A stretch of DNA of 64,000 nt from Mycolicibacterium sp. YH-1 (lineage in GTDB: Bacteria; Actinomycetota; Actinomycetes; Mycobacteriales; Mycobacteriaceae). The translations under genes were made by a program, and so were the position numbers. Each line of letters begins with the position of its first letter. Position 1 is the stretch's first letter. Shown in pieces: positions 1-64,000 of the stretch. The notes below the pieces were generated by a model. That model was not told where the DNA came from. It ran no database searches and worked only from the letters and a program-made list of their open reading frames with translations. The DNA lies in the NCBI RefSeq assembly GCF_022557175.1, contig NZ_CP092915.1, positions 5,394,001-5,458,000 on the forward strand, written 5' to 3'.

Positions 1-139
1 GGTCGACGGTACGGTCCGTCCCCACGAGCCGGCGTACGATCCGGAACCCGACGCCTACGTGACGTGGGACTACTGCCGCGGTTACGCGGATGCCTCGCTC
101 AACGAGGCGACATCGTCGGACTCCGACGGCTATCGCTGA
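1..139 (+). CDS. DUF5319 family protein, 3' end (Rv3412-like)
   Basis: This is the C-terminal 45 codons of a gene that begins before the window; the frame opens at base 2 and stops with TGA at 137-139. The visible peptide contains DGTVRPHEPAYDPEPD and TWDYCRGYADASLNEA, which I recognise as the end of the actinobacterial DUF5319 family (M. tuberculosis Rv3412). The function is unknown. Its position next to rsdA-sigD matches the M. tuberculosis gene order. It converges with rsdA, whose stop is 17 bases away. Confidence 0.85.
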   Translation, partial: VDGTVRPHEPAYDPEPDAYVTWDYCRGYADASLNEATSSDSDGYR

Positions 140-156
140 CGGCGTAACCGCTCAGC

Positions 157-1407
157 TCATTCACCGCCACCCGGCGCCACGACTGTGGTCGTCACGGGTG
201 CGACGCTCTCCTCGCCCGCATCGGTCGACTCCTCGCGCACGGTCGACGGCGCGGCCGACGTCGTAACCGCCGTCCTGGGCGCACTGGCGGGCTGACTCGG
301 CTCCGCGGCCGGGGCTTGGCTCACCGGGGGCGCTTCGGCGACCGGAGCCGTTGGCACCGTCGTCGTGGCGGTCACGGTGGACGTCGCGGCCTTGGTCGCG
401 GTTGTCGTCGTCGGCGCCGTCGTCGTAGGAGCCGTCGTGGTCGGAGCCGTCGTGGTCGGGGCGGTTGTCGTCGACGGGGCCGTCGTGGTCGACGTGCTGG
501 GTGGCGCGGTCGTCGTCGAGGTCGGCACCGAACTGGTCGGTGTTGAACTCGGCGGTGTTGAACTCGGCGGCGTTGACGTCTCGGTCGGGCTCGTCGGCGA
601 GGTTGACGGCAGCGACGAATCCGACGGCGGCGTGAGCAGCACCTCGGGTCCGGGGGTGTCAGTCGGCGACGGCAGCGACGTGTCCGACGGTGATGCCGGG
701 ACTGACGTCGGGGCTGACGTGGTGTCTTCGATGACGGGAACGGGCAGCAGCGTCAGCGGCGAGTCGGGCAGAACCGGCATGGGGTCGCCCACCGGGGGCA
801 GCGTCGCCGCGGGGTTCTGCTCGACGACCTTGTAGGTCAGGGCGTTCCACTGCTCGATCAGGTCGTGCTTGCTCTCCACCTGCTCGACGCTCTGCACGGT
901 GGTCGACAGCGCGACGAGCTTGTCCTGGGCCTGATCCCACTGGCCCTGCTCGACCAGTCGCTGAACCTCGGCCAGCTCGGTCTGCGCGGCGAGCACCACC
1001 TGATCGTCACGGGTGGCCTTCTGGTCGCCGAAGAACATCGTCCGCACGCCATACAGACCGTCGCCGGGTGCCGCACCGTAGACGGCCGCACCGAATCCGC
1101 CGAGGCACAACACGGCCGCGGCGGCGGAACCGACGACGGCCAGATGCCCGCGGCCAACACGTCGGGTGGAGGGCTGGCCCGCACGCAGGGCCTCGACGGC
1201 GTCCTGCTCGGTGATCGTTACGGAGGTCGGCGTCTCGCGGACACCGTCGCGCCAGTCGGCGAACAGGAACGCCAGTTCTGCCTCTTCGCGATCCGTCGAG
1301 TAGGCCTGCCGGTTGGAACTCAACGCCTCGATGAACTGATCGACGCGGTTGATCTCGTTGAGCGACGGGTCTCCCCCGTTGGAGGACCAGCGACCGTAAT
1401 CAGCCAT
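157..1407 (-). CDS. rsdA: Anti-sigma-D factor RsdA
   Basis: Membrane-anchored anti-sigma factor that holds SigD inactive. The protein has 416 residues: a cytoplasmic N-terminus (about 1-85) with the sigma-binding region, one transmembrane helix (about 88-110), and a very long external Pro/Thr/Ser-rich tail with TTTAP repeats. The tail makes it clearly longer than the roughly 300-residue M. tuberculosis protein. The ATG overlaps the end of sigD by 8 bases, so the two are translationally coupled, as expected for a sigma/anti-sigma pair. From the known system, release of SigD occurs through regulated proteolysis. No cysteine/histidine zinc motif of the ZAS class is visible. Confidence 0.88.
   Translation of the reverse strand: MADYGRWSSNGGDPSLNEINRVDQFIEALSSNRQAYSTDREEAELAFLFADWRDGVRETPTSVTITEQDAVEALRAGQPSTRRVGRGHLAVVGSAAAAVLCLGGFGAAVYGAAPGDGLYGVRTMFFGDQKATRDDQVVLAAQTELAEVQRLVEQGQWDQAQDKLVALSTTVQSVEQVESKHDLIEQWNALTYKVVEQNPAATLPPVGDPMPVLPDSPLTLLPVPVIEDTTSAPTSVPASPSDTSLPSPTDTPGPEVLLTPPSDSSLPSTSPTSPTETSTPPSSTPPSSTPTSSVPTSTTTAPPSTSTTTAPSTTTAPTTTAPTTTAPTTTAPTTTTATKAATSTVTATTTVPTAPVAEAPPVSQAPAAEPSQPASAPRTAVTTSAAPSTVREESTDAGEESVAPVTTTVVAPGGGE
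404..478. repeat. 15-bp coding minisatellite in rsdA
   Basis: At least four imperfect 15-base units lie in tandem, starting at 404, 419, 434 and 449, with decaying copies beyond. On the minus strand each unit encodes a TTTAP pentapeptide of the RsdA external tail. Such a unit keeps frame and can vary in copy number by slippage. Confidence 0.7.
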
Positions 1408-1978
1408 GGTCTGGTCCTGTCGCTACGATTTCGGCCTTCAACCGCGCCAGCGCGCGGTGCTGTGCCACACGGACGGCGCCCGCCGTACTGCCGACCGCCT
1501 CGGCGGTCTCCTCGGCGCTCATTCCGACGACGACGCGCAGGATCACGATCTCGCGCTGCTTCTCGGGCAGGGTGGCCAGCAGCTTGTCCATCCGGGCGGC
1601 CGACTCGGAGTCGATCGCCATCTGCTCGGGTCCGGCGTCTCTCGACGGCCGGTCCGGCAGGGTGTCGGTTGCATCGCTCTTGTTACGCCCAGCAGCGCGG
1701 TGGGAGTCAGCAACCTTGTGTGCGGCGATGCCATAGACGAAGGCCAGGAACGGTCGTCCCTGATCCCTATAGCGCGGCAGCGCCGTGATGGCGGCCAAGC
1801 ACACCTCCTGAGCCACGTCGTCAGCTGATACACCACTTCGTTCCGCGGTTCCGATCCTCGCCCGGCAATACCGGACGATGATCGGGCGGATGGTCTCCAG
1901 CACTATCCGGAGCGCGTCTCGATCGCCGGCCACCGCCTGAGCAACGACAGCATCGAGACCATCTCCCGAAATTGTCAT
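1400..1978 (-). CDS. sigD: ECF sigma factor SigD
   Basis: RNA polymerase sigma factor of the extracytoplasmic-function class, 192 residues. Region 2 is visible around VSADDVAQEVCLAAI and GRPFLAFVYGIAAHKVADS. Region 4 with its helix-turn-helix lies near the C-terminus (LPEKQREIVILRVVVGMSAE, then GSTAGAVRVAQHRALARLK). The ATG at 1978 has a GGAGAG ribosome site about 10 bases upstream. It is followed by rsdA with an 8-base overlap. In M. tuberculosis SigD directs a stationary-phase/starvation regulon; the same role is inferred here. Confidence 0.9.
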   Translation of the reverse strand: MTISGDGLDAVVAQAVAGDRDALRIVLETIRPIIVRYCRARIGTAERSGVSADDVAQEVCLAAITALPRYRDQGRPFLAFVYGIAAHKVADSHRAAGRNKSDATDTLPDRPSRDAGPEQMAIDSESAARMDKLLATLPEKQREIVILRVVVGMSAEETAEAVGSTAGAVRVAQHRALARLKAEIVATGPDHG

Positions 1979-2062
1979 CGTGCGCGATCTCTCCAGCGTT
2001 ACGGATGGGGCGCAATCCCCATGCTCAGATAAAGACTAATGATCCCGTTGCAGCGGGCAGAA

Positions 2063-2857
2063 TCAGCGGACCGTCCATGCGCCGCCCCTGCGACGTACCG
2101 TATCTGCGGACACGTCACGAATGGTGGCGATGTCCTCCGGCGTGTTCGAGGCGCTGCCGACATCGGCAAGCAAACACGCCAAAGCCCAGCTCAGCGGCAC
2201 CAGACCCAGACGCTGCGCGAGACCGAGGGCCGCATCTGCGACACGGCTGGATGCGGACGTCTCGCCGCTGCAACACAGCGCGGCGGCCAACACGACCTCT
2301 GACTTCACGGCGTGTCGCATCGAACCGGTGCTTCCGGCCAGCGTGACGGCCCGCTCGGCATGGTCGACCGCCGCCGCCCCCTCGCCGGTCACCATCGCCA
2401 GCTCGGCCGACACCCACGCCAACCGGACGGGTATGCGCGCCGCGAGGCCACACGCCGAGCCGCGCGCAACGGTGTCGCGCGCCCTTCGGAGCAGCCGGGC
2501 CGACGCCGCGAACCGGCCAACGCCGAGCGCGTCGGCGGCCAGTCCGATGAGCGCATCGGCCTCCGCCTCGAGGTCGCCGCCGGCCTGAGCCCACGCCCGG
2601 CCGTCCCACACCCTGGCTGCCTCGTGACCGCCGAGCTGGCGCAGGAACGAAGCCCTGGTGCTGAGCGCAAGCGATGCGAGCGGCCCCGCTGCGCCTGACA
2701 TCCGGCCCAACGTGTCGAGATCGGCCAGAGCGCTGGCGTAACGGCCCTGGCCACCCGCCGCGACCGACCGGTGCCAGAGGTCGACGGCGGAGTGCGCGGC
2801 GGGCAACGGCCAGTGGCCCGGCACGGCCCCGAACGCAGCGTCGGACAACGTAGTCAT
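2063..2857 (-). CDS. Conserved hypothetical, Rv3415c-like helical repeat protein
   Basis: A 264-residue alanine-rich protein made of helical pairs (for example YASALADLDTLGRMSGAAG and AARLLRRARDTVARGSACG) resembling a tetratricopeptide-type solenoid. No catalytic motif, signal peptide or membrane segment is visible. It lies just upstream of sigD on the same strand, with an 84-base gap, exactly where M. tuberculosis has Rv3415c. The function is unknown. The fold suggests a protein-interaction role, possibly linked to sigD or whiB3 regulation, but this is inference from position only. Confidence 0.7.
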   Translation of the reverse strand: MTTLSDAAFGAVPGHWPLPAAHSAVDLWHRSVAAGGQGRYASALADLDTLGRMSGAAGPLASLALSTRASFLRQLGGHEAARVWDGRAWAQAGGDLEAEADALIGLAADALGVGRFAASARLLRRARDTVARGSACGLAARIPVRLAWVSAELAMVTGEGAAAVDHAERAVTLAGSTGSMRHAVKSEVVLAAALCCSGETSASSRVADAALGLAQRLGLVPLSWALACLLADVGSASNTPEDIATIRDVSADTVRRRGGAWTVR

Positions 2858-3298
2858 CGAATCGGCACGCTATCAACACCGGCTAAACCACGCCCCGAGA
2901 ACCCGGTACCGGCGGATACACGCCGAGAAAGTGTTGCCAACTCAACATTGGTTAACACTTGATGGACCAAATGTTAATTCGATGTCAACTCCCTACTGAG
3001 GGGCGACAACGCACCGCACGGACCGTTCGTCACCAACAGCGAAAACACGGCCGAACGTCTTGATCTTGAATTTCCGCAACCATGTTTGGGATTGCAGTCC
3101 AGTGGCAAAGATGAACGTGACGTAAATTCTCGAGCAGCGGATACACCCCTGAGCGCTTGCGCGGGCCCTTGACTGGATTTCGTGAGTCCTTCTACGTTGT
3201 GTGCACGAGTTGTCATCGGCGACATGTACTCGAAATGGTTTTACGACCTCGCGCATTCTCAGATTTGCGAAAGAATCGCGTAGAGAGGGGATTTCCCA
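2858..3298 (+). promoter_or_regulatory. whiB3 upstream region with candidate promoter
   Basis: This 441-base stretch holds no convincing gene and has lower GC than its surroundings. The best promoter-like element on the plus strand is TTGACT at 3169-3174, then an 18-base spacer and TACGTT at 3193-3198, giving a leader of about 95 bases before whiB3. The rest may hold regulator sites; whiB3 in M. tuberculosis has an extended regulatory region. A purine-rich ribosome site (GAGAGGGGA) lies near 3285-3293. Confidence 0.45.
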
Positions 3299-3589
3299 AT
3301 GCCACAGCCACAGCAGCTGCCTGGACCCAACGCCGATATCTGGGATTGGCAAATGCAAGGGCTTTGCCGGGGCGTCGAGTCATCGGTGTTCTTCCACCCC
3401 GACGGAGAACGCGGCCGCGCCCGCGCGCAACGCGAGATGCGCGCCAAGGAGATGTGCCGCGCCTGCCCGGTGATCGCACAGTGCCGTTCGCACGCACTCG
3501 GTGTCGGTGAGCCATATGGAATCTGGGGCGGCCTGAGCGAGGCCGAGCGCGAGCTGTTGCTCAAGAGAGGAATTCGCCGCTCCGCCTGA
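3299..3589 (+). CDS. whiB3: Redox-sensing [4Fe-4S] transcription factor WhiB3
   Basis: Wbl-family iron-sulfur protein of 96 residues. The four cluster cysteines are at 23, 53, 56 and 62 (C-x29-C-x2-C-x5-C), followed by the family turn GIWGG at 74-78 and a basic C-terminus (LLLKRGIRRSA). In M. tuberculosis WhiB3 senses NO, oxygen and redox state, binds SigA and controls lipid anabolism. Position between the Rv3415c-like gene and groEL1 fits whiB3. A GAGAGGGGA ribosome site supports the ATG. A strong hairpin terminator follows 17 bases after the stop. Confidence 0.92.
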   Translation: MPQPQQLPGPNADIWDWQMQGLCRGVESSVFFHPDGERGRARAQREMRAKEMCRACPVIAQCRSHALGVGEPYGIWGGLSEAERELLLKRGIRRSA

Positions 3590-3606
3590 TCCACGACCAA
3601 CACAGA

Positions 3607-3639
3607 GAACCCCATCCCCGGGCGACCGGGGTGGGGTTC
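3607..3639 (+). terminator. Rho-independent-type terminator of whiB3
   Basis: The arms GAACCCCA and TGGGGTTC, with inner CCCCGG and CCGGGG, form a 14-pair stem with one bulged T and a 4-base loop. The stem is followed by TTCGTGTTCC, a short mixed-U tail. It begins 17 bases past the whiB3 stop. Confidence 0.75.
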
Positions 3640-3742
3640 TTCGTGTTCCATCGGTGAGTCAATGGCCCGCTCTCCAGTCCTCGAACGTGCGACCATCGGA
3701 TTCGCCCGGGCCTGGGCGCTGAACTCCGCCGAGGAGAGTTGC

Positions 3743-4204
3743 ATGACAGACGACCAGACTGGCGATCCCGCTGCGTCCTCCGAGGGCACGGTCACCGTGA
3801 CGGAGGCAGGTGCTGGGACCTACACACAGCAGATCACCCTCGGGCGCCATCGGCTCGTCGCTGACGAGCCACTGCCGATCGGCGACGACGCGGGGCCGAC
3901 ACCCTACGATCTGCTGCTGGCCAGCCTCGGGTCATGTACGTCCATGACGGTACGGATGTACGCCAACGGGAAGGGCTGGCCGCTCGAGCGCGTTCGAGTC
4001 ACACTGCGACACCAACGCATTCACGCCGAGGACTGTGCTGATTGCGAGACCAAGAAGGGATGGATCAACCAGATTGATCTCCACGTCGAATTGGTGGGCA
4101 ATCTCGACGAGACTCAACGGCAACGGCTATTGCAGATCGCGCAGCGTTGCCCGATTCATCAGACGCTGACCTCAGAGGTTCACATCACGACCACATCGCA
4201 GTGA
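3743..4204 (+). CDS. OsmC/Ohr-family protein
   Basis: A 153-residue protein of the OsmC family, whose characterised members reduce organic hydroperoxides with a pair of cysteines. Both are visible: one in [15 protein letters not shown] and one in QRCPIHQTL. Two further cysteines (EDCADCE) form an insert seen in a YhfA-like subgroup, so the substrate is uncertain. The ATG at 3743 is preceded by GAGGAGAG; an upstream in-frame ATG at 3662 lacks a ribosome site and would add 27 poorly conserved residues. It is probably transcribed separately from whiB3, whose terminator intervenes. Confidence 0.82.
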
Positions 4205-4281
4205 CCGCGACGATGACGCATCGTAGGTTGCACGAGCGTCAAGGACGGGCTGGGCTAAGTCGGGGCCAAGCGACCGAAATG

Positions 4282-4290
4282 TGCTATACA
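4282..4290 (+). promoter_or_regulatory. Candidate extended -10 promoter
   Basis: TGC-TATACA fits an extended -10 element (TGn followed by TATAnT-like). No good -35 box is visible. It would give a leader of about 60 bases to the secreted-protein gene at 4358. Confidence 0.4.
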
Positions 4291-4357
4291 GGGCTGTCTT
4301 TGCGTTCGCTGAGACACTGCTCTCAGCTTCCTTAGCTACGACAACAAAGGATCATGA

Positions 4358-6049
4358 ATGGCAGCCCATTCGGCGGCGCATCGCACCCATCGCAAGAGCG
4401 GCAGGCATCGTGCCCCGTCGGAGCCAAGGATTGCTCGGTACGCCTGGCTGGGCGCAGGCGCCGTCACACTCGGCATCGGTGCGGCCATGGCGAACGGGGC
4501 TGGCGTCGCCGGCGCGGACACCGGTGCGGACGACGGGTCGACATCAAGCGCGACACAGTCGACACCCGCTGCACAAACACCCAACGACGGTGGTTCACAG
4601 CCGAACAAGGGTCCCGACACCAAGCCCGTGAGCACGATCGGGTCGGGCCGTGACGACGCCGTCGACGATGAGGCTGTCGAGCCGAGTCCGGGCGGGTCGA
4701 GTGCAGGCGGGTCGACGAGTCCGTCGTCGTCGGCCGGCAACCCGCCGGTGACATCCGTCGCGGCAAGCGGCGGCAACGTGAAGACCGTGATCAAGCACGG
4801 CGACAAGATCGCGAACCTCCTTCGCGCGAACGCGAAGAAGTCCGACAAGCTCGCCCCCGCCGAGGCCACCGCGGCCACCGAGGACGTCAAGAGCGACGAG
4901 GACGCGGCAGTCGAGGACGTCACGGCGCCCCCGTCGACGTCACCGTCCACCGTCCCCGGAACACGTTCCAAGCCGCTCGCGCTGGTGACCGATGTCGAGC
5001 CAGACCCGGTCATTGACCTCGTGGAGGAACCGGCACCCAAGGCCGGTGAGGCACCGGTGCCGTGGAGCCTGAATCCGTTCCGGCCGATGCCGCCCGAGCC
5101 GGCCCCCAACGACATGCCGGGCCCGATCTGGGACGTCGAGAAGGCCATCCTCAAGGCCTTCGACCCCGCGCCGTTCCTGAAGCCGTTCGTCCGTGAGGGC
5201 TTCGAAGCCGGGTTCCGGGTCAGTCAGATGATCCCGTTCGTCAACGCGGTGATCCCGGCCATCAACATCGTCAATCAGCTCCCGAACCTGGCCAGCCCTG
5301 ATCCGACGGTTGTCCGGGCCGCGGCTCAGAGCATCGTCAACAACCTCATCGTGACCCTGCACCCGGTTTCGGTGCTGTACTACGCCTACGACGAGGTTGC
5401 GGACCTCATCAACCTCGAGTACGAGGCGCAGGTGCTCAAGGAGTGGTTCTACTCGACAACCTGGAACCTCCTCGACCCCTTCGCGCTCCTGCACAATAGA
5501 GGCGACTCGGGCCTGCCCCTGTCGCCGTCGACCCCGACGTCGCCATCCCAGACTGCCCCGGAAGTCATTCTTGCGGCCTCGACCAGTGCCATCGCCGCAA
5601 CCACCGACGACCCGGGGTCGAATCCGTTCCGCGCGAACGATCCCGACCCCACCGCAATGCCGAAGTCATTGCTTGAGGTCCGCAACATCATCATGTCCGC
5701 CCTCCCCAACGAGGTGGACCCGATTTTCCGCGAGGCATTCGAGTTCGTCTACCGGACAAGCCAGATGGTGCCGTTCGTCAACGCCGTCGTCCCGATAACG
5801 CAGGTTATTCCGGCGATCATCCAGGCGATCGGTGGCGACAGGGCAGGCGCCCAGATCGCCATCAATCAACTGCTCCTCACCACGGGGCCGCTATCGATCC
5901 TGTTCTACGGCTACGACCAGATCGCCGACCTGCTCAATGTCGAGGAAGCCGCCTTCGCCGCGAAGGAGTTGCTCTACATCAGCCTGTGGGACGGCCTCGA
6001 TCCGACGGGGCTGCTGCACAACGTGGGCGATTCCGGCCTGCGCCGCTGA
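4358..6049 (+). CDS. Secreted protein with duplicated helical module
   Basis: A 563-residue protein I do not recognise by name. A basic N-terminus (about 1-27) leads into a hydrophobic stretch (YAWLGAGAVTLGIGAAMANG) ending in AGVAGAD, typical of mycobacterial export signals. Residues about 55-235 form a disordered Ser/Pro/Thr/acidic linker. Two related modules follow, about 239-387 and 422-563. Both start NPFR, share SQM-(I/V)-PFVNAV and YD-(E/Q)-(V/I)-ADL, and end in LDP-x2-LLHN-x-GDSGL. An AAAGGA ribosome site precedes the ATG. It converges with the cyclase gene, 10 bases away. A cell-envelope or secreted structural role is inferred. Confidence 0.7.
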   Translation: MAAHSAAHRTHRKSGRHRAPSEPRIARYAWLGAGAVTLGIGAAMANGAGVAGADTGADDGSTSSATQSTPAAQTPNDGGSQPNKGPDTKPVSTIGSGRDDAVDDEAVEPSPGGSSAGGSTSPSSSAGNPPVTSVAASGGNVKTVIKHGDKIANLLRANAKKSDKLAPAEATAATEDVKSDEDAAVEDVTAPPSTSPSTVPGTRSKPLALVTDVEPDPVIDLVEEPAPKAGEAPVPWSLNPFRPMPPEPAPNDMPGPIWDVEKAILKAFDPAPFLKPFVREGFEAGFRVSQMIPFVNAVIPAINIVNQLPNLASPDPTVVRAAAQSIVNNLIVTLHPVSVLYYAYDEVADLINLEYEAQVLKEWFYSTTWNLLDPFALLHNRGDSGLPLSPSTPTSPSQTAPEVILAASTSAIAATTDDPGSNPFRANDPDPTAMPKSLLEVRNIIMSALPNEVDPIFREAFEFVYRTSQMVPFVNAVVPITQVIPAIIQAIGGDRAGAQIAINQLLLTTGPLSILFYGYDQIADLLNVEEAAFAAKELLYISLWDGLDPTGLLHNVGDSGLRR

Positions 6050-6059
6050 ACGAGTCGGC

Positions 6060-7562
6060 TCACGCCGTTGGGTTGAGGCCATAGACGTGCACCGGGGCTG
6101 ACTTACCTTTCAGGGCATGAGATCCCCGCTCGGTCAGCCCGGGTGGCCGAGCGACAAGTGCGTCGACGCAGTGACCGGTGAGCAGGATCGCATCACCGGT
6201 CGCCTTCGTGAGCTGCTCGACGCGGGCTGCGACATTGACGGTGTCACCGATCAACGTGAACTCGAGCTTCCCGCCACCACCGATGGTGCCCGCGATCACC
6301 ACACCGGTGTTGATCCCGACGCCGATCCGCAGCACGCCGCCGAACCGCTCGCCCACCAGGCGGTGAATCAGCACCGCGGCGCTCACCGCCTCGTCGGCAT
6401 GATCCGCGAGGTCGTTGGGGGCGCCGAAGACGGCCAGCGCGCCGTCACCGAGGAACTTGTTGACGTGCCCACCCGCGTCCACGACGGCGGGCACCACGAT
6501 CTCGAACAGCGCGTTGAGCCGAGCGACGGTGTCCTCGGCCGTGTTCGCCTCCGCGAACGGCGTGAAGTCCCGGATGTCCACGAACATCACCGTCACCTCG
6601 CGACGCTCGCCGCTGAACACATCGTCGCCCTGCTCCAGCAGCCGCGCCGCCAAGCCCGGGTCGACGTAGATCCCGAACGCGGCCTGAAGTCGTTGCCGCT
6701 CAGCCAAACCCGCCTGCATACGGTTGAACGACGCCGCCAGCGCGCCGAGGTCATCGTCCTGCACCACCGGTAGACGTTGACTGTAGTCACCGGCAGCAAC
6801 ACGCTCAGTTCCTCTGGTGAGATCTCGAATGGGTTGCAGGAGAGGAGAATATGCGGCCCAAAGCAACGGCCCACAGACAACCACCAGCACACCGCCGAGC
6901 ACGACGGCGAGCACAGGGCCGTGCCTGCCCACATCGAACACGTCTCCCAGCAACGCGCCCAAAACGGCGAACGCAAACCCCACCGCGAGCATGGCCGCGA
7001 TAGTCCACGTGGTGAACGTCGGACGAGAGCGAGGCAGGGAATCACCGATTCCCGCACCCGAGATGAGCGCAGCCCTAGCGGGCCGCAACGCTCCCTCGGT
7101 GTAGCTGTGCACAGTGATCAGCTGGCCAGCAGTTGCGGCGATCGCGCCCGTGACCGCGTACTGGACCAGCCGTGACCCGCTCGCTCCGGCAATCGTCCCG
7201 ACACCAACGAACAGCGCCGCGGCCCAGACAACGGTGAGGACCACCGACCTCACAATCGCTGTCCGGCCATACCTGTAGGTGGCCTGTAGCGCGCTCTCTC
7301 GATCGACGTCCTCGCCAGCGGCCCACCGCTCACCGAGGCGGACCCCACTCGTACCGGGAAGTATCAGCACGTACAGGTAGGCGAATATGGCGACCACGTT
7401 CACCGCGACCACTTCGATGTAGCGATCGGATCTCTCGAAGGCGACAATGGCCAGCGACCAACCTAGATAAATCGGCAGCGCCAGCGGGAACGTGAGCACC
7501 CAACACGCCCACGAATACCTGGCCCCGTACCGATCCCACGCCCACTGCCAGATGCGGTCCAT
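6060..7562 (-). CDS. Membrane class III adenylate cyclase (Rv1318c/Rv3645 type)
   Basis: Six hydrophobic segments occupy roughly the first half. A HAMP domain follows (LLQPIRDLTRGTERVAAGDY), then a class III nucleotide cyclase domain. The metal-binding aspartates are in VTVMFVDIRDFT and NKFLGDGALAVFG, and the transition-state Asn/Arg in IGDTVNVAARVEQ. It would make cAMP at the membrane. I chose the ATG at 7562 (500 residues), which lies beyond the end of the upstream gene; the frame is open to an ATG at 7676 (538 residues), which would overlap that gene by 50 bases. The family commonly has about 540 residues, so the longer form is possible. Confidence 0.82.
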   Translation of the reverse strand: MDRIWQWAWDRYGARYSWACWVLTFPLALPIYLGWSLAIVAFERSDRYIEVVAVNVVAIFAYLYVLILPGTSGVRLGERWAAGEDVDRESALQATYRYGRTAIVRSVVLTVVWAAALFVGVGTIAGASGSRLVQYAVTGAIAATAGQLITVHSYTEGALRPARAALISGAGIGDSLPRSRPTFTTWTIAAMLAVGFAFAVLGALLGDVFDVGRHGPVLAVVLGGVLVVVCGPLLWAAYSPLLQPIRDLTRGTERVAAGDYSQRLPVVQDDDLGALAASFNRMQAGLAERQRLQAAFGIYVDPGLAARLLEQGDDVFSGERREVTVMFVDIRDFTPFAEANTAEDTVARLNALFEIVVPAVVDAGGHVNKFLGDGALAVFGAPNDLADHADEAVSAAVLIHRLVGERFGGVLRIGVGINTGVVIAGTIGGGGKLEFTLIGDTVNVAARVEQLTKATGDAILLTGHCVDALVARPPGLTERGSHALKGKSAPVHVYGLNPTA

Positions 7563-7626
7563 GCCAATAGACGAAACACCTCTGGAGAAGGTGAAGTACG
7601 GGTTTTCCGGGTTCTCTGCGGCCGGG

Positions 7627-8424
7627 CTAAGTCGTTGACGCCGGTGCCGCCAGCCAACTGGGCGGGCGCTTCTCAATGAAGGCCTGGACGCCCTCGAGCG
7701 CGCTCGGATCCATCATGTTGCAGGCCATGGTCGCGCCCGCATCCTGATACGCGGATTCGATACCGACCTCGATCTGGCGGTAGAACAGGGACTTCCCCAC
7801 CGCGACGGCGACGGCCGGCTTGGCAACAATGCGCGCCACCAGCTCCTCGACCGCGTCGTCGAGCGCGTCGGCCGCAACCACCCGGTTGACCAGTCCCAAC
7901 ACGCGCGCCTCCTCGGCAGAGACGAATTCGCCCGTGACGAGCATCTCGAAGGCTGCTTTACGCGGCACATTGCGGGACAGCGCCACCCCGGGTGTCGCGC
8001 AGAAGAGCCCGACGTTGATGCCGCTGACCGCGAAGCGCGCGTCATCGCTCGCCACCGCGAGGTCACACATCGCGACGAGCTGGCATCCCGCAGCAGTCGC
8101 GAGCCCATGAACACGGGCGATCACCGGGACCGGCACGCGCTGGATCGCGAGCATCACGGCTGTGCACTGTGCGAACAAGCGCTCGTAGTACTCGAGAGAG
8201 GGCTCGGCCCGCATTTCCTTCAGATCGTGACCAGCGCAGAAGGCCTTGCCGGTTGCCCCGAGCACGACGGCGCGGACCCCGTCATCATCGGCAAGCGCGT
8301 CGACGGCGTCACCTAGCGCCGCGAGCATCGCCTCGGACAGTGCGTTGAATGTCTTGGGGCGGTTCAGTGTCAGCGTCACGACGCCGCGATCATCGCGGTG
8401 TTGCAGCAACAGCGGTTCGTCCAT
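7627..8424 (-). CDS. Crotonase-superfamily protein (ECHDC3-like)
   Basis: A 265-residue enoyl-CoA hydratase/isomerase-fold protein. The acyl-CoA binding features (KAFCAGHDLKEM, GLATAAGCQLVAMCDLAVAS, TPGVALSRNVPRK) are intact. The two glutamates used by true hydratases are replaced: the first by Gln in AAGCQLV, the second by Gly in FAVSGINVG. This matches the ECHDC3-like branch, so straightforward hydration is doubtful. The start at 8424 has AAAGAGG eight bases upstream; an in-frame ATG at 8517 lacks such support. It lies 64 bases upstream of the cyclase start on the same strand, possibly co-transcribed. Confidence 0.82.
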   Translation of the reverse strand: MDEPLLLQHRDDRGVVTLTLNRPKTFNALSEAMLAALGDAVDALADDDGVRAVVLGATGKAFCAGHDLKEMRAEPSLEYYERLFAQCTAVMLAIQRVPVPVIARVHGLATAAGCQLVAMCDLAVASDDARFAVSGINVGLFCATPGVALSRNVPRKAAFEMLVTGEFVSAEEARVLGLVNRVVAADALDDAVEELVARIVAKPAVAVAVGKSLFYRQIEVGIESAYQDAGATMACNMMDPSALEGVQAFIEKRPPSWLAAPASTT

Positions 8425-8611
8425 CGCGTTGACCTCTTTCGATTGCCGCGGCGTTGATGACCGTGCTCGCGCAGCTAGACGCATTCTTCCCTTCGCTGCG
8501 CATACGCGCGACCACATCAGCCCCGCGCCCTAGCTCTAACTAGGCCGGCTGACCCGCCAACTCACATTTGACCGTCCACACGGTGGCACGGATCGGAATG
8601 TGCCTCCCGAA

Positions 8612-8652
8612 ACGAAAGCACCCCCGGCCCACAGGACCGGGGGTGCTTTCGT
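8612..8652 (-). terminator. Terminator of groEL1
   Basis: A perfect 16-base-pair stem (8612-8627 with 8637-8652) has a 9-base loop and begins 10 bases after the groEL1 stop. On the minus strand the distal arm ends in TTTCGT followed by TTCGGG. The symmetric stem may act on both strands. Confidence 0.85.
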
Positions 8653-8662
8653 GAATCAGTGC

Positions 8663-10300
<1,638 letters not shown>

Positions 10301-10378
10301 CTACGTAGGAGAGATACAACGCATGCCGCCCCGGAAATCACACGTTTCGACGGTGATCTCCGGGGCGGACACGAACGC

Positions 10379-10681
10379 TTACTTGTTGACGACTGCCAGC
10401 ACGTCGCGCGCGGAGAGGATCAAGTACTCCTCGCCGTTGTACTTGATCTCGGTGCCGCCGTACTTGCTGTAGATGACGGTGTCGCCCTCGGCGACGTCCA
10501 GGGGGATGCGCTTTTCGCCATCCTCGTCCCAGCGGCCGGGGCCAACTGCGACGACGGTGCCTTCCTGCGGCTTCTCCTTGGCCGTGTCGGGGATGACCAG
10601 ACCGGATGCGGTGGTCGTCTCGGCCTCGTTGGCCTGTACGAGGATCTTGTCCTCGAGTGGCTTGATGTTGACGCTCGCCAC
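10379..10681 (-). CDS. groES: Co-chaperonin GroES (Cpn10)
   Basis: The 100-residue lid of the GroEL chaperonin. [38 protein letters not shown] and the closing [17 protein letters not shown] are nearly identical to mycobacterial Cpn10. I placed the start at the GTG at 10681 because the protein then has the usual length and GGAGGG lies seven bases upstream; the open frame extends five codons further. It is first in the groES-groEL1 operon and follows a HrcA/CIRCE operator. Confidence 0.95.
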
Positions 10682-10814
10682 GATGGAGCCCTCCACTAGT
10701 TCAGGTGTTAGGTCCGGACACCCCGGACCTGTCGATTACCAGGTGTTCGGCACGCGTCCGTGCCCGTTGCGCCGTCGTCGCGGGAGCCGGCACAGGGGGT
10801 TGGTCGCCTGCCAC

Positions 10815-10841
10815 CTAGCACTCTATACACGCGAGTGCTAG
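10815..10841 (-). promoter_or_regulatory. CIRCE (HrcA) operator and groES promoter
   Basis: CTAGCACTC, nine bases, then GAGTGCTAG is a perfect CIRCE inverted repeat (consensus TTAGCACTC-N9-GAGTGCTAA). The right arm is shared with a second palindrome, GAGTGCTAGCACTC at 10833-10846. On the minus strand, TTGAGT (10843-10848) and TATAGA (10822-10827), 15 bases apart, could be the promoter. HrcA binding would then occlude it until heat stress. Confidence 0.88.
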
Positions 10842-10914
10842 CACTCAAGGTTGGGGTTCTGCCTAGTTTCGACGCACGGCCGAATCGGCCGCCATCGATG
10901 TCAGTGGACGGAAC

Positions 10915-10935
10915 TATAATCGAACATGTGTTCGA
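10915..10935 (+). promoter_or_regulatory. SOS (LexA) box overlapping -10 and start of DUF222-HNH gene
   Basis: TATAAT at 10915-10920 is a perfect -10 element. It abuts TCGAACATGTGTTCGA (10920-10935), a perfect palindrome matching the mycobacterial LexA box TCGAAC-N4-GTTCGA. Transcription starting about 7 bases after the -10 would begin at the GTG at 10928, inside the box. LexA would therefore block both the promoter and a leaderless mRNA start. Confidence 0.88.
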
Positions 10936-12406
10936 CCCGCCGCCACCGGAGCCCGCTGAGATGGGCAGACTCGACGATGCCGCGTTGATCGCGGCCGTCG
11001 AGGGCTGGGCACGCAGCGCAGCAGCGGCCGAGGCCCGCAAGTACGCCGCCATCGCCGAACTCGAGCGCCGTCGCGATACTGCCGAACACCCCAACTGGGC
11101 GTGCGACGACTGGGACGCCGCCGCAGCGGAAATCGCCGCTGCCCTGAATATCGGCCACCGCCGCGCGAGCGGCGAGATGGACATCGCGGTCATGCTGCGT
11201 GACAGGTTCCCGAAGGTCGGAGCGATGTTCCTGTCAGGTGCGGTGGACGCCCGTCGGGTGGCAGTGATCGCGGATCGCACCTATCTCGTTCAGGATTCGA
11301 CCGCGTTGACGGAACTGGACGCCGCGATCGCCGAACGCATCACCGACTGGGGACCGCTGTCCGAGTACAAACTCACGCAGGCCATCGACGTATGGGTCGA
11401 CTCGGTCGATCCTGGCGCGCTGCGACGCACGCGCAGTAACGCTCGATCGCGCGACTTCAAGGTGTCCGACCCCGACGAGAAGGCCGGCACCTCTGCCGTG
11501 TGGGGTCGGTTGTTAGCCACCGATGCCGCACTGCTGAAACAGCGGCTGGCGGCGATGGCCCGCGATGTGTGCGAGGACGACCCACGCACAACGGCGCAGC
11601 GCCGCGCCGACGCCGTTGGCGCGCTCGCGGCGGGTTCTCAACACCTTCGCTGCATGTGTGACAACCCGCAGTGCCCCGCAGCCTCCGATGACGGACGTGC
11701 CAGCAGTGTCATCGTTCACGTGATTGCCGAGGAGGCGGCCACGACCGGCTCTCCCGACCCGTACCTGCACGGTGAGGATCCGGTCGGCGACGACAGTGCG
11801 GAGGACACCGGCAGTACGAAGGCGGCCTTGATCACGGGCGGCGGCGCGGTGCCCGCGCCCCTGCTGGCCGACCTGATCGCCCATGGTGCGCAGGTGCGAC
11901 CCGTCGTGGCACCCGACACCGCGCCTGAGCCTCGATATCGGCCCAGCGCCGCACTCGACGAATTCGTCCGGGTGCGGGACATGACGTGCCGCTTTCCTGG
12001 CTGTGACCGTCCCGCGATGACCGGCGACATCGACCACACCGTGCCCTATCCGGCGGGGCCCACTCACGCCGGTGGCTTGAAGTGCTACTGCCGAAAGCAT
12101 CACTTGCTCAAGACTTTCTGGCCGGGATGGTCCGATCACCAGCTGGCCGACGGCACCGTGGTCGTGACCACTCCCACCGGGCGCGCCTACGTCACGAAAC
12201 CCGGTGCCAGCCTGTTCTTCCCGGGGTGGGCCATCGCCACCCCGGCACCACCGCCTGCCACACCGGCAACGCCAAGTGCCTACCGCTCGGTGATGATGCC
12301 GACCCGAAAACGCGCCCGCATGAAGGCACGCGCCGACCGCATCAAGGCGGAGCGCACACTCAACGATGCCCATGTGGCGGAACGCAATAGGCCGCCGCCG
12401 TTCTGA
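10928..12406 (+). CDS. DUF222/HNH endonuclease-like protein (13E12 repeat family)
   Basis: A 492-residue protein with an N-terminal DUF222 helical region and a C-terminal HNH nuclease-like motif (CRFPGCDRPAMTGDIDHTV, then CYCRKHHLLKT, conserved Cys and His). The family is the REP13E12 proteins of mycobacteria, several of which belong to the LexA regulon in M. tuberculosis. I chose the GTG at 10928 because it sits where transcription from the TATAAT box should start; the frame is open upstream to 10760, but that would run through the groES operator. It is inserted between groES and the tsaD cluster, where M. tuberculosis has no gene. Nuclease activity is inferred. Confidence 0.83.
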   Translation: MFDPPPPEPAEMGRLDDAALIAAVEGWARSAAAAEARKYAAIAELERRRDTAEHPNWACDDWDAAAAEIAAALNIGHRRASGEMDIAVMLRDRFPKVGAMFLSGAVDARRVAVIADRTYLVQDSTALTELDAAIAERITDWGPLSEYKLTQAIDVWVDSVDPGALRRTRSNARSRDFKVSDPDEKAGTSAVWGRLLATDAALLKQRLAAMARDVCEDDPRTTAQRRADAVGALAAGSQHLRCMCDNPQCPAASDDGRASSVIVHVIAEEAATTGSPDPYLHGEDPVGDDSAEDTGSTKAALITGGGAVPAPLLADLIAHGAQVRPVVAPDTAPEPRYRPSAALDEFVRVRDMTCRFPGCDRPAMTGDIDHTVPYPAGPTHAGGLKCYCRKHHLLKTFWPGWSDHQLADGTVVVTTPTGRAYVTKPGASLFFPGWAIATPAPPPATPATPSAYRSVMMPTRKRARMKARADRIKAERTLNDAHVAERNRPPPF

Positions 12407-12428
12407 CGGTTTAGCCGTTCTGACGGTT
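12397..12428. repeat. 17-bp tandem duplication between convergent genes
   Basis: GCCGTTCTGACGGTT occurs at 12397-12411 and again at 12414-12428, with a degraded third copy (AGCCGTACTG) after it. Each copy has a small CCGT-TCTG-ACGG hairpin. The repeat spans the stop of the HNH gene and abuts the stop of the minus-strand SnoaL-like gene. Confidence 0.7.
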
Positions 12429-12875
12429 CTAGCCGTACTGGCGCGGGTCGATCATCAGGTGCGCCGAGACGTCCCCCACCAACTCGACGTCCACCTTGCG
12501 TTCGGTGAAGTACCAGCCGTCCTCGTCGCGGGCGAACGTGTCGGCATATCGTCCGACGACGATTGGCTGCAGCGGCACCGTCTCGGTGCCCTGAACGACA
12601 CAGAACGTCGACCGAGACGTGGCGACGTCACCATCCACGTCGACGATCGGGTTCTGCACCAGGTGCCGCGTGCGCGGCGTATTGCCGTGGTCCGGGAAGC
12701 GGCGGGTGGTCGTCGCGAAGAGCTTGGCGATCGAGGATGCGCCGCTCACACCCATGAAGTTGCCCCGGCCGAGCAGTTCACCAACGCCGTCGAAGTCACC
12801 CGCGTCGATCAGCTCGGCGTAGCGGTACAGCAGGTCGGTGACGGCAAATCGGGCCGCGAGTGCATCGAGGCTCAC
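12429..12875 (-). CDS. SnoaL/NTF2-like protein
   Basis: A 148-residue protein with the small alpha+beta barrel pattern of SnoaL-like proteins: helices [20 protein letters not shown] then DGVGELLG, followed by strands around [20 protein letters not shown] and [13 protein letters not shown]. Such folds act as ketosteroid-isomerase-like or ring-hydroxylation-related enzymes; the substrate here is unknown. The GTG start at 12875 overlaps the tsaD stop as GTGA, indicating translational coupling at the end of the tsaE-tsaB-rimI-tsaD operon. A longer open frame to 12998 lies inside tsaD and is unlikely. Confidence 0.72.
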
Positions 12876-13894
12876 GCGACCTGACCCTTCAGCACCGGCA
12901 GCCCGGGGTCGCTGGCAACATCGAGTGGCGACGGCGACGCGCCCGCCGCGATGAGCTGGGCGGCAAAGGATGCGATCATCGCGCCATTGTCGGTGCACAG
13001 CCGCGGTCGCGGGATGCGTAACGTCAAACCCGCTGCGGCGCAGCGTTCCTCGGCAAGCTCACGCAGCCTTGAGTTGGCCGCCACCCCACCGGCGATCAGC
13101 AGCGTCGACACCCCGAGCGTGGTGGCGGCCCGCACGGCCTTCATGGTGAGCACGTCGGCGACGGCCTCCTGGAAGCCTGCGGCCACGTCGGCCTGCGAGG
13201 CCTCCGGATGGCTTTCGACGTAGCGCGCCACCGCCGTCTTGAGACCGGAGAAGCTGAACACGTTCGGGGCGTCGCGCGGGCCGGTCATACCGCGCGGGAA
13301 CACCACCGCATCGCGATCGCCGGTGCGCGCGAGTTCGTCGAGAACCCTGCCGCCGGGATAGCCGAGCCCCAGTAGGCGGGCCACCTTGTCGTAGGCCTCC
13401 CCCGCCGCGTCGTCGACGGTGCTGCCGAGTTCCTCGATCGGCTCCCCCAGCGACCGCACGTGCAGCAGGTGGGTGTGACCGCCCGAGACGAGCAGCCCAA
13501 CGCTCTCGGGCAACGGTCCGTGCTCGTAGACGTCAGCCGCGAGATGACCGCCGAGGTGGTTCACGGCGTAGAACGGCACCTCCCAGGCCGCGGCGTACGC
13601 CTTGGCCGCGGCGACGCCGACCAGCAGCGCACCCGCGAGGCCGGGCCCTATGGTCGCGGCGACCACGTCGGGCCGAGAGACGCCTGCGACGTCCAGCGCC
13701 CGACGCATGGTGGGGCCGAGCGCCTCCAGGTGCGCGCGGGACGCGATCTCGGGGACGACGCCGCCGAACCGCGCGTGCTCGTCGACGCTGGAGGCCACCT
13801 CGTCGGCCAACAGTGTGACGGTGCCGTCGTCAGCGAGATCGCAGATACCGACACCGGTCTCATCGCACGAACTCTCGATCGCCAGGATGATCAT
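12872..13894 (-). CDS. tsaD: tRNA N6-threonylcarbamoyltransferase TsaD (Gcp)
   Basis: Transfers the threonylcarbamoyl group to A37 of ANN-decoding tRNAs (t6A), working with TsaB and TsaE encoded just upstream. The protein has 340 residues of the ASKHA fold, starting [16 protein letters not shown]. The metal-binding histidines are in VNHLGGH (113 and 117), and the ligand aspartate is near the C-terminus in [27 protein letters not shown] is typical. It overlaps rimI by 4 bases (ATGA) upstream and the SnoaL-like gene by 4 bases downstream. Confidence 0.95.
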
Positions 13895-14358
13895 CGCGCC
13901 ACTTCCTCCTTGGCAGGCCTGCGCATCGTGTAGGCGTCAGCCCCGCTGACACGGTAGTACCGCTTGCGGATGCCGACCCGGACGAAACCCGTGCTCTCAT
14001 ACAGCGCGATCGCCGCGTCGTTGTCGGTACGGACCTCCAAGAACACGGCGTCATCCGCCGCGATGGCGAGCAACTGGTCGAGCATGTGACGCCCGATTCC
14101 GCGGCCCTGGAACGCACTGTCGACGCCGATGGTGTGAATCTCGAACTCGTACGGCGGTTTCCGGCCCAACCGGGTGATTCCGGCATAGCCGACCAGAACA
14201 CCGTCGACCCGTGCCGCGACATAGTGGTTGTGCTGGGAGTCCAGTTCGCGCAGGAACGCCACGGCGGGCCACGGGTCGTCGCCGGGGAACAGTTGGGCCT
14301 CGAGTTCGGCGCACCGGTCGGCGTCGCGGACCGCCAGCGCGTCGTAGACGACGGTCAT
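13891..14358 (-). CDS. rimI: Ribosomal-protein alanine N-acetyltransferase RimI
   Basis: A GNAT-fold acetyltransferase of 155 residues. The acetyl-CoA loop is visible as [20 protein letters not shown], followed by [20 protein letters not shown], which is typical of RimI. RimI acetylates the N-terminus of ribosomal protein S18 in E. coli; mycobacterial RimI has broader substrates. It is embedded between tsaB and tsaD with 4-base ATGA-type overlaps on both sides, the conserved actinobacterial order. Confidence 0.92.
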
Positions 14359-14981
14359 CGTCGTCGCTCGCCGGGTGGCGTGGCATCCGGGCGGCGCAGA
14401 TAAAGCGGCACCAGCGGTGCGGGCGCGACCGACCAGTCCACGGCGCGAACCAGACCCGACGCCGTCGGATACACCGGGGCGAGCCTCGGCAGGTCGAAAA
14501 GCGCGGCGTGCTCGGGTGAGCCCGCCACCGCATCCGCATCGACGGGGACGTCGGCGGGCGCGGCCACCGCCGGACCGTCGATCCTGACGCTGTCGCGGTA
14601 ACGCGCCCAGTAGACCTCGCGACGTCGGGCGTCGGTGACCACAAGGGCCTCACCGGCGGTGTCCACCCCGATGGCATCGAGGCTGCACACGCCGTACACG
14701 GGGATGTCGAGGGCATGACCGTAGGCGGCCGCGGTCGCCATGCCGACCCGCAGCCCGGTGAAGGGGCCGGGGCCGCATCCGACCACGACCGCGGTGAGGT
14801 CCGCCATCGCGACTCCCGCATCGGCCAAGGAGGCCAACACATTCGGCGTTATCCGCTCGGCGTGTGCGCGGGGGTCGAGCGTGACATGCTCGGCGAGCAC
14901 CTCCACGGAGTCCGCACGCCGGATCACCCCAGCGGTGACGGCGGGTGTCGCGGTGTCGATCGCCAGTACAAGACCCGTCAC
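14355..14981 (-). CDS. tsaB: tRNA t6A biosynthesis protein TsaB
   Basis: An ASKHA-fold partner of TsaD in t6A synthesis, about 208 residues. VLAIDTATPAVTAGV and VVVGCGPGPFTGLRVGMATA are the family signatures. The GTG at 14981 was preferred because it overlaps the tsaE stop as GTGA and has GTGGAG six bases upstream; an in-frame ATG at 14999 would add six residues. M. tuberculosis Rv3421c is the equivalent gene. Confidence 0.9.
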   Translation of the reverse strand: MTGLVLAIDTATPAVTAGVIRRADSVEVLAEHVTLDPRAHAERITPNVLASLADAGVAMADLTAVVVGCGPGPFTGLRVGMATAAAYGHALDIPVYGVCSLDAIGVDTAGEALVVTDARRREVYWARYRDSVRIDGPAVAAPADVPVDADAVAGSPEHAALFDLPRLAPVYPTASGLVRAVDWSVAPAPLVPLYLRRPDATPPGERRR

Positions 14982-15457
14982 GGCCGGCTCCACTGCCACA
15001 TGACCGTGCGCACCTCGGTGTCACTGGCACGCTCGAGCCGGATGTCCAGGTGACGTTCCGAGAGTCGTTCGGCCAGACCCTCACCCCACTCCACAACCAC
15101 GACGGCATCCTCGAGATCGGTGTCCAGGTCCAGCGAGTCCAGTTCGGCCAGCAGGTCCGCGCCGGCGGCCGAGTGGCCGGGGTCGAGCAGTCGATACACG
15201 TCCACGTGCACCATGGCTGGCCGCCCCTCCTGGCGCGCCGGGTGCACGCGCGCCAACACATAGGTCGGCGACGTGACCGGACCGTCGACATCCATCGCCT
15301 GCGCAATCCCCTTGGCCAGTACCGTCTTTCCCGCACCGAGCGGTCCGGAGAGCACCACGACGTCACCGGCCCGCAGGTCCGCGCCCAGTCGCGCGCCCAG
15401 TGCGATGGTGTCCTCCGCGGTGGCCAGTTCCGCTGTTCCCGACGACCCGTCAGCCAT
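14978..15457 (-). CDS. tsaE: tRNA t6A biosynthesis ATPase TsaE
   Basis: A small P-loop ATPase of 159 residues, with Walker A GPLGAGKTVLAKGIAQ, then TSPTYVLARVHP and the VHVDVYRLLD segment characteristic of TsaE. It stimulates turnover of the TsaB-TsaD complex. I placed the start at the ATG at 15457 (MADGSSG); it overlaps the upstream hydrolase stop by 8 bases. The open frame continues upstream inside the hydrolase gene without support. Confidence 0.92.
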   Translation of the reverse strand: MADGSSGTAELATAEDTIALGARLGADLRAGDVVVLSGPLGAGKTVLAKGIAQAMDVDGPVTSPTYVLARVHPARQEGRPAMVHVDVYRLLDPGHSAAGADLLAELDSLDLDTDLEDAVVVVEWGEGLAERLSERHLDIRLERASDTEVRTVMWQWSRP

Positions 15458-16571
15458 GGCTGCGCACTCGATCCCGCAGTCGCCGGGTGATGGCCACCAA
15501 CTTGGACGGTGTGGCGCGCTCGACCAGCCGGACCAACGCGTCGTCCACAATCTCGGGCTGTTCGAGTTGAACGAGATGCCCTGCGCCCCCGATGATCACG
15601 AGTTCGGACTTGGGCAGGGCGATCGCCATGGCCTCGGAGTACTCCATCGGCGTCAGCAGGTCGCGCTCACCGCACACGATCAATGTGGGGATCTTGGCAA
15701 GCACCTTCAGCCCGTCGGTCTCGTCGTGCACCTCGAGTGCATGCAGGAAACCGACCAGGGTGGCAATCGGCGTGTCGTGCATCATCCGTTCGGAGAACGC
15801 GACGACGCTCGGGCTGATCTTCTCGTCGCCGTACGACGCGGCACGCAACACCGGTCCGATGAGCTTGCGCGCCGCCCCGCGACCACGGTGCACGAACTTC
15901 GGCGCGTACCGCACGGCGAACCTCGCGGTCTCCAGCGCGGGATTGCGCAGGATCTCGCCCAGCGGTGACCGCGCGACACCTTCTGCGGCGGTGGAGATCA
16001 GCGCGGCACCGACGATCCGAGTCTTGTAGCGCTGCGGGAACTGCCTGGCGTGCGACAGCACCGTCATGCCGCCCATCGAGTGCCCGACCAGGACCACGGG
16101 CCCGCGCGGCGCCATCACCGCCAGGACCGCCTCCAGGTCCTGGCCCAGCTGCGGAACCGTGAACGTGTCGGGAGACGCGTTCCCGGACTGGCCGTGCCCG
16201 CGTTGGTCGTAGAACACCATCCGAACCTGGTCACCCCATTGCTCGGTGAGCCGTGCTCGCTGAAAGTAGAAGGCCCCCATACGGAGACAGAAACCGTGCG
16301 CGAACACGACCGTCAGCGGTGCGCTCTCGGGTCCGACCTCGCGCACCGCAAGAGGAACGCCGTCGGCGGTCGTGACGACATAGCTGCGGTCGGCGTCGAG
16401 GAGTTCGAAGTCCTCAGCGTCATGCGGGTCGAATTCGCTGAACCGTCGGGTCAGTGAGCGCGCGACGCTGAGTCCCGCCGCGCCGCCCACGGCGGAGAGT
16501 CCCGCCGCGCCGGCCAGCCAGTGTCCCTTGCGCGCCCTCTCATTCGGCGCCTCGGGTTCTTCGTCGCTCAA
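15450..16571 (-). CDS. Alpha/beta-hydrolase with N-terminal membrane anchor
   Basis: A 373-residue hydrolase. The nucleophile elbow is [11 protein letters not shown], the likely acid is in [10 protein letters not shown] and the histidine in [12 protein letters not shown]; an oxyanion HG motif ([10 protein letters not shown]) is also visible. A hydrophobic Ala/Gly stretch near residues 18-36 ([18 protein letters not shown]) may anchor it. The TTG at 16571 gives a 4-base overlap with alr, and tsaE overlaps its end, so it is inside the alr-tsaE-tsaB-rimI-tsaD operon. From memory, M. tuberculosis lacks this gene at this site. The substrate is unknown. Confidence 0.78.
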
Positions 16572-17737
16572 CGGTTTCGACCGGCCCCGGTATAGACCCG
16601 TTGAACCCGCCACCGCGGGCTGGTGACGACCTCGTAGTTGATGGTGCCGAGCAGATCGGCCCAATCCTGTGCGGTCGGCTCGCCTTCGCGACCGGGACCG
16701 AACAACACTGCGCAGTCACCCTCCACGACGTCGACGGGTCCTGGCCCCAGGTCAACGACGAACTGGTCCATGCAGATCCGCCCGACGTTGCGGCGGCGCC
16801 GACCATTGATCAGTACGTCGATACGTCCGCCCAGGGTCCGGAACACACCGTCGGCGTAACCGATCGGCAGCAGCGCCACCGTGGTGTCGCGGTCGGCGAT
16901 CCAGGTGTGCCCGTAGGACACCCCGTCACCCGCCTTGATCTGGCGGACCATGGCCACCGTGCACGTCAGCGTCATCGCGGGGATCAACCCCATGTCCCCG
17001 CGCTCCGGGATGGGCGACTGCCCGTAGACCGCGATGCCGGGACGAACCAGGTCGAACGCCAGGTCGGGCCGCGTCATGATGGCCGGCGAGTTCGCCAGGT
17101 GCGCGACCTCGAACGACACGCCGGCCGCACCCGCCTGCTCGCGCATCTCTGACAGCCGCTGAGCCTGGGTGCCGTTCATCGGGTTGGCCGGGTCGTCACC
17201 ACAGGCCAGGTGCGACATGAGCCCCCGCACCCTGATGGCGTCTGCGGCGCGGGCCCGGGCCAGGTCGGGCAGCATCGTGGCGAACTCCGCCCGAGCCGCG
17301 CCGTTGCGGCTCAGGCCGGTGTCCACCTTGACCGTCACCGTCGCGGTACGGCCGGTGCGTTCGACGGCGTCGAGCACGTCGGCGAGTTGGCGCCGCGACG
17401 ACACCGCCACCTGCACATCGGCCTGCAGCGCGGGGCCGAAGTCGACGCCCGGCGCGTGCAACCACGCCAGCAGCGGGGCGCTCACGCCATCGCGTCGCAG
17501 CGCCAGGGCCTCGTCGGTGGTGGCCACGCCGAGTTCGGCGGCGCCGGCCGCGAGCGCGGCACGGGCCACCTCGGTGGCACCGTGCCCATATCCATCCGCT
17601 TTCACCACCGCCATCACCTGGGCGGATCCGGCGCGTTCGCGCAGCACCGTGATGTTGTGCGCGATCGCGTCGAGGTCCACCACCGCAGTCGCGGCGGCAT
17701 TGGCGGTTGTCGATGTCGTGAGCTCAGTCGTCTGCAT
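16568..17737 (-). CDS. alr: Alanine racemase
   Basis: PLP enzyme converting L- to D-alanine for peptidoglycan and the target of D-cycloserine. It has 389 residues. The PLP lysine is in [13 protein letters not shown] (K46) and the catalytic tyrosine in [10 protein letters not shown]. The C-terminal beta domain includes [12 protein letters not shown]. The ATG at 17737 is preceded by GGTGAT at a good distance; another ATG two codons upstream (17743) is possible. The frame is open much further but that part lies over gadB and is a frame artefact. Confidence 0.95.
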
Positions 17738-17780
17738 GGTCATATCACCACTGGCGATTGTCCCAGACCCGCTTCCCGGC

Positions 17781-19163
17781 CTAGTGGGCGAAGGGCTGCA
17801 CCTCGTCGTACAGCCCCTTCGGCTTGAGTTCGTCGAGGCCCTTGAGCACGGTGATGATGTCGTCGCGCAGGGACCTGGCGAGGTCGGCGGAGAAGCCCTC
17901 CCGGACCACCACGCGCAACACCGTGACGTTGGTCGCATTGTCGGGCATCGTGTAGGCGGGCACCTGCCAACCGAACGCGCGCAGCGCATGCGACACGTCG
18001 AACTCGGTGTATTCGCGTTTGCCGGTGAGCCGGAAGCTGATGACCGGGATCGCCGACCCATCCGTGATGACCTCGAAGTGCTCACTGTCGCGCAGCTGGT
18101 CACCGAGCCACCGTGCGGTGTCGGACAGGCAGTGCATGATCTGCGAGTATCCGGCGCGGCCCAGGCGCAGGAAGTTGTAGTACTGGCCGACGACCTGGTT
18201 TCCCGGCCGGGAGAAGTTCAGCGTGAACGTCGGCATATCCCCACCCAGGTAGTTCACCCGGAACACCAGCTCCTCCGGCAGATGTTCGCGGCTGCGCCAC
18301 ACCACAAAGCCGATACCCGGGTAGGTCAGGCCGTACTTGTGGCCGCTGACGTTGATCGACACCACCCGCGGCAACCGAAAGTCCCACATGAGGTCGGGGT
18401 GCAGGAATGGCACCACGAAGCCACCACTGGCCGCGTCGACGTGCACGGGTACGTCCACGCCGCCGTCGGCCGCGAGCTTGTCCAGGGCCGCGCAGATCTC
18501 GGCGATCGGCTCGAGTTCGCCGGTATAGGTGGTGCCCAGGATCGCCACCACGCCGATGGTGTCCTCGTCGACCGCGGCCAGCACCTGCTCGGGGGTTATG
18601 ACGTAGCGCCCCTCCTCCACGGGCAGGTAGCGCGGCTCGACGTCGAAGTATCGGCAGAACTTCTCCCACACCACCTGAACGTTGGACCCGAGGACCAGGT
18701 TGGGCGTGCGCTTGCGCCAATCCTTGCCAACCTTCTGGCGCCACCGCCAGCTCATCGCGAGGCCACCGAGCATCACGGCCTCGCTGGAGCCGATGGTCGA
18801 CACGCCGGTGGCGCTGCTGGGGTCGTCGTTGAGCAGGTCCTCGGCATGGAACAGGTCGGCCACGATGGACACGCAGCGAGCCTCGATCGCCGCGGTCGCC
18901 GGGTACTCGTCCTTGTCGATCATGTTCTTGTCGAACGTCTCGGCCATGAGCTTCTCGGCCTCGGGGTCCATCCACGTCGTGACGAAGGTGGCCAGATTGA
19001 GCCGCGAGCTGCCGTCGAGCATCAGCTCGTCGTGGATGAACCGATACGCCGCCTGCGGGTCCATCGCATCGTCGGGCAGCCGCAGCGATGGAATCGGCGC
19101 GACGGAGAGGCGTCCGGTGTAGGCCGGTGAAACCGAGGGGGACCGGTGGTGCCTGTGTGTCAT
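17781..19163 (-). CDS. gadB: Glutamate decarboxylase
   Basis: PLP-dependent group II decarboxylase of 460 residues producing GABA and consuming a proton. The PLP lysine is in [17 protein letters not shown]. Other signatures are [18 protein letters not shown] and [14 protein letters not shown]. The gene sits between nnr and alr as in M. tuberculosis (Rv3432c). A role in acid resistance or the GABA shunt is inferred. It ends 43 bases before the alr start. Confidence 0.93.
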
Positions 19164-19175
19164 GCGGTCTGTCTC

Positions 19176-20603
19176 CTAGAGGTTGGCGATAGATGAGCGA
19201 ATGTGGTCGAGGATTCTGGAAGCCGATGTGGGCGCAGGCGAGGGTCCCGGGTCGGCGGCGGCGAGCCCCGCCGCCCGCGCGTGCACGAACGCACCCATCG
19301 CGGCCGCCTCACCGGCGGGCAGGCCTGCAGCGAGCAGCGCTCCGATGACACCCGACAGCACGTCGCCGGATCCCGCGGTGGCGGCCCAGGACTGGCCTGC
19401 CGGGTTGAGGTAGGTGGTGCCCGTCGAACGGGACTGCGCACCCGCCTCCGCGATGATCGTGACGTTGCCCTTGAGCAGCACCGTGACGCCGAGGGAGTCG
19501 GCCAGTCGGCGGGTTGCCGCCACGCGGTCATCGCCGGGCGGATGACCAGCGAGCCTGGCGAACTCGCCGGCGTGCGGGGTCAGCACCGTCGGCGCAGTGC
19601 GGCCCGCGACGAGGTCGGGGTGCGCGGCGAGGATCGTCAGCGCATCCGCGTCGACGAGGACTGGAAGGTCGGTGCCCAATGCGAACCACAGCGCCGTCGC
19701 GCCCGCCTCGTCGGTCCCCAGACCGGGTCCCACGACCCAGGACTGGACGCGTCCCGCGGCACTGGGGCTCGGCGCGGCGACGACCTCCGGCCAGTGCGAC
19801 ACGACCTCGGCGGCGGCACTGCCCGCGTAACGGACCATGCCGGACGTGGCGGCCACCGCGGCCCCGGCACACAGGATGGCCGCGCCGGGGTAGGTCGCTG
19901 ATCCGGCGAGCACACCGGTGACACCCTGGGTGTACTTGTCGTCGGTGGCACGCGGTATCGGCCAGCGGGCGGCGACATCGGCGGCCTCCATGCTCGCCAC
20001 GCTGGTGGCCGGCAGGTCGAGGCCGATGTCGATCAGTTTGACACGCCCGCACTCGCCAAGGGCGTGAACGGGTTTCAGTCCCCCGAACGTCACGGTGAGC
20101 GCCGCGTGGACGTGCGGTCCTGCGGCGGCACCGGTGTCCACGTCGAGCCCACTGGGGATGTCCACGGCGACGACGGGAACACCCGCGGCGTCGACTCCGG
20201 CGAACACCTCGGCAGCGTTCGGGCGCAGCGGCCCGCTGCCGGATATGCCGACGACGCCATCAATCACCAGATCGGTTGACTCTGGCACGGTTTCAACCAG
20301 GCGACCACCCGCCCAGCGGAATGCGGCCAGCGCCTTGGCATGTGTGCGTTCGGGGTTGAGCAGCAGTGCCGTCGCGGCCGCGCCCCGCCTACGCAGGAAC
20401 GTCGCCGCCCACAGCGCATCGCCACCGTTGTCGCCGGAGCCCACCACGGCGCACACCGTGGCACCCGTGACGGTGCCGAGTTCGCGGGCTATCGCGGCGG
20501 CCAGTCCGTATGCGGCGCGGCGCATCAACGCGCCGTCGGGAAGGCTGGACAACAACGGCGCCTCGGCGTCACGGATCGCGTCCGCGGTGTAGTAGTGCCG
20601 CAT
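19176..20603 (-). CDS. nnr: Bifunctional NAD(P)H-hydrate repair enzyme Nnr
   Basis: Repairs damaged NAD(P)HX. The 475 residues form two domains: an N-terminal YjeF/NnrE epimerase (about 1-210; VVGSGDNGGDALWAATFLRR and VVAVDIPSGLDVDTG) and a C-terminal NnrD ADP-dependent dehydratase of the ribokinase-like fold (about 225-475; VLTPHAGEFARLAG and the catalytic ATAGSGDVLSGVIGALL). It ends 12 bases before gadB, likely in one transcript. It corresponds to M. tuberculosis Rv3433c. Confidence 0.93.
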   Translation of the reverse strand: MRHYYTADAIRDAEAPLLSSLPDGALMRRAAYGLAAAIARELGTVTGATVCAVVGSGDNGGDALWAATFLRRRGAAATALLLNPERTHAKALAAFRWAGGRLVETVPESTDLVIDGVVGISGSGPLRPNAAEVFAGVDAAGVPVVAVDIPSGLDVDTGAAAGPHVHAALTVTFGGLKPVHALGECGRVKLIDIGLDLPATSVASMEAADVAARWPIPRATDDKYTQGVTGVLAGSATYPGAAILCAGAAVAATSGMVRYAGSAAAEVVSHWPEVVAAPSPSAAGRVQSWVVGPGLGTDEAGATALWFALGTDLPVLVDADALTILAAHPDLVAGRTAPTVLTPHAGEFARLAGHPPGDDRVAATRRLADSLGVTVLLKGNVTIIAEAGAQSRSTGTTYLNPAGQSWAATAGSGDVLSGVIGALLAAGLPAGEAAAMGAFVHARAAGLAAADPGPSPAPTSASRILDHIRSSIANL

Positions 20604-20704
20604 CGTCGGGTCTTCGTCGCCTCTCGAGCCTCGGTGCTGTCGCGGTCCAACGTTACGCGGTGCGGTCCGGATAAAACGGGACTCCGAGCGGGTACCCCTC
20701 CCCC

Positions 20705-21118
20705 ATGACGAATACCCCCACCGATCCGGTTCTCCTCAAGGAACTGCTCGCGCTCGAAAACGACGGATGGAAGGCGCTGTGCGAAGGCACCGCTGCGCAG
20801 TACTACGGCGAGATGATGTCCGCCGATGCGCTGATGGTGCTGGCCAACGGCGCCACGATGAATCGCTCCGAGGTGAGCGCCGCACTCGCGCAGGCGCCGC
20901 CGTGGCTGCGGCACGAGATCGCCGATACCCGGGTGATCGACATCGACCCCGGCACCGCGGCTCTGGTCTACACGGGCCGAGCCTGGCGCGAGGGTTCCGA
21001 CGAACCGTTCGTCGGGGCGATGTCGTCGGTCTATCACCGCACTGAGACCGGCTGGCAGCTTGCGCTGTATCAGCAGACTGCCGTCACTCCGGGCGGTGGC
21101 ACACCGCCTCGACATTGA
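20705..21118 (+). CDS. NTF2/DUF4440-like small protein
   Basis: A 137-residue protein with an NTF2-like pattern: an N-terminal helix LLKELLALENDGWKALCEG, then MMSADALMVLANGATMNRSE and C-terminal strands ending SSVYHRTETGWQLALYQQT. The DUF4440-type SnoaL fold often binds small ligands, but the substrate is unknown. No purine-rich ribosome site precedes the ATG (the upstream run is CCTCCCCC), so the start may be leaderless or inefficient. Its 3' end overlaps the end of the convergent VOC pseudogene by 35 bases. Confidence 0.65.
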   Translation: MTNTPTDPVLLKELLALENDGWKALCEGTAAQYYGEMMSADALMVLANGATMNRSEVSAALAQAPPWLRHEIADTRVIDIDPGTAALVYTGRAWREGSDEPFVGAMSSVYHRTETGWQLALYQQTAVTPGGGTPPRH

Positions 21119-21405
21119 TCCCGTCGGGATCAAGCACGAAGGCTCCGTAATAGTCGGGCTGATACTCCGGGCGAAGCCCTGGCTCGAGCAGCGTGCGGCC
21201 GCCGGCCGCCAGCCAGAAGAACGGCTTGTGCTCCCACCCGAACCCGTGCATCTCGAGTTTGGCCGGTCGCCTCGTCAGCGGGCACGGTCATGACCTTCAC
21301 GATGCCCAGCGATGCCAGAGTGGGTTCATAGAATGCGAGCGACCGGGCCAGGTCGGGCACGGCGATGTTGAGGTGATCGATGGACGATCCGGTGAAGTCA
21401 GGCAT
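21084..21405 (-). pseudogene. Frameshifted VOC/glyoxalase-family gene
   Basis: The frame from ATG 21405 (DFTGSSIDHLNIAVPDLARS) runs in the VOC pattern up to PADEATGQT, then leaves it. Removing one base near 21255 on the minus strand restores a normal ending (EMHGFGWEHKPFFWLAAGG, then EPGLRPEYQPDYYGAFVLDP and NVEAVCHRPE) with a stop at 21084-21086. Either the gene is a recent pseudogene or a single base was miscalled. It diverges from the marR gene across a shared palindrome. Confidence 0.8.
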
Positions 21406-21463
21406 ACGGCATCCGTTCTGGCAATCGGTTTCGAGGCGGCGTGGATAGTTCAATCGGATATAT

Positions 21464-21492
21464 CTGCATCATGCAATTACTTTATGATGCAG
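21464..21492. promoter_or_regulatory. Probable MarR operator
   Basis: CTGCATCAT (21464-21472) and ATGATGCAG (21484-21492) are perfect 9-base inverted arms with an 11-base spacer. They sit in the AT-rich gap between the divergent VOC gene and marR, the classic arrangement for autoregulation plus control of the neighbour. GCATCATGC within the left side adds a smaller symmetrical element. Confidence 0.65.
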
Positions 21493-21511
21493 TCAAATGG
21501 AAGGGGTTCTC

Positions 21512-21973
21512 ATGTCGCAGCAGTCGTCCGCACGACAGCGCGCATCCGGCGAACTGATCGAGGCGCTGGCCGGATGGCAGGTGCTGGTGGCCCAGTTCAA
21601 TGACCTCGTCGCACGCAACATCGGGGTCAGCCCGGCCGAGACCCAGTGCATGTACATTCTCGAGCGGTTCGGCCCGTCGACTCCGGGGGAGCTCGCGCGC
21701 CGCGTGAACCTGAGCACCGGCGCCACCACCCGCATGCTCGACCGCCTGCAGAACGCCGGCTACATCACCCGGACGCCGGACCCGCACGATCGACGCAAGG
21801 TCGTCATCGAGCCGGCCGGTGATGGCGTCGCACGAATCGCCGCACTGTACGGCCCGCTCAACGAGGACCTCGTCAGGCTTCTCGACGACTTCGACCTGCC
21901 CCAGCTCGGACAGCTCACCCAGTTCGCGAGGTCGGCGGAAGACGTTACGTCAGAACATATTCGGAGAATCTAG
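21512..21973 (+). CDS. MarR-family transcriptional regulator
   Basis: A 153-residue winged helix-turn-helix dimer. The recognition region is visible as STPGELARRVNLSTGATTRMLDRLQNAG and the wing as YITRTPDPHDRRKVVIEP. The start at 21512 was chosen because GGAAGGGG lies seven bases upstream; an ATG five codons earlier is part of that ribosome site. MarR proteins usually sense phenolics or oxidants and repress a divergent gene, here the VOC gene. Its 3' end overlaps the convergent hydrolase by 24 bases. Confidence 0.85.
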   Translation: MSQQSSARQRASGELIEALAGWQVLVAQFNDLVARNIGVSPAETQCMYILERFGPSTPGELARRVNLSTGATTRMLDRLQNAGYITRTPDPHDRRKVVIEPAGDGVARIAALYGPLNEDLVRLLDDFDLPQLGQLTQFARSAEDVTSEHIRRI

Positions 21974-22864
21974 ACCGTCCAGATCGTCGACCTTGTCCCA
22001 GAACCTGCGCACGCGCCCATCGATCTCGTCGGCACACTCGCCGGAGATCGCGTGTGACGCCTCGGCCCACAGCTCGATCTCACCGTGCGGCAGCAGATTC
22101 CGCGCGCGGGTGGTGGCGACCTCGGCGTCGTGGATCACGCTGCGGCCCGCGATCAACGCGAGGACGGGGACATCCAGCGTCCGCAGCTGATCGTCGGTGA
22201 AGAGTGTCGGCATGGGCTGACTCAGGACGAAGTCGGCCGTGCCCGCGGCAATGAGCCGCGCCTCGGGAACCGAGTCGTCGACGTCGGCCCCACCCGATAT
22301 CCAGCGAAGCACTCTGCGCCGCAACGACTCCGGCACACCGGGCAGGCCCATCGGCGCCACTGCCAGCATTGTGCGGATGGGGATGCGCGCGAACGTCATG
22401 ACGGGGTCCAGCAGCGCAAGTGACGCCACCCGTCCCGGCTGCCGGATCGCGTAGTTGCACGCCGTCCAGCCGCCGAACGACACACCCATCAGATGAGCCG
22501 AATCCAGCCCGAGCCCGGCAACGACGTCACCCATCCAGCGCGCCTGGTCCTCGGCCCCGGTGAGCGGCCGCTGCTGCACCGACAGCCCGGGCTCACCCAG
22601 GAGGTCGACGGTGAACACCGTCCGGTGACGCAACAACGCGGGAAGATTCGCAGCCCACATGGGAGTGGACGCGTTACGTCCGGGCAGCAGAACCACCGGC
22701 CGACCGCCCGAGAGTCCGCCAAAGCGGTAGACCCGAACCTCGCCGAAAGCGGTTGGTACGTCAAATGACTCGGCGTACGACGGCAACGCCGCGAGGCACT
22801 CGCGGTAGACGTCGAGGAAGTGCGCGCGGGCGACCTCGCTACGGAAGCGCCCGACATCGCCCAC
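21950..22864 (-). CDS. Alpha/beta-hydrolase
   Basis: A 304-residue hydrolase. The nucleophile is in LMGVSFGGWTACNYA, the oxyanion region in VVLLPGRNASTPMW, a possible acid in VLALIAGRSVIHDAE and the histidine in WAEASHAISGE. No signal peptide is visible. The GTG at 22864 starts 10 bases after the glmS stop, so it is probably translated from the glmS transcript; an open frame extends to 22918 inside glmS. The substrate is unknown. Confidence 0.75.
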   Translation of the reverse strand: MGDVGRFRSEVARAHFLDVYRECLAALPSYAESFDVPTAFGEVRVYRFGGLSGGRPVVLLPGRNASTPMWAANLPALLRHRTVFTVDLLGEPGLSVQQRPLTGAEDQARWMGDVVAGLGLDSAHLMGVSFGGWTACNYAIRQPGRVASLALLDPVMTFARIPIRTMLAVAPMGLPGVPESLRRRVLRWISGGADVDDSVPEARLIAAGTADFVLSQPMPTLFTDDQLRTLDVPVLALIAGRSVIHDAEVATTRARNLLPHGEIELWAEASHAISGECADEIDGRVRRFWDKVDDLDGLDSPNMF

Positions 22865-22874
22865 GCCGGTAGGC

Positions 22875-24743
22875 CTACTCGACGGTGACCGACTTGGCCA
22901 GGTTGCGCGGCTTGTCAACGTCGTAGCCGCGCGCGCGAGCCACCTCTGCGGCGAACACCTGCAGCGGGATCGTTGAGAGCAGCGGCTGGAACAGCGTTGA
23001 CACCGCCGGGATCTCGATCAGGTGATCGGCGTAGGGCGCCACCGTGTCGTCACCCTCCTCCGCGATCACAATGGTGACAGCGCCGCGTGCCTGGATCTCG
23101 CGAATGTTGCTCAGCAGCTTGGAGTGCAGCATCGCCGCGTTCTTCGGCGACGGCATCACCACGATCACCGGCAGACCGTCCTCGATCAGCGCGATGGGGC
23201 CGTGCTTGAGCTCGCCTGCGGCGAAACCCTCGGCGTGCATGTACGCCAGCTCCTTGAGCTTGAGCGCACCCTCGAGCGCCACCGGGTAGCCGACGTGGCG
23301 CCCCAGGAACAGCACCGTCGGAGACGTCGCGAACCGGCGGGCCAGCTCCGCGACGGGCTCCATGCAGGTCAGCACGCGGCTGACCAGGTCGGGCATCGCC
23401 TCCAGGTCCCGGTACTCCCGCTCAACCTCGTCGGGGTACTTGGTGCCACGGGCCTGCGCCAGCGCCAGGCCAACGAGGTAGTTGGCCGCAATCTGGGCCA
23501 GGAACGTCTTGGTGGAGGCAACACCGATCTCCGGTCCGGCGCGCGTGTAGAGCACCGCGTCGCACTCGCGCGGAATCTGGCTGCCGTTGGTGTTGCAGAT
23601 GGCCAGCACCTTGGCCTTCTGTTCCTTGGCGTGCCGGACGGCCTCGAGAGTGTCGGCGGTCTCGCCCGATTGCGATATGGCGATCACCAGCGTGCTGCGG
23701 TCCAGCACGGGGTCGCGGTAGCGGAACTCGCTGGCGAGCTCGACCTCGACCGGCAGCCGGGTCCAGTGCTCGATCGCGTACTTGGCCAGCATCCCCGAGT
23801 GGTACGCGGTACCGCAGGCGACGATGAAGACCTTGTCGACCTCGCGCAGTTCCTGATCGGACAGCCGTTGCTCGTCGAGCACGATGCGACCGTCGGCGAA
23901 GTGCCCGAGCAGGGTGTCTGCGACCGCGGCTGGCTGCTCGGCGATCTCCTTGAGCATGAAGTACTCGTAGCCGCCCTTCTCGGCGGCCGACAGATCCCAG
24001 TCGATGTGGAAGGGACGGGCAGCGGCGTCGTCCCGGTTGCCGTGGAAGTCGTAGATCTCGTAGCCGTCGGCGGTGATCACGACGGCCTGGTCCTGACCCA
24101 GCTCAACGGCCTCACGGGTGTGCTCGATGAAGGCGGCGACGTCGGAGCCGAGGAACATCTCGCCGTCACCGACGCCGATGACCAGCGGGGTCGAGCGGCG
24201 GGCCGCCACGATGGTGCCGGGGTCGTCAGCGCTGGCGAACACCAGCGTGAAGTGGCCCTCAAGGCGCGGCAGGACGGCCATCACGGAGCCGACGAAGTCA
24301 CCCGCGGTGGGTCCGTGGTGGTACTGCCACGACACCAGGTGAACGGCGACCTCGGTGTCGGTGTCGCTCGCGAACTCGACCCCGGTGACCTCGAGCTCGG
24401 CGCGCAGGGACGCGAAGTTCTCGATGATGCCGTTGTGGACCACGGCGATCTTGCCCGCGGCATCGCGGTGCGGGTGCGCGTTGCGGTCCGTCGGGCGACC
24501 GTGGGTGGCCCAGCGGGTATGGCCCATGCCTGTGTTGCCGTCCAGCACCCCGTCGGGCGTCTCATCGAGAGCTGCCTCCAGATTGGACAGCCTGCCGGCG
24601 CGCCTGCGGACCGTCAGTCCACCCGAGCCGTCGAGCAGCGCCACACCAGATGAGTCGTAACCGCGGTACTCCATCCGGCGCAACGCGTCGACGACGATGC
24701 CCCGGGCAGGGCGCTGTCCGACATATCCGACGATTCCGCACAC
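22875..24743 (-). CDS. glmS: Glutamine:fructose-6-phosphate aminotransferase GlmS
   Basis: Makes glucosamine-6-phosphate, the first step to UDP-GlcNAc; GlmM later in the window does the next step. It has 622 residues: an N-terminal class II glutaminase with nucleophile Cys2 (CGIVGYVGQR) and GHTRWATHGRP, then two SIS sugar-isomerase domains (VACGTAYHSG; ISQSGETADTLEAVR; GAVTIVIAEEGDD). It ends KPRNLAKSVTVE, the usual GlmS ending. The start codon is GTG, preceded by TACCCT and a 7-base gap, so the mRNA may be leaderless. Confidence 0.95.
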   Translation of the reverse strand: MCGIVGYVGQRPARGIVVDALRRMEYRGYDSSGVALLDGSGGLTVRRRAGRLSNLEAALDETPDGVLDGNTGMGHTRWATHGRPTDRNAHPHRDAAGKIAVVHNGIIENFASLRAELEVTGVEFASDTDTEVAVHLVSWQYHHGPTAGDFVGSVMAVLPRLEGHFTLVFASADDPGTIVAARRSTPLVIGVGDGEMFLGSDVAAFIEHTREAVELGQDQAVVITADGYEIYDFHGNRDDAAARPFHIDWDLSAAEKGGYEYFMLKEIAEQPAAVADTLLGHFADGRIVLDEQRLSDQELREVDKVFIVACGTAYHSGMLAKYAIEHWTRLPVEVELASEFRYRDPVLDRSTLVIAISQSGETADTLEAVRHAKEQKAKVLAICNTNGSQIPRECDAVLYTRAGPEIGVASTKTFLAQIAANYLVGLALAQARGTKYPDEVEREYRDLEAMPDLVSRVLTCMEPVAELARRFATSPTVLFLGRHVGYPVALEGALKLKELAYMHAEGFAAGELKHGPIALIEDGLPVIVVMPSPKNAAMLHSKLLSNIREIQARGAVTIVIAEEGDDTVAPYADHLIEIPAVSTLFQPLLSTIPLQVFAAEVARARGYDVDKPRNLAKSVTVE

Positions 24744-24750
24744 GGGCTAA

Positions 24751-24756
24751 AGGGTA
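24751..24756 (-). promoter_or_regulatory. Candidate -10 box for leaderless glmS
   Basis: On the minus strand TACCCT, seven bases (TTAGCCC) and the GTG start of glmS follow one another, placing a transcription start at or next to the start codon. No -35 box and no ribosome site are apparent, and there is no room for a glmS ribozyme. Confidence 0.4.
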
Positions 24757-24819
24757 GTGCAGGTGCCGGGCCCCGGCGCCCGTCAGCGTCCGTCGGCCCT
24801 GGTGAGCTACGGTCATCGG

Positions 24820-25665
24820 GTGGCCAAGACCAAGAAGCTGTTCGCTTCCTTGACGCGCCGGGGACCACATCGCGTTCTACGCGGTGACCTGGCCTTCGCC
24901 GGACTCCCCGGGGTGGTGTTCACCCCCGAGTCGGGCATGAACCTACCCGGCATCGCATTCGGTCACGACTGGCTGGCCAGCACCGACCGCTACCTCGGCA
25001 CGCTGGAGCACCTGGCGTCGTGGGGCATCGTCGCAGCGGCCCCCAACACCGAGACGAGCATCGCGCCGTCGGTGATGAATCTCGCCTTCGACCTGGGCAG
25101 CACGCTCGACATCATCAGCGGGGTGCGGCTGGGACCGGGGCAGATCAGCGTGCACCCCACCAAGCTCGGTGTCGTCGGGCACGGCTTCGGCGGTTCGGCG
25201 GCCGTGTTCGCCGCCGCTGGCATACCGGGCAAGCTGAAGACGACCGTGTCCCTGTTCCCGACGGTGTCCAAACCGCCCGCTCAGGAGCCCGCCAGGGCAC
25301 TGCAGATGCCCGGCCTCATCCTGGCCGACCCCGGCGATCCGATGTCGCTGCGATCCAATGCGGTCGAGCTGGCACGGGCGTGGAGACCGGCGACCCTGCG
25401 CACCGTCGACAAGGCAACGGCGGGCGGACTCGTAGAGGGCCGGCGGCTGGCTCGGGTGTTCAAGTTGCCGGGCGCCGACCGCGGCACGCAGAAGACCGTG
25501 CGCGCGCTGACCACCGGTTACCTCCTTTTCCAGCTCACCGGCGACAAGACCTACCGCGACTTCGCCGACCCCGAGGCCGTTCTTCCCAGGACCCACGTGG
25601 TGGATCCGTTCGCCGACGACCCCGTCGCTCTGGAGAACAAGGTTGTCGCACTCCTGAAGCCCTGA
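24820..25665 (+). CDS. Alpha/beta-hydrolase-fold protein lacking the nucleophile Ser (Rv3438-like)
   Basis: A 281-residue protein divergent from glmS, at the place of Rv3438 in M. tuberculosis. The fold resembles dienelactone hydrolase/chlorophyllase proteins (LPGIAFGHDWLAS; VVAAAPNTE-like strand). The nucleophile elbow reads VVGHGFGGSAAVF: the serine expected in GHSxG is glycine, so ordinary hydrolase activity is doubtful. The GTG at 24820 is preceded by TACGGT and six bases, suggesting a leaderless start. An open frame reaches 24757 but would overlap the glmS promoter. Confidence 0.72.
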   Translation: MAKTKKLFASLTRRGPHRVLRGDLAFAGLPGVVFTPESGMNLPGIAFGHDWLASTDRYLGTLEHLASWGIVAAAPNTETSIAPSVMNLAFDLGSTLDIISGVRLGPGQISVHPTKLGVVGHGFGGSAAVFAAAGIPGKLKTTVSLFPTVSKPPAQEPARALQMPGLILADPGDPMSLRSNAVELARAWRPATLRTVDKATAGGLVEGRRLARVFKLPGADRGTQKTVRALTTGYLLFQLTGDKTYRDFADPEAVLPRTHVVDPFADDPVALENKVVALLKP

Positions 25666-25673
25666 CGACGGGT

Positions 25674-25697
25674 CCAACCAACTGGTTGGTGTATAAA
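25674..25697 (+). promoter_or_regulatory. Operator-like palindrome and -10 box of the LLM gene
   Basis: CCAACCA, two bases, TGGTTGG (25674-25689) is a perfect inverted repeat, followed at once by TATAAA (25692-25697) and then CCAATC before the ATG at 25704. A second, weaker pair TTGGT/ACCAA brackets the -10. This fits a TetR-type repressor site over a promoter with a leaderless or near-leaderless mRNA. Confidence 0.6.
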
Positions 25698-25703
25698 CCA
25701 ATC

Positions 25704-26744
25704 ATGCGCACCGGAATCTTTCTGAGTTACGCCGGCGACTTCAAGGCGGCCGCAGACCAGGTCGTCGAACTCGAAAAGGTCGGTGTCGACATCGCGCTGG
25801 TCCCCGAGGCCTACTCGTATGACGCCATCAGCCAGCTCGGCTACCTCGCCGCCAAAACCTCGACCATCGAACTCGGCTCTGGCGTGGTCCCGATCTACAC
25901 CCGCACCCCGTCGCTGCTCGCGATGACCGCGGCCGGCGTGGACTACGTCTCCGACGGCCGCTTCCTGCTGGGCCTCGGCACCTCGGGCCCGCAGGTGATG
26001 GAGGGCTTCCACGGCGTCCCATTCGACGCACCGCTGGGCCGTACCCGCGAGGTGGTCGACATCTGCCGGCAGGTGTGGCGCCGCGAGGACGTCAACTACG
26101 ACGGCAAGTACTACCAGCTCCCTCTGCCCGCCGACCGCGGCACGGGCCTGGGAAAGCCACTGCACCTCATCAATCACCCGGTCCGCGAGCGCATTCCGAT
26201 CGCGATCGCCGCACTGGGCCCGAAGAACGTGGAACTGACCGCCGAGATCGCCGAGGGCTGGCAACCGCTGTTCTTCTATCCCGAGCGAGCCGACTCGGTC
26301 TGGGGCGATGCACTGCGCGCCGGCCTGTCCAAGCGCGACCCAGCGCTGGGTCCGCTTGATGTCATGGTGTCGGCATCGCTGGCCATCGGCGACGACGTGG
26401 AAGACCGCCTGGCATGGGCCAAACCCCAACTGGCGCTGTACATCGGCGGAATGGGCGCGCGCGGCAAGAACTTCTACCACAACCTAGCCACCCGATATGG
26501 CTACGGCGAGGTGGCGGATCGCATTCAGGACTTGTTCCTGGCGGGCAAGAAGAATGAGGCCATCGCCGCCGTTCCCGACGACCTGGTCCGCAACGTGTCA
26601 CTGATCGGACCGCGTGGTTTCGTCAAGGAACGCCTGGCGGCCTACGCCGAGGCCGGGGTCACCACCATGCTCGTCCATCCCATGGGCGCGGACACCGCCG
26701 AGCAGCTCCGTTTCGTCGAGGAATTGGTGACGCTCACCTCATAA
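25704..26744 (+). CDS. LLM-class F420-dependent oxidoreductase
   Basis: A 346-residue luciferase-like TIM-barrel protein. The barrel start MRTGIFLSYAGDF, the segment SYDAISQLGYLAAKTS, and GVVPIYTRTPSLLAMTAAGV with GRFLLGLGTSGPQVMEGFHG are typical of mycobacterial F420-dependent LLM proteins (Rv3520c-like). Cofactor F420 is inferred from the subgroup; the substrate is unknown. The ATG at 25704 lies six bases after a TATAAA box with an operator-like palindrome before it and no ribosome site, so a leaderless mRNA is likely. Confidence 0.85.
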   Translation: MRTGIFLSYAGDFKAAADQVVELEKVGVDIALVPEAYSYDAISQLGYLAAKTSTIELGSGVVPIYTRTPSLLAMTAAGVDYVSDGRFLLGLGTSGPQVMEGFHGVPFDAPLGRTREVVDICRQVWRREDVNYDGKYYQLPLPADRGTGLGKPLHLINHPVRERIPIAIAALGPKNVELTAEIAEGWQPLFFYPERADSVWGDALRAGLSKRDPALGPLDVMVSASLAIGDDVEDRLAWAKPQLALYIGGMGARGKNFYHNLATRYGYGEVADRIQDLFLAGKKNEAIAAVPDDLVRNVSLIGPRGFVKERLAAYAEAGVTTMLVHPMGADTAEQLRFVEELVTLTS

Positions 26745-26774
26745 TTGGGGCCGAACTCCATCGTCGGATAGAGT
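26745..26774 (+). promoter_or_regulatory. Candidate promoter of the DEAD-box helicase gene
   Basis: TTGGGG (26745-26750), an 18-base spacer and TAGAGT (26769-26774) resemble a SigA promoter. The transcript would carry a leader of about 160 bases before the ATG at 26940. Confidence 0.4.
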
Positions 26775-26811
26775 GATCACCAGCGGCATCGTCTGTTCTG
26801 CCTTTTGCCGC

Positions 26812-26851
26812 TTCGCCGGAGGCGAGCATTCGACCGGTTCGCCGGAGGCGA
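26812..26851 (+). repeat. Two identical GGA-loop hairpins in the helicase 5' leader
   Basis: TTCGCCGGAGGCGA occurs at 26812-26825 and again at 26838-26851. Each copy folds as TCGCC-GGA-GGCGA, a five-pair stem with a GGA loop. They lie in the predicted leader of the DEAD-box helicase mRNA, about 90-130 bases upstream of the start codon. Confidence 0.65.
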
Positions 26852-26939
26852 TTGTTCAGCCCCCGTTCGATCGTCACCGAGCGCCGCGGATCACCCGCGC
26901 CGGGCAGGACGACCACTCGACTTTCGGAGTTTTCCAAAC

Positions 26940-28337
26940 ATGTCTTCATTCGCCGACCTCGGCTTGCCCGAGGCCGTCATCTCCACGCTCGCTGCCAACG
27001 GCATCGACTCCCCCTTCCCGATTCAGGCCGCGACGCTGCCGGATTCGCTCGCCGGGCGCGACGTGCTCGGCCGCGGCCGCACCGGCTCCGGCAAGACCTA
27101 CGCATTCCTGCTCCCCGTCGTCTCGCGCCTCGCGAGCACGGCCGGCGAGCGGCGTCCCGGCAAGCCCCGCGCGCTGATCCTGGCGCCGACCCGCGAACTG
27201 GTCGCCCAGATCGACGCGGCGCTGGCTCCGCTGGCCGCCGCCACGAACCTGAAGTCGGTCACCATCTTCGGTGGCGTCGGCGCGGGCCCGCAGATCGACA
27301 AGCTGCGTAAGGGCGTCGACATCGTCATCGCCTGCCCCGGCCGGCTCGAGGATCACGTTCAGCAGCGCCATGCCGACCTGTCCGCGGTGGAGATCACCGT
27401 TCTCGACGAGGCCGACCACATGGCTGACCTCGGCTTCCTGCCGCCGGTCAAGCGCCTGCTCGACAAGACCCCGAATCGCTGCCAGCGCCTGCTGTTCTCG
27501 GCGACGCTCGACGGCGGCGTCGACGTGCTGATCAAGCGCTACCTGCACGACCCGATCACGCACAGCGTCGACTCGGAGCAGTCGCCGGTCAACGAGATGG
27601 CTCATCACGTGCTGCACGTCGACAACGCGGCACGCTTCGAGGTCCTGAGCGACCTGGCCGCATCACCCGGCCGCACCATCGTCTTCGCGCGCACCAAGCA
27701 CGGCGCGAAAGGCCTTGCCCGCAAGCTGAACGCGCGCGGCGTGCCCGCAGTCGAGTTGCACGGCAACCTGTCTCAGAACGCCCGCACCCGCAACCTCGCG
27801 GCGTTCTCCGACGGCACGGCCGCGGTGATGGTCGCAACCGACATCGCCGCCCGTGGCATCCACGTCGACGACATCACCCTCGTCGTGCACGCCGACCCGC
27901 CCGTCGAGCACAAGGCCTACCTGCACCGGTCCGGTCGCACCGCCCGCGCGGGCAACGAGGGCACTGTCGTGACCCTCATGATCGACGCGCAGGTGGCCGA
28001 TGTGCGCACGCTGACCCGCAAGGCCGGTGTTAAGCCGACCATCACCAAGTTCAACGGCACGTCACACCCCGTCCTGCTGGAGATCGCCCCCGGCGAGCGC
28101 TCCTTCACCGGGGGGATCGTCATGGACGTTCCCGAGCAGCCGCAGCGCAATAGCGCGCCCCGCAGGCGTCCGGCAGGCGATGGCCGTTCCTCGGCGAATC
28201 CGCGCTCGGGCAACCGCGGCGGAAGCGGCGGTGGCGGTGGTCAGCGCGGAAACCGTTCACGTGGCGGTCAGACACGCTCCTACTCGACCTCGTCGAGTTC
28301 ATCGTCGGGTCGCTCCGGCGGCTCACGCGCCAACTAG
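26940..28337 (+). CDS. DEAD-box RNA helicase
   Basis: A 465-residue ATP-dependent RNA helicase. Motifs in order: Q motif (FPIQAATLPDSLAGRD), Walker A GRGRTGSGKT, PTRELVAQ, DEAD in VLDEADHMADLG, SAT in LLFSATLDGG, then domain 2 with VATDIAARGIHVDD and HRSGRTARAG. The last 80 residues are Arg/Gly/Ser-rich (SGNRGGSGGGGGQRGNRSRG), a likely RNA-binding tail. It resembles RhlE/CsdA-type helicases acting in cold shock, ribosome assembly or RNA decay. The ATG at 26940 has GGAG ten bases upstream. Confidence 0.92.
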   Translation: MSSFADLGLPEAVISTLAANGIDSPFPIQAATLPDSLAGRDVLGRGRTGSGKTYAFLLPVVSRLASTAGERRPGKPRALILAPTRELVAQIDAALAPLAAATNLKSVTIFGGVGAGPQIDKLRKGVDIVIACPGRLEDHVQQRHADLSAVEITVLDEADHMADLGFLPPVKRLLDKTPNRCQRLLFSATLDGGVDVLIKRYLHDPITHSVDSEQSPVNEMAHHVLHVDNAARFEVLSDLAASPGRTIVFARTKHGAKGLARKLNARGVPAVELHGNLSQNARTRNLAAFSDGTAAVMVATDIAARGIHVDDITLVVHADPPVEHKAYLHRSGRTARAGNEGTVVTLMIDAQVADVRTLTRKAGVKPTITKFNGTSHPVLLEIAPGERSFTGGIVMDVPEQPQRNSAPRRRPAGDGRSSANPRSGNRGGSGGGGGQRGNRSRGGQTRSYSTSSSSSSGRSGGSRAN

Positions 28338-28344
28338 GCCGCAC

Positions 28345-29463
28345 TCACTCACCAACGCGCGGTAGCTCCTCGGCGGCGATCTCGCACGGCGTCTTCTCCG
28401 CGGCGAGTGGCGCCGCGAGATCCTGCACGGCGGGTGCAGACATCGGCGGCACCACCGGCTCGGGGACGGGTTTCACCGGCTCCTCCGGCGCGATGTCCGA
28501 ATCATCGTCCTCGGAGTCGGTCTCGTCATCCTCAACCGGGTCTTCCTCGGGCAAGTCCTCCTCGACGACCGGGTTCTCATCGGGCCGTTCGTCGTCGGGC
28601 TCTTTCAGCAGGTCGTCGGGCTCGGCGAGGTCTGGCCCCGCGTCGGCGGAGCCGGTGAATCCACCGATCAGGTCGGCCAGCTGCTGCCCGAACCCGGACA
28701 GCCAACCACCCAGCGACGGTATGCCCCCACCAAGTGAGGGCATACCACCGCCGAAGTCCGCCGGCGGCGCGGTGATTGGCTGCGCGGCGGCGCCCGACTC
28801 CCCCGGGACGTCGAATCTCGCAGCGGGACTGGCCTCGAGCCTCGCGATCGCCGTGTCGAACGCGTCGACCACCCGATCGAATCCCGCGCGCATCTCGCTC
28901 AGCCACTCCGCGCCGATATCGTTGTCCACGAATGGTTTAACCTGCTGGTCGACCAGTTCGCTGGCGGTCGGGACGTCACCGGCACCGGTGGTCACCGTCT
29001 GCGCGGCCGCCAACCAGTCACCGCGCTGCCCAGAGGGTCGGCCGTCGATGTCCAGTGCCGCGTCCACCTTGGCATTGACGGCCTGCCACAGATCGTCGCG
29101 CAGTGTCGCCAGCGCCGAGGCAGCGGTCACCAGGCCATCGCGCACGGCCGCCGCGGCATCGTTCTGGCGGGCCAGGAAGTCCTGCGCAGCCGACGCCGCC
29201 GGACCCGACCACGCACCCGCAAGCCGGCAGGCCAACTCGACCTGTTGTCGCGCGGCGTCCTCGACCGCGGCCGCGGCGGTGCCGAGCGCATCGGAGTCGC
29301 GCTGCAGGACAGCGAGATCCATCCCATCCTCAGTGCCGTACCACTCGCGTAGCGAGGCATCCGACACACCGTGATAGCCGAGCTGCCGGCATGCGGCCAC
29401 ATAGGTGCCCGCGTTCTCCACGGCGGGCAGCCCCTGCGCGAGCCGGGCGGCGACGTCAGGCAC
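28345..29463 (-). CDS. Putative type VII secretion-associated protein (Rv3439c-like)
   Basis: A 372-residue protein that starts as an all-helical domain (about 1-220) carrying a WxG turn in LAGAWSGPAASAAQDFLARQ, as in WXG100/LXG-type ESX substrates. The rest is a Gly/Pro region (GGGMPSLGGGIPSLGGWLSG) and a very acidic Pro/Glu/Asp tail. No enzymatic domain is recognised. It is 3 bases downstream of the 100-residue gene at 29467-29769. The pair occupies the place of Rv3439c-Rv3440c, near ESX-4. Export through ESX-4 is inference. Confidence 0.65.
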   Translation of the reverse strand: MPDVAARLAQGLPAVENAGTYVAACRQLGYHGVSDASLREWYGTEDGMDLAVLQRDSDALGTAAAAVEDAARQQVELACRLAGAWSGPAASAAQDFLARQNDAAAAVRDGLVTAASALATLRDDLWQAVNAKVDAALDIDGRPSGQRGDWLAAAQTVTTGAGDVPTASELVDQQVKPFVDNDIGAEWLSEMRAGFDRVVDAFDTAIARLEASPAARFDVPGESGAAAQPITAPPADFGGGMPSLGGGIPSLGGWLSGFGQQLADLIGGFTGSADAGPDLAEPDDLLKEPDDERPDENPVVEEDLPEEDPVEDDETDSEDDDSDIAPEEPVKPVPEPVVPPMSAPAVQDLAAPLAAEKTPCEIAAEELPRVGE

Positions 29464-29466
29464 GGC

Positions 29467-29769
29467 TCAGCCCAGCCGGCTAGCTGATCGGGCGTCGACG
29501 TCGGCATAGCGATCGGCTGAAAGACGCAGCACAGCAGCGATTCCCGCGTTGGCCGCCGCCCACCGCTGCATCGCCTCGTCAATCTGCCTCAGGCTGGCCC
29601 GCAGCGCGTCGCCCCGTGCCGCGTGCGACCGTCCGGCCACCGCGCCGTCGAACGTCAGCCCAGCCAGATGCGAGCGCGCGGTTGCGACCGTGTCGGCGAG
29701 CGAGTCGTAGCCGCGGGCGGCGTCACGAAGCGCCGCGACCTGAACCCGTGCAGCATCGAGATGTCCCAT
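29467..29769 (-). CDS. Small helical ESX-associated protein (Rv3440c-like)
   Basis: A 100-residue, nearly all-helical protein (VQVAALRDAARGYDSLADTV, then LRASLRQIDEAMQRWAAANA). The size and two-helix pattern resemble WXG100/EspC-like partners, though no clear WxG turn is seen. Its stop is 3 bases before the start of the larger acidic-tailed protein, so the two are probably co-translated and may form a heterodimer. The start at 29769 has only a weak ribosome site. It matches the position of Rv3440c in M. tuberculosis. Confidence 0.6.
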   Translation of the reverse strand: MGHLDAARVQVAALRDAARGYDSLADTVATARSHLAGLTFDGAVAGRSHAARGDALRASLRQIDEAMQRWAAANAGIAAVLRLSADRYADVDARSASRLG

Positions 29770-29831
29770 GTAGGACTAGGACGCAGCGGCGGGCCATTCG
29801 GTTCCGCAAGATCGGCGCCAGTTGCGCTCGG

Positions 29832-31163
29832 TCAGCGTTGCGCGCTGACCGACTGAGCCACCCGATGGGCGAGCAGCCGGGCGGTGTCCTCGTCGGCGGC
29901 CTCGACCATGACGCGGACCACCTGCTCGGTTCCCGACGGCCGCAACAGGATTCGCCCGGTACCGCCGAGTTCGGCCTCGGCCTCGGCGACGGCCGACTGC
30001 ACGGCAGGCGCCTGGGCAACCGTCGTCTTATCGGCCACCGCCACATTGATGAGAACCTGCGGGAGGGTCTGCATCGGTGCGGCCAGATCGGCCAGCGTGA
30101 GCCCTGTCTGGTTCATCCGCGCCATGAGCCGCAGACCGGTGATGATGCCGTCCCCAGTGGTGCCCAGCGCGGGCATCACGATGTGGCCGGACTGCTCGCC
30201 GCCAAGCGCGAACCCACCGGCCCGCAGCTCCTCGAGGACATAGCGGTCGCCGACGCTGGTGGTCCGGACCTCGATACCCGCAGCACGCATCGCCAGGTGC
30301 AGACCGAGATTGCTCATCACCGTCGTGACAAGCGTGTTCGACACCAGTTCCCCGGCATCACGCATGGCCAGTGCCAGCACGACCATGATCGAGTCACCGT
30401 CAACGACGTTGCCCTCGGCATCCACCGCCAGGCAGCGGTCGGCGTCACCGTCGTGCGCCAGACCGAGGTCGGCGCCGTGCGCCAGTACCGCCTGCTGCAG
30501 GACGTCCATGTGGGTCGAGCCGCAGCCGTCGTTGATGTTGAGGCCGGTCGGTTCGGCGTTGATCGCGATGACGGTGGCACCGGCCGCGCGGTAGGCCTGC
30601 GGCGCGGCGACCGATGCGGCGCCATGGGCGCAGTCGACGACGACGGTCAGGCCGTCGGCTCGCGTGGCGATTGCCGTTGCAGCGTGGTTCAGATAGCGGT
30701 CGAGGGCATCGGGGGCCTCCAGGACGCGGCCAATGCCGGCTCCCTCGGGGCGGCGGCCCGGGCCCATCCGGACGAGGTCCTCGATGCGATCCTCGGTGGC
30801 GTCGTCGAGCTTGTGCCCGCCGCGGCCGAAGATCTTGATGCCGTTGTCGGGCATCGGATTGTGCGACGCGGAGATCATCACGCCGAACTCCGCGTCATAC
30901 GCGGCGGTCAGGTAGGCCACGGCCGGCGTCGGCAGCACGCCGACCCGCAACGCGTCCACGCCCTCACTCGTCAGGCCTGCGATGACGGCGGCTTCGAGCA
31001 TCTCGCCGCTGGCGCGGGGATCACGGCCGACGACGGCGACACGTCGGGAGCGATCGTAGGTACCCAACCGTGCCGCGGCCGACCCCAGGGCCAGCGCCAG
31101 CTCGGCGGTCAAATCTCGGTTGGCGACGCCGCGCACCCCATCGGTGCCGAACAGTCGAACCAT
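29832..31163 (-). CDS. glmM: Phosphoglucosamine mutase GlmM (MrsA)
   Basis: Converts glucosamine-6-phosphate to glucosamine-1-phosphate for UDP-GlcNAc synthesis. It has 443-444 residues in four alpha/beta domains. The phosphoserine loop is [19 protein letters not shown], the metal loop [14 protein letters not shown], the sugar-binding loop GGEQSGHI and the phosphate-binding loop [16 protein letters not shown]. The second ATG of an ATGCGCATG (31163) was chosen: GGAGGG is six bases upstream and the protein then begins [12 protein letters not shown], the family start. It lies downstream of rpsI, after a terminator. Confidence 0.95.
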
Positions 31164-31187
31164 GCGCATCCCTCCTGGAAACGCCGA

Positions 31188-31221
31188 GAGCGTGCGCGCC
31201 GACAATTCGACGCGCACGCTC
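31188..31221 (-). terminator. Terminator of the rplM-rpsI operon
   Basis: GAGCGTGCGCG (31188-31198) and CGCGCACGCTC (31211-31221) form a perfect 11-pair stem with a 12-base loop. It begins 24 bases past the rpsI stop and lies before glmM. There is no U-run, as often in mycobacteria, so termination may be partial. Confidence 0.65.
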
Positions 31222-31245
31222 ACGGTCACACAATGCTGTGAAAGA

Positions 31246-31763
<518 letters not shown>

Positions 31764-31767
<4 letters not shown>

Positions 31768-32207
31768 TGGGCCACCTGCTTGATCTCGTACGGAACCGGC
31801 TGCTGCGCGGCGTGCGGATGCTCGGGGCCCGCGTAGACCTTCAGCTTCTTCTGGACCTGGCGGCTGAGCTTGGTGTGCGGAAGCATGCCGATGATCGCGT
31901 TCTCGACGACGCGGGTCGGGTGCTTGATCAGCAGCTCGCCGATGGTGCGCTTGCGCAGGCCGCCGGGGTAACCCGAGTGGCGGTAAGCGAACTTCTTGGT
32001 GAGCTTGTCGCCGCTGAGGGCGATCTTCTCGGCGTTGATGACGATGACGAAATCGCCACCATCGACATTCGGCGTGAATGTCGGCTTGTGCTTGCCGCGG
32101 AGCAGCTTGGCTGCTTCGACGGCGAGCCGGCCGAGCACCACGTCCTGGGCGTCGATGACGTACCACGTACGCGTGGTGTCACCCGCCTTCGGCGTGTACG
32201 TAGGCAC
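31764..32207 (-). CDS. rplM: 50S ribosomal protein L13
   Basis: A 147-residue L13 protein: [55 protein letters not shown] and the ending [16 protein letters not shown] are canonical for actinobacteria. The GTG at 32207 was chosen since AGAGG lies eight bases upstream and the known protein starts (M/V)PTY. An open frame to 32273 lies in the leader. It is first in the rplM-rpsI operon. Confidence 0.95.
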
Positions 32208-32343
32208 AGCGCTTACCTCTTCTTCTCGGGTTGGATCCCGGTGTGACCCGGGTGCCGGTCTCGGTATGTGCACTCCGGCGCCCCAGCGACCGACATCGAC
32301 CCGGGACCCGCATGCCCATCAGGGCAGCACACACCAACGAGGC

Positions 32344-32373
32344 AGCTTACCTGGGGCCGTCATCGCAGGTCAA
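32344..32373 (-). promoter_or_regulatory. rplM-rpsI promoter
   Basis: On the minus strand TTGACC (32368-32373), 18 bases and TAAGCT (32344-32349) fit a strong SigA promoter. The transcript would have a GC-rich leader of about 130 bases before rplM, long enough for an autoregulatory fold, though I could not identify a known L13 leader. Confidence 0.6.
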
Positions 32374-32405
32374 AACGCGAGTCATGAGGTCGCGTCGGGC
32401 GGCGT

Positions 32406-33179
32406 TCAGCGAAGTTCGGTGGTGCTGGCGGCCTCAAGCGTCGAGCCGCGCGATGCGTCCTTGAGGTCCACACCGGATCGCCCCAGCTCACGTGCGCCCG
32501 CAACCAGGCCCGCCGCGACCCGGGCCGCCTCGGCGTATCCGAGACCGTCGGGCGGGTGGATGTTGGAGATGCAGTTGCGGTTGGCGTCGGTGCAGCCGAG
32601 CCGCGGCAGGTGGGTCAGGTAGATGCCAAGGCTGTCGGCGACGCTCAGACCGGGCCGTTCACCGATGACGACGAGCAGCGTCCGCACCCCCAGCTGTGCG
32701 CCGATGTGGTCTCCGAGCCCGACCCTGGCCTGCGTCGCGATGACGGGCGGCGCCAGCGTGTAGCGGTCCCCCAGCTGCGCCGCGAGTGCCTTCAGCAGAG
32801 CCGCGCCATGGTGACTCAGCGCGGTCGGCGAGAGTCCGTCGGCCAGGACGAAGCCGATATCGACTCCGCTCTCGGCCACCATCGTCACGTCGGCCGGTAT
32901 CCGGCCCAGATCGGGCCGACGCAGGTACTCGTCGCGGGATGCGGCGCGGCTGGTCACCACCGTTGGCTCGCCGATACCCACCTGGCGCACCTCGCCGATC
33001 AGCCGATCGACGTCCAGCGGGACATGCACGGCATCGCGGGCGGCGGCATGGGCCGCGGCCAGCTCCAGCACCTGCCGGGTCGGCAGGGCATTCCCTGCGC
33101 GGCCCAGACCGATCCTGGCCTGCGTCGACTTGCGCAGCTCGTCCCAGAACTCGCGGACGGCGGGATTCTCGGCGGTCAT
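32406..33179 (-). CDS. eutC: Ethanolamine ammonia-lyase small subunit
   Basis: Small subunit of the adenosylcobalamin-dependent lyase that splits ethanolamine into acetaldehyde and ammonia. It has 257 residues; STQARIGLGRAGNALPTRQ, DIGFVLADGLSPTALSHH, GIGEPTVVTSRAASRDEYLR and the closing LVVIGERPGLSVADSLGIYL with NRNCISNIHPPDGLGYAEAA are EutC signatures. The start at 33179 overlaps the eutB stop as ATGA. It is last in the eat-eutB-eutC operon. No N-terminal extension of the kind found on microcompartment-targeted EutC is present. Confidence 0.93.
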   Translation of the reverse strand: MTAENPAVREFWDELRKSTQARIGLGRAGNALPTRQVLELAAAHAAARDAVHVPLDVDRLIGEVRQVGIGEPTVVTSRAASRDEYLRRPDLGRIPADVTMVAESGVDIGFVLADGLSPTALSHHGAALLKALAAQLGDRYTLAPPVIATQARVGLGDHIGAQLGVRTLLVVIGERPGLSVADSLGIYLTHLPRLGCTDANRNCISNIHPPDGLGYAEAARVAAGLVAGARELGRSGVDLKDASRGSTLEAASTTELR

Positions 33180-34591
33180 GGTGTCTGCGCCGAGGTGAGC
33201 GAACGCAACGCCGAATGGGCGACGTCGAAGGGAGTGAGGCGGCCGGTGTCGTCGACCATCCCCACGGTGCGCAGCCACGCCTCGAACTCGGGGGCGGGCC
33301 GCAGTCCCAGCGTGCGGCGCGTCACCAGCACGTCATGAAACGACAGGCTCTGGTAGCCGAGCATCACGTCGTCGGCGCCGGGCACGGTGATCACGAATGC
33401 CACACCCGCTGCCGCAAGCAGCATGAGCAGGGTGTCCATATCGTTCTGGTCGGCTTCGGCGTGGTTGGTGTAGCAGACGTCGACACCCATCGGCAGGCCG
33501 AGCAGCTTGCCGCAGAAGTGGTCCTCAAGCCCTGCGCGGATGATCTGCCTGCCGTCGTAGAGATACTCCGGGCCGATGAAGCCGACGACCGTGTTGACCA
33601 GGAGCGGTTGCAGGTCGCGGGCCACCGCGTAGGCGCGCGTCTCGAGGGTCTGCTGATCGACGGGCTTACCTCCGGTACCCAGGTGCGCGCCCGAACTCAA
33701 TGCCGAGCCCTGTCCGGTCTCCAGATACATCACGTTGTCCCCCACGGTGCCGCGCCGCAGGCTGCGTCCGGCATCGCGGCCCTCGCGCAGCAGGGCGAGG
33801 TCGACGCCGAACGCGGTGTTGGCTCCCTGGGTGCCGGCTATCGACTGGAACACCAGGTCGACGGGTGCGCCCGCCTCGATGAGACCGATCGTGGTGGTGA
33901 TGTGCGACAGCACGCAGGACTGCGCCGGAATGTCGTAGCGGGTGCGGATGGAGTCGAGGAGGTGCAGCAGGTCGGCGGTTGCCTGCGGGGAGTCGGTGGC
34001 CGGGTTGATACCGATGACGGCGTCACCGCATCCCAGGAGCAACCCATCTAGCACGGCTGCGGCGACACCGCGGGGGTCATCGGTCGGATGGTTGGGTTGC
34101 AGCCGCGTCGCCAGTGTTCCGCGCCTGCCGACCGTGGTCCGAAACGATGCGGTCACCTCCATGGCGGCCGAGACCGCGATGAGGTCCTGGTTGCGCATGA
34201 TCTTGCTGACGGCGGCGACCATCTCCGGGGTCAGGCCCGGCGCCACGGCGGCAAGATCCGCCGCACCGTCATCGCGCGATGCGGCGTCCAGCAGCCAGTC
34301 CCGGAAGCCACCGACGGTCAGATGCGATATCACCGAAAAGGCTTGGCGGTCATGGCTATCGAATATCAGCCGAGTGACCTCGTCGGTCTCGTAAGGCACG
34401 ATCGCCTCGTTGAGAAAGGTGTCAAGCGGCAGGTCCGCCAGAACCCACGCCGCCGCGGCGCGTTCCGCGTCGTGTTCGGCCGCGCATCCGGCGAGCTGGT
34501 CGCCCGAGCGCAACGGTGTGGCCTTGGCCATCACCTCGATCAGTCCGTCGAAGGCGTATGACTCCCCCGCGACCTGTTGCCGGTAGATCAC
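33176..34591 (-). CDS. eutB: Ethanolamine ammonia-lyase large subunit
   Basis: Catalytic TIM-barrel subunit of the B12-dependent ethanolamine ammonia-lyase, 471 residues. MRNQDLIAVSAAMEVTASFR, GDAVIGINPATDSPQATADL, DLVFQSIAGTQGANTAFGVD and VGFIGPEYLYDGRQIIRAGL are EutB signatures; GVDVCYTNHAEADQNDMDTL closes the active-site region. The start overlaps the eat stop by 4 bases (ATGA), and its own end overlaps eutC by 4 bases, so the three genes are one translation-coupled unit. It should act in the cytosol, since no shell genes are present. Confidence 0.95.
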   Translation of the reverse strand: MIYRQQVAGESYAFDGLIEVMAKATPLRSGDQLAGCAAEHDAERAAAAWVLADLPLDTFLNEAIVPYETDEVTRLIFDSHDRQAFSVISHLTVGGFRDWLLDAASRDDGAADLAAVAPGLTPEMVAAVSKIMRNQDLIAVSAAMEVTASFRTTVGRRGTLATRLQPNHPTDDPRGVAAAVLDGLLLGCGDAVIGINPATDSPQATADLLHLLDSIRTRYDIPAQSCVLSHITTTIGLIEAGAPVDLVFQSIAGTQGANTAFGVDLALLREGRDAGRSLRRGTVGDNVMYLETGQGSALSSGAHLGTGGKPVDQQTLETRAYAVARDLQPLLVNTVVGFIGPEYLYDGRQIIRAGLEDHFCGKLLGLPMGVDVCYTNHAEADQNDMDTLLMLLAAAGVAFVITVPGADDVMLGYQSLSFHDVLVTRRTLGLRPAPEFEAWLRTVGMVDDTGRLTPFDVAHSALRSLTSAQTP

Positions 34592-36009
34592 TTGAGTTCG
34601 CTCTCCGCCCTCGCGAGCATGGCGAACTCCTCATCGGGCGAGTTGGCCACCAGTTTGTGCCGGCTGTAGACCGCGAAGTACAGCATGAACGCGGCGAACA
34701 CGGCGAGGCACCAGCCGGCCGCGACGGGATTGACCAGGAATGTCGCGATCACCGCGAGAACCGCGATGACGAGGGCGAATCCGGTCGTGATCGCACCGCC
34801 AGGGGTCCGGTAGGGCCGCGGCATATCCGGTTCGCGGCGGCGCAGCACGATATGGCTGACCATCATGAGCACGTAGCTGAGCGCGGCGCCGAAGACCGCC
34901 ATGTTCAGCAGCAGGTCGCCCTGCCCCGTCAGCGACAGCACGAAGCCGATGACACCGGGAACGATCAGCGCCAGCGTGGGCGCCTTCCGCGAGTTCGTCA
35001 CCGACAGCGCCGTGGGCAGATAACCCGCCCGCGACAGTGCGAACAGCTGTCGGGAGTAGGCGTAGATGATCGAGAAGAAGCTGGCGATCAGCCCGGCCAG
35101 ACCGATGTAGTTCACGATCTTGGCCGCGGTGCCGTCGCCGAGCGCCTCGACCAAGGGGTTACCCGATGACGACATCTCCTGTGCTCCACCGGCTCCGGTG
35201 GTCAGGATCAGCACCGTCACGCAGGTGACCAGCAGGACGCTCATGCCGGCGATGATGCCGCGCGGGACGTTGCGCTCCGGGTTGGCGGTCTCCTCGGCAG
35301 CCAGCGGCACGCCCTCGATGGCCAGGAAGAACCAGATGGCGAACGGTATCGCGGCCCAGATACCCAGGTAGCCGTGTGGCAGGAAGCTGGACGCACCGGC
35401 CGCATCGGTGGGAGCGATATTGGTCAGGTTGGCCAGATCGAAGTGGCCGACGGCGGAGATCGCGAACACCAGCAGACCCACCAGGGCGATGGCGGTGATC
35501 ACGAACATCACCTTGAGTGCCTCACCGACGCCAGCCAGGTGAATCCCGATGAACAGGGCGTACGCCGCCAGGTAGATCCACCACCCGCTGGTGATGCCGA
35601 ACAGCCCCAACGACTCGACATAGGCCCCGATGAAGGTCGCGATGGCAGCTGGCGCGATCGCGTACTCGATGAGAATGGCTGTGCCGGTGGCGAATCCACC
35701 CCATGGACCGAGCGCGCGACGCGCGAAGGTGTAACCGCCACCCGCCGCCGGCAGCGCCGAGGACAGCTCGGCCATACCCAGCACGAGAGCCAGGTACATA
35801 CCGGCGATGATGACGGCGGCGATCGCCAGCCCGCCGAAACCGCCCTGCTCGAGACCGAAGTTCCAGCCCGAGTAGTCACCGGAGATGACGTAGCTGACCC
35901 CGAGCCCGGCCAACAACAGCCAGCCCGCGCTGCCCGATTTGAGCTGCCGCTTCTGCAGATAGTCTGCGCTTTCCAGATGTTCTTCAACGCCTGCCACTTG
36001 GAACTCCAT
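34588..36009 (-). CDS. eat: Ethanolamine permease (APC superfamily)
   Basis: A 473-residue transporter with about 12 hydrophobic segments. The N-terminal region GSAGWLLLAGLGVSYVISGD, then YSGWNFGLEQGGFGGL, and the AAGGGYTFARRALGPWGGFA segment are characteristic of ethanolamine permeases in the amino acid-polyamine-organocation family. It would import ethanolamine for EutBC, whose genes follow with 4-base overlaps. A perfect inverted repeat (36067-36094) lies 58 bases upstream of its start and may be the operon's operator. Confidence 0.92.
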   Translation of the reverse strand: MEFQVAGVEEHLESADYLQKRQLKSGSAGWLLLAGLGVSYVISGDYSGWNFGLEQGGFGGLAIAAVIIAGMYLALVLGMAELSSALPAAGGGYTFARRALGPWGGFATGTAILIEYAIAPAAIATFIGAYVESLGLFGITSGWWIYLAAYALFIGIHLAGVGEALKVMFVITAIALVGLLVFAISAVGHFDLANLTNIAPTDAAGASSFLPHGYLGIWAAIPFAIWFFLAIEGVPLAAEETANPERNVPRGIIAGMSVLLVTCVTVLILTTGAGGAQEMSSSGNPLVEALGDGTAAKIVNYIGLAGLIASFFSIIYAYSRQLFALSRAGYLPTALSVTNSRKAPTLALIVPGVIGFVLSLTGQGDLLLNMAVFGAALSYVLMMVSHIVLRRREPDMPRPYRTPGGAITTGFALVIAVLAVIATFLVNPVAAGWCLAVFAAFMLYFAVYSRHKLVANSPDEEFAMLARAESELK

Positions 36010-36066
36010 CTCGACTATCAGCCTTGGGCTGATTCGGAAAGTAGCGCGTCTCGCTTCGACGCGAGC

Positions 36067-36094
36067 ATCAAAGGTCTGATAACCAACCTTTGAT
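36067..36094. promoter_or_regulatory. Inverted repeat upstream of the ethanolamine operon
   Basis: ATCAAAGGT, ten bases, ACCTTTGAT form a perfect 9-base inverted repeat in the 114-base gap between pduH and eat. The AT-rich arms and the position 58-85 bases before the eat start fit a regulator binding site. I found no second copy near the other operons of the block. Weak pairing as an RNA hairpin is an alternative. Confidence 0.6.
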
Positions 36095-36123
36095 AGAAGT
36101 ATCGGCGCAAATGGCTGCCGTGT

Positions 36124-36546
36124 CTAGCCGAAACTCAATATTGGTGTGCGCGGCATCGGCTTAAGCGGAAGACTCACCACGATGCGGGCCGCGTTGTGGC
36201 CCAGAGTCCTTGCGACATCACGGTCTGCGGCACCGTCAGAGCACAGCTCCGACAACGGCTCGGAGAGCTTGTCGTGGTGCACGCAGACATCCCCGGCGGC
36301 TCCCACTCCCACACCGACGTGCAACGGTGAGCGCAGCGCCGCCTGACGAGCAAGACCTGTCGCAGACGCGGCCTCGGTGTTGATTCGGGGGGGCCATTGA
36401 ACCGAGTAGGGGACGCCCTCCTCCTCGATGCCGGCCAGCACCTCACGCAGCTGCGGCCCGTCAGCTGCGCGCAGTACGACGATCACGGGCGGTTCGGGCT
36501 GTCCGCGGGCGGACCTGGGGCGGGGGATGTTCCCGTCACGCGTCAA
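36124..36546 (-). CDS. pduH: Diol dehydratase reactivase, small subunit (PduH/DdrB-like)
   Basis: Small subunit of the chaperone that swaps damaged cobalamin out of diol dehydratase. VIVVLRAADGPQLREVLAGI, EEEGVPYSVQW, the LHVGVGVGAAGDVCVHHDKL core and RTLGHNAARIVVSLPLK resemble PduH. The start is uncertain: TTG 36546 (140 residues) has GGCAGGG upstream and overlaps the pduG stop; ATG 36576 and GTG 36486 are alternatives. The usual length is about 120-125 residues. It ends the E-C-D-G-H operon, 114 bases before eat. Confidence 0.83.
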   Translation of the reverse strand: MTRDGNIPRPRSARGQPEPPVIVVLRAADGPQLREVLAGIEEEGVPYSVQWPPRINTEAASATGLARQAALRSPLHVGVGVGAAGDVCVHHDKLSEPLSELCSDGAADRDVARTLGHNAARIVVSLPLKPMPRTPILSFG

Positions 36547-38404
36547 CGCGCTGCCCTGCCAACCGCGGTACGGCATACGATGCGACCAGACCAGAGGCCA
36601 CCGCGTTGCGAGGCCCCTCTGTGCCCCGCACATTGCCTGTGCCACAGACGATCCCGTAGGACGCCAGCGCATCGGCGATGAGGTCTGGGATCTCGAAGTC
36701 GAGAGCACAGCCGCCCAACAGCACCACGAACCCGATCTGACGCAGATCACCGCCGGGCGCGACCGTCCTCAACGCCCGCAGGGCGTTCACCACGAAGACG
36801 CGCTCCTTGGCGCCACGGCGCACGGCCCGGATGCGGTCGAGAGAATGCCTAGTCGGAATCGGGTTCATCGCCTGTCCGGACAGAGTCACCACCCTGGCGA
36901 ACGCCGTTGCGGGTAGGGGCGAGGTGAAGAACTGCACGGTGCCGTTCTCCAGCCGAACGTGGAAGAAACTCTCCGCCTTCCCCAGCGGGAACCGCTTGAT
37001 CTCCTCGGCCAGTTCGAGATTGTCCAGCCCGAGTTCGGAATCGATCAGCCTGCTGACCAGATCGCCCGCACCGGCCAGGTGCACGGTGTCGATGGTGTCA
37101 TCGACCTCGATAAGGGCCGCATCCGTCGAGCCGCCACCGAGATCGAGTACCACCAGCGGCTTGTCGGTGCCGGGCGTGGTGAGCGCACCGAGCACCGCCA
37201 TCTCCGCCTCGACCCCTCCGACGACGACATCCACCCGCGTGGCACCGGTGGCGTGCAGGCGGTGCCGCACTGCCTCGGCAACGGCCTGCATACCGCTCTC
37301 CAGAGTGCGCACCATGGCCGCAAGGGCGACCGCATTCTCCAGCGCCACCTCCCCCGCGAGGCCACCCCGAACCTCCTGCGGCACAAAGGTGTCCACTGCG
37401 AGCAGGTCCTGGATGTGTACGTCGGCGAGGGCATGCTCGGACAGATCGGCCATACCCTGACGGACATTCGCAATCATGCCACCGGTGTTGGTGCCCGCCT
37501 CCCCCACAACGTCAGCCATCGGACTGACCCGCTCCACAGCCGTCATGATCTCGACGGCACCGCGGGACACGTCCACCGTTGTGCGTCGGCTCTCGCCGAT
37601 CAGCTCGAGGGATCCCGCCGGGATGGTGCGGTCGGCGACATCACCGGTGGGTGTGCGCACCACGACCGCCGAGCGGTTACCGGTCAACGCCCGCGCCACC
37701 GGCGAGACCACCTTGGTGGCGGCGGGGTCGAGATCGAAGATCGTCGCCAGGCCGTAGGCGTTGGACAGAGTCCGGATCGACTGACCGGGACCGGACACCT
37801 CGACGGCCGCGAGCATGCCCAGGGGCACCGCCTCGATGCGTGACACCTCGTCGATCACCGGGATGGCGGTGTTGAGCCGGTTCACCACCAGAACCGCATC
37901 GTCGTTGCCGAGGATCGCCCCGACGACCCGCACGCCCCGTTCGGTGGCCGCATTGATCGCACGGGCGGTCATCTCGAAGTCGACACCCCTTGCGACGACC
38001 GCGATCACCGCCGTGTCCGAGGGGATCTCGGTGAGCGTCTCGAAGCGGACCGTGATGCCGACACCGAGCCCTCGACCACCGGGGGTGCGTGGGTCGTGAC
38101 CGATCATCGTCGACTCGGTGATGATGGTCTCGGTGATGGTCTCCATGGCCAGACCACTGATCACCGGTGTGGCCTCGTTCAGCAGGACGACGTCGAGTTC
38201 GGTCAGGGCGATACCGGCGTCCCCGAGCGCGCAGCTGACGGCGGCCGCCACGCCGTCGACATTCTTCGGCGTGCCCTTTATGCCGGTGGTGGGCGTCAAG
38301 GCGGCGCCGACGAACCGCACGGATCCATCCGGGCCCACGGTCGCGGCACTGGCCTCCGTCGTCGAGTTGCCGATATCGACGCCGACAACGGTCCGCGTGG
38401 CCAA
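36536..38404 (-). CDS. pduG: Diol dehydratase reactivase, large ATPase subunit (PduG/DdrA-like)
   Basis: A 622-residue ASKHA-fold ATPase that, with PduH, reactivates the B12 dehydratase by ATP-driven release of cyanocobalamin-like dead cofactor. Phosphate-binding motifs are VVGVDIGNSTTEASAA at the N-terminus and PLVVLDLGGGSTDAALIEVD in the middle; TPKNVDGVAAAVSCAL, VLLNEATPVISGLAMETITE and the C-terminal FVVLLGGCALDFEIPDLI are family features. The start codon is TTG at 38404, directly after the pduD stop. No separate reactivase (EutA) for ethanolamine ammonia-lyase exists in the window. Confidence 0.93.
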   Translation of the reverse strand: MATRTVVGVDIGNSTTEASAATVGPDGSVRFVGAALTPTTGIKGTPKNVDGVAAAVSCALGDAGIALTELDVVLLNEATPVISGLAMETITETIITESTMIGHDPRTPGGRGLGVGITVRFETLTEIPSDTAVIAVVARGVDFEMTARAINAATERGVRVVGAILGNDDAVLVVNRLNTAIPVIDEVSRIEAVPLGMLAAVEVSGPGQSIRTLSNAYGLATIFDLDPAATKVVSPVARALTGNRSAVVVRTPTGDVADRTIPAGSLELIGESRRTTVDVSRGAVEIMTAVERVSPMADVVGEAGTNTGGMIANVRQGMADLSEHALADVHIQDLLAVDTFVPQEVRGGLAGEVALENAVALAAMVRTLESGMQAVAEAVRHRLHATGATRVDVVVGGVEAEMAVLGALTTPGTDKPLVVLDLGGGSTDAALIEVDDTIDTVHLAGAGDLVSRLIDSELGLDNLELAEEIKRFPLGKAESFFHVRLENGTVQFFTSPLPATAFARVVTLSGQAMNPIPTRHSLDRIRAVRRGAKERVFVVNALRALRTVAPGGDLRQIGFVVLLGGCALDFEIPDLIADALASYGIVCGTGNVRGTEGPRNAVASGLVASYAVPRLAGQRVDA

Positions 38405-38998
38405 CTAGTTCACCGGGTCCTCGGCGAACTGCGGCACCACCTCGACCGGACGGGCCTGCTTGCGAATCTGCTCGGTCTCCTTCAGATGCAGCAGCGCGGC
38501 CTTAGCCTGCCACCGCGGGCGGGCCATCTGGTCGTTGAGTGTCGGAACCGGTTCCGGTGACTCCCCTTTCGCATACTGCGCGGCGTTCGACCCGATGCTG
38601 CGGTAGGTGTCGAGGGTCATCAGCGGACTCTGCGGGAACAGTTCCAGACTGGAGAGCCGCGGCAGGTCGCGCTGATGGATCATCGAGGTCCCGCGCGACA
38701 GGATGCCAATTCCGATTCCCGAACCGGACAGCTTGGCCGCGGTGTGCGCCACGACCGCGAGGTCGCTGCTGTGCCGGACCCGGATGCACCGCGCGGTGAC
38801 CTCCTGCTCCTCGATGCCAGCCAGGATCTGCCGGATCACCTCAGCGTGGGACACCCCGATGATGGTCTGGCTGAAGAAGTCGGCGAACGCTGGCGATATC
38901 GCCAGCACCACCTCGTCGGAGCGCGTACCCGGCTGCGCGGGGGTGTCCCCGGTAAAGGCCAAGGTCCATCTGGGTGCATCGAACGCAACCTCGGTCAT
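38405..38998 (-). CDS. pduD: Diol/glycerol dehydratase, medium subunit
   Basis: Medium subunit of the adenosylcobalamin-dependent propanediol/glycerol dehydratase, 197 residues. DEVVLAISPAFADFFSQTII, HAEVIRQILAGIEEQEVTAR, GSGIGIGILSRGTSMIHQRD, LSSLELFPQSPLMTLDTYR and PVPTLNDQMARPRWQAKAAL match PduD closely. It starts almost directly in the enzyme domain and lacks the roughly 35-residue N-terminal extension that targets Salmonella PduD to the microcompartment. The start lies one base after the pduC stop. Confidence 0.95.
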   Translation of the reverse strand: MTEVAFDAPRWTLAFTGDTPAQPGTRSDEVVLAISPAFADFFSQTIIGVSHAEVIRQILAGIEEQEVTARCIRVRHSSDLAVVAHTAAKLSGSGIGIGILSRGTSMIHQRDLPRLSSLELFPQSPLMTLDTYRSIGSNAAQYAKGESPEPVPTLNDQMARPRWQAKAALLHLKETEQIRKQARPVEVVPQFAEDPVN

Positions 38999-38999
38999 A

Positions 39000-40721
39000 T
39001 CACTGGACCTCCATTTCCGGGTTCGAGGCACTGGTGACGTGACGCAAGCGCTTCATCTCCTCCCAGCGCGCGCCGGACGGCCGGTAACCCGTGCCCGGTC
39101 CGGCGTAGTCATTGCGGTCGTTGACGGCGGACAACGGCGTCAGGTCGCGGGTCATGATCGCCGATGTCTGCAGCAGGTCGCCCGAAACCCGTTGACGCAG
39201 CACGCTGAGCAGGTTCTCGGCGACATCGGAGAAGCCCGTCGACTCGAGCGCCTTGACCAGATCGAGGCCCGTCACGTTGCGATCCATGACCTGCTGGGCC
39301 CCCTTGAGGTCCTCGAGGACGTCGCGGGGCACCAGTTCCCGACTGCCGTGCGCGTAGACGGCCGCGTCGATCTCCGCATCGGAGATCGACGGTAGGTCCA
39401 GGTGTCTGAAGACGGCCTGCAGCGCCTGACCGGCACGCAGCCGCGCCGCGAGGATCTCGGCTTCGTTCACGTGCCGCAGACCGCCGTCGATCTGCAGGTC
39501 GCGCTGAATGGTGTTGAAGTCGTCGAAGTCCTCGGCGTCCACGTTCGATCCGGCGAACATGTTGTCGTAGTTGGGAGTTGCCGAGTAGCCCGACGTGATG
39601 AAGTCGGTCCCCGGCATCATCTGGGGCAGCAGGCGTGCGGTCCGCCGCATCGGCGAGTGCGAGAACGACTGGTCGTTGCCCGACGCACACTCCAGGTCCA
39701 CCGCGGATGCAACGAGATTCTCCGCCGCCACCGCCCTGATCCCCGCAGGCACCGCACCCGGCACACCGATGCACGAGATCGAACCGTTCTGCAGACCCTG
39801 CACTCCGGCGCCCTTGGCCACCAGGATGCAGCGAATCTCCAGGTACAGCATCGACCGGCCCTCGGCGTTACCCATCTGCACCTCGGAGCCGGTTCCCGAG
39901 GTGAAGCGCATCTTGATTCCGCGGGACGCGTACGCCGCCGCCAGGAACGCCTTCGACCACGGGGTGTCGTCACCGTCGACGAACACCGACTCGGTGCCGT
40001 ACACCGAGATGGTCTCCGCGTACGCGGTGATGCCGCGCATGCCCAACTCGAGTTCGGTGGCCTCCTCCAGTGCACACTGGGTCAGCCGGCCGCCGGTGCC
40101 GACCTGGGCGCCGATCTGCAGGGCCATCGCGACCAGCGGGGCGTACCGCACGACACCCAAAGTCGTCTCCACCTCAGAGAATCCGCGAAGCGATGCCTCT
40201 GCCGCCTCGCAGGCGACCTGCAACGGGTTGTCCCGGGCGCTGGTGCAGTGCGCCTGATTGGCCGGAGTCCGGCGGGCCCGCATCTTCTGCATACCCATCA
40301 TGATCTCGACGATGTTCATCGCCTTCATGACCTCCAGCAGTTTCGCCGGAGTCAGGCCACCGGTCACGGCGATCACCTCGTCGCGGGAAACCCTGGGATC
40401 AACGAGCATTCCCGCGATCTCCACCGCAGGGATCGCCATCGACTGCGCGGTGGTGTCCACGTCGATCGCCTTATCGGCGATGAACTGGTCGATGAAGTCG
40501 AAATCGGCCCGTGCCCTGCCATCCATCTCGACGATGACGCCGTCAACAACCCGCACGCTCGGCTTTGGGTCGAACTCGCTGTCCATCGCGACCATGCCGA
40601 CCTCGGGCCACTCCTCGACGAAACCGTCAAGGTTGACCGGCCGGTCCTCGAGAACCCTTGTCCGCTCGGATTGGCGCTTCTCGGGGGCTGAATTCCTGGG
40701 TGCTACCGCGGTCACAACCAT
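39000..40721 (-). CDS. pduC: Diol/glycerol dehydratase, large subunit
   Basis: Catalytic TIM-barrel subunit of the B12-dependent dehydratase converting 1,2-propanediol to propionaldehyde (or glycerol to 3-hydroxypropionaldehyde). It has 573 residues. MKAMNIVEIMMGMQKMRARR, TPANQAHCTSARDNPLQVA, FTSGTGSEVQMGNAEGRSML, GVQGLQNGSISCIGVPGAVP and SGYSATPNYDNMFAGSNVDA are diagnostic. It follows pduE by 3 bases and precedes pduD by one. The substrate preference (diol versus glycerol) cannot be decided by eye. Confidence 0.96.
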   Translation of the reverse strand: MVVTAVAPRNSAPEKRQSERTRVLEDRPVNLDGFVEEWPEVGMVAMDSEFDPKPSVRVVDGVIVEMDGRARADFDFIDQFIADKAIDVDTTAQSMAIPAVEIAGMLVDPRVSRDEVIAVTGGLTPAKLLEVMKAMNIVEIMMGMQKMRARRTPANQAHCTSARDNPLQVACEAAEASLRGFSEVETTLGVVRYAPLVAMALQIGAQVGTGGRLTQCALEEATELELGMRGITAYAETISVYGTESVFVDGDDTPWSKAFLAAAYASRGIKMRFTSGTGSEVQMGNAEGRSMLYLEIRCILVAKGAGVQGLQNGSISCIGVPGAVPAGIRAVAAENLVASAVDLECASGNDQSFSHSPMRRTARLLPQMMPGTDFITSGYSATPNYDNMFAGSNVDAEDFDDFNTIQRDLQIDGGLRHVNEAEILAARLRAGQALQAVFRHLDLPSISDAEIDAAVYAHGSRELVPRDVLEDLKGAQQVMDRNVTGLDLVKALESTGFSDVAENLLSVLRQRVSGDLLQTSAIMTRDLTPLSAVNDRNDYAGPGTGYRPSGARWEEMKRLRHVTSASNPEMEVQ

Positions 40722-40724
40722 CTC

Positions 40725-41153
40725 CTATTCGCTGGTGGCCAGGATGTCGCGACGCTGGTAGACGTCTGCGGCTTCACGGACGAGATCGGCCAGCAGTGTT
40801 GCGCCATACTGGTTCTGCAGCTCATCGGCTATCGATTCGAGTTCATCCTTCGTCGACGCATTTGGCCGCAACGCGTTGTAGATCTGCAGCACCCGCTCGT
40901 CGCTGATCGTGGTCATCTCGGCCGCGCGGCGCAGGTTCCCGCCGAGCTGTTTGCGACCGTCCTTCTCGGCGATCTGGGCCTGCAGGCGCAGTGTCTGCGG
41001 TGTGATGCGCAGGTCTGAGGCCTCGACCTCACCCGACATCACCGACTCCATGGTGATGGCGTCGATGGGCTTGCCGTTCGGGGTGAAGAGCAGGTCCTTG
41101 CGATTGCTGCTCAGCGGGTAATCCACTGCAGGGTCCAGGTTCGGCTCTGTCAT
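40725..41153 (-). CDS. pduE: Diol/glycerol dehydratase, small subunit
   Basis: A 142-residue small subunit. DYPLSSNRKDLLFTPNGKPI, SDLRITPQTLRLQAQIAEKD, RAAEMTTISDERVLQIYNAL, RPNASTKDELESIADEL and LVREAADVYQRRDIL match PduE. The protein reaches the conserved DYPL at residue 11, so the N-terminal targeting helix present in Salmonella PduE is absent. It is first in the operon, before pduC, unlike the C-D-E order of enterobacteria. The longer open frame to 41885 overlaps the divergent FhuF-like gene and is not real. No clear ribosome site precedes the ATG. Confidence 0.93.
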   Translation of the reverse strand: MTEPNLDPAVDYPLSSNRKDLLFTPNGKPIDAITMESVMSGEVEASDLRITPQTLRLQAQIAEKDGRKQLGGNLRRAAEMTTISDERVLQIYNALRPNASTKDELESIADELQNQYGATLLADLVREAADVYQRRDILATSE

Positions 41154-41238
41154 GCTGAGATTGTGCGCTGCATCACGTTGCACGGAGGTTGGTGCGCAGG
41201 TCAGTGGTGATCCCGGGGTGCCGCTAGCCTGGCTGACG

Positions 41239-41949
41239 ATGACCGTCCCGCATCCGGCAGCAATGAACCCGATCGCCGAACTCGGCGAGTTCTTCGCCCT
41301 TCCCACGGCTGAGGGTGATTCGTGGCTGCCGATCCTCACCCTGTGCAACGATGCCGCGGTCGCGCGCGAGTACGCCCGTCGCGCCCAGTCCGCGATCGCC
41401 GCCTCGATGCGCGTAGACGTGGCCGACGTGCCCATCAAGGCCGCCGCATCCTCGGTCCATCTGTCGATCGCGGCCCGACTGCTGTCCCCGGTCATCGGGG
41501 CCGCAACCTGCCTGGCAACGTTTCCGCTGCTGACTGCGAAAAACGTCTTCTGGCAACAAACTTCGACGCATCGCATGGAACTCGGGGTCGCAGATGCCGA
41601 GTTGGCCACGGTCACCGGTCCACGGCAGTCCGCCAACGCCATCGCCGACTCCCTCATCGGCGATGTGTTTCGCCCGTTGAACGAGACCATGCGTCTGGCA
41701 ACCGCGCTGTCGCAGAAGGTGTTGTGGGGCAACATCGCATCAGCGGCCAACGGTGCGGTGACGGTCCTATCACAGTCCCGGCCGGCGGATGAACCGCGCG
41801 GGCGTGCGCTGGTAGCCGCGCTCATCGCGACGGGTCCGTTGCGCGATGCAGCCGAGATTCTCGACGGCCAGTTCCGGCGGCGCAACTGCTGCCTGTTCTA
41901 TCAGGTGCCCGGGGCGGGATACTGCGGCGATTGCGTTCTGACGGAATGA
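41239..41949 (+). CDS. FhuF-like [2Fe-2S] ferric reductase family protein
   Basis: A 236-residue protein divergent from pduE. Its C-terminus carries Cys217, Cys218, Cys229 and Cys232 (CC-x10-C-x2-C, within RRNCCLFYQVPGAGYCGDC), the [2Fe-2S] ligand pattern of FhuF-type siderophore-iron reductases. The middle has helical segments (AAASSVHLSIAARLLSPVIG) seen in that family. The ATG at 41239 is preceded by TAGCCT and 8 bases, possibly leaderless. Known members reduce ferric siderophores; a link to corrinoid or haem redox in this locus is inference. It converges with the PduO-C-like gene, 12 bases away. Confidence 0.75.
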   Translation: MTVPHPAAMNPIAELGEFFALPTAEGDSWLPILTLCNDAAVAREYARRAQSAIAASMRVDVADVPIKAAASSVHLSIAARLLSPVIGAATCLATFPLLTAKNVFWQQTSTHRMELGVADAELATVTGPRQSANAIADSLIGDVFRPLNETMRLATALSQKVLWGNIASAANGAVTVLSQSRPADEPRGRALVAALIATGPLRDAAEILDGQFRRRNCCLFYQVPGAGYCGDCVLTE

Positions 41950-41961
41950 CTTACAACTGCA

Positions 41962-42360
41962 TCACAGGGCTGCGACGCCGGCCTCTGCCACCGACACGTC
42001 CTGTTCCACACTGCCCGCGCTGACTCCGATCGCGCCGATCACCACACCCTCGGACTCCAGCAGCAGACCGCCGCCGAAGATCACCAGGCCGCCCGATGTC
42101 TGCTCGAGACCGTAGAGCTCGGCGCCGGGTTGCGACACCGCAGTCAAGGCACTGGTGGGCAGGTTCATCATGATCGAGGTCCGTGCCTTGCGAATCGATA
42201 TGTCGATACTGGCCTTGATCGCGCCGTCCATTCGCACGAACGCGACCAGATGCCCGCCGTCGTCGACCACAGCGATGTTCATCGGCTTGCCGATCTCGAT
42301 CGCCTTGGCGACCGCGGCATCAATCACGTTCTGGGCAGTCTTCAGCAGCAGGGAACCCAT
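41962..42360 (-). CDS. GlcG/HbpS family protein (DUF336, PduO C-terminal domain-like)
   Basis: A 132-residue stand-alone domain. AVVDDGGHLVAFVRMDGAIK, the IDISIRKARTSIMM segment and LVIFGGGLLLESEGVVIGAI with GVSAGSVEQDVSVAEAGV match the DUF336 (GlcG/HbpS) family. This domain is also the C-terminal half of the cobalamin adenosyltransferase PduO, where it binds haem; the adenosyltransferase half is absent here. AGGAG lies before the ATG at 42360. Its role next to a B12 dehydratase is probably cofactor (haem or corrinoid) handling, by inference. Confidence 0.85.
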   Translation of the reverse strand: MGSLLLKTAQNVIDAAVAKAIEIGKPMNIAVVDDGGHLVAFVRMDGAIKASIDISIRKARTSIMMNLPTSALTAVSQPGAELYGLEQTSGGLVIFGGGLLLESEGVVIGAIGVSAGSVEQDVSVAEAGVAAL

Positions 42361-42385
42361 CGAATCTCCTCAGTGACAGGGGCGC

Positions 42386-42440
42386 GAACGTGAGCTTGTG
42401 CGCGAGACGAGGGGGGTCGATCGCGCACAAGCTCACGTTC
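42386..42440 (-). terminator. Perfect 20-bp inverted repeat between aldehyde dehydrogenase and DUF336 genes
   Basis: The 20 bases at 42386-42405 are the exact reverse complement of 42421-42440, with a 15-base G-rich loop. It starts 18 bases after the aldehyde dehydrogenase stop, so a terminator is the simplest reading. There is no U-run, and the stem is unusually long and exact, so a repeat element is an alternative. Confidence 0.7.
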
Positions 42441-42458
42441 AGCGGGGGAAGGCGCGGT

Positions 42459-43982
42459 TTAGAAGAAGCCCTGCGCCTTGTTCGAGTAGCTGACCAACAG
42501 GTTCTTCGTCTGCTGGTAGTGGTCCAGCATCATCTTGTGGTTCTCGCGGCCGATACCCGACTGCTTGTACCCACCGAATGCGGCGTGCGCGGGGTACTGG
42601 TGGTAGCAGTTGGTCCAGACGCGGCCAGCCTTGATGTCGCGACCAGCCCGGTAGGCGGTGTTGCCGTCGCGGCTCCACACTCCCGCACCGAGTCCGTAGA
42701 GGGTGTCGTTGGCGATGCTGATGGCCTCGTCGTAGTCCTTGAACGACGTGACCGCGACGACGGGCCCGAAGATCTCCTCCTGGAACACCCGCATCTTGTT
42801 GTGGCCGGTGAAGATCGTCGGCGCGACGTAGTAGCCACCGTTGAGATCGCCGCCGAGTTCGGCGCGCTCACCGCCGGTGAGCACCTTGGCGCCCTCGGAC
42901 TTGCCGATCTCGATGTAGGACAGGATCTTCTCCAACTGGTCGTTGGAGGCCTGCGCCCCGATCATCGTCTCGGTGTCCAGCGGATCGCCCTGGCGCACGG
43001 CCTTGGTACGGATGGCGGCCAGTGCGAGGAACTCGTCGTAGACGTCGGCCTGGATCAGGCTGCGCGACGGGCAGGTGCACACCTCGCCCTGGTTGAGGGC
43101 GAACATGGTGAAGCCCTCGAGCGCCTTGTCCTGGTAGTCGTCGGCGGCCGCCATCACGTCGTTGAAGAAGATGTTCGGGCTCTTGCCGCCGAGTTCCAGG
43201 GTGACGGGGATCAGGTTCTGCGACGCGTACTGCATGATCAGCCGGCCGGTCGTGGTCTCGCCGGTGAACGCGATCTTGGCGATCCGGTTGCTCGACGCCA
43301 GCGGCTTGCCCGCCTCAACGCCGAAGCCGTTGACGATGTTCACCACGCCCGCGGGGAGCAGGTCGCCGATGATCGAGAACAGGTGCAGGATCGAGGCCGG
43401 GGTCTGCTCGGCGGGCTTGAGCACGATGGCGTTACCCGCGGCAAGCGCCGGCGCCAGCTTCCACACGGCCATCAGGATCGGGAAGTTCCACGGAATGATC
43501 TGCCCGACCACGCCCAACGGCTCGTGGAAGTGGTAGGCGACGGTGTCCTCGTCGACCTGCGACAGTGAACCCTCTTGCGCACGAATGCATCCCGCGAAGT
43601 AGCGGAAGTGGTCGATGGCCAGCGGGATGTCGGCGTTGAGCGTCTCGCGGACCGGCTTTCCGTTATCCCATGACTCGGCGACTGCGATCGACTCGAGGTT
43701 CTCCTCGATGCGGTCGGCGATCTTGTTCAGGATCAGCGCGCGCTCCGCCGGTGAGGTCTTACCCCACGCGGGAGCGGCGGCGTGCGCGGCGTCCAGCGCC
43801 TTCTCGATGTCAGCCTCGGTCGAACGGGCGACCTCGCAGAACACCTCACCGGTGACCGGAGTGGGGTTGGCAAAGTACTCGCCGCCGACGGGTGCCACCC
43901 ACTCGCCGCCAATGAAGTTGTCGTATCGGGACTGGAAGGACATCACGGCGCCCTCGGTACCCGGACGTGCGTAAACAGTCAT
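42459..43982 (-). CDS. NAD-dependent aldehyde dehydrogenase
   Basis: A 507-residue non-acylating aldehyde dehydrogenase, likely oxidising acetaldehyde or propionaldehyde from the two B12 enzymes. The cofactor region is [20 protein letters not shown] and [13 protein letters not shown], the general base in [13 protein letters not shown], and the catalytic cysteine is near 303-305 in [13 protein letters not shown]. The ending [17 protein letters not shown] is typical of AldA/acetaldehyde dehydrogenase II. AGGAGAG supports the ATG at 43982. It diverges from a TetR regulator. Confidence 0.92.
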
Positions 43983-44025
43983 GCGCGATCTCTCCTGCTA
44001 TTCAGACGCCACAAGTGTGTCGGTC

Positions 44026-44048
44026 GTCACTAACACTACGAGTGTGAC
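44026..44048. promoter_or_regulatory. Palindromic site between aldehyde dehydrogenase and tetR
   Basis: ACACT-ACG-AGTGT (44033-44045) is a perfect short inverted repeat, flanked by GTCAC on the left and GTGAC on the right. It lies in the gap between the divergent genes, where a TetR protein would repress both. Confidence 0.5.
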
Positions 44049-44135
44049 CGTTGCAGCACGGTTGCATCGGCGGGCAGACTGCAAGTCATCGACGCACCAC
44101 GGAGGACTCCTCGCCAGCGGCGGTCACGGGAAACC

Positions 44136-44678
44136 GTGAACGTGCTGCTCGAAGCCGCCTCGCAGGTGTTCTCCCGGGAGGGGATGTCGGCCACCACAAA
44201 CCGCATCGCCGAACGTGCCGGGGTATCCGTCGGCACCCTCTACCAGTACTTTCCCAATAAGGAGACGCTGCTGCACGCGCTCGCCGAACGGCACGTCATC
44301 GCCGCTGGCGATCGCCTCCAGCGGGTTTTCGACCAACTGCGCGCCGAGCGCCCGCCCTTCGATGAGACGGTGCGCACGATGTTGGCGACGCTCGTGGACC
44401 TGCATTCCGACCGGCCGGGATTGCACCGCATCATGCACCGGCTGGCGCCACGCACGCCGAGCGACATCGAGGCGCTGCAGGCGCTGGAGGATCGCATCGC
44501 CGAGGAGATCGCGTTCCACCTGAAGCGTTGCGACCGCGGCGGCGACGACGTGGAGCTGACCGCGCAGACCATCGTCGCCACCGTGGACGCGCAGCTCCAC
44601 CGGGTGATGACTCAGCACGGCTTCACATCCGACGATCTGGTCACGATGGTCATGACGCTCGCTGGGCCACCTCGGTGA
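44136..44678 (+). CDS. TetR-family regulator (start uncertain)
   Basis: A TetR helix-turn-helix protein: NVLLEAASQVFSREG, then TTNRIAERAGVSVGTLYQYF and PNKETLLHALAERH, followed by an all-helical ligand domain. The GTG at 44136 would cut the first helix. The frame stays open upstream to 44034 and encodes a basic arm (APRRTPRQRRSRETVN) typical of TetR N-termini, but contains no ATG, GTG or TTG. The start may be a CTG (44079) or the 5' end may carry an indel. The 3' end overlaps the convergent hydrolase by 29 bases. Confidence 0.75.
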   Translation: MNVLLEAASQVFSREGMSATTNRIAERAGVSVGTLYQYFPNKETLLHALAERHVIAAGDRLQRVFDQLRAERPPFDETVRTMLATLVDLHSDRPGLHRIMHRLAPRTPSDIEALQALEDRIAEEIAFHLKRCDRGGDDVELTAQTIVATVDAQLHRVMTQHGFTSDDLVTMVMTLAGPPR

Positions 44679-45603
44679 GCACCGCCAGCAGCGTGTCACG
44701 CATCTGGCGCAGGCCCGGTTCCTCGATCGGGAAGTGACCACACTTCTCCAACATCACCGCGGCGGTGGGCGCGGAAATGCGTTGCAGGAATTTGACACTC
44801 AACTCCGGCGGCGTCCACAGGTCGGCGGCGGGGGCGACCAGGGTCACGGGCGCGGCCGCGTAGGCCTCGGGTCGGGTGTGCGGGTAGTTCATCCAGCTGG
44901 ACAGGAATCCCAGCGGCACGCTGACGCCGCCACCGCGCGGGTCGAATGCGCACAGCCGTGACAGCTGTGGGTCGCTACTCATATGGGACATGTCGGCGAG
45001 CCAGCGGATGGGCAGGCGCACCCGGCCCGCGACGGGGTCGAACGCGCGCAGAAGCGCAGGCGCGGGCCGTCCCATCCAGGCGAACCTGGTGGCGGCGGCG
45101 CGTGCGTCCGGGTCCGCCATGTCCAGCAGGCATGTGGCGATCACGGCGTCGACCATGCGAGTGCGAGCGGCCACCTCATACGCCAGCATGCCGCCCATGC
45201 TCGCGCCGAACAGGATCAACGGCCGCGAGTCCGCCGCCCGTTCCGCTCGGACCAGGTCACACAGCAGATCGACCCAGTCGGCATAGCGCACGGCGGCCGG
45301 GTCGGACACCTTGGTATCGCCGTAGAGCGGCAGGTCAGGAGCCAGTACCTCGACACCCTCGCCGACGGCCGCGGCCGCAGCGGGCCACAGTGCACCCGAG
45401 TACCCGCCGCCACCGTGGATCACCATGGCGCGCACTGCCGCCGCGGGTACGGCGGCCCCCGCGATGTGCACCGAGATATCGCGCCACGACCACCACGTGC
45501 TGGTCGGCTCCGCCATGTCGGAGGTGTACTCGGCGGGCAGGAACTCGGCGTAGTAGTGGTGATCCATGACATTCATCGTGGGATGCGTTAAGGGCGTTGA
45601 CAA
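44650..45603 (-). CDS. Alpha/beta-hydrolase
   Basis: A 317-residue hydrolase. The nucleophile is in LILFGASMGGMLAYEVA, the oxyanion segment in MVIHGGGGYSGALW and the histidine in EKCGHFPIEEPGL. The start could be TTG 45603, with GGTGGAAA upstream, or the ATGs at 45576 and 45567. It converges on the TetR gene and lies downstream of the GAF regulator (56-base gap), possibly in the same transcript. The substrate is unknown. Confidence 0.72.
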   Translation of the reverse strand: MSTPLTHPTMNVMDHHYYAEFLPAEYTSDMAEPTSTWWSWRDISVHIAGAAVPAAAVRAMVIHGGGGYSGALWPAAAAAVGEGVEVLAPDLPLYGDTKVSDPAAVRYADWVDLLCDLVRAERAADSRPLILFGASMGGMLAYEVAARTRMVDAVIATCLLDMADPDARAAATRFAWMGRPAPALLRAFDPVAGRVRLPIRWLADMSHMSSDPQLSRLCAFDPRGGGVSVPLGFLSSWMNYPHTRPEAYAAAPVTLVAPAADLWTPPELSVKFLQRISAPTAAVMLEKCGHFPIEEPGLRQMRDTLLAVLTEVAQRAS

Positions 45604-45659
45604 CTCGCATTTCCACCGCGTCTGAGCTGCGACGACGCCGGCCTACTCAGTTTCTGGGG

Positions 45660-46946
45660 TCAGCCGATGTCGAGATCGAGGCCGGCGAGGTGTCCACTCG
45701 CGGTGGCGCGCTGCACCGACCCCGCGGGCACGCCGTCGTGCAGGATGCGCCAGCCGTCGCGGTCGTCGCGTCCCTCGGGCAGTTCGAGCCAACGGTTCAG
45801 CAGCGCGATATCCCCGGTGCCAAGCACCGCTGCGCGCACGCTCGTGGACAGTTCGGCACGCAGGCGGCCGATCGCCGGCGACACCGACTGCGGTAGCAGC
45901 TCCCCGCGGTACTGCGATACCGCGGCCGCGACATCGCCGCGCCGCAGGGCCTCGAACACGTCGCCCAGATCGCTGTCGACGGGCTCGAGCAGCCGGTAGG
46001 GCCGGGAGCCGACGTACTGGGTTCCGATGACGCGACGCAGCCGCGACATCTCGGCGCGAATCGTCACAGCGTCGAGGTCGTTGTCGTCCAACAACATTGC
46101 GAGATGATCAGCGCTCAGACCCTCCTGGTGGCGGGTGAGCAGAACCAGGATGTCGGCGTGCCTGCCGGTGAGCGTGCAGGCGTCCAGACCACCCTCGGAC
46201 GTCCACCGGGGGCGTCCTGCGCCAAGGACCGACAGGCGGGCGCGGTGCACCGCGGCATCGGCGGATCGGGTGAGCGCCAGCAGCGCGAGGTGGTTCTCGA
46301 TGGCAACGGCGGTGGCCCGGACCAGGGCGAGGGTCTGCGGTGAGGCGACCTGCGGGCCGCCGGTGAGATCGATGGCCCCGAGCACCAGGCCAGTGGCGGG
46401 ATCGTGGACGGGCACCGCGGTGCAGTTCCACGGCTGCACGATGCGGGAGAAGTGCTCGCTGCCCCGGATCTGCAGTTCGCGGTCCAGCGCCACCGCCGTG
46501 CCGGGTGCGTTGGTACCGGCACGTCGCTCGCTCCAGTCCGCACCGGGGACGAAGTTCATGGTCTCGGCCCTGCGCCGGGCGACCGGGTCGCCCTCGACCC
46601 ACAGCAGGGTGCCGTCGGCGGCCATCACCGCGACCACCACACCCGCATCGGATGCGTCCTCGACCAGAAGCCGGCGGATGACAGGTAGCGCGGCGGTCAG
46701 CGGATGGCTGGCGCGCAGTTCGTCGAGGGTACGGGCAGCCCAGGAAAGCTCGGCACCGCTGTGGTCGGGGTCAACACCGATGGCGAGGCTGCGCTGCCAG
46801 CTTTCGGCGACCACCTTGCGTAGTGGCGAGGAGTCCAGATAGCTCGCGTCGACCTCACCGGCGACAAAGAGTTCGTGCATCGCGCGCACGGCCGATCCGG
46901 GCGGCTGGTCCATGGCCCCGCCGCCCGTGGTCCTCGAGGCACTCAC
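45660..46946 (-). CDS. GAF-domain transcriptional regulator with winged HTH
   Basis: A 428-residue protein. The N-terminal part resembles AcoR-type sensors (VVAESWQRSLAIGVDPDHSG, then VVVAVMAADGTLLWVEGDPV), with a GAF domain around residues 80-240 (GTNAPGTAVALDRELQIRGS; CTAVPVHDPATGLVLGAIDL). The C-terminal part (LTGRHADILVLLTRHQEGLS; TIRAEMSRLRRVIG) looks like a winged helix-turn-helix. No sigma-54 ATPase domain is present. Similar genes often neighbour aldehyde dehydrogenase genes, so it is the best candidate activator of this catabolic block. The start may be 46946 or the ATG at 46913. Confidence 0.75.
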   Translation of the reverse strand: MSASRTTGGGAMDQPPGSAVRAMHELFVAGEVDASYLDSSPLRKVVAESWQRSLAIGVDPDHSGAELSWAARTLDELRASHPLTAALPVIRRLLVEDASDAGVVVAVMAADGTLLWVEGDPVARRRAETMNFVPGADWSERRAGTNAPGTAVALDRELQIRGSEHFSRIVQPWNCTAVPVHDPATGLVLGAIDLTGGPQVASPQTLALVRATAVAIENHLALLALTRSADAAVHRARLSVLGAGRPRWTSEGGLDACTLTGRHADILVLLTRHQEGLSADHLAMLLDDNDLDAVTIRAEMSRLRRVIGTQYVGSRPYRLLEPVDSDLGDVFEALRRGDVAAAVSQYRGELLPQSVSPAIGRLRAELSTSVRAAVLGTGDIALLNRWLELPEGRDDRDGWRILHDGVPAGSVQRATASGHLAGLDLDIG

Positions 46947-47040
46947 CGGCGATCACACTCCTCGTGCGGGCCCTGTTTCCGCTGGCCACGTCACCGAAAC
47001 CACCCTATCCCAACCGGCAGGGCGAGCGGTGAGACTGGGC

Positions 47041-47069
47041 GGCCCCGCAGGCTCTCCTCCTGCGGGGCC
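47041..47069 (-). terminator. Terminator of esxT
   Basis: GGCCCCGCAGG and CCTGCGGGGCC form a perfect 11-pair stem with a 7-base loop, starting 26 bases after the esxT stop. No U-run follows. Confidence 0.7.
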
Positions 47070-47095
47070 ACCCAGGGGTCTCGGCGGCTGCGGGG

Positions 47096-47392
47096 TCACA
47101 TCCCCCAGGCCGTGGCCGCTCGCCGGTCGGTGCTGGCGACATCGTCGGCGCCGTCCCGGACGGCGTTGCCCAGCCGGAACAGGATGTCGTTGAGCGCGGC
47201 GGCCGACTGGTCCCACCTGGCCTGCTCGACGCGGTACGCCTCGGCGGCCTCCCGGGTCCAGACCGCCGTCAACGGCGCGATCTGCGCACGCAGGTCGTCC
47301 AGCGCAGCGTTGAACCGGGCCGACGTGGCGTGGATCTGCTGTCGCACGGCGAACTCGATCTCGTTGAAGTCGTATGACAGAACCGGATCCAT
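47096..47392 (-). CDS. esxT: ESAT-6-like protein EsxT
   Basis: A 98-residue WXG100-family protein of the ESX-4 system, secreted as a heterodimer with EsxU. DPVLSYDFNEIEFAVRQQIH, FNAALDDLRAQIAPLTAVW and GNAVRDGADDVASTDRRAA match M. tuberculosis EsxT. The turn reads WTR, not WxG, as in that homologue. It follows esxU by 30 bases and ends the minus-strand ESX-4 operon. Confidence 0.93.
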   Translation of the reverse strand: MDPVLSYDFNEIEFAVRQQIHATSARFNAALDDLRAQIAPLTAVWTREAAEAYRVEQARWDQSAAALNDILFRLGNAVRDGADDVASTDRRAATAWGM

Positions 47393-47422
47393 GAGTGCTC
47401 CATTTCGGTGGGGAATGTCGGG

Positions 47423-47746
47423 CTACAGCGCCGCGGTGGTGGCGCCGATGCGCGCCGCGTGCGCGTCGGCGGCGTCTCGCAACGCGTGTTCGTTGAGGCG
47501 CATGGTCTCGGCGATGCGTGCCAACGCGGTGTGCAACGTGATCGACTCCGCGTCCCACCGCGCAACGACGTCGCGGAACCGCACGGCGGCGACACCACCC
47601 CACACCGAGGGCGGCACGCCGCTCATCTGGCCCATGAATGCGCCCAACATGGCACGCACCTCCTCGTTACGCGCGTCGATCTTGCCCGCGACTGCCGTCA
47701 TCAGCTCGAGGTCGGTGTTGAGTGCACCACCTGCCGGAGTTGTCAT
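47423..47746 (-). CDS. esxU: ESAT-6-like protein EsxU
   Basis: A 107-residue WXG100-family protein, the partner of EsxT. The turn is WGG in [20 protein letters not shown], flanked by two helices ([20 protein letters not shown] and [20 protein letters not shown]). GAAGGGG precedes the ATG at 47746; a longer open frame to 47968 has no support. It lies between the Rv3446c-like gene and esxT. Confidence 0.92.
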
Positions 47747-47840
47747 CGTGTCCCCTTCTTCGTAGTGAGGTCCTTTGTAATGAGGTCTAGGTATAAGACG
47801 CGGCCGGGGTCCGATCGGTTCCATTGGCCACGAACGATTT

Positions 47841-48998
47841 TCATTCCCACTCATGCGCCGATCGGATCGCGCGCCCGCATTCGGCGTCAGGGGTGGCGCC
47901 ACCAGGGGCACCCTGGCAGCCGATGGCGATGCGGACACCCCCCTCGAGCACCAGCGTCCAGTCGACAACGCGGTCAGATCGCGTCTCGCGATAGGTGATC
48001 GCGGGTTCGTCCTCGACGCGGGCCGCCGGGTCGAAGTCGCCGAAGACGCCGTCTGGTTGCTGCCCCAGCGCGGTTCGCACTACCGCGGCGGCCGCCTCCA
48101 ACGATTGGCCCCTGGGTATCGGGGACTGCGTGACGTGTATCGCCTGGATCGGATCAGTGGGTGAGACCACTTGCACGCGAGCCGATCCCGGACCGACCAC
48201 GACGCGCTCGGTGCTCCAGTCGGCGGGCACCTCGAGGGCCACCCGCCCCTCAACGAGCCAGGTCAGGCCCCCATCACCAGGGGATTCGGCGTCGTACCGC
48301 GCGCCGAGGGCTGACAGCACCGACACCGACATGGCGACGCCTGCGGCGATGACGACACGTGGTTGAAGGCATCGCCGCAACCAGCGCCGTTCACCCGGCG
48401 ACCGACGTTGGTGCTCGAGCACCGCCGCGGCGATGACTGCGGCGTCGTCAGTGACCGTGACGAGAGCACCGCGCCCCCGTAGTTCTCGGGCGATGTCGTC
48501 GAGGTCCGCGACGTCCACCTCCGTCGAAGGATCAATGACCACGCGATCGACATGACGAAGCCGGCTGATCGCGGCGTTCACGACGTCACCACGGTCGCCG
48601 ACCCTCGGCACCAACCTCATCGATGACCCTGGTGGCGAAATCGCTATCAGCTCCGGCGCAATCTCAACGACCGCGTGAACCGCGCTGGCGTGCAACGCAT
48701 CCCCACGACGCACGACACAGACGTCTCGGCACGTCCCCTCGGCGGCCGTGGCGACCCGGCGGATGCGCGTCGCCGTCCACCATGACGGGCAGATGAGAAG
48801 CACCGCGTCGGTGTGCTCGCCCACCGCATGTCGCAGCACCTCCGACCACAGCGCGTTGACGGAGACCACCCGGTCATCGATCAACGCGAGATCGTCGTCG
48901 ACGCAGGCCAACGCCTCGGCGTCGAGGTCGGCCGGTACATCACTCGGACCACGTGTCGTCGCCGGCCCCACCAGCACGACGGCGGGGGCGCTGCTCAC
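47841..48998 (-). CDS. Type VII secretion-associated protein (Rv3446c family)
   Basis: A protein of about 385 residues found only with ESX-4 loci. The N-terminal half is an actin/Hsp70-like fragment ([31 protein letters not shown]). One membrane helix near the middle ([19 protein letters not shown]) leads to an external C-terminal domain ([40 protein letters not shown]). The GTG at 48998 overlaps the eccC4 stop as GTGA; an ATG at 49016 is the alternative. The exact role in secretion is unknown. Confidence 0.83.
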
Positions 48999-51900
48999 AG
49001 CGGCGCAGCCGTCCACGCGATCTGGACGAGCTGATCACCGAGCCCGCGGCGGATCAGCGTGCCCCGACCCGGCGGCTGCACCGTCGGGCGCAGCGATCCG
49101 AACAGCGGGCCCTCATCGGCTCGCGCACTCATCATCAACCCCATGCAGCCCAGGTCGCGCAGGCGAGCGAGAACGGGATCGTACATCGCCCGGGCGGCAC
49201 CGCCGGAGCGTCGCGCAACCACCACGTGCAAACCGAGATCACCTGCATGCGGAAGTAAGTCAAGGATGCCGAGCAGGGGGTTGCCATCAGCGGATTCGGC
49301 GATCAGGTCGTAGTCGTCGACGATCACCCAGGCCTCGGGCCCCGTCCACCACGAGCGCTCGCGTAGCTGTCGTTGTGTGACACCTGCGCCAGGCAGACGG
49401 GCGCGCAGCCGGGCGGACAGTTCGGCGACGTGAGGTTGTGCGCCGGCGGCCGACACCGCATAACCCAGCAGGTGGTCGGTCTCGACGACACCGAGCAGGG
49501 TCCGGCGTGGATCGATGATCATCAGCTGTGCTGCCGCCGCGTCGAGGCCTCCGGTGATCGCGCGGCACAGCGTGCGCAACGTCGCGGTCTTCCCGCACTC
49601 GGACTCACCGAGCACGATCAGATGCGGCTGCCGATCGAATTCGATGGCGAGCGGCTGCAAGTCGTCGTCCCCGACGCCGATCGGGATCCGGGTCGACGTC
49701 GCCGCACCGCTACGGGCAGTGACCGTGTCGAGGTCGACGGTGACCGGCAGAAGGTGCACGGGCGGCGCCATCAGGTCGCCGTGGCGCGTGCGCAGTTGAT
49801 GAGCGGCACTGTGCAGCGCGTCATCGAGGTCCATCACCGTCGGCACACCATCGAGCCGCGGTAACGCGATCACCAGTTCGAGGCCCTCACGTGTGACGCC
49901 CCTGCCGGGTGGACGATCGAGGAGCCCCCTGGCCCGTCCGCGGTCCATCTCCGACTCGGCCGGATCGCCGAGTCGCAGCTCGATTCGGGTGGCGATCCGG
50001 TCCTTGAGCGCGGGTCGCAGATCGGCCCACCGCGAGGACGCCACGACGATGTGCACACCGACCGCCAGACCCTGACCGGCAAGCGCGGTGACGGACTCCT
50101 CGAGCCCGTCGAGTTCCGCACGCGCGGTGGCCCACCCATCGATCACGAGGAACACGTGACTGTAGGCGTCCGCGAAACCACGGCGCAGGCGCGACTCGCG
50201 CTGCCACACCATGGATTCGAGTTGGGCGACGATACGTCGGGCCAGGTCCGACTCGAAACGTCCCGCGACGGCCCCGACGTGCGGCAGCGCCCGTGTCGCC
50301 GCCAGCGTGCCACCGCCGAAGTCCAGGCCGTAGATCTGGACGGCCTCCGGCGAGTGTGTCGCGGCCAGGGCCAGAACGAGACTGCGCAGCGCCGTCGACT
50401 TGCCCGCCCGAGGGCCTCCAACCACGGCGACATTGCCGCCCGCTCCAGCGAGGTCCACGATCAGCTGGTCGCTGCGCTGGTCGAACGGTCGGTCCACCAG
50501 GCCGATCGGGACGTTCAGGGGCGCGAGCCGGCCGCCGCGGGCGAGCACCTGGTCCAGGCTTGGCGATGCGGTCAGAGGTGGTGACCACACCTGATGTGCC
50601 GGCGTTCCGGCATCCGACAGCCCGTTCAGAACGACGGCCAAGACGCTGGCACCCGACGCCTCGGCGTGCGGTTTGTGCGCACCGTCGCGTCGCACCCCGA
50701 CCTGCGCCGCCGTGAACAACGTTGGGATGAACGTCGATTCACCGGTGTCGCGGACCTGAGCGCCGACGACGGGCGCGGAGACGTACGAGGAACGGAACCC
50801 GATCAGATCACCGTCGGCGGTCTTGAGCAACGCCATACCCGGCGTGTTCGGCAGGTCGTACCCGTCAGCGGTGCCGAGGACCGCACGGGACTCCGCGGCG
50901 GAGAACGTCTTCAGGCAGATCCGGTAGGACAGGTGGGTCTCGAGCCCGCGGAGCCTTCCCTCGTCGAGACGCTGACTCGCCAGGAGCAGGTGCATGCCCA
51001 GCGAGCGCCCCACGCGTCCGATCGCGACGAACATCTCGGCGAGGTCGGGTTGTCGGGCCAGCAGTTCGGAGAACTCGTCGACGATGATGAGCAACACCGG
51101 CAACGGCGCCAGCGGAGCCCCTGCGGCCCGGGCCTCCTCGTACACGGTGACGTTGGCGAGGTTGCCCGCCGTGCGCAGGATCTCCTGCCGCCGGTTCATC
51201 TCACCGGACAGCGCGTCTCGCATCCGGGAGACCAGATGGGCCTCATCGGCGAGGTTGGTGATCACGGCCGCGACGTGGCGAAGCCTCTCGAAGCCGAGGA
51301 ACGTTGCGCCACCCTTGAAGTCGATGAGGGCGAGGTTCAGCACGTCGGGCGAGTGGGTCGCCACCAGGCCCAACGCCAGGGTGCGGAGTAGCTCCGACTT
51401 TCCGGAACCGGTGGCACCGACGCAGAGTCCGTGCGGTCCCATGCCGCCGTGCGCAGCCTCCTTCAGGTCCAGCTCGACCGGTTCGCCGTCATCGCCGCGC
51501 CCGATCGGCACCCGCAGATGCCGGCCGGCCGTGCGGCCCTGCCAGGTTCGCGCGGGGTCTATTCGGCAGGGATCGCCGATGCCCACCAGGTCCGACCAGC
51601 CAGGCGCATCGTCGGACCGACGGTGCCCACTGCCCGTGCGGGATGCCAGGCGCCGGGCGCAGGTCAGCGCCGCGGACATCGGCATGTCATCGGGCACCGC
51701 GAGTGTGTCGACGCCCGTTCCGTCGAGGAGAACCGCCACCGGGCCACCCGGCCGGGCGCCGACAACGAGCACGCTCACCCTGGTCGCAGGGAGATCAGCG
51801 GGCACCTCGCCGCCATCCACAACGATCACGACGTGCTCGGCAGCCACCGACGGCAGCGCGTCGAGTCGACCGTCATACGTCAACCGGGCCGAACCCGCAT

Positions 51901-52717
51901 CGTCGGACTCGCGTCGATGCTGATGGTGGGGAAGCCATTTCATCCATTCCCAGTGCCGCGCAGCCGCTGCGTCGACCACCGACACCACGCTCACCTCATC
52001 GGGATCGTGGAGCACCGTCAGTTGACACACCATCGCGCGCACCAGCGCCCGCGCCGCGGCGGGCTCGCCCTCGACGGTGACGAAGCGGTGACCACGCAGA
52101 TCGACCGTGACCGGTATCGGGGCGACGCCGGAGCGCGCGTCGACTAGCCGTTGCACTGCGTCAACGGTCACCGGGTCAGCGGACCCGGCCGGTGCCACAT
52201 CGGGTGCGATCAGCGCCGCCGCCGGTCGACACACCCCGAGCCCCACCCGGACGTGACAGAAGTCGCCGTCCCCCGGGCGCCGCTCCCCCATGCGTTCACC
52301 TCCCACCAGCGTCCACAGCGCCGACGGATCGGTATGACTCCACCACGACGAGTGATGTTGGGCGTCGGCGGTTCTGGTCACGGCATCGTCGACGGCAGCC
52401 AGGTAGCAGAGGTAGTCCCTGCGGTCGGAGTTCAGCTCGCCGGTGCGGCGGGTACCGCGCATGCCGTAGACCACGGATCCGAGGACCGACACTGCCATCA
52501 TGACCGGGAACAGCAGCATCATCGGCCCGCGCGATCCGACGCCCGAGGTGAAGTAGAGCGCCGCCATACCGCCCGCGGCGATGAGCATAACCACGGGAAG
52601 CAGCCGCGACATCGGGTCGGCGGGCACCAGCCGCGGCACGTCGGGTGGCCGGTCCACGACGACGTCACCGATGTCGACAGGTGGGGCCGGCAGGCGCGCA
52701 GCATGCGAAAGTTCCAT
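48995..52717 (-). CDS. eccC4: ESX-4 ATPase EccC4
   Basis: The motor of type VII secretion, 1240 residues. Two N-terminal membrane helices (LLPVVMLIAAGGMAALYF and MLLFPVMMAVSVLGSVVYGM) precede three FtsK/SpoIIIE ATPase domains. The Walker A motifs are VGATGSGKSELLRTLAL near 437, VGGPRAGKSTALRSLVL near 772 and LGESECGKTATLRTLCR near 1039. EccC reads signals on WXG100 substrates through the last domain. It is divergent from eccD4 and overlaps the next gene by 4 bases. Confidence 0.95.
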   Translation of the reverse strand: MELSHAARLPAPPVDIGDVVVDRPPDVPRLVPADPMSRLLPVVMLIAAGGMAALYFTSGVGSRGPMMLLFPVMMAVSVLGSVVYGMRGTRRTGELNSDRRDYLCYLAAVDDAVTRTADAQHHSSWWSHTDPSALWTLVGGERMGERRPGDGDFCHVRVGLGVCRPAAALIAPDVAPAGSADPVTVDAVQRLVDARSGVAPIPVTVDLRGHRFVTVEGEPAAARALVRAMVCQLTVLHDPDEVSVVSVVDAAAARHWEWMKWLPHHQHRRESDDAGSARLTYDGRLDALPSVAAEHVVIVVDGGEVPADLPATRVSVLVVGARPGGPVAVLLDGTGVDTLAVPDDMPMSAALTCARRLASRTGSGHRRSDDAPGWSDLVGIGDPCRIDPARTWQGRTAGRHLRVPIGRGDDGEPVELDLKEAAHGGMGPHGLCVGATGSGKSELLRTLALGLVATHSPDVLNLALIDFKGGATFLGFERLRHVAAVITNLADEAHLVSRMRDALSGEMNRRQEILRTAGNLANVTVYEEARAAGAPLAPLPVLLIIVDEFSELLARQPDLAEMFVAIGRVGRSLGMHLLLASQRLDEGRLRGLETHLSYRICLKTFSAAESRAVLGTADGYDLPNTPGMALLKTADGDLIGFRSSYVSAPVVGAQVRDTGESTFIPTLFTAAQVGVRRDGAHKPHAEASGASVLAVVLNGLSDAGTPAHQVWSPPLTASPSLDQVLARGGRLAPLNVPIGLVDRPFDQRSDQLIVDLAGAGGNVAVVGGPRAGKSTALRSLVLALAATHSPEAVQIYGLDFGGGTLAATRALPHVGAVAGRFESDLARRIVAQLESMVWQRESRLRRGFADAYSHVFLVIDGWATARAELDGLEESVTALAGQGLAVGVHIVVASSRWADLRPALKDRIATRIELRLGDPAESEMDRGRARGLLDRPPGRGVTREGLELVIALPRLDGVPTVMDLDDALHSAAHQLRTRHGDLMAPPVHLLPVTVDLDTVTARSGAATSTRIPIGVGDDDLQPLAIEFDRQPHLIVLGESECGKTATLRTLCRAITGGLDAAAAQLMIIDPRRTLLGVVETDHLLGYAVSAAGAQPHVAELSARLRARLPGAGVTQRQLRERSWWTGPEAWVIVDDYDLIAESADGNPLLGILDLLPHAGDLGLHVVVARRSGGAARAMYDPVLARLRDLGCMGLMMSARADEGPLFGSLRPTVQPPGRGTLIRRGLGDQLVQIAWTAAPL

Positions 52718-52832
52718 CGGTGCTTGGACGCGCCAGAGGCCGGCTTGGTTCCATCGAATATTGGCGCACGGGCGCCGGTCCGGACTCGGCTACGGTGACT
52801 GCAGAGGCATCAACGTACCGGGGGGTGAGCCG

Positions 52833-54119
52833 ATGCCGCTGTGCCGGTTGTCCATTCACACGGAGTACGACGACGGGGCGCGAACCGTCGATATCGCGCT
52901 GCCGAGCACCATCAGCGTCCACGCACTGCTCCCCACGGTCGTCGACCTCGCAGGCCCGACCAACCCCGCTGCCGGTGCGCCAACGCGGTGGCACCTGGGC
53001 TGGGTGACAGGGCAGCCCATCGACCTCGCGCTGACGCTCGCCGAGAACGATGTGCGAGACGGCGATGTGCTGGTGCTGTCGCCGCAGACCTCACCACCAC
53101 TCCGACACAGCGACTGGGATCCGTGCGCAACGGTGGCGTCCGCGTCCGACACACGATCGGCGTCACCCGTCGCCGAGATCCTCTGCGGGTGGGCGCTGCT
53201 GACCGGAGCGGTCGCACTGGCCTGGACGGGACTCTCCACCGAGCGGATCGTGCAACTTGTCATCGCCGCCGTGGCGGCGTGCATGGTGATGGCGCTGGCG
53301 GTATCGACACCGCACCGGTCGACGCTGCGCATCGTTGCGGTGGCGATGTGCGCCGTCACCGGTTTCTTGGCCGTTCCATCGGGCCCTGCCGCGGCCAATG
53401 TCTTCCTCGCGGCTGTGGCGGCATGCTCATCGGCGGCGCTGTTGGCAAGGTGGACCGACCTGTGGTCTCCGAGTCTGATTGCCGCAGGCGCATTCTCGAC
53501 CATCGTCGCACTGTCGAGTGCGGTGCCGATGGTCGTTGCCACGCCCCCGGTGGCAATCGGTGCGATCGCGACCCTCGTGTCGCTCGCGTTGCTCGCGGTA
53601 TCGGCCCGGCTCGCCGCCGCACTGGCCGGGCTCACACCGGGAGGGCATATCGCCGATGTGACTGATCGCGGCGCCCGCGGTCACGCCGTGCTGAGCGGGC
53701 TCGTCACGGGAGGTGCCTGCGGCGCAGCCGCGGGTTCGACACTGGTGTTCATCGCTCATCTCCATGACGGTGCAGACCCGCTGCGCCGGGCCGCGTTCAC
53801 CGCCGTCGTGGGTTTGGCGCTCGCGCTGAGGGCGCGCGTCCATGCAGTTCCGACCCGCTGCACGGCCCTGATCGCAGCCGGATTGACATGCGCCACTGTC
53901 GCGTTGGCGATCACCGCGGACGCGTCGACGGTGATCGCGCCGTGGTGTGCGGCGTTCGTCATCGCAGTGGGCCTCGTCGCCGCCGCACGACCCGACCTCG
54001 GCGCGTCGATCGGGCGCGGCCTGGACATCATCGACTACGTCGCGCTCACCGCGATCATCCCGCTGGCGTGCTGGGTCGGCGGTCTGTACGCGGTGGCCCG
54101 CGGATGGCACTCACCGTGA
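52833..54119 (+). CDS. eccD4: ESX-4 membrane channel protein EccD4
   Basis: A 428-residue protein with an N-terminal ubiquitin-like domain (about 1-90; RLSIHTEYDDGARTVDIALP, then DGDVLVLSPQ) and about 11 membrane helices. EccD forms the central pore of type VII systems. GGGGGTGAG lies just before the ATG at 52833; the open frame further upstream runs antisense to eccC4 and is not real. It overlaps mycP4 by 16 bases and is divergent from eccC4 across 115 bases. Confidence 0.92.
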   Translation: MPLCRLSIHTEYDDGARTVDIALPSTISVHALLPTVVDLAGPTNPAAGAPTRWHLGWVTGQPIDLALTLAENDVRDGDVLVLSPQTSPPLRHSDWDPCATVASASDTRSASPVAEILCGWALLTGAVALAWTGLSTERIVQLVIAAVAACMVMALAVSTPHRSTLRIVAVAMCAVTGFLAVPSGPAAANVFLAAVAACSSAALLARWTDLWSPSLIAAGAFSTIVALSSAVPMVVATPPVAIGAIATLVSLALLAVSARLAAALAGLTPGGHIADVTDRGARGHAVLSGLVTGGACGAAAGSTLVFIAHLHDGADPLRRAAFTAVVGLALALRARVHAVPTRCTALIAAGLTCATVALAITADASTVIAPWCAAFVIAVGLVAAARPDLGASIGRGLDIIDYVALTAIIPLACWVGGLYAVARGWHSP

Positions 54120-55516
54120 CCGCGCGAATCGCTGCTGTGCTGACCGTGATCCTGCTGACGGCGGCCCTCGCCACACCGTCCGCCGCGGCCGTGGCACCAC
54201 CGGCCGTCGAGCACGGCGCACTACCCAGACCTGCGCCACCCGCACCGCCCGGGCCCACCGAGCTCATCGGCGAGTGCCAGGTGATGCACACCCCGGCCGA
54301 AGAGGCCGGCCGGCAACCACTGCGGTCGACCGAGTTGCAGGCGTTGTGGCAGCTGACCCGCGGCGCGGGCCAGACGGTCGCCGTGATCGACACCGGTGTG
54401 GCCCGTCATCACCTGCTCCCCCGCCTGATACCCGGCGGCGACTACGTCGGTACCGGTGACGGCACCGAGGACTGCGACGGGCACGGCACCATCGTGGCCG
54501 GACTGATCGGTGCGGCACCCTCCGGTGGCGACGGCTTCGCGGGCATCGCACCGGATGCCGGGATTCTCGCGATCCGGCAGTCGAGCAACGCCTTTCGCCG
54601 CTCCGGCGACCCGTCGGGGCCCGGTGTCGGTGACGTCGAGACCCTGGCCAGGGCGATCCGCACGGCAGCCGACGCGGGTGCGACGGTCATCAACGTCTCC
54701 TCCGTTGCCTGCGCACCGGCGGCGGAGTCCATCGACGACAGGGCGCTGGGTGCGGCACTCGCCTACGCCGTCGACGTCAAGAACGTCGTGGTCGTCGCGG
54801 CAGCGGGCAACGTCGGCGGGCACGGCCGATGCGATGAGCAGAACCCTGTCAGCGGCGGCCGCCCAGACTGGGACGGTGTCAAGGTGGTGGTCAGTCCGAG
54901 CTGGTACGACGACTACGTGCTGACCGTGGGTTCACTCGACGATGCGGGCCGACCGTCGGCGTTCAGCCTGGCCGGGCCGTGGGTGGACGTCGCAGCACCC
55001 GGGGAGCGGCTGGTGTCACTGGATCCCGACGGGGAGGGCCTCATCGACACCGCACCGGAATCGGGCACACCGAATTCAACAGCAGCCAAGCCGCTTTCGG
55101 GAACCAGCTACTCCGCCCCCGTGGTGTCGGGCATCGCCGCGCTGATCCGGTCGCGCTCCCCTGGGCTCACGGCCAGGCAGGTGATGCACCGCATCATCGA
55201 CACCTCGATCGAGCCGTCGGCCGGTTGGGATCCGATGGTCGGTTATGGCGCCGTCGATGCACTCGCCGCCGTGAGCAGCGACGGGCCCGGCGATCAGGCG
55301 GGCCGTCGTCCTCCGGGCCCGACGGTGGCCGCACCAGCCGCTCTGGCGGCCGTCGAGGCCGGCCCGCCCCGAGGAGTCGCGTTCGGCGGAGCGGCGGCAT
55401 GTATCGCCGTGGCGGCCGCGGCGATTGCGTTGTCGACCAAACGGTTACGGCGTCGCAACGAGCACGTCGTGGACCCGGGAGGCGCCGTCGACGCTGAGTT
55501 CCGGTCCACGCGGTAG
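54104..55516 (+). CDS. mycP4: ESX-4 mycosin protease MycP4
   Basis: A subtilisin-like serine protease of 470 residues that stabilises ESX complexes. It has a signal peptide (about 1-29) and a C-terminal membrane anchor (GGAAACIAVAAAAIALST). The triad is visible: Asp in VAVIDTGVARHH (about 95), His in CDGHGTIVAGLIG (about 126), Ser in LSGTSYSAPVVSG (about 334); the oxyanion Asn is in AAAGNVGG. The ATG at 54104 overlaps eccD4 by 16 bases; a GTG at 54116, overlapping as GTGA, is an alternative. The 3' end overlaps eccB4 antisense by 72 bases. Confidence 0.93.
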   Translation: MALTVTARIAAVLTVILLTAALATPSAAAVAPPAVEHGALPRPAPPAPPGPTELIGECQVMHTPAEEAGRQPLRSTELQALWQLTRGAGQTVAVIDTGVARHHLLPRLIPGGDYVGTGDGTEDCDGHGTIVAGLIGAAPSGGDGFAGIAPDAGILAIRQSSNAFRRSGDPSGPGVGDVETLARAIRTAADAGATVINVSSVACAPAAESIDDRALGAALAYAVDVKNVVVVAAAGNVGGHGRCDEQNPVSGGRPDWDGVKVVVSPSWYDDYVLTVGSLDDAGRPSAFSLAGPWVDVAAPGERLVSLDPDGEGLIDTAPESGTPNSTAAKPLSGTSYSAPVVSGIAALIRSRSPGLTARQVMHRIIDTSIEPSAGWDPMVGYGAVDALAAVSSDGPGDQAGRRPPGPTVAAPAALAAVEAGPPRGVAFGGAAACIAVAAAAIALSTKRLRRRNEHVVDPGGAVDAEFRSTR

Positions 55517-56836
55517 CCGGGACAAGACCGGCCACGGTGCGCTACCGAGGGGTTCGGACAATCCCAGTGCGCTGGCCGCGGCATCGTCGGCAATGCCGTG
55601 AACCACTCCCTCGGCGGTGACGACGAACCTCGGCCCAGTGCGCCCGTCGTCCCCAACGATCCGCGCGGAACCGACGTAGGCACTGTTACCGGCCGGCATG
55701 GCGATGCGGTCGATGGCGGGTCCGTCGCCATCCGCCTGGGCCAGAACCATCCCGTCCTCGACCGCCGGTGACGTCCCCACCAGGACAGCGGTGTTCGTCG
55801 TGGCCTCGAGGGGACCCGCCTGCCACCGCGCACACACCACAACGGACGGCGCCGCGCCGACTGGTGCGCCAGCGCGATCCGGCAGCGTCGCGATGGCGAG
55901 TCTGTCCACCAGGGGGATCGCGGCGATGGCCGCCGGTGCCACGGTGAGCACGGCCGCTGGGCCTGCGGGGTAGCCGAAGCGGATTAGATCGGCCGCCATC
56001 TCACCGATGCGCTGCACGCCATCGGCGAGGACCACGTAGTGGTCTGCGGCCTCCGCACGTGACACCCGGACGACAGCGCCCACCCGGGCGCCACCCAACG
56101 TGGGCGGCCCCGCCGCCCCCACGCCCTCGATATACGGGACGGCGATCGGCGCGACCTCCGGCACCGAGTCAAGCAACGCCCGCGAAACAGGCAGCGGTGC
56201 AACGCCATCGAGGCGCATCGCGCGCACAACCGCCGGATTGCGTAGGTCGACCTTGGCGCGCTGCCCGTCGTACAGCAGGTAGGTGAGAGCCGCACTCTCG
56301 CCACGCGGGGTGACCAGCAAGGTGCGGGCGGGGTCGAACCGCTGCACCGACGGCACCTCGTCACCGGCGATGACGGCGGTGTCCGCACCGTCGCAGACCA
56401 CCCACACCCGTAGCGGCGCTGGCACACCGATCGTCGGCGCACCCGCAATGCCCACCGCCGGGCCCCGTTTCACGGCGCTGAGCGCCTGCCGTGTGACCAC
56501 CACCGGGTCGACGGCGGCGCCAACGGCGAGCCTGGCCGAGGCGAGGTTCGGCGTGGCATGCCAGGTGTCGCCGAGCCGCACGTACAGCGCGCCCGTCTCG
56601 CGGGCCAGCACGATCTGCGCCGACCCGAGCGTGCCGTGCGGCTTGATGATCGCCAGAATGGCGCACACCGCGACGATGATCACGGCGACGACGCACCCCG
56701 CCGCCAGCGCCACCGACTGCGCGCGCAATGGGTCGTCGTGCATGCCAATATCGTTGCGCACCAACGCATGCTCCATGCGTCGCACCAGAAAGCGTTGCGC
56801 GCTGACCTGCAGCCACGTCGACGGTTGCCGAGCCAT
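55445..56836 (-). CDS. eccB4: ESX-4 membrane component EccB4
   Basis: A 463-residue single-pass membrane protein of the ESX core complex. The signature ARQPSTWLQVSAQRFLVRRM starts the protein, followed by one helix (ALAAGCVVAVIIVAVCAILA) and a large periplasmic repeat region (LYDGQRAKVDL; VVLADGVQRIGEMAADLIRF, typical of EccB). The ATG at 56836 is close after GGGGGAT. An open frame to 57010 is out of the family. It is convergent with mycP4. No eccE gene is present, matching the reduced mycobacterial ESX-4. Confidence 0.93.
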   Translation of the reverse strand: MARQPSTWLQVSAQRFLVRRMEHALVRNDIGMHDDPLRAQSVALAAGCVVAVIIVAVCAILAIIKPHGTLGSAQIVLARETGALYVRLGDTWHATPNLASARLAVGAAVDPVVVTRQALSAVKRGPAVGIAGAPTIGVPAPLRVWVVCDGADTAVIAGDEVPSVQRFDPARTLLVTPRGESAALTYLLYDGQRAKVDLRNPAVVRAMRLDGVAPLPVSRALLDSVPEVAPIAVPYIEGVGAAGPPTLGGARVGAVVRVSRAEAADHYVVLADGVQRIGEMAADLIRFGYPAGPAAVLTVAPAAIAAIPLVDRLAIATLPDRAGAPVGAAPSVVVCARWQAGPLEATTNTAVLVGTSPAVEDGMVLAQADGDGPAIDRIAMPAGNSAYVGSARIVGDDGRTGPRFVVTAEGVVHGIADDAAASALGLSEPLGSAPWPVLSRLPRGPELSVDGASRVHDVLVATP

Positions 56837-56894
56837 AGATCCCCCGGCTTCGACCCTAACCGGCTCGCCACCCCCGCGACGGCAGCAGATTCTT

Positions 56895-57455
56895 CTAGGA
56901 CTTGGCGTGCCGCTCGCGGTAGGCCGCGACGTGCTGGCGGTTGCCGCAGTTGCCGGTGTCGCAGAACATCCGTGAGCGATTGCGCGACAGGTCAACCAGC
57001 ACGGCCTCACAGTCCGGTGCCGCGCACACCTTGAGGCGGCGCAGCTCGCCGACGCGGATCAGATCGGCCAGCGCCATCGCCATCTCGGCCCCCATGCGCT
57101 GCCAGAGCGGATCGTGAATGGACGCCAGGTGCAGATGCCACTCCGGCATCTCGACGTGACGAGTCAGCCACGGCGAGGCGCGGGTGTCGCTCAGCAGCGC
57201 ATTGACCTGCCCAACCGTGCGCTCCTCGTCACCGGCGACGGCCCAGATCGTGCCGAGGCGCTCACGGAGCCGGTGCACGGACTCCAGTTCTGCGGCGTTC
57301 TTGTCTCGGCGCCCCGTCCAGCCGAAGCCGTCCAGGTACGCGTCGAGCGCGGACATATCGCCGAGCTGTTCCCCATCGACGCGATCGGAGTTGATCAGCA
57401 CGCAGGCAGCGCGCAGCGTCAGCTCGGTGTCATGACTGAAAATCATTTGACTCAT
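56895..57455 (-). CDS. CGNR zinc-finger/ABATE-domain regulator
   Basis: A 186-residue protein. The C-terminal zinc-finger-like CGNR motif is complete (CAAPDCEAVLVDLSRN, then CDTGNCGNRQHVAAYRERH). The N-terminal half is the ABATE ligand-binding-type domain (ELTLRAACVLINSDRVDGEQ). Such proteins are thought to act as regulators of divergent transporter or stress genes. The ATG at 57455 has AGAAGGGG upstream. It is divergent from the EamA transporter across 66 bases, its likely target. Confidence 0.82.
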   Translation of the reverse strand: MSQMIFSHDTELTLRAACVLINSDRVDGEQLGDMSALDAYLDGFGWTGRRDKNAAELESVHRLRERLGTIWAVAGDEERTVGQVNALLSDTRASPWLTRHVEMPEWHLHLASIHDPLWQRMGAEMAMALADLIRVGELRRLKVCAAPDCEAVLVDLSRNRSRMFCDTGNCGNRQHVAAYRERHAKS

Positions 57456-57521
57456 GACCCCTTCTGGGAATAGCGTCAGGACCAACATCGACTTTACTCA
57501 TTACAGCGCGGGAGGTGCCCT

Positions 57522-58541
57522 GTGTCCGCGACACGACTCGACTCGACACCCAACGTCGATCACTTCCGGGTCGGCCTCCTGTTTGCGATCGGCTCTGCGC
57601 TCGCATTCGGCATGGCGGGCCCGCTCGGCAAGGCCCTCATGGAGGCCGGCTGGTCACCGACCGCCGCCGTGACGGCCCGCCTCGCCGGTGGCGCCCTCGC
57701 CATTGTCGTGTTCGCGAGCATCACGAGGCCGGGCTGGGCCCGCGAGGCAATGCGGCACTGCAAGACCGTGATCGCCTACGGCATCATCCCGATCGCCGGC
57801 GCACAGCTCTGCTACTACAACGCCGTCTCACATCTGTCGGTCGGCGTGGCCCTGCTGCTGGAGTACACCGCGCCACTGCTGGTCGTCGGCTGGCTGTGGG
57901 CGACCACTCGGCGCAGGCCCAGCAATCTCGTCCTGGGCGGTGTCGTACTCGCGATCGCCGGAATCATGCTGGTCCTGGATGTGTTCGCCGGTGCCCACGT
58001 CAACGTCGTCGGCGTCACCTGGGGGCTGGCCGCCGCCATCTGCGCGGCGTGCTACTTCCTGCTGTCGGACAGGGTCGCCGCCGACGGCACCGGGTTGCAC
58101 CCCATCACGCTGGCCGCCGGTGGTCTGATCGTCGGCGCGGTGGCGGTCGCCCTGTTGGGCGCCTCCCGCATCATGCCTATGACCTTCACCGCCAACGACA
58201 CCGTCATCGCGGGCCACACCACGTCATGGCTGGTGCCGGTGATCCTGCTGGCGCTGATTCCGACCGCGATCGCCTACACGCTGGGCATCATGGGCATCGC
58301 TCGGCTACGGCCGCGCTTCGCCTCGCTCGTCGGCTTGGCCGAGGTGCTGTTCGCCGTCATCGCCGCATGGGCACTTCTCGGCGAGTCCATCTCGGTGACG
58401 CAGGCCGTCGGCGGCGCAGTGGTCCTGGTCGGGCTTGCGCTGGCCCGCCAGGGTGATCGCTCGGAGAAGATCGCGCAGGCCACCTGGCCGGAGACCCCGG
58501 CGCAGCCCGTCGACATCGAGCGAACGGTTCCTCGTAGCTGA
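57522..58541 (+). CDS. EamA-family (DMT) transporter
   Basis: A 339-residue membrane protein with 10 predicted helices in two EamA repeats (VGLLFAIGSALAFGMAGPLG in the first; GLAAAICAACYFLLSDRVAA in the second). It belongs to the drug/metabolite transporter superfamily and may export amino acids or metabolites; the substrate is unknown. GGGAGGTG six bases before supports the GTG at 57522. It is divergent from the CGNR regulator and is followed 9 bases later by the first cutinase gene. Confidence 0.85.
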   Translation: MSATRLDSTPNVDHFRVGLLFAIGSALAFGMAGPLGKALMEAGWSPTAAVTARLAGGALAIVVFASITRPGWAREAMRHCKTVIAYGIIPIAGAQLCYYNAVSHLSVGVALLLEYTAPLLVVGWLWATTRRRPSNLVLGGVVLAIAGIMLVLDVFAGAHVNVVGVTWGLAAAICAACYFLLSDRVAADGTGLHPITLAAGGLIVGAVAVALLGASRIMPMTFTANDTVIAGHTTSWLVPVILLALIPTAIAYTLGIMGIARLRPRFASLVGLAEVLFAVIAAWALLGESISVTQAVGGAVVLVGLALARQGDRSEKIAQATWPETPAQPVDIERTVPRS

Positions 58542-58550
58542 AGGCGGTAT

Positions 58551-59225
58551 GTGAAGATGGCGGGCGTGACCATGCTCAAAACGTCCGCCAAGCTGGCCGC
58601 GGTCGTCTCGGCCGTCGCGGCGACCGCAGCGATCCTCACCGCCGCGCCGTCGACCGCCGAACCCGGCTGCTCCGATGTCGAGGTGATCTTCGCGCGCGGC
58701 ACCAGTGAGCCCCCCGGCATTGGTCGCGTGGGCCAGGCAATGGTCGATGCCCTGCGTCCGCAACTCGGCGACCGCACGGTGAGCACCTACGGCGTCAATT
58801 ACCCGGCCACCTACGACTTCCTGGCCGCCGCCGACGGCGCGAACGACGCGACGGCCCGTATCTCGCAGCTCGCAACGACCTGCCCGAACACCCGCATCGT
58901 GCTCGGCGGGTACTCGCAGGGCGCGGCCGTGGTCGACATGCTGGCTGGCATTCCGCCCCTGGGCAACAAGATCGGCGACGTAGGTTCGGCTCCCCCGCTG
59001 CCTGCGAGCCTCGACGGCAACATCGCCGCGGTCGCGGTGTTCGGCAACCCGTCGGCAAAGTTCAGCATTCCGATCACCAGCTCGATCTTCGGTGGTCGAG
59101 CCATCGATCTGTGCAAGGACGGCGACCCGATCTGCTCACGCGGACGCAACCCGTTCGCGCACAGCGACTACGTCGACGGCGGCCAGGCAGCGCAGGCGGC
59201 TAACTTCGTAGCCAGACTTATTTAG
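58551..59225 (+). CDS. Secreted cutinase-family serine esterase (1 of 4)
   Basis: A 224-residue secreted esterase. The signal peptide (AAVVSAVAATAAILTAAPST) is followed by the cutinase start CSDVEVIFARGTSEPPGIG. The nucleophile is in VLGGYSQGAAVVDM, the acid in DLCKDGDPICS and the histidine in FAHSDYVDGGQAAQ; four cysteines fit the two disulfides of the family. The start may be GTG 58551, or the ATG at 58557 or 58572. It corresponds to the Cut3/Cut4 position next to ESX-4. Substrates are probably short- to medium-chain esters or lipids. Confidence 0.9.
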   Translation: MKMAGVTMLKTSAKLAAVVSAVAATAAILTAAPSTAEPGCSDVEVIFARGTSEPPGIGRVGQAMVDALRPQLGDRTVSTYGVNYPATYDFLAAADGANDATARISQLATTCPNTRIVLGGYSQGAAVVDMLAGIPPLGNKIGDVGSAPPLPASLDGNIAAVAVFGNPSAKFSIPITSSIFGGRAIDLCKDGDPICSRGRNPFAHSDYVDGGQAAQAANFVARLI

Positions 59226-59238
59226 TCTGTTTACGCGT

Positions 59239-59244
59239 TATCAT
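59239..59244 (+). promoter_or_regulatory. Candidate -10 box, leaderless cutinase 2
   Basis: TATCAT lies five bases before the GTG at 59250, with no ribosome site between, which suggests a transcript starting at the initiation codon. Confidence 0.4.
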
Positions 59245-59249
59245 GTGGC

Positions 59250-59927
59250 GTGCCCCTTGATCTTGTTCGACGTTCGCTTCTCGCTGCCGCCGCCGCCTCT
59301 CTGACCGCCGCCGCTGCCGTCATCGGACCCGTGGTCGCGCCGTCACCCCTCGGTGGCGTGGGCACCGCCTCGGCCGACGACTGCCCCGACATCGAGGTGG
59401 TGTTCGCCCGCGGGACGAGTGAGGCTCCGGGCCTGGGTCTGGTCGGCGGCTCGTTCGTTGATGACCTGCGCGGCAAGGTCGGTGGCCGTTCGGTCGGCGC
59501 CTACGCGGTGAACTATCCGGCCAGCTACGACTTCCTGGCCGCCGCCAATGGCGCCAACGACGCCAGCGCTCACATCCAGTACATGATGGGCGCCTGCCCC
59601 AGCACCCGGCTGGTGCTGGGCGGCTACTCACAGGGCGCCGCGGTGATCGACGTCATCGGCGCCGTGCCCATCCCGGCGATCGGGTTCACCAATCCGCTGC
59701 CGCCCAACACGCCTGACTTCGTCGCCGCGATCGCCGTGTTCGGCAACCCCTCGGCCAAACTGGGCCTGCCCATGACCACCAGCCCTGTGTGGGGCGGGCG
59801 CTCAATCGACCTCTGCAACGCCGGTGACCCGATCTGCCAGACCGACGGCGAGAGCGTCCCGGCGCACAAGGCATATGCCGGCGGACCCACCGACCAGGCA
59901 GCAAACTTCGTCGCCGGCCTGCTGTAG
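59250..59927 (+). CDS. Secreted cutinase-family serine esterase (2 of 4)
   Basis: A 225-residue paralogue, 24 bases downstream of copy 1. Signal peptide LVRRSLLAAAAASLTAAAAV up to TASAD; then CPDIEVVFARGTSEAPGLG. The nucleophile is in VLGGYSQGAAVIDV, the acid in DLCNAGDPICQ and the histidine in VPAHKAYAGGPTDQ. It is closest to copy 1 (SFVDDLRGKVGGRSVGAY against AMVDALRPQLGDRTVSTY). The GTG at 59250 lacks a ribosome site and lies just after a TATCAT box. Confidence 0.9.
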   Translation: MPLDLVRRSLLAAAAASLTAAAAVIGPVVAPSPLGGVGTASADDCPDIEVVFARGTSEAPGLGLVGGSFVDDLRGKVGGRSVGAYAVNYPASYDFLAAANGANDASAHIQYMMGACPSTRLVLGGYSQGAAVIDVIGAVPIPAIGFTNPLPPNTPDFVAAIAVFGNPSAKLGLPMTTSPVWGGRSIDLCNAGDPICQTDGESVPAHKAYAGGPTDQAANFVAGLL

Positions 59928-59970
59928 CTGTGAGCAAAGAAACAGTAACCACATCGTCAAAACCCTCGGT

Positions 59971-59976
59971 TAGAGT
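59971..59976 (+). promoter_or_regulatory. Candidate -10 box, leaderless cutinase 3
   Basis: TAGAGT is followed by seven bases and the GTG at 59984. No ribosome site is visible. Confidence 0.4.
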
Positions 59977-59983
59977 CGGTTTC

Positions 59984-60649
59984 GTGATCCGTCGCTACGT
60001 CATCGCTCCCATGATCGTCGCCCTCGCCGCGGGCACCCTGCTCATCGCTCCCGCCCTCACCCGCCACGGTGCCCCCACGGCATCGGCCGCGTGCCCGGCG
60101 ATCGAGGTGATCTTCGCCCGCGGCCGCACCGAGCCCGCCGGTGCCGGCGTGATCGGCAACAACTTCGTCAGCGCCCTGCGGTCCAAGACGGGCAAGAACG
60201 TCAACCTCTACTCGGTGCAGTACCCCGCCGACAACGAGATCGACGTGGGCGCCAACGATATGAGCCGGCGTATCCAAGCCACGGCGGCGAACTGCCCCGA
60301 CACGCGGATCGTGCTCGGCGGGTACTCGCTTGGCGCTGCGGTGACCGATGTCGTGCTGGCCGTGCCGTTCCAGTTCTTCGGCTTCAACCAGCCGCTGCCC
60401 CCCGGTATGGATCCCCACATCGCGGCCGTCGCACTGTTCGGCAACGGCAGCGCGTGGGCGGGGCCCATCGGCGCGTTCAACCCGGCCTACCGCGAACGGA
60501 CCATCGAGATGTGCCACGGCGCGGACCCCATCTGCAGCCCCGCCGACCCGAACACGTGGAGGGACAACTGGTCCGATCACGCTGCGCGGGCCTACATCGA
60601 CGCCGGAATGGTCAACCAGGCCGCCGATTTCGTGGCGGGCCGGGTCTAA
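59984..60649 (+). CDS. Secreted cutinase-family serine esterase (3 of 4)
   Basis: A 221-residue paralogue. The signal peptide IRRYVIAPMIVALAAGTLLI ends near TASAA, followed by CPAIEVIFARGRTEPAGAG. The nucleophile elbow is [12 protein letters not shown], differing from GYSQG in copies 1 and 2. The acid is in EMCHGADPICS and the histidine in WSDHAARAYIDAG. The GTG at 59984 was chosen over an in-frame GTG at 59930, because a TAGAGT box lies seven bases before it and the signal peptide then starts normally. Confidence 0.87.
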   Translation: MIRRYVIAPMIVALAAGTLLIAPALTRHGAPTASAACPAIEVIFARGRTEPAGAGVIGNNFVSALRSKTGKNVNLYSVQYPADNEIDVGANDMSRRIQATAANCPDTRIVLGGYSLGAAVTDVVLAVPFQFFGFNQPLPPGMDPHIAAVALFGNGSAWAGPIGAFNPAYRERTIEMCHGADPICSPADPNTWRDNWSDHAARAYIDAGMVNQAADFVAGRV

Positions 60650-60693
60650 TCTCCCTGCCGCGCACGGTGTAACGCTTTGCCAGTAGCGACAGA

Positions 60694-60699
60694 TACCAT
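60694..60699 (+). promoter_or_regulatory. Candidate -10 box, leaderless cutinase 4
   Basis: TACCAT is followed by seven bases and the GTG at 60707, with no ribosome site between. Confidence 0.4.
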
Positions 60700-60706
60700 C
60701 GGTGTG

Positions 60707-61312
60707 GTGAATTCGAGATTAGCTGCGGCCGCCATACTGGCGGTCGGTCTGGCTGTCGGTCTGGCCGTCGGCCCGGTGCCCACAGCGGCGGCGGCTCCGT
60801 GCCCCGACGTCAACGTCGTGTTCGCACGCGGAACCGATGAGCCCGCAGGCCTCGGCGGGGTGGGTGAGGCTTTCGTCCAGCAGCTGCGGGACAAGTCGGG
60901 CCGCGATATCGCGGCGTCCCCGGTCAACTATCCGGCCCACCAGGACGTCGCGCCCGGGGTGACCGATATGACGGCTCAGATCAACTCGATCATCGCGAAC
61001 TGCCCGGACACCAAGATCGTCGTCGGCGGGTACTCGCTGGGTGCCGCGGTCACCAACGATGCGCTCAACAACACCGTGCCGCCCGGCGCCGATCAGCACA
61101 TCGCCGCCGTCGTCCTGTTCGGCAACGCCAGCCGGCTGCTCAACATCCCGTTGGGACCTGGCCCCGCGTACGCCGCCAAGTCGATCGACGTCTGCAATCC
61201 GGGCGATCCCATCTGCTCCGGCGGCCCAACGGCGTTGACCCACCTGCAGATCGCCTACCTCATCGGCGGCGGTATCGGCAGTGCCGTCGACTTCACAGCC
61301 GGCCGGATCTAG
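60707..61312 (+). CDS. Secreted cutinase-family serine esterase (4 of 4)
   Basis: A 201-residue paralogue. The signal peptide [20 protein letters not shown] ends at TAAAA, then [19 protein letters not shown]. The nucleophile is in [14 protein letters not shown], the acid in [11 protein letters not shown] and the histidine in [14 protein letters not shown]. It groups with copy 3 by GYSLG. The GTG at 60707 was chosen because of the -10 box seven bases before; the frame is open to 60677. Its end overlaps truA by 4 bases, convergently. Confidence 0.87.
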
Positions 61313-62175
61313 CGCTTCCGCACGTCGCGCGTGACATCGATGCGCGCCGCGAGTTCGTCGTCGCGCGGGTAGTCGACCGCCACCAACGTCAGACCCCGTG
61401 CCGGGGCCACTGCGAACGCACTCGAGCGGCTCGTCTCCGCCAGCAGCGCAGCGCACCAGGCCGGCTCGAGTCGGCCCTCCCCGACGGCCAACAATGCACC
61501 GACGAGTGAGCGGACCATCGACCAGCAGAACGCATCGGCGGTGACGCGGGCCAGGATCTGATCGCCCTCGCGCGACCACTCCAGGCGTTGCAGTTCGCGG
61601 ATGGTCGTCGCCCCCTCCCGGGGACGACAGAATGCCGCGAAGTCATTGAGGCCCAACAGTTCTGCCGAGGCGGTGCGCATCGCGTCGAGATCGAGTGGAC
61701 GCGGCCACGGCACGACGAAGCGAGCGTCCGCCGGCTCCACCCCGTAGGGCGCGGTGGACAGCCGATACTCGTAGTGCCGCCGCAGCGCGGAGAACCGCGC
61801 ATCGAAACCGGCAGGCGCCCGCACGATGTCACGCACCCGCACATCCTCGGTCAGCAGCTTTGCCAGCCGACGCACCAACGGCAGGAACTCGGCGTCACCC
61901 TCGCGGCGGGTGCGTGGGTAGGCGTGCGGCACGGCGTCGACCGGAACGTCGATGTGGGCCACCTGACCCGTGGCGTGCACCCCGGTGTCGGTGCGTCCCG
62001 CCGCATACGTGCGCACCGGTGTGCGGAACACCGTGGACAGGGCCTCCTCGAGCACGCCAGCGACGGTGCGCTGACCCACTTGCGTCGCCCAGCCTGCGAA
62101 ATCCGTTCCGTCGTAGGCGATGTCGAGGCGCAAACGAACGAGCCCGCCACCGGAGTCGATGGCGGGCTCGTTCAT
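61309..62175 (-). CDS. truA: tRNA pseudouridine synthase A
   Basis: Makes pseudouridine at positions 38-40 of tRNA anticodon arms. It has 288 residues. The catalytic aspartate is in [38 protein letters not shown] begins the enzyme core, and [16 protein letters not shown] is typical. The start lies 7 bases after the rplQ stop, so it is last in the rpsD-rpoA-rplQ-truA operon. Confidence 0.94.
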
Positions 62176-62182
62176 TGCGTGA

Positions 62183-62752
62183 TTACTTGGCGTCGTCGGC
62201 CTTGTCGTCGTCGGCGGGGGTCTCGTCGGCGGCCTCAGCGGCAGCCTCCTCGACCTCAGCCTCGGCGGCTTCTGCAGCCTGGCCTTCCTCGATCGCGGCG
62301 TCCTCGGCCTTAACCTCGGCGACAGTCTCGGTCTCGGCGACCGGGGCGGCCGGCGAACCGACGCGGCGCGCGCGGTCGGCCTCAGAGGTCACGGTCTTCT
62401 CCCGAACCAGCTCGATGACGGCCATGGGGGCGTTATCGCCCTTACGTGCCTCCACCTTGATGATGCGGGTGTAGCCGCCCTCGCGATCGGCGAAGAACGG
62501 GCCGATCTCGGCGAACAGCACGTGCACGACGTCCTTGTCGCGGATCTTCTTCATCACCTCACGCCGGTTGTGCAGCGTGCCCTTCTTGGCATGGGTGATG
62601 AGCTTCTCCGCGTAGGGCCGCAGCGCCCGCGCCTTGGGCTCGGTCGTCTTGATGCGGCCGTGCTCGAAGAGCGACGTGGCCAGGTTGGCCAGGAGCGCCT
62701 TCTGGTGCGAGGACGACCCGCCGAGGCGAGGACCCTTAGTGGGCTTGGGCAT
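62183..62752 (-). CDS. rplQ: 50S ribosomal protein L17
   Basis: A 189-residue L17 protein. [39 protein letters not shown] and [20 protein letters not shown] are canonical. A C-terminal tail of about 60 residues is Ala/Glu-rich and acidic, as in mycobacterial L17. It lies 59 bases after rpoA. Confidence 0.95.
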
Positions 62753-62811
62753 TGCGACTATCTCCTAATTGGGGCCGGTCCCCGTATCAGGTAGGACCGG
62801 GACGGGATTAC

Positions 62812-63891
<1,080 letters not shown>

Positions 63892-63939
63892 CTATTTGAT
63901 GCCGTCTGGTTACTCTCCGGCCTGATGGCCGAAGAGCAT

Positions 63940-64000
63940 TTACTTCGAGTAGAGCTCGACGATCAGCTGCTCGGTGAGCGGGATGTCGATCTGCGCGCGC
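63940..64000 (-). CDS. rpsD: 30S ribosomal protein S4, 3' end
   Basis: The last codons of S4, ending RAQIDIPLTEQLIVELYSK and TAA at 63940-63942. The gene continues beyond the window. It is immediately upstream of rpoA (75-base gap), the standard ribosomal alpha-operon order. Confidence 0.92.
   Translation of the reverse strand, partial: RAQIDIPLTEQLIVELYSK

Follow-up and report, generated by a model that had tools for sequence, protein, structure and literature searches.

Why B12 diol dehydratases are wrapped in a shell in some bacteria and lie free in others is the question raised by a dehydratase locus of Mycolicibacterium sp. YH-1. The window analysed here is a stretch of 64,000 nucleotides (contig NZ_CP092915.1, C1:5394001-5458000), and positions are counted from its first letter. 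With a probability of about 0.88, the enzyme encoded there is an AdoCbl diol/glycerol dehydratase that is free in the cytosol and feeds a free ExaC-type aldehyde dehydrogenase. For the window locus this is chiefly a clarification: its enzyme belongs to a known, shell-free kind.

Gene content and proposed pathway

The dehydratase genes lie on the minus strand in the order E-C-D: a pduE-like small (gamma) subunit gene (40725..41153; 142 aa, without N-terminal extension; PF02287 191 bits; NF011975, diol dehydratase small subunit, 222 bits against a cut-off of 196), a pduC-like large (alpha) subunit gene (39000..40721; PF02286 983 bits) and a pduD-like medium (beta) subunit gene (38405..38998; 197 aa, without encapsulation peptide; NF011616 299 bits). 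The same strand carries the genes for the large, PduG-type subunit of a dehydratase reactivase (36536..38404; TIGR04491 868 bits, cut-off 400) and for its small, PduH-type subunit (36124..36540, exact start uncertain; PF02288 86 bits), whose product matched the E. coli dha reactivase small subunit in a sequence search of the window. The first-pass annotation, made from the letters alone, had called the dehydratase subunits and the reactivase complete, and so they are: both reactivase subunits were found, and the large, medium and small dehydratase domains (PF02286, PF02288, PF02287) were all above cut-off.

In alignments, PduC residues Gln141, His143, Glu170, Glu221, Gln296, Asp335 and Ser362 (E. 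coli PduC numbering), which we take to be catalytic, are kept in the window enzyme and in all 14 orthologues; the pocket residues Ser301/Gln336 (same numbering) are conserved in the window enzyme. Mutants at Q141, H143, E170, Q296 and S362 are tabulated in PMC7674605. Judged by sequence, the locus is that of a predicted AdoCbl-dependent diol/glycerol dehydratase with a dedicated reactivase.

Adjoining on the minus strand are the genes for an ethanolamine permease (Eat, 34588..36009; TIGR00908 544 bits, cut-off 382) and for the large and small subunits of ethanolamine ammonia-lyase, EutB (33176..34591; PF06751 686 bits) and EutC (32406..33179; PF05985 271 bits, NF003971 295 bits). The EutB locus is likewise without neighbouring shell genes. 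On the other side, also on the minus strand, are the genes for an HbpS/GlcG-like protein (41962..42360; PF03928 132 bits), an ExaC-type acetaldehyde dehydrogenase (42459..43982; NF050026 976 bits, cut-off 900) and a regulator weakly resembling DhaR (45660..46946; NF008485 54 bits, far under the cut-off of 551; 25% partial match to E. coli DhaR). Divergent from pduE, on the plus strand, is the gene for a FhuF-like 2Fe-2S protein (41152..41949; PF11575 FhuF_C 38 bits), the real start of which is probably downstream of 41152. It recurs in 13 of the 14 orthologous stretches and the HbpS/GlcG-like gene in all 14, at variable distance; it was considered that FhuF/HbpS might help to keep cobalamin reduced. 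Scanned against Rfam at gathering thresholds (e.g. for a B12 riboswitch), the window gave 0 matches.

Shell-free dehydratases are already known from the dha regulon, and the window locus belongs with this kind. The dha-regulon glycerol dehydratase (E. coli NZ_CP061764.1; Klebsiella plasmids) is like the window enzyme in having three separate subunits (beta and gamma short), a reactivase, an HbpS/GlcG neighbour and a stretch without shell genes. It differs in its C-D-E order and in the adjoining dhaT and adenosyltransferase genes, with a reductive outlet where the window has ExaC: tblastn found no homologue of dhaT (1,3-propanediol dehydrogenase) in the window, nor was a homologue of the adenosyltransferase neighbouring E. 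coli dha found there. The pdu microcompartment operon (E. coli NZ_CP073939.1), of which the Salmonella operon is a further example, has homologous PduC, PduD, PduE and reactivase, but also shell genes, long PduD and PduE and a phosphate propanoyltransferase, none of which the window has. In M. smegmatis, the published labels for MSMEG_1543-1554 (aldehyde dehydrogenase 1543, dehydratase 1546-1548, eutBC 1553-1554) describe the same set as the window, orthology being suggested by labels and numbering; Table 1 of PMC8088520 lists MSMEG_1547 as a glycerol dehydratase large subunit.

Substrate, aldehyde route and cytosolic location are what we infer from this setting. A small 1,2-diol (1,2-propanediol, ethylene glycol or glycerol) would be converted to an aldehyde by the dehydratase, and the neighbouring ExaC-type enzyme would oxidise this aldehyde as well as the acetaldehyde made by the ethanolamine ammonia-lyase encoded alongside (Eat-EutBC). 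ExaC-type aldehyde dehydrogenases are non-acylating and NAD-linked. The aldehyde would be drained by oxidation without a private CoA pool and, because such draining requires none, a shell would not be needed. When an acylating aldehyde dehydrogenase was sought in the window only ExaC was found (26% partial match to the query, the RMM acylating-type aldehyde dehydrogenase, and nothing else). A search of 21 genus genomes found ExaC in all but one, which is 73% complete. Since seven of the 14 orthologous stretches contain it (whole in 5, cut by the stretch end in 2) and eight contain eat-eutBC, coupling to ExaC appears to be by genome more than by locus. Both MSMEG_1543 (aldehyde dehydrogenase) and MSMEG_1546 (dehydratase) were down in a regulator mutant of M. 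smegmatis (PMC11303327).

It is possible, if rather unlikely, that the locus serves mainly for ethanolamine or glycerol use and not for 1,2-propanediol catabolism. The adjoining Eat-EutBC genes, in the window and in those eight stretches, fit such a role, as do pocket residues common to the compared glycerol and diol dehydratases; these shared residues, however, cannot tell glycerol from propanediol, and the lack of a dhaT homologue in the window counts against it.

Subunit N-termini and start sites

Residues 9-186 of the window PduD align with residues 9-186 of the Klebsiella glycerol dehydratase beta subunit, and the K. oxytoca diol dehydratase beta subunit is offset by 33 relative to it. 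PduE has DYPL at residue 11, and its residue 10 aligns with residue 9 of the glycerol dehydratase gamma subunit and residue 41 of the diol dehydratase gamma subunit. Both window subunits thus begin at the enzyme domain, short as in Klebsiella glycerol dehydratase and as the first-pass annotation had described them; aligned with compartment-linked and free homologues, they match the free, short form. The N-terminal encapsulation peptide by which Pdu microcompartment cargo is recognised is absent from the window PduD. The accompanying claim that both Salmonella extensions direct encapsulation stands for PduD but not for PduE, whose extension does not do so according to PMC12108088.

Extensions might be hidden upstream of the assigned starts. 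For PduD, a GGAGGT 8 nt upstream of the ATG supports the start and the frame is closed 18 codons upstream. The PduE frame is open upstream for 248 codons, and no clear Shine-Dalgarno was seen at the window PduE start; of its 14 orthologues, 12 have a frame that is closed at most 34 codons upstream (115 and 269 in the remaining two), and eight have no start codon upstream of the aligned start. An upstream PduE start was judged unlikely from these orthologue frames.

The best N-terminal 14-mer hydrophobic moment was 0.56-0.76 for PduD and 0.54-0.66 for PduE in four BMC-linked examples, against 0.16 and 0.04 in the window; PduD N-termini of the 14 orthologues gave 0-0.44, the top value being below the BMC-linked range, though not zero. 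The window PduE C-terminus reaches 0.70, but this segment lies inside the Dehydratase_SU domain match and is also aligned in the free glycerol dehydratase. PduC has about 14 additional N-terminal residues relative to Klebsiella, which were rejected as a targeting signal because they vary among orthologues and have a low moment (0.14).

Subunit length follows shell linkage among 80 named loci, on whose PduE class the split rests: PduE has at least 160 aa in 70/70 loci with a BMC gene and 140-144 aa in 10/10 without, and the window PduE falls in the short class. BMC calls were made at a threshold of 1e-3, and locus L103 counted as BMC only after the profile had been rebuilt and the threshold loosened from 1e-6; with the earlier profile at 1e-6, which included one out-of-frame sequence, 69 long loci had a BMC gene, and those without were 10 short and one long (L103). 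Automatic start calls misjudged some PduD lengths (e.g. L069, L070, L139) and the PduE of the window, L056 and L062.

Shell genes in the window, the genome and the genus

The window holds no BMC shell gene, as first annotated. A whole-genome search gave three PF00936 matches (one under cut-off) and one PF03319 match, all at C1:444702-446209 and hence outside the window, the RMM shell locus being about 2.3 Mb away. Nothing was found in the window with a BMC-H profile, and tblastn gave no match there for E. coli pduA, B, J, K, L, M and N or for the RMM aminotransferase, two BMC-T and BMC-P. The genome does contain shell genes, which is half of what the first-pass annotation had named as speaking against a shell-free enzyme; they do not by themselves overturn that reading, because they lie unlinked to the window enzyme, whose subunits lack an N-terminal encapsulation peptide.

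The window enzyme type occurs in 15 of 148 genus genomes; in none of them does its contig carry a BMC gene within 20 kb of it. Six of the 15 have BMC genes on a different contig, so that the distance is undefined; six have no PF00936 match, and the vertex family, searched in five of these, was not found. Orthologous stretches of 12-18 kb contained no shell genes (0/14). N-termini, synteny and the six genus genomes that have the enzyme but no BMC match speak for the reading as a cytosolic enzyme without a compartment; the RMM locus of the same genome stands on the other side.

An ancestral BMC linkage, with shell and targeting peptides lost in the lineage leading to mycobacteria, seems doubtful. 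A BMC-linked relative with long subunits is present in the phylum (G185, L158) and would suit it; against it, the window PduC scores 818 bits with Klebsiella glycerol dehydratase and 778 with diol dehydratase, and four other actinobacterial genomes (G274, G321, G327, G380) have an unfused dehydratase of similar score and no PF00936 match, with short N-termini in the three of the four that have PduD/PduE on the contig (starts inferred, two PduE frames open upstream). Packaging in the RMM microcompartment, through a signal that escaped recognition or by riding along with other cargo, is very improbable: the RMM locus is in the same genome, and many Salmonella Pdu proteins without an identified signal localise to the core (PMC12108088), but the RMM locus encodes candidate encapsulation helices of its own (moment 0.56 at the aldehyde dehydrogenase C-terminus, 0.68 at the accessory protein N-terminus) against 0.04-0.16 at the window N-termini, the PduE C-terminal segment belongs to the enzyme domain, and 6 of the 15 genomes have no BMC match.

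The RMM-adjacent dehydratase and its shell block

The free dehydratase of the window had been contrasted with the mycobacterial RMM microcompartment, a contrast that proved incomplete: a second diol dehydratase is encoded divergently beside the RMM locus of the same genome, and a third elsewhere. Axen et al. 2014 (PMC4207490) had described RMM2 with a divergent dehydratase, and this genome carries such a locus (L008), with an RMM shell operon and divergent dehydratase genes. Its dehydratase is a large-medium fusion with an altered pocket (D301, G302, N336), from which the window enzyme differs and lies far away; to read the altered pocket of the fused enzymes as a sign of an amino-diol substrate is a guess. 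Beyond Axen 2014, nothing was found in the open-licence literature on shell-less RMM loci or on the compartment status of this mycobacterial dehydratase.

Beside the fused dehydratase, the RMM amino-alcohol operon (genes for an aminotransferase-type enzyme, a kinase and a short-chain dehydrogenase) occurs with and without a shell block, one contiguous set in which all RMM shell genes stand together with those for the acylating-type aldehyde dehydrogenase and for an accessory protein that has an encapsulation-type helix. On balance we favour the view that compartmentalisation in the genus is an optional cassette, the block having been lost (or regained) whole on more than one occasion, with the dehydratase and the remaining pathway kept. 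If so, neither the window nor the RMM-adjacent diol dehydratase, nor any mycobacterial one, would be an obligatory shell cargo, and, for the same kind of aldehyde, lineages would alternate between an acylating route inside a shell and one that runs free. This genome has both a shell system and a dehydratase without a shell, and in some relatives nothing but the shell block and its aldehyde dehydrogenase is missing; with such natural pairs, the value of a shell could therefore be tested within one genus. Eight genus genomes without a BMC match have the RMM operon by the fused dehydratase without the contiguous block, and they are not one clade: the shell-less label needs at least four changes on the first fused-dehydratase tree, which included contig-limited loci, and at least three when the contig-limited L176, L184 and L201 are left out.

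The window locus and the N-termini of PduD and PduE

The dehydratase genes pduE (41153-40725), pduC (40721-39000) and pduD (38998-38405) are followed by those of the reactivase, with the large subunit at 38404-36536 and the small one at about 36540-36124, then by an ethanolamine permease gene (36009-34588) and by eutB and eutC (34591-32406). All lie on the minus strand, and each scored above a curated cut-off of its family model. Upstream of pduE, the same strand carries genes of an HbpS-like protein and of an ExaC-type aldehyde dehydrogenase. Divergent from pduE, on the opposite strand, is the gene of a FhuF-like 2Fe-2S protein (41152-41949), found in 13/14 orthologous stretches and with a possible role in cobalamin reduction. 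Mycolicibacterium mageritense and M. wolinskyi are among the named sources of PduD relatives with 91-93% identity. The first-pass annotation had rightly observed the lack of shell genes and the short PduD and PduE. A cytosolic location is well supported, and the shell-free dehydratase is of a known kind.

Window PduD aligned residue for residue with the beta subunit of Klebsiella glycerol dehydratase and with a 33-residue offset to that of K. oxytoca diol dehydratase; the offset of PduE to the diol dehydratase gamma subunit was 31 residues. Two features favour the annotated start of pduD and answer the question of a hidden extension: a GGAGGT motif eight bases 5' of it, and closure of the frame 18 codons upstream. 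For PduE the answer is nearly complete: the window frame is open upstream, but the orthologue frames were closed within 34 codons in 12/14 loci, and in 8/14 no start codon was available 5' of the aligned one. A GGAG motif is present 5' of pduE in 13/14 orthologues and absent in the window (41154-41190), where the pduE transcript may be leaderless.

For comparison across phyla, a PduC alignment with the E. coli protein as its first sequence was used to scan GTDB contigs, and BMC presence was scored per locus stretch with a corrected BMC profile in the best 80 of at least 451 confirmed loci (a non-random sample, in which enterobacteria and firmicutes are over-represented). PduE was at least 160 aa long in all 70 loci with a BMC gene within the stretch and 140-144 aa long in all 10 without; window PduE has 142 aa. 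Both extensions track the shell (PduE across these best 80 loci and PduD among the examples inspected), but the claim that both direct encapsulation was wrong as to PduE function: according to PMC12108088, the signal is residues 1-18 of Salmonella PduD, the PduE extension is dispensable for localisation, and PduE residues 1-16 do not target GFP (citing Fan and Bobik 2011).

Dehydratases and shell genes of the genome and genus

The genome (one contig, C1, 7,267,399 bases) encodes three dehydratase large subunits: A, unfused, in the window, and two fused to the medium subunit, B (C1:6043638, in locus L009, C1:6036001-6054000) and C (C1:450952, in locus L008, C1:438001-456000). Table 1 of PMC8088520 likewise lists three dehydratases for M. 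smegmatis, and its fused enzymes are noted in PMC7674605.

The tested catalytic residues were intact in the window, the orthologues and all fused sequences examined; Cys replaced Ser362 in 2 of the best 80 named loci. Ser301, Cys302 and Gln336 were kept in 97/97 unfused sequences (the window, 14 orthologues, 2 dha loci and the 80 named loci), so the window pocket is that of known diol/glycerol dehydratases, although these positions do not discriminate glycerol from propanediol. Asp301, Gly302 and Asn, Ser or Thr336 took their place in 17/17 fused sequences (B and C of this genome, 4 further B and 11 further C), which suggests that the fused enzymes may act on another substrate.

The whole-genome BMC search confirmed that the window holds no shell gene but detected shell genes elsewhere (PF00936 matches at C1:444702-446209; a single PF03319 vertex gene, 444991-445224). 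They belong to an RMM-type operon encoding a class III aminotransferase, an acylating-type aldehyde dehydrogenase, two BMC-T, BMC-H, BMC-P, an accessory protein, a kinase and a short-chain dehydrogenase, about 2.3 Mb from the window (along the shorter arc, assuming a circular contig) and divergent from the operon of C. The contrast first drawn with the RMM microcompartment thus needs correcting, because the same genome carries an RMM operon and an adjoining fused dehydratase. Axen et al. 2014 (PMC4207490) reported RMM2 loci that include divergent dehydratase genes, and held that the shell does not use these genes or is bifunctional. Hydrophobic moments of the best 14-mer were 0.22 (N) and 0.27 (C) at the ends of this genome's fused protein, and 0.28 (N) and 0.69 (C) at those of its small-subunit partner, whose C-terminal segment lies inside the Dehydratase_SU match.

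Across 148 genus genomes, PF02286 matched in 42 and PF00936 in 30; sorted by score band, the PF02286 matches gave type A in 15 genomes, B in 13 and C in 36. No A locus had a BMC gene within 20 kb on the same contig (0/15); BMC genes were elsewhere in 9/15 (in 6 of the 9 on another contig, at unmeasurable distance) and absent in 6/15. The vertex family gave 0/6 in six genomes searched, five of them A genomes lacking BMC. No B locus was linked to BMC (0/13; 3 genomes without BMC). For C, BMC genes lay at 6-8 kb in 11/36, elsewhere in 12 and nowhere in 13. The fetched A stretches had the order E-C-D-G-H with HbpS and no detected shell gene in 14/14, FhuF in 13/14, eat-eutBC in 8/14 and ExaC in 7/14 (2 of the 7 cut at the stretch end).

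In the proposed pathway, the B12 enzyme, probably free in the cytosol, would convert a putative diol to an aldehyde, which ExaC would oxidise to the acid; ExaC was found in 20/21 genus genomes searched. In M. smegmatis the aldehyde dehydrogenase MSMEG_1543 shifts jointly with the dehydratase MSMEG_1546 (PMC11303327), and MSMEG_1547 transcripts are reported on androstenedione, cholesterol and glycerol (PMC4881515).

RMM operons with and without the shell block

More interesting than the window locus is the optional shell block of its relatives. C lay beside a shelled RMM operon in 11/36 loci and beside a shell-less one in 8/36 (L171, L177, L178, L180, L181, L182, L183 and L185), all eight in genomes without a PF00936 match (completeness 73-100%) and lacking both the shell genes and the acylating-type aldehyde dehydrogenase. 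A further 16/36 had no RMM genes in the stretch (contig-limited in genomes G008 and G041), and one, in G067, was cut in or just past the aminotransferase. The gap between aminotransferase and kinase matches was 15-121 bases in the shell-less loci and 3,829-3,956 bases in 10 shelled loci (the eleventh is cut by a contig end), where it holds the aldehyde dehydrogenase, accessory protein and shell genes. In G142, the single shell-less genome searched for the RMM aldehyde dehydrogenase, it was missing (best match partial, 3.3e-8). Searches of open-licence papers turned up no account of shell-less RMM loci.

The shell-less loci form more than one clade: well-supported branches force at least three shell-label changes on the fused-dehydratase tree (four with contig-limited loci included) and at least two on the aminotransferase, kinase and dehydrogenase tree. 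G142 fell within shelled loci on the first tree and beside them on the second. Loss of the block is more likely, since the shelled order also occurs in G507 (locus L165), a genome of another family; it may instead have been regained, because the shelled G033 and G066 group with shell-less loci on both trees.

RMM-type genes adjoin 19/36 C loci (20 counting the cut one), and the RMM genes of G507 share their strand with a B-like fused dehydratase; against the simplest reading, this suggests that the RMM pathway and the fused dehydratase are functionally connected, even if the enzyme stays outside the shell. In L165 the shelled RMM locus is followed, on one strand, by an HbpS-like gene, the fused dehydratase, the small subunit and the reactivase.
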